The notes under the pieces: generated by a model
The model's input: the letters and a program-made list of their open reading frames with translations, nothing else
Databases searched by the model: none
Told to the model about the DNA's origin: nothing
Position numbers and translations under genes: made by a program
Origin: a virus
IMG/VR virus record: IMGVR_UViG_3300037071_002023
Coordinates: 1 to 22,920 of that record
Length of the DNA: 22,920 nt
Direction: 5' to 3' (one strand)
In this document: piece after piece, positions 1 through 22,920 of the stretch
Numbering within the stretch: position 1 is the stretch's first letter
How the letters are laid out: each line of letters begins with the position of its first letter

Positions 1-1148
1 AAGATCGTATGCGTCGCCGTCGTCAGTACCGATGTGGTGAAGGTGGCAATGCCGGTCACCGGGTCGACAGAACGAGGAGTGGACAGTGTGACACCACCAT
101 CACGGAACACCACCGTGCCTGAATTGACCGGCGCCCCCGTGGAAGAACGGACCACGGCACAAGAGAACGTGACTGCCTGTGATGGTGTGGACGATGCGTC
201 GTCCGACGTGAGCGTGGAGGAAGTTGCTGCCGGTCCACCGGGAAACTGCACGACCTGCGAGAGCGTGTTCGAGACAGACGGCAAGTAGGTGCTACCACCG
301 TCGTACTCGGCAGTGATGGTGTATGACCCGACTGCAAGGCTAGAGGTAGCGAAAGTAGCGGTGCCACCAGTAACGACGGCGACCCCGGCCATGACGTTGC
401 CGCCTCGCTTGAACGTGACGTTGCCGACAGCAGTGATCGGCGCCCCACTTGCCGTGATCGTGGCGGTGAACGTAACCGGCGTGCCGAAGTCGGCGGTCAA
501 GTCATCAGAAGCGAGCACGATGACGGAGTTGGTGACCGGCCTTGCCGATACCACAACAGCGAAGGGGCTGTTCCCGAGTGCGTTGGTGGCAAGCACCCGG
601 TAGTAGTAGGTCGTGCCGTTGGTCAGCCCGGTGTTGGTGAAGGTGTGCGTAGCAGCCGAAGGCGTGGCGACGTTGGCGAAGCCGGTGGTGTCATTGAGAG
701 AGCGCTGGACGATGTACCCCGTGATCGCCAAACCACCAGAAGATGGAGTGCCCCAAGTGACTGTCGCTTGGGTGTCCCCCGGTGTGGCGACCACTGAAGG
801 AACGCCATCGGGAATGGTCAACGGAGTGCCCAGTAACAGTGTGGTACCGAGGTAGAGGGAGCCTTGTCCACCTGACTGCGGGGTAACCACGTAGTAGGTA
901 TTCGGGTCTTTGGTGGCAAGGGTGGCGTACCCGCTGCCGCTGTAGACCGCCATAGTCTCCAAGCGCGGACCGTCCCCGGCCGTGGATGATTCAACGGCGT
1001 TCGGATCGGTCCCGCCACCACCCCCACCGCCAGCGTGGGTGTGGTCACCAGCAGCGATGTCATGTGGCCCGGTGCCTTTGGTGGCGTCGACCACGACCTG
1101 CGGCAGTCGTGGGTTGGCGCTGTCAGTGCCGATGAGGCGCTCGGCCAT
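1..1148 (-). CDS. FN3/Ig-like domain minor tail or adhesion protein, partial (C-terminus beyond left edge)
   Basis: The reading frame stays open from an ATG at 1148 to the left edge (382 codons seen), so the protein continues outside the window. Residues 1-60 hold an HTH-containing segment and a run of seven glycines (40-46), probably a flexible linker. Residues 72-90 carry the short motif TKDPNTYYVV, which resembles the end of the 57 aa protein at 7708-7881. Residues about 114-204 look like a fibronectin type III domain (GYIVQRS, then LTNGTTYYYRVLATNALG). Residues about 206-300 and 308 to the edge look like two bacterial Ig-like domains (TPVTFTATI, GNVTFKRGG, YTITAEYDGG; then QAVTFSCAV, GTVVFRDGG). 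Such modules on virion proteins usually mediate weak adhesion to host or environmental surfaces. The stop of the upstream gene and this ATG share one base (TGATG), and GGAGG lies 6 nt before the start. The exact virion location is unknown. Confidence 0.8.
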   Translation of the reverse strand, partial: MAERLIGTDSANPRLPQVVVDATKGTGPHDIAAGDHTHAGGGGGGGTDPNAVESSTAGDGPRLETMAVYSGSGYATLATKDPNTYYVVTPQSGGQGSLYLGTTLLLGTPLTIPDGVPSVVATPGDTQATVTWGTPSSGGLAITGYIVQRSLNDTTGFANVATPSAATHTFTNTGLTNGTTYYYRVLATNALGNSPFAVVVSARPVTNSVIVLASDDLTADFGTPVTFTATITASGAPITAVGNVTFKRGGNVMAGVAVVTGGTATFATSSLAVGSYTITAEYDGGSTYLPSVSNTLSQVVQFPGGPAATSSTLTSDDASSTPSQAVTFSCAVVRSSTGAPVNSGTVVFRDGGVTLSTPRSVDPVTGIATFTTSVLTTATHTI

Positions 1149-1924
1149 CACGAACCTCCGTAAAGCACGTCGATGGTTTCGAGATCCGTGGAACCGGTCA
1201 CGATGCCCTCGGGGATGGGTGGGTAGACCCGCTCGGGGGGCCGTGGGTCATCGAACTCGCGGTCGATGTACACCGGCACGAAGCGGCCAGTCATCTTGGC
1301 CACCCGGCGTAGGCGGGACTGATCGAAGGAGTTGAGGCCCATGTTGAGCATCGCCGCCTTGTCCTGGTACTCCCGCTCGAAGCCCTGAGCCATGGCGACG
1401 ACCTGGCTGTATCGCTGCCGGGCCGGGATGAACATGCCTTCAGGGGTCGATACATCGATATCAAGGGCCAACTCCATCGACAACGACCAGAGAGCATGCA
1501 CCACGCCACCGAGGGCGATGATGTCCATCTGCACAGGAACGAAGTCATCGAGCGACTGACCCTGGTAAGTCATCTCATGGATGACCTTGCTCAGGTGGAA
1601 GGTCAACTCCTCGTCGGAGAACCAGGTGTGGTGATACCCGGATACCAGCACCACCTTGCCGAGGGCCGTCTCGTCGGTGACCTTCAACAGCCCGTTGCGG
1701 CCGTCGAGTTCCCACTGATCGGTGAGCATTGTCGTCGGAGGGGTGGCCGAGGTGTCGGTGATGTACACCTGGAGGCTGGCAGTCTGCACCAGCGGGTGGG
1801 GCAGGCGGATGGTGAGGACGTTGAGTGGCCCCTCATCGATCTCGAAGTAGATCGGGAAGTCACGCAGGTACGTCCGAGCGGTAGAAGCCATGTCGGCAGC
1901 AGAGGCCATGTCAGAGGTGGTCAT
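1148..1924 (-). CDS. Virion structural protein, possible neck/connector component (258 aa)
   Basis: I do not recognise a named family with certainty. The N-terminal half (about 20-110) is predicted to be mostly beta strand. The second half is helical, with a segment DIDVSTPEGMFIPARQRYSQ followed by MAQGFEREYQDKAAMLNMGL. That pattern (helical hairpin, PEG turn, then an R..Y..V helix) is one I associate with neck or adaptor-type proteins of actinobacterial phages, and its place among structural genes fits. The C-terminus is proline rich (DDPRPPERVYPPIPEG). The ATG overlaps the stop of the upstream 140 aa gene as ATGA with no convincing ribosome binding site, so translational coupling is likely. 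Methionines at residues 6 and 12 are alternative starts. The function is inference only. Confidence 0.72.
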   Translation of the reverse strand: MTTSDMASAADMASTARTYLRDFPIYFEIDEGPLNVLTIRLPHPLVQTASLQVYITDTSATPPTTMLTDQWELDGRNGLLKVTDETALGKVVLVSGYHHTWFSDEELTFHLSKVIHEMTYQGQSLDDFVPVQMDIIALGGVVHALWSLSMELALDIDVSTPEGMFIPARQRYSQVVAMAQGFEREYQDKAAMLNMGLNSFDQSRLRRVAKMTGRFVPVYIDREFDDPRPPERVYPPIPEGIVTGSTDLETIDVLYGGS

Positions 1925-2343
1925 ATCGTGAACCAGATTCCGAGGGTGGGCGGATCGGCGTCAGGGAAGGTGGTCGGGCGCACGATGAGGGTGCCGTTGT
2001 TCGCCATCTCCAGGACATCGTTTGCGCTGTCCTCGTCGTAGAAGGCCAGCAACAGAGGGTTGCTGTCGCCCACATCCTTGACGACGAGCACCTGGAACGG
2101 TGTGTTCTTGACAACCCGTGGGAACGATGCGGGCAGGCCCAGCGCCTCTCCTCCGGTGCCCATCTGACGCCCTGGGATCTCAGCCGTCCCCCAGCGGGAA
2201 GCCCCGGAGACATCACTCAGGCGGGTGTGCGCTCCGACGTAGGTGGCATTCTGCATCAACAGGCCGACGATGTGGTCGCCACGCCAGTTGAGTTGGCCTG
2301 ACCCGGCCATCGAGGCCACCTGGGCGTACTTCTGATTGGCCAC
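1921..2343 (-). CDS. Phage structural-module protein of unknown function (140 aa)
   Basis: A GTG start at 2343 is preceded at 5 nt by GGAGG, which sits in the loop of a small hairpin (see 2345-2358); this fixes the start. The protein is mixed alpha/beta with no signal peptide, membrane segment or cysteine. Visible blocks are HIVGLLMQNATYVGAHTRLSDV (about 24-45, written here only to locate it), a glycine-rich GRQMGTGGEALGLP stretch and a C-terminal LLLAFYDEDSANDVLEMANNG segment. I do not recognise the family. It ends in ATGA, overlapping the next gene by 4 nt, and lies directly downstream of the 1569 aa tailspike-like gene. A role in the virion or its assembly is suggested only by this position. 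Confidence 0.75.
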   Translation of the reverse strand: MANQKYAQVASMAGSGQLNWRGDHIVGLLMQNATYVGAHTRLSDVSGASRWGTAEIPGRQMGTGGEALGLPASFPRVVKNTPFQVLVVKDVGDSNPLLLAFYDEDSANDVLEMANNGTLIVRPTTFPDADPPTLGIWFTI

Positions 2344-2344
2344 G

Positions 2345-2358
2345 GATACCTCCGTATC
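2345..2358 (-). promoter_or_regulatory. Ribosome binding site in a hairpin loop (GATAC-GGAG-GTATC)
   Basis: On the minus strand GATACGGAGGTATC forms a 5 bp stem (GATAC/GTATC) with the core of the Shine-Dalgarno sequence, GGAG, as the tetraloop. The last G of GGAGG belongs to the stem. It lies 5 nt upstream of the GTG at 2343. Nearly the same structure occurs at 11131-11146, and a looser version at 18658-18671. Confidence 0.7.
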
Positions 2359-2376
2359 AGACTGTAGATGATCTGG

Positions 2377-5300
2377 TCACGGCCAAACCTGAGTCGCTCC
2401 GAGGTAGACCTTGGACACCGGCTCGGTGCCGAGGAGGATGAGGTCGGCGTCGTTGAGCTTGATGACCCCGACCCTGGACGTGCTGTCGGCCGAGGTGATC
2501 TCGGAGACGATGCTGACGAGGGCGATGGCCAAGATGACGTGGAGGCCACTGGCGTTGGTAACGGTGGACGCCAGCGCCAGTGGCCGGTTGTTCTGGTGGT
2601 AGCTGGCTCGGTCCTCTACCCCCACCACCAAGGGAGCGACGACCGTCAAGCGCTCTGTAACGCCCTTGCCGTCGAGGCAGTAGGCGAGCACCTCACTAGG
2701 GAGAACCAAGCTCTCGTAGAAGGACGCTCTGTTGAGGTTGGTCACCGTCGAGGAGATGGCGATGCTGAGGTCGAGGTCGCGACGAGCGATCTGCTCTCCG
2801 ACAAGCGCTACAGCGGAGACGGCGGTGACTGACCTACCTGTCTCGATACAACGCCGAGAGTCGGTACTGACGACAGTCGCTGCGATGACCAGACCGACAG
2901 GGTGATCCTCGAAGTCGGCCTGGCTACTGGCCGTGATCGTGCTGACGACCTGGATGAGGTTCCCAGTCTCATCGAAGTGCCCCGGCGCCTGATGCAGGTC
3001 AGTGCAGGAGACGCCAGCGACGATAACCAGAGGACGGTTTGGTTCGTTGTAGTCGGCTCGGTTGGCCCAGTTGGTGGCGGTGGAGACGATGGACAGCGCC
3101 AAGCCCAAGTCCCTGGTCCGCACCTTCTCGATGACGGTGCCAATCGTCGTTGCGACGGCCACACCGACCGGGTGGTCTTCGAAGTCGACCTGATCGACCG
3201 GCTGAGTGAAGTTCGAGACGACAACCGTGCCCAGATTCAGGTCGAACCGCGCCTGCTTGGAGATGACGGTGTTGACATCCGAAGAGATGACTACCGAGCG
3301 CTGCTGCTCATCGAAGTAGCCGATGTGCGTGAAGTTCTCGGTCGGTAGCGTCGTCGTCGCTATGACAACAACAGGTAGTCCGGTTTCAACGAAGTGGCTG
3401 ACGTGGGAGAAGTTCTCAGTCGGAAGAGTGGTAGTTGCTACCACCACCACCGCCACCGGGTGATCTTCGAAGTCGGCCTGGTCAGAGGAGGCCACCGCTG
3501 AGACAACAGTGACTGGCCGATTTGTCTCGATATACGTGGTGCCACCGGGGACCGTGTACTCGGTGAGCAGGACTCCAGCGTTCTGAACGCTGTTACCCAA
3601 GTCAGAGATCGTGAAGGTGGTACCAGTGAAGTCCTTGCGCCAGTAGGCGGCGCCGGTCACGGCGTAGTTGCCGGAAGAGTAGGCGATGTCCTGGACGCCG
3701 ATCCGTTGCCACCCGGACTGGAGCGACATCGCCCCGGTGTCGAGCACGGTGGCGGCAGCGAAGGCCATCGACAGGTTGCCGTTGGCGGCACTACCCGACA
3801 GAGCGTTGGAGGTGATCGTGTCGACCGAAGTAGCCATCTTCCCCGACGAGTGGACGAGGTTCATCCCCGTCACCCCGGTCACCTCGTAGACCCAGAAGCA
3901 GATGTAGGCGATCTGCGTACCAGCGTATGGGTCGAAGCGGATGTGCTCGAAGCTGGTGGTACTACCAGTCTCGGCCTTGTACAACCAGAGCCGCATGCCG
4001 TGAGCGGCGTCAGCACCAGGAGCATTCTGGAGTGCTGTGTTAGTAACAGCGGAGAAGGTCTGCGGGTACTGGCCGGTCACCGTGACGGTGGGCGCCTGAG
4101 TGGTCGAGTGCCCGCCCTGCACGATCCCAGCAAACACGAACAGCGTCGAGTTGGGCGAGGGAGTGAACTCCCAGGTGTTGAGGTACTCCATCGCCCCGCC
4201 ACCGAAGTTGTTCCAGCACGTCTTGATCAGGTGCGGCTCAGTGGATACCGAAGGGGCGCCCTCGTCCATGAGGTCGGGGACGGGGGTGCCGTCGAACAGC
4301 TTGTTGTCGAACGTCTTGGAGAAGTAGGCGGTGTCATCGACATACCCCGCCGACCCTCGCATGAGGTAGTTGCCGACCAGTTCACGACGGAAGCCGTTCT
4401 CCAGCGGTGACCAACTGACGACGGCCGGTGGCCAGGGGTTCCGTAGGGGGAAGTTGACCGTGTAGTCGGTAGGAGCGTGCAGGATGTTCTCATGTAGCTC
4501 GAACTCGGTGAACGGGTAGTTGTCGGCATAGAGAGACACCGCCGACGACGTGCCCGTCTCGAAGAGATTGCGGAACAGGCGGCAGTACTTGCCCCGGATG
4601 GACGATGACGTGTTGTGGGGGTCCAACCCGTAGAAGGTGAGCGAGGGCACCCAGCAGTACTGGACCGTGGTGCCACGGTTGAGCTTGAACGCCGCCACGT
4701 AGTCCTTGCCGATGCAGTGGTCCCAGAACATGCCGTTCCACACCGCCGTCGCATCTGACGGGTCGTAGTAGACGACGTCGCCGGAATCACCCTCGGAGAA
4801 GGTGGTGGCGAAGGAACCGGCTGGCGTTGCCGTGGGCGAGACATTGGCGCCCGCCTTGGTGTAGCTGAACGTCGTCGGCGTCACCGCCGTGATCGTGGCC
4901 CGAGCAGGGTTCTGCGTTGCCTCGACGTTGTAGTCGAACGTTGAGTCACCGATGCGGATCTCCAACGTCTGGCCGACCGTCAGCAGAGGCGTCTGGCTGC
5001 TGCCCTTGGTATAGGTGAGCGTGCAGACGTTGGAGGTGCGCTGCTTCTGAGTGACCCAGTAGACGCCACCGGACTCGACGGTGCAGTACTCGAACCGGAT
5101 GTTCGTGAGCGTCACGGCGTCGGGGCTGCCAATGGACGGGTCGAAGGTGATGACCCCCGGAGCGAATGAGGGATCGAGATCGCCCGCCTGATCGAGGTGC
5201 ATGTGCCGGAACGTGATGTTCGACACCCGTATTTCGAGGGTGTGACACCGCAGCCCGGTGACGGTCCAGTGGCCCCCGCCGTCGTTGACCACCCGACCCG

Positions 5301-7086
5301 CCGCAGCGTTGGTCGTCAGCCACGATGAGGTGACTGAGACATCGGTAGCGATGTTGCCCCACATCGAGGACTCCAAGAAGCCCTCGGCCAGGTATCCGCA
5401 GTTGGCGGCATACCACGCCTGCATCGTGGCGAGGCTCCCGGAGTCGACCGCCGCCTGCCAGTCGCTGGGCGTCGCCGGGTGATAGGTGTCCGTGCAACCG
5501 ACTGTTGATACAACAGTAAGCGAGCGTCCCGTATCAAGACAGTGAACGGCCGCAGTCGACGCAGTCGTCACCGCCATGACGACAGGACACAACGTCTCGT
5601 CGTAGTGAGTGGAGCTACTGCCGAAGGGGCCAGAGGTATCGGTAGCGAGCGTGCCACCAACCGTGAGGGTGCGCCCGTTGCCCGACTCATCGTTGGTCTG
5701 TGGCCCTGCCCGGAAGCTGTAGTACGCCCACAGGTTGGCGCCGCCAACGACGCTGTCGGCGTACATCTCCGCTTCAAGCTGGGCCTGGGTCAGCGCACGG
5801 GTCCAGATCTTCACCTGGGCGACAGAGCCGTCGAGCCAGTCCCCGAAGAAGCTGCTGCCGATGTAGAGCGTGTTGGTGTCGGCCCACCCTGTGGGCAGAG
5901 TGAAGATGAAGTCGCCGGTCAGTGTCGTCGCTGGGGATTCGGCGTGATACAGATAGTCGTTAGCGCCGACGATGTCCATCGTGGCAGCGATGAACGTCCA
6001 AGTGCCGGGGGTGAACTGGAATGACGAAGAAGCCCCACCGGATGTACTGAGCAGGGCGTAACTGGTGCCATCGCCCCCAGCACCCAACTCCACGTAGAGG
6101 GTGCCGACGTTGTCGTTCGAGGACAGCACCATCGTGTAGGCGTTGCGGTCACTGGCAAACTTGACCCAGCAGCACCATGTGATACTGGTCGAGGTGTTGA
6201 GGCCGGATGCAGAACGGGTGTACTTGTCAGCCGAGGCATCGAAGCGAACGGCGCTTACCGAACCCCCACCACTGGTGTGCGTGTAGCTATCGATGCTGGA
6301 GACGGTTGAGATGATGGGGAGTGAAAGGCCGGTGTCAACGAAGTGATGCGTGGTGTACGTGTCAGTCAGGGCGACCGTCGAAGCGATGGCGACCGACAAC
6401 CCAGTCTCGCTGTAGGTAGGCCCACTGCCGCCCAACGTGATCGGTGGCCCCGAAGAGTCGGTGGTGAGCGTGCCCCCCGCAGTCAGGGTGCGACTGTTGC
6501 CACTCTCATCGTTGGTCTGCGGCCCGTTGTAGAACGTGTAGTTGGCCCACAGGTTCGAAGTCCGCACCGGCTGGTAGGTCGCCATCTCGGCCAGCAGTTC
6601 GGTGGAGGTGAGCGAGGCTGACCAGATTTTGACGGCAGCGATGCTGGCGTTCATCCAGTCTCCGTAGCCGTCGTTGCCAATGCACAACGTCCAAGAGTCG
6701 TTCATTGGCGTGCCGAAGCCTGGAGCGTTCGCCGCCTCGGTCAACGACCCCGCCCCGGAGAGCGCCTTGTAGATGTGGCCAGTAGCAGTGGTCGTGAACG
6801 TCCTGGCGACGAACGTCCAGGTGCCTACGGTCAGATCGAAGGTACCGGCAGTTTGGAAGGTGTCAGTAGCTGCTGAGAAGCACCCGAGAGCAGTGCCGGT
6901 GGAGTTGACACCAAAAGACTGGTAACCAGAACCGGCGTTGTCACAAGCAACGATCCCACCGAAGGCGTTGCGATCTACCTGGATCTTGACCCAACAGCAG
7001 ATTGTGAAGTCAGAAGATCCGAGGCCCGCGGCCAAGCGCGAGTATTTGTCGGCTGACGCGTCAAAGCGAACGGCAGCGTTGGCCAT
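2377..7086 (-). CDS. Giant mosaic tailspike/fibre protein: two LamG-like domains, beta-helix-like region, repeat stalk (1569 aa)
   Basis: Domain order by residue: LamG/concanavalin-A-like domain 1 (about 4-213, with AVRFDASADKY, AVKIWSASLT and NDESGNSRTLT); two short repeats (224-270); LamG-like domain 2 (about 278-488); two more repeats (493-536); a region rich in asparagine, threonine and beta strands that looks like a right-handed parallel beta-helix (about 540-935), the fold of many phage glycan depolymerases; a beta-sandwich-like region (about 940-1183); about 16 repeats of 20-26 residues (1182-1536); and a C-terminal KVYLGATQVWP motif common at the ends of phage minor tail proteins. Known LamG-like and beta-helix folds bind or cleave polysaccharide, so a host-surface glycan is the inferred target. 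I see no provable catalytic residues. The ATG at 7086 has only a weak ribosome binding site 9 nt after the previous stop. The gene begins exactly at the first LamG-like domain, consistent with module shuffling. Confidence 0.88.
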   Translation of the reverse strand: MANAAVRFDASADKYSRLAAGLGSSDFTICCWVKIQVDRNAFGGIVACDNAGSGYQSFGVNSTGTALGCFSAATDTFQTAGTFDLTVGTWTFVARTFTTTATGHIYKALSGAGSLTEAANAPGFGTPMNDSWTLCIGNDGYGDWMNASIAAVKIWSASLTSTELLAEMATYQPVRTSNLWANYTFYNGPQTNDESGNSRTLTAGGTLTTDSSGPPITLGGSGPTYSETGLSVAIASTVALTDTYTTHHFVDTGLSLPIISTVSSIDSYTHTSGGGSVSAVRFDASADKYTRSASGLNTSTSITWCCWVKFASDRNAYTMVLSSNDNVGTLYVELGAGGDGTSYALLSTSGGASSSFQFTPGTWTFIAATMDIVGANDYLYHAESPATTLTGDFIFTLPTGWADTNTLYIGSSFFGDWLDGSVAQVKIWTRALTQAQLEAEMYADSVVGGANLWAYYSFRAGPQTNDESGNGRTLTVGGTLATDTSGPFGSSSTHYDETLCPVVMAVTTASTAAVHCLDTGRSLTVVSTVGCTDTYHPATPSDWQAAVDSGSLATMQAWYAANCGYLAEGFLESSMWGNIATDVSVTSSWLTTNAAAGRVVNDGGGHWTVTGLRCHTLEIRVSNITFRHMHLDQAGDLDPSFAPGVITFDPSIGSPDAVTLTNIRFEYCTVESGGVYWVTQKQRTSNVCTLTYTKGSSQTPLLTVGQTLEIRIGDSTFDYNVEATQNPARATITAVTPTTFSYTKAGANVSPTATPAGSFATTFSEGDSGDVVYYDPSDATAVWNGMFWDHCIGKDYVAAFKLNRGTTVQYCWVPSLTFYGLDPHNTSSSIRGKYCRLFRNLFETGTSSAVSLYADNYPFTEFELHENILHAPTDYTVNFPLRNPWPPAVVSWSPLENGFRRELVGNYLMRGSAGYVDDTAYFSKTFDNKLFDGTPVPDLMDEGAPSVSTEPHLIKTCWNNFGGGAMEYLNTWEFTPSPNSTLFVFAGIVQGGHSTTQAPTVTVTGQYPQTFSAVTNTALQNAPGADAAHGMRLWLYKAETGSTTSFEHIRFDPYAGTQIAYICFWVYEVTGVTGMNLVHSSGKMATSVDTITSNALSGSAANGNLSMAFAAATVLDTGAMSLQSGWQRIGVQDIAYSSGNYAVTGAAYWRKDFTGTTFTISDLGNSVQNAGVLLTEYTVPGGTTYIETNRPVTVVSAVASSDQADFEDHPVAVVVVATTTLPTENFSHVSHFVETGLPVVVIATTTLPTENFTHIGYFDEQQRSVVISSDVNTVISKQARFDLNLGTVVVSNFTQPVDQVDFEDHPVGVAVATTIGTVIEKVRTRDLGLALSIVSTATNWANRADYNEPNRPLVIVAGVSCTDLHQAPGHFDETGNLIQVVSTITASSQADFEDHPVGLVIAATVVSTDSRRCIETGRSVTAVSAVALVGEQIARRDLDLSIAISSTVTNLNRASFYESLVLPSEVLAYCLDGKGVTERLTVVAPLVVGVEDRASYHQNNRPLALASTVTNASGLHVILAIALVSIVSEITSADSTSRVGVIKLNDADLILLGTEPVSKVYLGATQVWP
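2467..3543 (-). repeat. About 16 degenerate 20-26 aa repeats in the tailspike-like protein
   Basis: Each unit starts with an aromatic-acidic motif (HFVETG, HFDETG, DFEDHP, DYNEPN, RFDLNL), then a run of alternating hydrophobic residues (VVVIATT, IQVVSTI, LVIAAT) and a polar turn. DFEDHP occurs three times and is visible in DNA as near-identical stretches at 2899-2916, 3169-3186 and 3457-3474. Two adjacent units share ATTTLPTENF. Four more units flank the second LamG-like domain, and one occurs in the 361 aa protein at 16673-17758. The pattern of one strand pair per unit suggests a repetitive beta stalk. Confidence 0.75.
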
Positions 7087-7095
7087 GGCCGACCG

Positions 7096-7695
7096 CTACG
7101 ACAGTTCGATGGCGACCGAAACGTCGAGAGTGTCGGTGTTGGCGAGCGTGCGGGTAGCCGACAGGGGCGACCAGGCGAGGAAAAGGCCCGACGTACCTGT
7201 GGCCGCTTCACTGAGGATGAGGTGCTTGGCATCGGTCCACGTACCAGTGGCGGTGAACGTCCTGGTCTGCGAGGTGACCTTCCAGTCAGAGTTGCCGCCC
7301 GCACCACCAGTCTTGGCGAAGGTCGGGAAGTGGGTGTCGCCCACCGTCCAGGCGCACGAAGTGGCCGGGGTATACCCGTTGGTCGCTGAGACTTCGACCA
7401 CGTTGTTGGTGGCCATCGTCGCCAGGGTGTACGTCTCCTGGGGGGTACCGGTGCCGCCGTAAAGGCGCCCGTAGAGGGTGGCCCGCTTGGCCTGGGTGCG
7501 GAAGTAGACAGCGAGCAGGTCGTTCTCGCCTTCATCGGCCAGAGCGTTGTGGTTCCACGACCGGTCGTTCATGGCCTCGATGTACTCGGGCGAGGTGACC
7601 GGGATCAGCACCTCTCCGATTCCGTTGCCCCAGATGAGGCAGCGCTCACCATCGACGGTGCGATGGTGGGCGAACTGATAGGTGGTGCCGAGCAT
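7096..7695 (-). CDS. Minor virion structural protein (199 aa)
   Basis: The ATG at 7695 follows AAGGAG by 9 nt; that ribosome binding site overlaps the stop codon (TAA) of the 57 aa gene. The first 65 residues are mixed and include LIWGNGIGEVLIPVTSPEY. The rest is a string of beta strands. Its end (FLAWSPLSATRTLANTDTL, then DVSVAIELS) matches a pattern I know from the C-termini of small phage structural proteins, in which arginine and threonine are followed by a hydrophilic turn and a final beta strand. It lies 9 nt upstream of the giant tailspike-like gene. A beta-sandwich accessory tail or fibre-base protein is the likely role, by inference. No enzymatic motif is visible. Confidence 0.72.
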   Translation of the reverse strand: MLGTTYQFAHHRTVDGERCLIWGNGIGEVLIPVTSPEYIEAMNDRSWNHNALADEGENDLLAVYFRTQAKRATLYGRLYGGTGTPQETYTLATMATNNVVEVSATNGYTPATSCAWTVGDTHFPTFAKTGGAGGNSDWKVTSQTRTFTATGTWTDAKHLILSEAATGTSGLFLAWSPLSATRTLANTDTLDVSVAIELS

Positions 7696-7707
7696 TGTGG
7701 TATCTCC

Positions 7708-7881
7708 TTAATCGATGATCACGTAGAGCGTGTTGGGGTCTTTGTCGGGCAAGGCGTCGTACTCGGCTTGGGTCATCGAATCCCACTGAGCATCCTGGCC
7801 AGGCTGGCCTGGATCGCCCTTCACCCCCTGCTTGCCGGTGGGCACCGTGACCTGAATCGGCTGGTAGAGGGGGGAGGTCAT
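7708..7881 (-). CDS. Collagen-like mini tail protein (57 aa)
   Basis: This short gene starts at ATG 7881, overlapping the upstream stop by 4 nt (ATGA), and ends at TAA 7708-7710, which is part of the next gene's ribosome binding site. Residues about 16-31 form a short collagen-like tract (KQGVKGDPGQPGQDA). The C-terminal half reads TQAEYDALPDKDPNTLYVII, a motif often seen in phage fibre and minor tail proteins next to Gly-X-Y tracts. The related TKDPNTYYVV appears in the partial protein at 1-1148. Triple-helical collagen-like tracts trimerise fibre proteins, so it may be a small trimeric fibre segment or adaptor. Perfect overlap with both neighbours supports it as a real gene. Confidence 0.78.
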   Translation of the reverse strand: MTSPLYQPIQVTVPTGKQGVKGDPGQPGQDAQWDSMTQAEYDALPDKDPNTLYVIID

Positions 7882-8612
7882 GGCACTCTCCCGTTGGGAC
7901 CGACCACATAGCTGCCGCCCTCGAAGACTGGTATCGCCGCTGGGCCATACCAGACCGGGGCGACGATGGTGCCGCTGACGCCGTCATCCTCTAGCGGAAG
8001 CACGTCAGTAGAGGTAACCCGAGGCAGGATCGTGACCTCACCGTAGAGCCAGGTGCGGATCTGGTCGGTGGGAGGCCACACTTGGGGCGGATGCACCTCA
8101 GGAGGCTGAGAAAAGTCGACCAAGTCGAGAGGCGACTTGGAGTACAAGTCCCAGTGATAGGTGCCGATGTAGGTGTTCTCGCTACGTGGGAGGAACAAGG
8201 TCACCTGAGTGAAGCCTGGTATCTCCTCGGTCGGAGCGACGTACTCGTCCTTGACCGCGAAGGTGTTGACGAGCGTCGAGTGGTAAGAGTGCAGCACCCG
8301 GATCTGCGCCGTCCATTCCCACGTCGTGCTCAGGTCGGCGGTTGGGTCGCTGGGATCTTCGATGAACAGGAGGACCGTCACATCATCGCCCTGGTAGAAG
8401 GTCAGGTCGACCCGCTGCGGGTAGCTGGCCCAGTCCCGAGAGGTTGTTGTACCTCCACCAGATCCAGACGAGATGGCGGGATAGAAGGGTATGACTGCCT
8501 GGTACATGCGCTCCTCCGGGAGTAGCTCGCTGACCTCATCGAACATCACCACCGACGTGGCGATCCGAGACGGAGCGTCTCGACCGAAGCGGAAGGCGGC
8601 GTACTGAGACAT
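7878..8612 (-). CDS. Phage structural protein, possible baseplate/fibre-associated (244 aa)
   Basis: The ATG shares a base with the stop of the fibre gene upstream (TGATG), so translation is probably coupled. Residues about 62-140 contain QRVDLTFYQGDDVTVLLFIE, followed by WEWTAQIRVL and VTLFLPRSENTYIGTYHWDL. This is the arrangement of the beta-sandwich found at the N-terminus of many phage baseplate or fibre-attachment proteins: a strand, the QGDD turn, the bounded range of a polar term and a YHWDL closing strand. The C-terminus (VEGGSYVVGPNGRVP-like) is glycine and proline rich. A serine-glycine linker (SSGSGGGTTTS) separates a 45-residue N-terminal segment. The domain resemblance is from memory and should be treated as tentative. 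Confidence 0.7.
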   Translation of the reverse strand: MSQYAAFRFGRDAPSRIATSVVMFDEVSELLPEERMYQAVIPFYPAISSGSGGGTTTSRDWASYPQRVDLTFYQGDDVTVLLFIEDPSDPTADLSTTWEWTAQIRVLHSYHSTLVNTFAVKDEYVAPTEEIPGFTQVTLFLPRSENTYIGTYHWDLYSKSPLDLVDFSQPPEVHPPQVWPPTDQIRTWLYGEVTILPRVTSTDVLPLEDDGVSGTIVAPVWYGPAAIPVFEGGSYVVGPNGRVP

Positions 8613-10228
8613 CAGGCTCTGATGTATGCGTAGATGGTGAAGTTCAGCGGCGTGATGTCGATCTGCCCGCTATTGCCGACATCCAACTCGCTGACGGTGT
8701 GATAGTGGGCCGGAATGGTGCTGACGGTGCCACCGTGACTGTGCTCCCCACCAGTGATGGTGTGACCATGGTTGTAGTTCGGCCCGAGGCCGATGCCGGT
8801 GGTGGCTCTCATCGTCCAACGGATCGGCTCCACGTCGTAGGTGTGCGAGGAGTCGTTGAACATGGCGTCGAGCTTGTTCTTGCCCTCCTTGGGTGACCCG
8901 GCGAAGTCGACCTGGGCGATGATTGGAGCGGCCACCCCGAACCAGTCCATGCCCTGGTGGGTGTGGCCGGGATCGTAGACGGGATGTTCGTGGTAGCCCC
9001 CCGACACGTCGTGGGTGGAGTGCGCCCCGCTGAAAGGGATGGTGAGCGTGGGCGTAGTGGCGTCCAACGTGCTTGTCCTGCCGTAGGCGCCGCCGACCGA
9101 GTGGTTGTGCGTAGGTAGCTGGGTAGTCGTCAGTGTCAACAGGTTCCCGCTACGAGTGGTCGTCTGAGTCGGCCCCATCGAGTGTGGCGAGTTGAAGTCC
9201 ACGATCATCGTGCGCCGATTGAGGTTGGGCAGCGTCAGTATCCGGTGGGGAGCGGTCCCAGTTACCGTCCCGCCAGTGGCGACATTGAAGATCCCTGGAT
9301 GATCGTCCTCACTCAGTGACTCGGTGCCGTCCATCGGATACCAACCCAGTAGCCGCATGGTGGTGGGAGACTGCAAGCAAGTGATCACGGTGCCGATGGG
9401 GATGATGCCCTGAGTGGCCGACATCGAAGCGAACTGACTCCACACCCCATCGACGCAGACGTACATGTTGCCGTTGGTCACCTGGATGAAGATGTCCCCA
9501 TTGACGTGAGAGGAGACATTGGGCAAGACGGTGCCCCTGCTGAAGTTCTTCGCAGCGATGTTCCCCACGGCGGTGACATCGGCACTGGTGACGAGGTTGG
9601 TGGAGGCGATGTCACCCTTGACCTGAAGGTCGTCCTCGATCTTCAGCGTCTTGACGCCTGACCGATAGGCAAAGGTGTCGCCCTCCCAAGACGTCTTGCC
9701 ATCGCCCCTGACGAGGTAGTGATTCCCCGTGTTGTTGGCGTTGCGGATCAACTCACCAGTGGTGGGGATCTTGGTCAGCAGTGCCTTGGACAGCAGCTTG
9801 CGCTTGTCCACGATGTTGTTGGCGAAGCTCGCTGATGTGGCATCGCAGTACACCGAAGCCAACACCGTCTCGTTGGCCTCGGGATCGGGGAACACCGGGT
9901 CGACGGAAGCAGACGCCGACGTGTTGAGCCTGAGCACTCCACCGTCATCCACCACGACGAGCACGAACTGACCGTTGGCCCCCGGCGTCGGCAGAGGTAG
10001 CGAGTTGCCGGTGACCAAGACGAGCTTGCCGTTGACGATGGCGGTGCCATCGCTGATCGCCACCGTCTTGGCCGACTGAGCGTTGACCTCACAACCGTCA
10101 ATCACGCCCCACTGGGCGTTGGCCAGGGTGTTGAAGTCGATCTGATCTGGCTCGGCCAGGACCGGCTCGCCCACCCCGCTGGCATTCGGGATCAGGAATC
10201 CGTCATGCGTTACCGCTGGCCGTGCCAC
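8612..10228 (-). CDS. Tail fibre with phage tail-collar domain and HxH metal-binding tip (538 aa)
   Basis: Residues 1-150 form a virion-attachment-like N-terminus (DGFLIPNASGVGEPVL; GCEVNAQSAKTVAISDGTAI). Residues 190-270 are repetitive short beta strands of a fibre shaft. Residues about 274-340 match the tail-collar pattern: IPIGTVITCL, then GWYPMDG, then HPGIFNVATG and LTLPNLNRRT. After it come six HxH motifs: HNH 374, HEH 413, HTH 422, HGH 487, HSH 496 and HYH 508. It ends IDITPLNFTIYAYIRA. In T4 fibre tips HxH motifs coordinate iron along a trimeric needle, so this is most likely a trimeric receptor-binding fibre. The GTG at 10228 follows AAGGAGG by 6 nt, 16 nt after the upstream stop. 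Confidence 0.88.
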   Translation of the reverse strand: MARPAVTHDGFLIPNASGVGEPVLAEPDQIDFNTLANAQWGVIDGCEVNAQSAKTVAISDGTAIVNGKLVLVTGNSLPLPTPGANGQFVLVVVDDGGVLRLNTSASASVDPVFPDPEANETVLASVYCDATSASFANNIVDKRKLLSKALLTKIPTTGELIRNANNTGNHYLVRGDGKTSWEGDTFAYRSGVKTLKIEDDLQVKGDIASTNLVTSADVTAVGNIAAKNFSRGTVLPNVSSHVNGDIFIQVTNGNMYVCVDGVWSQFASMSATQGIIPIGTVITCLQSPTTMRLLGWYPMDGTESLSEDDHPGIFNVATGGTVTGTAPHRILTLPNLNRRTMIVDFNSPHSMGPTQTTTRSGNLLTLTTTQLPTHNHSVGGAYGRTSTLDATTPTLTIPFSGAHSTHDVSGGYHEHPVYDPGHTHQGMDWFGVAAPIIAQVDFAGSPKEGKNKLDAMFNDSSHTYDVEPIRWTMRATTGIGLGPNYNHGHTITGGEHSHGGTVSTIPAHYHTVSELDVGNSGQIDITPLNFTIYAYIRA

Positions 10229-10243
10229 GGCGAGCCTCCTTCG

Positions 10244-10552
10244 TTAGCGCAACTTCCCGATGCTGTGCAGGTAGCGGGCAACTTCCACCGGCATGCGGTA
10301 CTGCTTGCCCGCCTCCAACTTGGTCGAGAAGTGAGGATTCCCATGGGTGAACTCATCGATGGTGACAGCCATCCGAACGACGACCGTGCCGTCCGGGTCC
10401 AACTGCACCTGCTGCTGCTCGATGATCGGCTCGACCTCGATCTCGCGAGAGCCAAAGCCCAGGTCGGCCGGTCGAGTGACCTCGTTCTCTTCCCCCGGCA
10501 TGAGTGATTCCGTGCCGGTGGGATCTTCTTGGTTCTTTGTCCTTGTGGCCAC
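10244..10552 (-). CDS. Small phage head-module protein of unknown function (102 aa)
   Basis: A GTG start at 10552 follows AAGGAG by 8 nt, 39 nt after the previous stop. The first 40 residues are polar and probably disordered (EDPTGTESLMPGEENEVTR). The remainder looks like a small beta domain (REIEVEPIIEQQQVQLDP, then TVVVRMAVTIDEFTHGNP, then LEAGKQYRMPVEVARYLHS). The GKQYRMPVEVARYL segment resembles the end of small proteins found beside capsid genes in actinobacterial phages. A capsid accessory or head-completion role is inferred from position between the Ig-like head protein and the fibre gene. Confidence 0.72.
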   Translation of the reverse strand: MATRTKNQEDPTGTESLMPGEENEVTRPADLGFGSREIEVEPIIEQQQVQLDPDGTVVVRMAVTIDEFTHGNPHFSTKLEAGKQYRMPVEVARYLHSIGKLR

Positions 10553-10591
10553 GATGGGTGCTCCTTAGTCGTGTATCGAACGGTGCCGAGA

Positions 10592-11128
10592 CTACGCCTC
10601 GAAGTCCTCCAGCCAGGTGATCAACGTGACCCTGGCCTTGCCTTCGATCTCGGCGTCGTAGACATCCTGGGCCAAGTCGGGGTGCTCGGTGACGTACGCC
10701 TCGACCTCGTCCACCGTGTGGGCAGCCGGGTCGAAGCCGATGGGCACTCCTTCACCGTCGCCCTCTTCGGGTGGTGCCCCCATCCGCAACGTCGGGGCAG
10801 CGCCGGTCGCAGCCGGGACCACCCAGGTGGGTGACTGGGCGACGTTCTGGTACGTCAGGGTGACGGTGCGGTTGCCGTCTGCACCAGAGAAGACGACGTC
10901 CAACGTCGGCCCCAGGTTGAGGGTGGTGGCGCCGCTGGCCGGGGTGCCGGTCGTTGGCGTGTAGGCCCAGTCGTAGTCGGCAGCGACAGCGCTGGAGTAC
11001 AGCGCCGGGTTGGCCTTGAAGACCCAGTGCATGCCGTTGGCGGCGTCAGCCGTGGCAAGACCGGTGGTGACGCCGATGACGCCCTTGGACCCGAAGGTGT
11101 TGGGGCCGTGGACAGCGACGATGGACAT
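10592..11128 (-). CDS. Ig/PKD-like head decoration or head-fibre protein (178 aa)
   Basis: The gene directly follows the capsid gene, and its ATG at 11128 lies 7 nt after a GGAGG held in a hairpin loop. Residues about 30-103 look like a beta-sandwich of the Ig/PKD type (GATTLNLGPTLDVVFSGA, then RTVTLTYQNVAQSPTWVVPA). Residues about 134-178 are helical (HTVDEVEAYVTEHPDLAQDV, then YDAEIEGKARVTLITWLEDF). That helical tail (proline-aspartate turn, then E..GK.R..L...L) is a recurrent C-terminal module in phage capsid-decorating and head proteins. Surface decoration of the capsid is therefore the best guess. No enzymatic residues are visible. Confidence 0.76.
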   Translation of the reverse strand: MSIVAVHGPNTFGSKGVIGVTTGLATADAANGMHWVFKANPALYSSAVAADYDWAYTPTTGTPASGATTLNLGPTLDVVFSGADGNRTVTLTYQNVAQSPTWVVPAATGAAPTLRMGAPPEEGDGEGVPIGFDPAAHTVDEVEAYVTEHPDLAQDVYDAEIEGKARVTLITWLEDFEA

Positions 11129-11130
11129 GG

Positions 11131-11146
11131 CGATACCTCCGTATCG
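11131..11146 (-). promoter_or_regulatory. Ribosome binding site in a hairpin loop (CGATAC-GGAG-GTATCG)
   Basis: A perfect 6 bp stem (CGATAC/GTATCG) encloses the tetraloop GGAG on the minus strand, 6-7 nt before the ATG at 11128. It is the most perfect of three such structures in the window and lies just downstream of the strong hairpin after the capsid gene. Confidence 0.72.
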
Positions 11147-11152
11147 ATCAGT

Positions 11153-11183
11153 GGGGGAGAGGCGACATGATCACCCCTCCCCC
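11153..11183 (-). terminator. Strong hairpin 3' of the major capsid gene
   Basis: On the minus strand GGGGGAGGGG pairs with CCTCTCCCCC across an 11 nt loop: 10 bp with one G-U wobble. It starts 24 nt after the capsid stop codon. No T-run follows it, so it may be a partial terminator, a Rho-type site or an mRNA 3'-end stabiliser that keeps capsid message abundant rather than a classic intrinsic terminator. Confidence 0.6.
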
Positions 11184-11207
11184 GATCACCAGGTTGGGTG
11201 CGATCCC

Positions 11208-12569
11208 TCAGTTGGTGATGATCTTGACGACCGAGGACTCGGTGATGACACCCCAGCCCCAGATCGAGTACCACGCCAGAGCGTGCTCACGGCCGAAGTC
11301 GAGCACCCCGCCATCGCGGAGTTCGACCGGCAGCGAGATGGCATGACCGAAGGCGTTGTCGCCCAGCATCATCGCCTCGTACACCGAAGTCGACGGACCC
11401 CACGGCTGGCCCCACCCGGGGGTGGCGACGGCGAGCGGGTAGTCGTTCACGGACCCCGGAGGGGTGTCGGGCGTTGGCGACGTGCCGTCGACCGGCTGGG
11501 TGATGTTGGCGTACGGGTTGCCGCCCGAACCGGGAGCCAGGTCGGTCGACAGGCCGAGGTTGGCGCCACGCCAGTCGACGGTGTCGTTGGGGGCGTTGGT
11601 GACCGCGGCGCCGGGGAGCGTCGGGAACGGGTCGGTCACATCGGTCACCGACGACGGGCCGGTGATCTGCGTCGTCTCGATGAACACCACGTCGTTGAGA
11701 CGGCCGATTTCCCCGAGCATGAAGTTGCCGGGGGCGGCATACTTCGTGACTTCGATCCATTCCGGGGTATCACGGAGCCGTCGTCCCTGGTGGGGGTGGA
11801 TGAAACACACGTATGTCTCACCGAGGCGGGGCACGTTCTTCGACGCGAGCACCTCGACGGCGTCCTTGACGCTGTGCGGGGTGAGCATGTACCAGTTGGC
11901 CGGGGTGCCCGCAGCCGCGTTGACGGCTGTGTAGTTGGCTGCCGGGGTACCAGGCTCGTAGACGCCGTAGCCGACGTTGATGGCCGCTGGCTTCTGGTAA
12001 CCGAACACGACGCTTGACGCCCGGGAGAGTTGGTACCTCGCCTGGTTGTCCATGTAGAGCGCCATGTTGCGACCCAGAAGTCGGCTGGCCGACGCCATGA
12101 TGTCATCGAACGAAGCGTTGAGCAGCAGTTCAGACACCGCCACAGCGAAGCCCTGCTCGGCCACCGTGATGGCGTACTGCTGGGCCGAGATCGCATGGGT
12201 CTTCATGCGAACGCCTTCCACCAACGGACCTGCCGGGATGGGCAGATTGTTGTAGCGGAGGAAGTTTACGGTGAGTCCCGGCATGGTGCCGAGTTCCGTC
12301 TTCTTCACGGCGAACTGCTCGAACCGCAGCACGGGCATCGACTGGAACAGGATCTCCTTGGACCAGATGGTCTGGATCGCCGGTCCCATCATCGTGGTTC
12401 CGGTTGTGATACCTGCGCCGTATCCGGCTCCAGTGTTGTCTACACCGTAGGGACCGTCGTAGCCGACAGCCGGTGTGTAGTTGGAGAAATCTCCTCCGGT
12501 AGCGATTCTTGTCGTACCGGTGATACCAGATACAACAGGAAGCTCGCCGCCAAGACCTGCTCCAGGCAT
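11208..12569 (-). CDS. Major capsid protein, N4-gp56 family (453 aa)
   Basis: The protein has the hallmarks of the N4-gp56-type HK97-fold capsid family: an N-terminal segment with SKEILFQSMPVLRFEQFAV, then TVNFLRYNNLPIPAGPLVEG, and the characteristic YVCFIHPHQGRRLRD followed by FMLGEIGRLNDVVFIET about residues 250-300. Length (453) is in the usual range. The C-terminus ends in GREHALAWYSIWGWGVITES and a short tail, also typical. It forms the icosahedral shell. The first 75 residues are glycine rich and likely the flexible N-arm. ATG 12569 follows AAGGAG by 7 nt, 18 nt after the scaffold stop. No protease gene is obvious, so N-terminal processing cannot be judged. A strong hairpin lies just downstream. 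Confidence 0.93.
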   Translation of the reverse strand: MPGAGLGGELPVVSGITGTTRIATGGDFSNYTPAVGYDGPYGVDNTGAGYGAGITTGTTMMGPAIQTIWSKEILFQSMPVLRFEQFAVKKTELGTMPGLTVNFLRYNNLPIPAGPLVEGVRMKTHAISAQQYAITVAEQGFAVAVSELLLNASFDDIMASASRLLGRNMALYMDNQARYQLSRASSVVFGYQKPAAINVGYGVYEPGTPAANYTAVNAAAGTPANWYMLTPHSVKDAVEVLASKNVPRLGETYVCFIHPHQGRRLRDTPEWIEVTKYAAPGNFMLGEIGRLNDVVFIETTQITGPSSVTDVTDPFPTLPGAAVTNAPNDTVDWRGANLGLSTDLAPGSGGNPYANITQPVDGTSPTPDTPPGSVNDYPLAVATPGWGQPWGPSTSVYEAMMLGDNAFGHAISLPVELRDGGVLDFGREHALAWYSIWGWGVITESSVVKIITN

Positions 12570-12587
12570 GGTTGCACTCCTTCGGGG

Positions 12588-13397
12588 CTACCGCCCCCGT
12601 TGACGATTGGGTGAAGTGGCTCGCAGGAGTTGCTCGCGGTATCTCTTATACGTGTCCATGTCCATTGTCCTGATGTCATCAGGACTCAACTGCTCGTACG
12701 ACGGCATCTGTTCCATTGGTCCTACGGGAGGGACCGACGCCATCGCCGCTCCCCTAAACGGTTGCGGTTGAGCCGCAGCCGCGATGTTGTTGAAGATCGT
12801 CTCGGAGCGAGCTTTCATCTCCTCGATGGATGCGTCAACGGCCTCGGGGGTGTCCCCCCCGATCAAGTCCCGGAGTTCCGGGAGGATGTACTCCGACTCT
12901 TGCTCGATTCGGGCGCTCCGGTAGGCGTGCGCCTCCTGGAGTGCCCGTTCACGTTCGAAGATTGCTCGATCCGTATCGTAACGGGTGCTGAGTTCCTGGA
13001 TCTGGTTGTTGAACTCAGCCTCGCGCTTCTCGAAGAGTTGACGGAGGTCCATCTCCGACTCTTCCTTGGCCTGTCGCGCTGCCTCGGCCTCTTCGGCCAG
13101 ACGGGTGCGCTCGGCCGCTTCGGCTTCACGGGCCTCCCGAAGCTCCTTCAGTTGGCCCTGCATCTCCTCCAGCCGGGGGTACAGCTTGTCCTTCTCCTGC
13201 TGGCGTGCCCGCTCGATGTCCTGCTCCGTGAAGCGCCCTTGGGGCTGCTGTTGGGGCTGATCCGTCACCTGGATGGGTTGTGTTACCGTCTGATCGGGTC
13301 GCTGTTGCGCCCACTGCACGGTGTTCTGGGGCTGGGCGGGCGTCACGCCGACGAGGACGCCCTGACCGTCCGAAGTGATGGTGTTGTCATTGGACAT
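12588..13397 (-). CDS. Scaffolding protein (269 aa)
   Basis: Highly charged and almost wholly helical: residues about 57-150 form a long coiled coil (QDIERARQQEKDKLYPRLEE, AEAAERTRLAEEAEAARQAK, EKREAEFNNQIQELSTRYD). The N-terminal 55 residues are Gln/Pro rich (TPAQPQNTVQWAQQRPDQ) and the C-terminus is methionine-proline rich before a basic tail (YREQLLRATSPNRQRGR), like the capsid-binding tails of phage scaffolds. Its place immediately before the capsid gene is the classic position. I chose ATG 13397, preceded by GGAGAA 11 nt upstream, over an upstream TTG at 13427 that has no ribosome binding site. It directs procapsid assembly and is absent from mature heads in known phages. Confidence 0.88.
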   Translation of the reverse strand: MSNDNTITSDGQGVLVGVTPAQPQNTVQWAQQRPDQTVTQPIQVTDQPQQQPQGRFTEQDIERARQQEKDKLYPRLEEMQGQLKELREAREAEAAERTRLAEEAEAARQAKEESEMDLRQLFEKREAEFNNQIQELSTRYDTDRAIFERERALQEAHAYRSARIEQESEYILPELRDLIGGDTPEAVDASIEEMKARSETIFNNIAAAAQPQPFRGAAMASVPPVGPMEQMPSYEQLSPDDIRTMDMDTYKRYREQLLRATSPNRQRGR

Positions 13398-13522
13398 GGT
13401 GATCGTTCTTCTCCACTGAAGGTTCAACGGCGGGTTCTACGGGGAACGCGACCCTTACTACTACCACAATCTGACCTGATACAGGGGTATCTCAGTTCTC
13501 TTAGCGACGTTTCGGACGGCCA
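13398..13522 (-). other. 125 nt intergenic region upstream of the scaffold gene
   Basis: This is one of only two long gaps in the window. It holds the inverted repeat GATAC-AGGG-GTATC at 13478-13491 (in an imperfect longer dyad CTGATAC...GTATCTCAG). Its 12-mer TACAGGGGTATC (13480-13491) recurs exactly at 21337-21348, in the other long gap. I see no confident -10/-35 pair. A promoter or regulator site driving the capsid genes is a reasonable guess from position alone. Confidence 0.5.
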
Positions 13523-14038
13523 TCACCGATGCCACTTCCCCGCCCAGATCGCATCCTTGATGAACTGGCGCCCGCTGCTGACCTCGTCGGTGTTGAGGCG
13601 GGCACCTTGCCTCCAGTCCCTGTGTGCAAGCTGCGGAGTCATGAAGGTCATGCTGTTCGTCACCCCGGTAGGGGCGCTCCCAGTGACCAATCCGCGCCCC
13701 TGGAGGCCACGGACCAACTTCGATGAGTGTTCCGATAGATCCCTATCGGGCATGAGCTTGGATCCCTCGGCCAGAGCCTGCTGGGCGGCGATCCCAATCG
13801 TCGTCATGGCCGCTGCGCTGTGGCCCCGGGCGAACTTCATCTCCGACGCCGTGTGGGGTACCGGCCCCTCGTCCTCGTCCCACTCGTAACCAGTCTCCGG
13901 GTCACGGTGGGAGATGTGCAGGCCACCGATCTCTTCCTCACCCTTGTAGACCCGATAGCTGGTCTTGTCGTAGTCGCTCTGCCGGTGGTACTGGTACTTG
14001 CCGCTCTGGGCCTGAGAGACGTGGTCACTTGCCGCCAC
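13523..14038 (-). CDS. Tandem paralogue 3, possible degenerate GNAT-like protein (171 aa)
   Basis: This is the third and most diverged member of a tandem family. It shares the N-terminus ASDHVSQAQSGKYQYH, the strand YRVYKGEEEIGGLHI, the block LSEHSSKLVRGLQGRGLVTG and the C-terminal RLNTDEVSSGRQF with its two neighbours. A central insertion (HRDPETGYEWDEDEGPVPH) makes it longer there, and its tail ends KDAIWAGKWHR instead of the QQLKETRR type. The motif that reads HRHIVPTMIG in the other two copies is GHSAAAMTTIG here. The order strand, strand, loop-helix, strand, helix resembles GNAT acetyltransferases, but the glycines expected to bind acetyl-CoA are missing. The GTG at 14038 overlaps copy 2 by 14 nt, with GAGGGAGA ahead of it. 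Confidence 0.78.
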   Translation of the reverse strand: MAASDHVSQAQSGKYQYHRQSDYDKTSYRVYKGEEEIGGLHISHRDPETGYEWDEDEGPVPHTASEMKFARGHSAAAMTTIGIAAQQALAEGSKLMPDRDLSEHSSKLVRGLQGRGLVTGSAPTGVTNSMTFMTPQLAHRDWRQGARLNTDEVSSGRQFIKDAIWAGKWHR

Positions 14039-14519
14039 GGCGTGTCTCCCTCAATTGCTGGCGCATGTGGTTGCGGCCAAGGCTGACCGTCTCAGTGTTC
14101 AGTCGCCGCCCTTCTCGCCGGTTCTCGGGGATGGTGGCGTTGTAGCTACGGAACTCGATGTCGTTGGACGCCTCCGACTCAGCCGACCCGGTGACCAGAC
14201 CACGCCCCTGGAGCTTGCGGACCAACCGAGAGGAATGCTCAGAGAGGTCGGTGGACGGCTGAAGCTCCATCCCGTACGCAGACATCTCGCGCTGGGCGAT
14301 ACCAATCATCGTCGGAACGATGTGCCGGTGCCTCGGGTCCACGCCCATGAAGTAGACGTTGGCCGTCCTGTCGCTGTCGGGGAGGACGGTCATCGTCCCA
14401 GCCATCTTGTCGCCCTTGTAGACGTTGATACCCCTGGCGTCGTTGGTGTAGTCCCCACCCTCCATGTGATACTCGTACTTGCCAGTCTGAGCCTTGGAGA
14501 CGTGGTCACTGGCGCTCAC
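14025..14519 (-). CDS. Tandem paralogue 2, possible degenerate GNAT-like protein (164 aa)
   Basis: The middle copy of the triplet. Shared blocks with copy 1 are SASDHVSKAQTGKYEYH, INVYKGDKMAGTMTV, the loop-helix DPRHRHIVPTMIGIAQREM, the strand-helix LQPSTDLSEHSSRLVRKLQG, GRGLVTGS and RRLNTETVSLGRNHMRQQLR. The DPRHRHIVPTMIG block lies where GNAT enzymes carry V.P..R..G.G/A; here Gly is replaced by Val and Thr, so acetyl-CoA binding is doubtful. The GTG at 14519 follows AAGGAG by 7 nt and overlaps copy 1 by 14 nt. Function is unknown. The position between portal and scaffold, where phages often keep a protease or MuF-like protein, suggests a head-assembly or injected-protein role. Confidence 0.8.
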   Translation of the reverse strand: MSASDHVSKAQTGKYEYHMEGGDYTNDARGINVYKGDKMAGTMTVLPDSDRTANVYFMGVDPRHRHIVPTMIGIAQREMSAYGMELQPSTDLSEHSSRLVRKLQGRGLVTGSAESEASNDIEFRSYNATIPENRREGRRLNTETVSLGRNHMRQQLRETRRGGK

Positions 14520-15021
14520 GGCGCGTCTCCTTCAACTGCTGACGCATGAACTTGCGCCCGTGGCTGACCTCCTCGGTGTTGAGCCGGTTCCCCTTACGCA
14601 GGTGTTCCGGGGTATAGACAGGACCACCGAAGCCGATGTCGTTGGACACGCCGCTCTCTCGGTTCTCGGTGACCAACCCTCGCCCCTGGAGCTTCTGTAC
14701 CAACCGGGACGAGTGCTCGGAGAGGTTGGCCGAAGGGACCAGCCTGGTGCCCTCGTAGTTCTCCATGTGGTTGTGCATGACGCCGATCATCGTCGGGACG
14801 ATGTGACGGTGTCCGGGAGCAACCGACATGCCGCCGACTCTCGCCACCGGTTCGTCAAGAGGCTCGTCGTTCTCGTCGTAGTCGTCGGGGTAGACCCCCA
14901 TGTTCCCGACACGATGCTCACCTTTGTAAACGTTGAGATACTTGGCACCAGACCAGTCATGCTGGAGGTGATACTGGTACCGGCCGCTTTGGTCGGTGGA
15001 GAGGTGGTCGCTAGCGCTCAC
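14506..15021 (-). CDS. Tandem paralogue 1, possible degenerate GNAT-like protein (171 aa)
   Basis: First copy after the portal gene. Its GTG at 15021 overlaps the portal stop as GTGA with GAGGA 11 nt upstream. It contains SASDHLSTDQSGRYQYH, LNVYKGEHRVGNMGVYP, an acidic insertion (DDYDENDEPLDEP), SVAPGHRHIVPTMIGVMHNH, RLVPSANLSEHSSRLVQKLQ and RLNTEEVSHGRKFMRQQLK. The consecutive pattern strand, VAPGHR loop, helix, LVPS strand, S..SS.LV.KL helix matches the central part of GNAT acyltransferases in my reading, but the Q/R-x-x-G-x-G/A loop is not intact. No signal peptide or membrane segment. What else it could be: a head-associated protein specific to this phage group. Confidence 0.8.
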   Translation of the reverse strand: MSASDHLSTDQSGRYQYHLQHDWSGAKYLNVYKGEHRVGNMGVYPDDYDENDEPLDEPVARVGGMSVAPGHRHIVPTMIGVMHNHMENYEGTRLVPSANLSEHSSRLVQKLQGRGLVTENRESGVSNDIGFGGPVYTPEHLRKGNRLNTEEVSHGRKFMRQQLKETRRERQ

Positions 15022-16676
15022 CGAGAATCATCGTCCTCGTAGTCCACCATCTGCGGCGGGTACTGGCCGTAAGCGAGCATCTGCATCTCCTGGGCCAGGG
15101 CCGGATCGACAGGTGGAGTAGCGGGCATTGGATTGCCCTCGGCGTCGGCCGTCATCATCGGCTGACCGTCTGGTGTCATACCAGTGGCCATGAGGTTGAA
15201 GGCGGCGATCTGGCTGCGGATGAGATCGAGAGCGCCTTGCTCCTTGGTGTCCTCGATGACCTCTTCGAAGATCTCCCTGATCTTCTGGTCCGGGAACTGC
15301 TGGCCAAGGTCGCGCAAAGCTCCACGGCGCGACTCCAGGCTCATAGCCATCTTTGCCTGGATCTCGTTGATCTTGATGAGCGTGTCCATCGGCATCGGGC
15401 TAGGCCAGTCCACCGAGGAGCGGTATGACACCGGGTCGGCCGGGTCAAGCTGGGGGAACTGGTCGGGCTTCAGGATCGTGGCCGACAGACGTGGGTTGTA
15501 GACGGTCAGGTCAGGGGCGAACAGGAACGCATGCTTCATCACCAACTCGTTGATGCGCTGAAACATGGGTATGTACTGGATCTTCTTGCGCTCATGCTTC
15601 AGCATCAGGGGCTGGTACTGCATGGAGAGGGCCACACCCGATGTGTTGCTGATCGGCTGCATCGTGCCCAGAGCAGCGGCAGGCACGCCCATGAACTCAT
15701 GCATCGACTGCTTCAGAAGCTCCATGTAGCCGAGGGGACCGGTGAAGTTGGTCTGCAACTCCAGGTTCTGGACCTTGGCGTCTTTGTTGCCAATCGCCCA
15801 TACCTTGCGGGCGCCCTTCTCCAGGTTGCTGGCCTTGGCACCAGTGATCACCGTCACCGGAGCGACGTGGTAGTTGATGATGTCGCTGATCTCCGTGGCC
15901 TTCTCGTTGTATTCCCTGTTCAACGAGATGATGTCGTTCGCATCACCTAACCCCCACGGTGAGGAGGCCACGGAGAAGTTGGGGGCGAAGGCGATTGGTA
16001 TCTCACCAATCGGGTTGGGCCGCTGGTCGATGAGTTCATCGTTGATGTACTCCTCGATGGTGTCTTCGGTCATCAGTTCCACGTACGTCATGACCTGGCG
16101 GCTGCCGTCCTGCGCCGTGCCCCAGAACTTGTACTTCAGCTTGAAGCGGATCATCCGAGTGCGGTCGTGCGGATGCCACTCGGGGAAGCAGAAGGCCGGA
16201 TTCAGAGGGAGTATCCGAATCCGACCTTCATGCGGCAGTCCCGCCGTGTCCATGTACGGCTGCTCGTAGGCGACCTTCACGAACACATCACCAGAGACAC
16301 TGCCAAGTTGGCCGATCTCCATAAGGATGGCCTGCTTGTGGTTGTGGACCTCCCACACCTCCTTCAGGGTGTAGGGCACAATGGCTCCGGTGGCCTCGGG
16401 ACTGTGGAAGTTGACGCCCTTGCCAAAGGAAAAGTTGACGACGAAGTCTATGAACGCCCGGACCCAGTTGAAGGTCAGTTGAGGCTCACCGATCTCCCTG
16501 CGATAGGCCCAGTGGTGACCGAGATACCAGGCCCAGTTGTTGGCGTAGCGGTTGAGGCGAGGCCCGTGTACCTCGAACTCCTCGTCAGCGAGTTCAACCA
16601 GGCCCAGAGGGCTGATGGCGATAGTCAGGTCAGACGCTGCCGCCCGATAGGAACCTGGATGGAAGGCGACGGTCAT
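15018..16676 (-). CDS. Portal protein, SPP1 gp6-like (552 aa)
   Basis: Length and pattern fit the SPP1_Gp6-type portal family: an N-terminal region with RYANNWAWYLGHHWAY and NWVRAFIDFVVNFSFGKGV, a beta-rich wing/crown-side region (IRILPLNPAFCFPEWHPHD; MTYVELMTEDTIEEYINDE), then NPIGEIPIAFAPNF, ISLNREYNEKATEISDIINY, and a long stem/clip helix region about residues 290-370 (GPLGYMELLKQSMHEFMGVP, SNTSGVALSMQYQPLMLKHE). The C-terminus is methionine and proline rich and ends acidic (DYEDDDSR). It forms the dodecameric ring through which DNA enters and leaves. The ATG overlaps the stop of the lectin-like gene (ATGA). A MuF-like neighbour is absent; the paralogue triplet occupies that position. Confidence 0.92.
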   Translation of the reverse strand: MTVAFHPGSYRAAASDLTIAISPLGLVELADEEFEVHGPRLNRYANNWAWYLGHHWAYRREIGEPQLTFNWVRAFIDFVVNFSFGKGVNFHSPEATGAIVPYTLKEVWEVHNHKQAILMEIGQLGSVSGDVFVKVAYEQPYMDTAGLPHEGRIRILPLNPAFCFPEWHPHDRTRMIRFKLKYKFWGTAQDGSRQVMTYVELMTEDTIEEYINDELIDQRPNPIGEIPIAFAPNFSVASSPWGLGDANDIISLNREYNEKATEISDIINYHVAPVTVITGAKASNLEKGARKVWAIGNKDAKVQNLELQTNFTGPLGYMELLKQSMHEFMGVPAAALGTMQPISNTSGVALSMQYQPLMLKHERKKIQYIPMFQRINELVMKHAFLFAPDLTVYNPRLSATILKPDQFPQLDPADPVSYRSSVDWPSPMPMDTLIKINEIQAKMAMSLESRRGALRDLGQQFPDQKIREIFEEVIEDTKEQGALDLIRSQIAAFNLMATGMTPDGQPMMTADAEGNPMPATPPVDPALAQEMQMLAYGQYPPQMVDYEDDDSR

Positions 16677-17758
16677 GTGATCGGTGGTCCTGACGAGTCA
16701 AGGACGGGCGTACCCGCCTGGGTGAGGGTGCGTCCGTTGCCGCTGTCGTCGGTGGTCTGCGGCCCGGCGTTGAACTTGTAGTTGGCCCACAGGTTGGCGG
16801 TCTTCACCGGAGCGTAAGTGGCGGCCTCTGCCTGGATCTCCGCTTCGGTGAGGGCGACCGTCCATATCTTGACTGCGGCGAGCGACCCGTTCAGGAAGTC
16901 GCTGGTGCCGAATCCGTCGCCACCGAGGTACATCGTGTTGGCATCAGCGGGTCCGCTGACCGCCTGGTTGGCATTGGTGACCGCCGTCGTCCACGATCCC
17001 CCGGCGATCTTCCAGCCGAAGATGTCGGTGCCTGGTCCAGCGCTGGTGTCGTTGACACAACCAACGAAGAACCATGTGCCGACCGCCATCGACACACCTG
17101 ATGAGACGTTGCCGCCGCCTGACGTGTCACGTCGCAGCGTCGTGCCATCGGCCAAGGTGGAGATCATGTAGTAGTTGCTAGCCGCGTTGTCCTGGCAGAA
17201 GAAACATGAGAGGGCGTTGCGGTCGACGGCGATCTTGGCCCAGAACGTGATCGTGAAGGAGGCGCCCAACCCACTGGCCGAGCGGGAATACTTCATTGTG
17301 CCTGCGTTGAAGCGCACCGCCGAAGGCGTCGCCCCGGCGTGGTATGTGTCGGTGACCGCCACTGTGGAGACGATGGTGACACCGCGGCCCGTCTCGTTGT
17401 AGTTCGTCCCACTAGCAACACCGGCCGTGAAGTTGACGGTGTTGGAGATCTTCTCGCCCGACTGCTTGACCACGCCGATGGGGATGGTCCCGTCAGCACC
17501 GCTGTCGGGCATCGGACTGAAACGAGCCACCGTCAACTGGGTGGCCGAGACGTAGGTCGTCGCCTGCGGGCTGTAGTTGGCGTAGACCACCGACCCGTTG
17601 ACGAAACCGGTGCCGTTGACCGTCAACGTCTGAAGGCCCGAGGTCCGCAGGGCCGACGTCGGGGACAGGGTGGTGACGGTGCAGGTTGCGGTGACCCCGG
17701 TGTTGACAGCGGGGTCCGTCGACCTGCCCGAGCGCCAACCACCTCCGACGTACGACAT
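16673..17758 (-). CDS. IPT/TIG-like plus LamG-like lectin virion protein next to portal (361 aa)
   Basis: Residues about 25-112 look like an IPT/TIG Ig-like domain (TTLSPTSALRTSGLQTLTVN, then GTGFVNGSVVYA, ATQLTVARF and VKQSGEKISNTVNF). Residues 118-140 are one unit of the repeat found in the 1569 aa tailspike (NYNETGRGVTIVSTVAVTDT). Residues about 146-361 are a LamG/concanavalin-A-like domain closely related to both in the tailspike: SAVRFNAGTMKYSRSASGL, AAVKIWTVALTEAEIQAEA and DSGNGRTLT. The protein ends exactly at that domain's boundary (DSSGPPIT), where the tailspike continues. It probably binds glycans on the virion surface, by inference. Its stop and start overlap both neighbours, so it is co-translated with the portal, an unusual place for a lectin gene. 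Confidence 0.86.
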   Translation of the reverse strand: MSYVGGGWRSGRSTDPAVNTGVTATCTVTTLSPTSALRTSGLQTLTVNGTGFVNGSVVYANYSPQATTYVSATQLTVARFSPMPDSGADGTIPIGVVKQSGEKISNTVNFTAGVASGTNYNETGRGVTIVSTVAVTDTYHAGATPSAVRFNAGTMKYSRSASGLGASFTITFWAKIAVDRNALSCFFCQDNAASNYYMISTLADGTTLRRDTSGGGNVSSGVSMAVGTWFFVGCVNDTSAGPGTDIFGWKIAGGSWTTAVTNANQAVSGPADANTMYLGGDGFGTSDFLNGSLAAVKIWTVALTEAEIQAEAATYAPVKTANLWANYKFNAGPQTTDDSGNGRTLTQAGTPVLDSSGPPIT

Positions 17759-18042
17759 TACGGTCGCCCCCCTTGCTGCTGCTGCAACTGGGTGGCGTAC
17801 TGCTCTTCGGTGTTGAACCGTTCCGACATCCCATGCTTGAAGTGGGCGATGCGAGGGATGATGCGGCCCATCATCTGGAAGGAGGGTTCCGGGCCGTGGT
17901 CACAGGTGGCGCACGCATGCACGTCACTGCGCTTGGTCGGCGGGTGGCCCATCTCGAAGGCGAACGCCGACTGGTATCTCTTCTTCTCCAGCCGCTCGCC
18001 CTCGGTCAACGCCGGGTCCGGGTAATCATGCTCGGCAGGCAT
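17758..18042 (-). CDS. Small unknown protein with HxCxxCxH motif (94 aa)
   Basis: The ATG at 18042 follows GGAGG by 8 nt and shares its A with the previous stop (TGATG). The end shares a base with the next start (TAATG). The N-terminal half is charged and helical (ALTEGERLEKKRYQSAFAFE). Residues 42-49 read HACATCDH, two cysteines and two histidines that could hold one zinc ion. Then MMGRIIPRIAHFKHGMSERF and a glutamine-rich tail (QLQQQQGG). I do not recognise the family. Its place in the block between terminase and portal suggests a small packaging or head accessory protein, but nothing in the sequence proves it. Confidence 0.68.
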   Translation of the reverse strand: MPAEHDYPDPALTEGERLEKKRYQSAFAFEMGHPPTKRSDVHACATCDHGPEPSFQMMGRIIPRIAHFKHGMSERFNTEEQYATQLQQQQGGRP

Positions 18043-18257
18043 CAGCGCTGCCTCCGGTAGGGCGACTTCGCCCGCGTGTAGCTGCGGTAGGCGTTCTTCA
18101 TTGGAGAGCGGATGTACAGCGACGGGAACTGCTGGTTGCTGATGGGGCCGAAGGGGTCTGACGGTGCGCCGGTCTTGTGCAGCCCAGCGTTGACCTGGAC
18201 GTGATGGCGCGAAGGTGAACGGCGTGGCCGTGTCTCACCTCGGTAGCCATCCGCCAT
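18042..18257 (-). CDS. Small basic unknown protein (71 aa)
   Basis: I start it at ATG 18257, one base after the upstream stop, instead of an in-frame GTG-type start further upstream inside the neighbouring gene. The product is strongly basic with many arginines at both ends (GYRGETRPRRSPSRHH; SYTRAKSPYRRQR) and a proline/asparagine-rich middle (DPFGPISNQQFPSLYIRSP). It is probably partly disordered; nucleic-acid contact is possible from charge alone. The ribosome binding site is weak, so coupling to the upstream gene is likely. No known family is recognised. Confidence 0.6.
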   Translation of the reverse strand: MADGYRGETRPRRSPSRHHVQVNAGLHKTGAPSDPFGPISNQQFPSLYIRSPMKNAYRSYTRAKSPYRRQR

Positions 18258-18258
18258 G

Positions 18259-18654
18259 TCACTTGTCCTGGTATCCCCGGCGCCCTCGGCGCACGCGCTG
18301 CTCGCCGCCACCTTGGGGCGGCGTGTAGGTGATCAATGGCCCTCCCGGCTTGCGCTCATGAAGCGGCTTCTGCCAGTAGGGAAAGTTGGGGTCGAAGCGG
18401 GGCGTCGGTGACGGCTCCCTCACAGGGCGAAGACCACGGCCCACGTTCTGGCCGACGTACTCGGTCATGTCGGGCGGGCCTCGGTAGTCGAAGCGCTCCC
18501 CGGCGTTGTACTGGTCGAGAGTGAGCGACTGGAAGCGCTTCTGCCACTGAGTGCGGTCAACCTGACGGGACTCTTCCGTCTCCCGGCGTGGAGGAGCGTT
18601 GGCGGCGTGGATCTCCTCGTCGCTCGGCTCGGGGGTGGTGGTGAGACGGCCCAT
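18259..18654 (-). CDS. Unknown hydrophilic protein (131 aa)
   Basis: ATG 18654 is preceded at 7 nt by GAGAGG in the loop of a GATA/TATC hairpin. The protein is very polar: an acidic N-terminus (TTTPEPSDEEIHAANAPPRR), a central QWQKRFQSLTLDQYNAGERF block, and a Pro/Arg/Gly-rich C-terminus (GGEQRVRRGRRGYQDK). No membrane segment, cysteine or recognisable fold. It may be largely disordered and act in assembly through protein-protein contacts, which is inference. The next gene starts one base after its stop. Confidence 0.65.
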   Translation of the reverse strand: MGRLTTTPEPSDEEIHAANAPPRRETEESRQVDRTQWQKRFQSLTLDQYNAGERFDYRGPPDMTEYVGQNVGRGLRPVREPSPTPRFDPNFPYWQKPLHERKPGGPLITYTPPQGGGEQRVRRGRRGYQDK

Positions 18655-18657
18655 GTT

Positions 18658-18671
18658 GATACCTCTCTATC
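18658..18671 (-). promoter_or_regulatory. Ribosome binding site in a hairpin loop (GATA-GAGAGG-TATC)
   Basis: A 4 bp stem (GATA/TATC) displays GAGAGG in a six-base loop, 7 nt before the ATG at 18654. The stop codon of the preceding gene (18667-18669) lies inside the structure, so a terminating ribosome would melt it. The loop differs from the GGAG loops at 2345 and 11131 while the arms are kept. Confidence 0.5.
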
Positions 18672-18927
18672 GACCCGGGCCGTAACCAGTGCCGATCCGG
18701 TTGCTGTCCGTCACCTGTCCAGCAGACAACGCCCCGTACGTAGGGGTGGCCGCAGCTTGTATGGCCTGTCTTGGAGTGTCCCCGACACCGCTGGCCGCAG
18801 TACCGGCTGGCGGGGAGGCCATACCTGCCCGGGGTGACATTGGCGCCGTGTTCAGGGGGGAGAAGCTCGACCGGGCCGGGTTGGCTCCCTGGTCCATGCC
18901 GTAGCGACCTCCGATTCCTCTGGCCAT
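18667..18927 (-). CDS. Small Ala/Gly/Pro-rich unknown protein (86 aa)
   Basis: The ATG at 18927 overlaps the stop of the 58 aa gene by one base (TGATG); a GTG one codon upstream is the alternative. Composition is low-complexity: Gly, Ala, Pro and Ser dominate (ARGIGGRYGMDQGANPARSS; MASPPAGTAASGVGDTPRQA; ATPTYGALSAGQVTDSN). It is probably disordered. No family is recognised. The gene is supported mainly by exact overlaps with neighbours and the absence of any better frame. Confidence 0.58.
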   Translation of the reverse strand: MARGIGGRYGMDQGANPARSSFSPLNTAPMSPRAGMASPPAGTAASGVGDTPRQAIQAAATPTYGALSAGQVTDSNRIGTGYGPGR

Positions 18928-19103
18928 CACTTACCTGCTCTCGTCTTGGCTGCCTTCTTGGCCATCTGCGAACGACGCTTCGGTCCCTGTGCCGAGGCGT
19001 TGGAGATCTTCGCAGCCTTCTCCTTGGAGTAGCCCTCATCTTTCAACGCCTCGTACTCGTCAGGCTTCTTGATCGACGGGCCTGGTGACTTACCTCCAGG
19101 CAT
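18927..19103 (-). CDS. Small basic helical protein, resembles conserved actinobacterial/phage small proteins (58 aa)
   Basis: Starts at ATG 19103, overlapping the upstream stop (TGATG), and ends in a TGA that overlaps the next ATG. The core reads KPDEYEALKDEGYSKEKAAK, then ISNASAQG, then a lysine-rich tail. This EYEAL-[KR]-D-x-G-x-SKE[KR]AA-[KR]-I-[SA]NA pattern is one I know from short conserved proteins of actinobacteria and their phages, often annotated only as a domain of unknown function. The helix-turn arrangement and charge would suit nucleic-acid or protein binding. Function unknown. It is short but the motif makes it one of the better supported small genes here. Confidence 0.75.
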   Translation of the reverse strand: MPGGKSPGPSIKKPDEYEALKDEGYSKEKAAKISNASAQGPKRRSQMAKKAAKTRAGK

Positions 19104-19285
19104 CAGAGGCCAGCTTCCAGCATGCGCCGTTCCAGCGACCCCAGGCGGGGATCAATGGTCCCGGCCTGCAACCCCGGCCCAGTGACCCGGCTCTGCTGGA
19201 CCCGGGCATCGTGATCCTCCCGGCTGACCTTGCGCCCCGGGTGGAACGCCAGGTCGGGGTGGTCGGTTTCGTGTCCGCTAGCCAT
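19103..19285 (-). CDS. Small unknown protein (60 aa)
   Basis: The ATG at 19285 follows AGGAGG by 4 nt, which decides the start over an in-frame ATG five codons upstream. The product is hydrophilic with histidines at the N-terminus (SGHETDHPDLAFHPGRKVSR) and a C-terminal RLGSLERRMLEAGL helix. It is the first minus-strand gene after the plus-strand interruption, with its start 32 nt from the divergent start of the 84 aa gene. No family recognised. Confidence 0.65.
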   Translation of the reverse strand: MASGHETDHPDLAFHPGRKVSREDHDARVQQSRVTGPGLQAGTIDPRLGSLERRMLEAGL

Positions 19286-19317
19286 GAAACCTCCTCTCAT
19301 TGTGATACCATGGGGGC

Positions 19318-19572
19318 ATGGAGTTGAGACTGACGAGCGAAGGCAGCGAAGTGGTGGTCGAGAACATCCGGGCGTTCCTCACCCTCGATGCTTCTGACGA
19401 GACGCAGTACGCCGAGAGCCTGAATCGTCTCCTGGCGGTGCAGTTCATGTTCGAAGACATCCTGCGACAGGCAGACACCAACGCCGAACCCCTCACCTCG
19501 ATGGCTTTGAAGCTTCGCACGACCAACCCCTACTACACGTCGATCTTGCCGAACGACGGCCTCAGGCCGTAG
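19318..19572 (+). CDS. Lone plus-strand unknown protein (84 aa)
   Basis: The only credible plus-strand gene. Codon third positions are G/C rich as in the other genes, and the protein looks real: a short beta start (MELRLTSEGSEVVVENIRAF), then an acidic amphipathic helix region (DASDETQYAESLNRLLAVQF, MFEDILRQADTNAEPL) and a short tail (TTNPYYTSILPNDGLRP). The minus-strand frames of this 247 nt gap give only arginine/serine-rich nonsense. It is divergent from the 60 aa gene and overlaps the 327 aa gene tail-to-tail by 40 nt. No good ribosome binding site is visible (GGGGGC before the ATG), so it may be leaderless or weakly translated. Two hairpins follow its 3' end. Family and function are unknown; a small regulator or moron-type gene is possible. 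Confidence 0.58.
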   Translation: MELRLTSEGSEVVVENIRAFLTLDASDETQYAESLNRLLAVQFMFEDILRQADTNAEPLTSMALKLRTTNPYYTSILPNDGLRP

Positions 19573-20516
19573 TTCTCGGGCAGGAACTGCCTGCCCATGT
19601 GCGACTGACGGGTGTTCTCCAGCTTGGTGTTGGACGCCTTGCGCGCCTTGCGGGCGTCGGGGTTCTCGATCACCTTGCGCTGCTGGTGGGCGTACCAGAT
19701 ACCGCCCAGGAACGCTGACGGCTCGATATGCGTGCCAGTCTGGCGCATGATCTGCTGACGGGCCGCTTCCGATGCCCCCTGGAAGTGAGCCACCCGGCCC
19801 TTACCCGACAGCCCTCGACTCGTCGCGTAAGGGATGTCGGTGCGGTTGACCCCGGCGTCGTGATAGTGCGTGTCGACCGTGGCGTGGGGGTAGCTGGGAT
19901 CAGCGATGGTGCGCCCGAAGTCCCCGAGCTTCAGGTCGCCCAAGGTGTCCAATGGCTCGCCCTCGTAGTTGCCCGAACGGATCGACCAAGCGTTCATGAA
20001 CTCCCGGCTGCCGATAAAGCCGAGTGGAGTACCGGCCAACCCCGACTTCCCCCGATGATGCTTGGCCTCGGCCTTGGCCGACTCCGCTTCGGCGTGCCAG
20101 TGGCTCGCCTCTGACGTGTCGCCACGCTTGCGCGCAGCGGTGCGCCGAGATGCCGCCGAAGCGCCCCGACTGGCTGCATCAGCAGCCTTCGTCATGTGCT
20201 GCACTTGCTTGTCGCTGATGTCGCCGTGGACCAACTGGAGTCCCTGGATCCGGTTCATCTCAGCCTCGTTGGCCGGGGAAAGATGGGCCAGCAGGGCGGC
20301 GCCCGCTTCGTGTGTCTGGCCGATGGCCTCACCGATGTGTTGGGCGTCCTCGTTCCATGAGGGGAAGAACGCCTCCCCGTGCTCTCGGTGTATGTCGGGC
20401 GCGTTGGCGTAGGCCCGGACGTAGTTGCCGGTGATCAACTGCTTCTGCTTGGGCGTCCACAAACCGCCCGGTGCCTCGCCTGTGACGGGCTTGAAGTCCC
20501 TGGAGGTGGTCTTCAC
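19533..20516 (-). CDS. Unknown phage protein between terminase and portal (327 aa)
   Basis: The GTG at 20516 overlaps the previous stop by 4 nt (GTGA), with GAGGAG 10 nt upstream. Residues 1-110 include LWTPKQKQLITGNYVRAYAN and HIGEAIGQTHEAGAALLAHL. Residues 110-165 are an Ala/Arg-rich helix (ASRRTAARKRGDTSEASHWH). Residues about 170-300 contain KLGDFGRTIADPSYPHATVD, THYHDAG, GLSGKGRVAHFQGASEAA and SAFLGGIWYAHQQ. The last block loosely resembles a domain of unknown function in actinobacterial phage proteins (a fixed K-x-x-x-F/D..I..P....TVDTH core followed by A..A......P...Q....W). The histidines and aspartate of VDTHYHD could be a metal or catalytic site, but this is speculation. The 3' end overlaps the plus-strand gene. 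Confidence 0.75.
   Translation of the reverse strand: MKTTSRDFKPVTGEAPGGLWTPKQKQLITGNYVRAYANAPDIHREHGEAFFPSWNEDAQHIGEAIGQTHEAGAALLAHLSPANEAEMNRIQGLQLVHGDISDKQVQHMTKAADAASRGASAASRRTAARKRGDTSEASHWHAEAESAKAEAKHHRGKSGLAGTPLGFIGSREFMNAWSIRSGNYEGEPLDTLGDLKLGDFGRTIADPSYPHATVDTHYHDAGVNRTDIPYATSRGLSGKGRVAHFQGASEAARQQIMRQTGTHIEPSAFLGGIWYAHQQRKVIENPDARKARKASNTKLENTRQSHMGRQFLPENYGLRPSFGKIDV
19556..19596 (+). terminator. Two adjacent hairpins at the end of the plus-strand gene
   Basis: ACGGC-CTCAG-GCCGT (19556-19570) touches the stop codon of the 84 aa gene, and GGGCAGG-AACTG-CCTGCCC (19578-19596, perfect 7 bp) follows six bases after it. Both also lie in the 3' coding part of the 327 aa gene on the minus strand. 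Neither has a T-run, so termination is only a possibility. Confidence 0.4.
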
Positions 20517-20953
20517 GTCTGGCGGCTCCTCGGCTTGCGCCAGCCCTTGCTGATGGCATTCTTGCGCGCCGTGTCCAGCACCTCGGGCTTGCGGAGGTAC
20601 TTGGGCTGGAGAGCCATCGGCAACTGCCCCTTGCGGAGGTACTGCTCGTTGACGGCGTCGAGGGCATCCGGCGTGGTGTTGATCATCTCGAAACCCGTGT
20701 TTGACCGGATCGTCGGCTTGATGAGGTAGTTGCCCAAGTTCGACGGTGGCCGTCCGGGGGGCGCCTCACCGGTTGGAAGCGTCGTAGTCGTCGGTGCGGG
20801 AACGTTGAACGTCGGTGAGGTCACCCCCACGGGCTTGCTCTTAGCCGACACCTGCTTGGGCGGCTCCGTCATCCCCGGTGGCAACTTCAGCCGCTGGGGG
20901 CGAGTGCCGAAGCCGACCGTGAGATACGGCACGGCCTTCGGCTTCTTGGGCAC
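20513..20953 (-). CDS. Unknown basic protein (146 aa)
   Basis: GTG start at 20953, 6 nt after the previous stop, with no strong ribosome binding site, so it may depend on upstream translation. The N-terminal third is Lys/Pro rich (KKPKAVPYLTVGFGTRPQRL; KLPPGMTEPPKQVSAKSK), followed by a Thr/Pro linker (TFNVPAPTTTTLPTGEAPPG). The C-terminal half has GNYLIKPTIRSNTGFEMINT and a basic helix region (ALQPKYLRKPEVLDTARKNA; SKGWRKPRSRQT). No family recognised. It overlaps the 327 aa gene by 4 nt. Confidence 0.68.
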   Translation of the reverse strand: MPKKPKAVPYLTVGFGTRPQRLKLPPGMTEPPKQVSAKSKPVGVTSPTFNVPAPTTTTLPTGEAPPGRPPSNLGNYLIKPTIRSNTGFEMINTTPDALDAVNEQYLRKGQLPMALQPKYLRKPEVLDTARKNAISKGWRKPRSRQT

Positions 20954-20959
20954 GACTGC

Positions 20960-21325
20960 TCAGTCTTGAACCATGGCGGGGTTGATGCGGTACAGACGCG
21001 TCTCGGAGCCGAGTTCCATCTCGAACTCCGGGCCGTTCTGGCCGACACTGGCCCCGATGACGAAGTCGGAGAGCATCGTGGGAGCTTCGATCCAGGTGGA
21101 CGAGCCGACGTGGGCACGCTCGCGCATCGTCTCTTCGGGGGACTTGACGCAGAGGAACGGACGGCCGCGCCCGTCGCCCTGAGTGTCGCCGTACGCACCG
21201 AGGCCGAAGTCGTTGGGAACATCGGTATCGGTCGCCACGCCCTCTTCGAAGCGGAGCGGTCCACGCCGAGTGTTGTTGATGGCGAAGCCGTGCTCATACT
21301 GGACTTCCGGGTCCGGGTAACCCAT
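20960..21325 (-). CDS. Unknown protein directly downstream of terminase (121 aa)
   Basis: I place the start at ATG 21325, which lies 5 nt after a perfect AAGGAGG; a GTG two codons upstream overlaps that ribosome binding site and is less likely. The protein is acidic and beta-rich: DPEVQYEHGFAINNTRRGPL, FLCVKSPEETMRERAHVGSS, TWIEAPTMLSDFVIGASVG, then FEMELGSETRLYRINPAMVQ. No membrane segment or catalytic motif. Its position after the structured gap suggests it opens a new transcript or translation unit. Family unknown. Confidence 0.72.
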   Translation of the reverse strand: MGYPDPEVQYEHGFAINNTRRGPLRFEEGVATDTDVPNDFGLGAYGDTQGDGRGRPFLCVKSPEETMRERAHVGSSTWIEAPTMLSDFVIGASVGQNGPEFEMELGSETRLYRINPAMVQD

Positions 21326-21474
21326 GGGCACCTCCTTACAGGGGTATCGAGCCGATGCTAACCCATCTATCAGCGCCGACGCAGCTATCAGAACCTGACG
21401 CGGCCGAGACTCCCCCTACGTATGTCGCTTCGTAGGTAGCGAACGAAAGCATTCGTCGCGGTGACATCCGTCAC
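21326..21474 (-). other. 149 nt structured intergenic region after terminase
   Basis: Three hairpins lie side by side: GTGAC-GGAT-GTCAC (21461-21474) touching the terminase stop; GCGACGAA-TGCT-TTCG(T)TCGC (21439-21459), 8 bp with one bulged base; and CCTACG-10 nt-CGTAGG (21415-21436). Closer to the next gene are two direct CTGATAG repeats 18 nt apart (about 21367-21391) and the 12-mer TACAGGGGTATC (21337-21348) that also occurs upstream of the scaffold gene. No T-run is seen. It probably ends or regulates transcription between terminase and the next gene. Confidence 0.55.
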
Positions 21475-22920
21475 TCACCGGTAGAACGGGCTGTCGATCT
21501 GCTCCACGGTCGGCACCGTCTCCATCATCGTGCAGGCACAAGCCAGCGCCGCCGAGTCGACGTAGTCCTCATGGGCCTCCCGCTCGTTGGGCGCCTGGAT
21601 CAGGAGATACTGCCCCTGCATCACCTTCTCGGCGTCGACCATCTGCTGGCGGAAGCGGCGCCATACACGGGTACGGCGGGCCTTGGAGTGACCTGGGTAG
21701 ACGAGCATCTGCCGCTGGATGAGTTGGATCAGGTGCTTCCAGCGCTCGCTCTGGTTCTTGGAGTCCGACGAGTAGGGGATCACCTCGCAGCGGCTGCCCA
21801 TCAGACGGGCCATCCGGCTGGCCACCGCCGACCCCATGCCCTGGGCGTCGACCCCGCAGAAGGCGATGTCATAGGGGTCGAGGAAGTCCATCATCTGGAA
21901 GTACTGCTCCTCCCAGTCGGTGTTGTGGATCTCCAGCCAGTTGAGGATCCGGTGCTCTCGGTAGCCAGCGGCGTCGGGGAAATCCCAATCAACCCACATG
22001 ACCGTAACGACAGTTGAATCCTTGACACGGGCAGGGTCGATTCCCACCACACACGGTGAACGGTGCCACCCTCGGACGAGTTGCATCGAAGGGTCAGCAA
22101 GGTAATCAAGGTCGTCCTCCGTGACGAGCATGCCCCGTTCGAGCATCCATTTGAGCCGGTAGCTCATCTGGTACTCGTCGGAGTCCTCACCGAGCCGGAT
22201 CTTCTCCTTGTCGATGAACTTCTTGTAGTTGGGGTTGTACTTGCAGACGGTGCGCTCATCGAACTCGAAGTGGTTCGGACGGGCACGACGGCTGGTGAAG
22301 CGGCGCTTGTTGAGGTTGATCGCCTTGTAGAAGTCGCCCTTGTGATACCCGGGGGTGCCGATCTTGACGATGGTCCCGGCGTAGAAGGCGAGCATTGGGT
22401 GGATGCTCTTGCGGATCACCGTCTCGTCGGCGTCCTGGCACTCATCGATGATGATGATGTGATACGACGCACCTTCGATCTTGGCTCGGGGGTTGGCAGT
22501 CTGGCGACGGCAGTAGGAGCCTGAGGCCAGACGTACGACCTTGGACTTACCCTCCACCCGGTCATCGATCTCGGGGTCGTAGAGCACGGCCTCTGCGATC
22601 TCGCTGGTGAGGCGGCTGACGATGCGGCTGAAGACCAGGTCGGCCTGGTCGTCCACCGGGGCGAAGATGCCGACCCACACGCCTCGCTTGAACTTCTCCA
22701 GAATGGGATAGCTCTTGGCCAACTTGGGGAACAGCACCATGCAGCCCGCCAGAGTGGTAGCCACCGTCTCTGACTTTCCGCTCTGGCGGGCCAGCAGACC
22801 GGTGATCTCCTCGGCGTCGCCCAGGATCAGGGACTCGATGATGCGGTATGACAATTGCCGCTGGTAGGGGAACATCTGGAACCCGGCCAGTTCCTCGCAG
22901 AAGATGATCGTGCGTTCGAT
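21475..22920 (-). CDS. Terminase large subunit, partial at the 5' end
   Basis: The frame stays open to the right edge, 15 codons beyond the ATG at 22875, and those codons read like protein (FCEELAGFQ), so the true start is outside. Numbering from that ATG: Walker A-like ARQSGKSE (29-36), Walker B IIIIDE (140-145) with the following CQD, and the coupling region KIGTPG (171-176). The nuclease domain shows acidic positions VVGIDPA (D280), GVDAQG (D343) and HEDYVDS (E436/D437/D440). This is the complete ATPase plus RNase H-like nuclease layout of phage terminases. It cuts concatemeric DNA and pumps it through the portal. No small subunit is visible; it may lie to the right. Confidence 0.95.
   Translation of the reverse strand: MERTIIFCEELAGFQMFPYQRQLSYRIIESLILGDAEEITGLLARQSGKSETVATTLAGCMVLFPKLAKSYPILEKFKRGVWVGIFAPVDDQADLVFSRIVSRLTSEIAEAVLYDPEIDDRVEGKSKVVRLASGSYCRRQTANPRAKIEGASYHIIIIDECQDADETVIRKSIHPMLAFYAGTIVKIGTPGYHKGDFYKAINLNKRRFTSRRARPNHFEFDERTVCKYNPNYKKFIDKEKIRLGEDSDEYQMSYRLKWMLERGMLVTEDDLDYLADPSMQLVRGWHRSPCVVGIDPARVKDSTVVTVMWVDWDFPDAAGYREHRILNWLEIHNTDWEEQYFQMMDFLDPYDIAFCGVDAQGMGSAVASRMARLMGSRCEVIPYSSDSKNQSERWKHLIQLIQRQMLVYPGHSKARRTRVWRRFRQQMVDAEKVMQGQYLLIQAPNEREAHEDYVDSAALACACTMMETVPTVEQIDSPFYR

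Follow-up and report, generated by a model that had tools for sequence, protein, structure and literature searches.

The 84-aa open reading frame (ORF) that runs antisense at positions 19318..19572 (plus strand) of the window, i.e. the whole 22,920-nt stretch of the virus record IMGVR_UViG_3300037071_002023, is a real protein-coding gene as judged from its codon usage. It converges tail-to-tail on a gene of the DUF7178 family, and by gene order this convergent pairing recurs across uncultured phages. We tentatively propose, as a serious possibility rather than a probable conclusion, that the ORF is a gene with a leaderless promoter and the window's version of a module consisting of a DUF7178 enzyme and a small acidic helical protein, the latter being likely the inhibitor of the enzyme. 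The pairing lies outside the earlier sequence-only reading of this inverted gene.

The ORF starts with ATG and its product, the candidate partner or inhibitor of the DUF7178 protein, is predicted to be all-helical with a pI of 4.4. Scored with a codon log-odds model trained on the long minus-strand genes of the window, it reaches 37.7 bits, i.e. 0.45 bits per codon, and its GC content by codon position (0.55/0.39/0.84) resembles that of the window's other genes. ORF length alone is no proof in GC-rich DNA, since 58 plus-strand ORFs of the window reach 60 aa. Such long antisense ORFs could suggest that this one is a spurious product of GC-rich antisense sequence, but by codon score it ranks first among the 58. 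The runner-up has 0.25 bits per codon and none of the 57 others exceeds this value. The sole sizeable minus-strand ORF opposite (82 aa, TTG start, 19278-19526) scores -8.1 bits, and the strand opposite the 84-aa ORF is non-coding. With coding codon usage unique to this ORF and no sense gene facing it, a spurious origin is close to refuted and can be given hardly any weight. The sequence-only reading had described a credible inverted gene of 84 aa with no plausible protein on the opposite strand, divergent from a 60-aa gene and overlapping the 327-aa gene by 40 nt, and all of this stands. The overlap covers 19533..19572. The divergent gene lies at 19103..19285 (minus strand) with AGGAGG before its ATG; the ORF list gives it 65 aa, from an ATG further upstream, and 60 aa is the best reading. 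Scans of the window for tRNA genes and Rfam families gave no match.

By sequence the 84-aa protein is an orphan, though its genomic arrangement is not. Searching phages with tblastn gave one chance match only (E 0.9), plasmids one match (E 5) and the PDB one match (E 0.29), and there was no match in bacterial genome contigs or in Pfam, PHROGs, NCBIfam and PADLOC. Among viral contigs its only relative is an identical copy in IMGVR_UViG_3300037070_008532, which is the same virus as the window across 16,900 nt. The predicted structure of the protein alone is helical, with a pLDDT of 66. The earlier reading had called for homologues in other phages and counted their absence against its gene. Formally, what was found is almost such an absence, the same-virus contig apart, but related phages have, at this location, another gene built in this way.

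The overlapped gene (19533..20516, minus strand) encodes a 327-aa protein that matches PF23802 (E 1.3e-8) and phrog_3842, and its 3' end lies within the overlap. Relatives of DUF7178/phrog_3842 in some Gordonia and Mycobacterium phages were annotated as "glycosylase" by some depositors. The fold inference is drawn from the family member of locus L104, for which AF2 gave a model with a pLDDT of 92. Aligned with VIA-align, this model matches 8-oxoguanine glycosylases (3knt, Z 9.5; 3n0u, 9.2), endonuclease III (1orn, 8.1) and MagIII (7.9), a Z of 9.5 being moderate evidence for a mostly helical protein; among the matches listed, the 50 rows are all HhH glycosylases or DUF2419. Foldseek of the same model against the PDB gave no significant match (E 0.17-0.36), with endonuclease III (E 0.17) and then AGOG (E 0.22) at the top ranks. 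A profile of 24 DUF7178 sequences found no match in the PDB; one built from five sequences had returned AGOG (1xqo) at E 0.98, below significance, and was set aside. K146, F150, D164, D169, R182 and W229 (L104 numbering) are among the residues invariant in all 24 aligned DUF7178 sequences, the window's included. In the L104 model K146 and D164 each open a helix, and these two residues may correspond to the catalytic Lys and Asp that follow the hairpin in helix-hairpin-helix (HhH-GPD) enzymes. Viral models matching the fold come from phage Tefunt, cyanophage S-CBP42, phage Myrna and large polyvalent-type proteins, and an ART-PolyVal protein is one of the large phage proteins in which a DUF7178-like fold is seen. 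We predict from these models that DUF7178 is HhH-GPD DNA-glycosylase-like, a DNA-cutting enzyme. DUF7178 was nowhere mentioned in a full-text search of the open literature (5.39 million papers), and a pattern scan of bacterial genomes found none. Searches for close relatives of the DUF7178 proteins of the window and of L029 led back only to the contigs that encode them or to copies of the same virus; the search with that of L006 gave one further identical copy (L125).

To see how the gene is placed in other phages, the window's portal protein was used as query, which gave 80 related viral loci to which a codon-based gene finder was applied. An antisense ORF was called upstream of the portal gene in 12 of them: in 8/8 loci with a DUF7178 gene versus 4/72 without (L014, L030, L032 and L045), the 72 including partly covered intervals as many of the loci are short. 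PF23802 exceeded its cut-off in 7 of 50 records, all seven with a convergent small ORF, and in none of 31 others. The eighth DUF7178 portal locus, L040, was recognised later and also has the convergent small ORF. L014, L017 and L019 gave weak DUF7178 matches that fell short of the cut-off, and these were excluded from the DUF7178 counts. In L029, L031, L006 and L042 the antisense ORF likewise has a DUF7178 gene as its sense-strand neighbour, and the pair of L029 overlaps by the same 40 nt as that of the window. In L091 and L093 the two genes do not overlap.

An independent scan for DUF7178 gave 33 loci, and PF23802 was over the cut-off in all 24 records of these that were tested. A convergent small gene is present in 25 of the 33, 22 being recognised by a scripted family pattern and three (L099, L100 and L106) from ORF lists or the index. 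Adding L004, L006 and L029, which the scan had missed, gives 36 uncultured-phage contigs with DUF7178: 28 have a convergent small acidic gene, seven do not (L109, L112-L115, L118 and L119) and one (L117) ends at the gene. By comparison, of the 115 other sense genes in nine such loci, a convergent neighbour was called for only 2. Eleven of the 33 loci (L098-L108) have no homologue of the window's portal or terminase in the stretch examined, and those tested carry endolysin, RuvC-like resolvase or metallo-phosphoesterase genes close by; the pair is therefore not tied to one context but occurs in at least two. In the isolated phages examined (Dagobah, PhinkBoden, Scout, Haizum and Yvonnetastic), none of the five DUF7178 genes has a convergent partner; the genes annotated next to them share their orientation. 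Since seven of the 36 contigs and all five isolated-phage genes are without it, the enzyme does not need the partner everywhere. Our literature searches found no description of such a pair.

Two further layouts were seen in these loci. In three distinct sequences (L109:3462-3722, L112:4265-4540 and L118:4379-4588) the partnerless DUF7178 gene is followed by a small gene on the same strand, in place of the convergent one, whose product has an apparent membrane segment. Two other small antisense genes, similar to each other but seemingly unrelated to the first family, are found in L014:3425-3637 and L030:4835-5032 (minus strand), with products starting MAENQIKG... and VATNQLTG.... TATCCT and TAGCAT stand 7 and 6 nt, respectively, before their start codons, and they converge on a gene of 149 or 189 aa without Pfam match. 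The convergent layout may extend to other cargo genes.

The start region of the 84-aa ORF has a candidate -10 box, TACCAT (19306..19311, plus strand), that ends 6 nt before the ATG, just upstream of the divergent 60-aa gene. This is a leaderless layout; there is no Shine-Dalgarno sequence before the ATG, and a scan for standard sigma-70 pairs found none, nor is there a recognisable -35 box. In Streptomyces lividans TANNNT is the -10 consensus and about 20% of ORFs are leaderless, with AUG preferred (PMC6742748). The host of the window is assumed to be an actinobacterium, from its nearest phages. Of the 21 distinct partners, 16 have a TANNNT box that ends 5-8 nt upstream of the start codon, versus 21 of 395 sense genes (control sets of 7/115 and 14/280; Fisher p 7e-15). 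Base shuffles gave a mean of 1.35 such cases and never 16 in 5000. For the count of 21, the near-identical partners L012, L092 and L108 had been removed beforehand; L103, where a residue without an accepted start codon was used, was scored as a miss; and the start of L100 was shifted to the homologous MEIS after the first result, the unshifted count being 15/21. Three partners (L028, L101 and L104) have a Shine-Dalgarno sequence instead. The clearest promoter of the set is that of L102:4367-4516 (minus strand): TTGACG, 17 nt, TACGCT, 6 nt, ATG. The small gene of the window probably has its own leaderless promoter, whose activity we infer from these boxes, and their presence at the start of the partners leads to the prediction that it is transcribed alone by the host polymerase. 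A perfect inverted repeat, CCATG-GGGG-CATGG, spans the start codon at 19308-19321. No second copy exists in the window, where 0.01 would be expected by chance; noticed post hoc, the repeat is a possible operator.

At the other end, two GC-rich hairpins (19556..19597, plus strand; -31.7 kcal/mol) lie over and beyond the stop codon. They had been pointed out in the sequence-only reading and are indeed present, but they are not exceptional, as 16 of 200 shuffles fold equally well (z -1.44), and they have no T-run of a terminator. That reading had also proposed that the gene is an autonomous moron or regulator. Such a gene would have its own host or phage target and no functional tie to DUF7178, while its convergence might dampen the late operon. 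The own -10 box would fit, as would the orphan sequence and the fact that no antisense ORF was called in the close relatives L007 and L009, whose portal proteins are 90 and 89% identical to that of the window. An inverted gene with its own predicted promoter is retained from the proposal. What is not retained is a free-standing gene at a random place, given the 28 of 36 contigs with the pairing. The recurrence of the same pair in diverged phages and contexts, set against the rarity of convergent neighbours among other sense genes, and the lack of a visible terminator at the small gene make an autonomous moron rather unlikely, although it is the alternative that we take most seriously.

The partner proteins form a recognisable group. 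In all 24 rows they are acidic (pI 4.1-5.7) and small (50-88 aa), and the core partners share the pattern MIELT-E-F---Y-AL--VN-PY---EV---VA-E--AW. In leave-one-out HMM searches core partners were recovered with 54.9 (L091), 46.8 (L040) and 40.5 bits (L111), while L029 (12.5 bits) and L006 (12.3 bits) were just above the best unrelated ORFs. The protein of the window was missed (1.5 bits, rank 315 among 11919 ORFs). It shows weak similarity to the L029 partner only (8.8 bits by phmmer within a set of 20 sequences). As the sequence profile fails, what assigns the window's protein to the family is where its gene lies, its size, its acidity and its promoter. Its nearest partner is that of L029 (29%), which also has the nearest DUF7178 (46%). 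More generally, DUF7178 and partner distances correlate (r 0.51, 0/5000 permutations), for which shared ancestry without interaction could suffice. For the partners of L031 and L104, too, the closest matches were confined to the contigs of origin or to the same virus, and the L104 partner had no match in isolated phages.

This conservation bears on whether the small gene acts as a protein at all. The two genes could be a travelling cassette that moves together by adjacency only, or the small gene could serve as an antisense RNA on the DUF7178 mRNA, in line with the complementary 3' ends that the tail-to-tail overlaps give in most pairs. However, sequence is conserved among the diverged core partners, as the scores of L091 and L040 indicate, which points to selection on the protein, and in the pairs of L091 and L093 the genes do not overlap. 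We consider this explanation improbable. Crude dN/dS values, based on very few changes, were 0.44-0.93 in three comparisons among L093, L012 and L092, and 0.07 for L105/L108.

In the proposed module, the DUF7178 gene sits in the sense-strand operon and the gene for the small acidic protein runs against its 3' end. The small protein would be the cognate partner of the glycosylase-like enzyme, most likely its inhibitor or antidote, and could occupy the DNA-binding face of the enzyme by imitating DNA. Its leaderless mRNA would be transcribed by the host RNA polymerase without use of the late promoter, and the protein may already be present when the late operon yields the enzyme beside the phage DNA. 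Given the convergent orientation and the leaderless promoter, the inhibitor would thus escape late control. Alternatively, the small protein could help the enzyme, as a chaperone, loading factor or activator, for example for packaging into the capsid. Its gene is located between those for terminase and portal, and the large phage proteins with DUF7178-like folds include ART-PolyVal, a class that Iyer et al. proposed to be injected from the virion (PMC5512222). But a chaperone is normally co-expressed on the same strand, and from a leaderless promoter of its own the small gene would probably be expressed at another time, so that a helper role appears distinctly unlikely, though somewhat less so than the cassette or antisense RNA. 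The inhibitor remains our preferred reading. A bolder form of it is that the pair represents an enzyme-antidote system with a new layout, in which a glycosylase-like enzyme, produced together with the head proteins and perhaps entering the next cell along with the phage DNA, would be restrained inside the producing cell by a convergent, leaderless, small acidic protein whose expression precedes that of the late operon. The antidotes would diverge so fast that some are known by place and promoter. This broader proposal is speculative, and we hold it to be unlikely as a whole, slightly more so than the autonomous moron.

Other genes of the window and of related loci are worth recording. Positions 18927-19103 encode a 58-aa DUF7218 protein (E 1.6e-17), and just before the portal gene a 361-aa protein (16673-17758) has Laminin_G_3 and weak TIG matches. 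The genes just before the portal in L031 (7622-8128) and L040 (900-1433) have what we take to be an HNH-like look. In L031 the first 21 residues of its product are almost identical to those of the portal protein (MSGVSFQSPSYRASQSDLTIA), which looks like a portal start split or duplicated by a homing endonuclease.

With the recurring pairing, an isolated backward gene becomes a repeatable genetic module of uncultured phages. A bench-testable function can be put forward both for DUF7178 and for a small-protein family whose member in the window has no match in Pfam, PHROGs, NCBIfam or PADLOC. Should inhibition of the enzyme by the small protein prove true, the pair would illustrate how a phage can encode an enzyme that damages DNA and yet not harm itself. 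Similar pairs may be sought by a simple rule, namely a single ORF on the opposite strand whose start codon is closely preceded by TANNNT.

Several known systems resemble parts of this arrangement. The 327-aa protein of the window is itself a member of DUF7178/phrog_3842, but the members in the five isolated phages differ by their same-strand neighbours and have no convergent partner. In the polyvalent proteins of phages (Iyer et al. 2017, PMC5512222), enzyme domains are encoded close to the head genes and injection has been proposed for them, and DUF7178-like folds lie inside such large proteins; the word glycosylase has 0 occurrences in the text of that paper. Here, by contrast, a solo domain is accompanied by a separate convergent partner. 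Ugi and p56, small proteins with which phages inhibit uracil-DNA glycosylase, resemble the role proposed here, and p56 inserts a helix into the DNA cleft of that enzyme (PMC3794593). They have other folds and target Ung-family enzymes, not the phage's own HhH-GPD-like enzyme; the present pair is a convergent one inside a single phage. Type II toxin-antitoxin systems are alike in placing a potentially DNA-damaging enzyme beside a small acidic protein. Their two genes, however, form one operon, whereas here the genes converge and the small one has its own predicted promoter.
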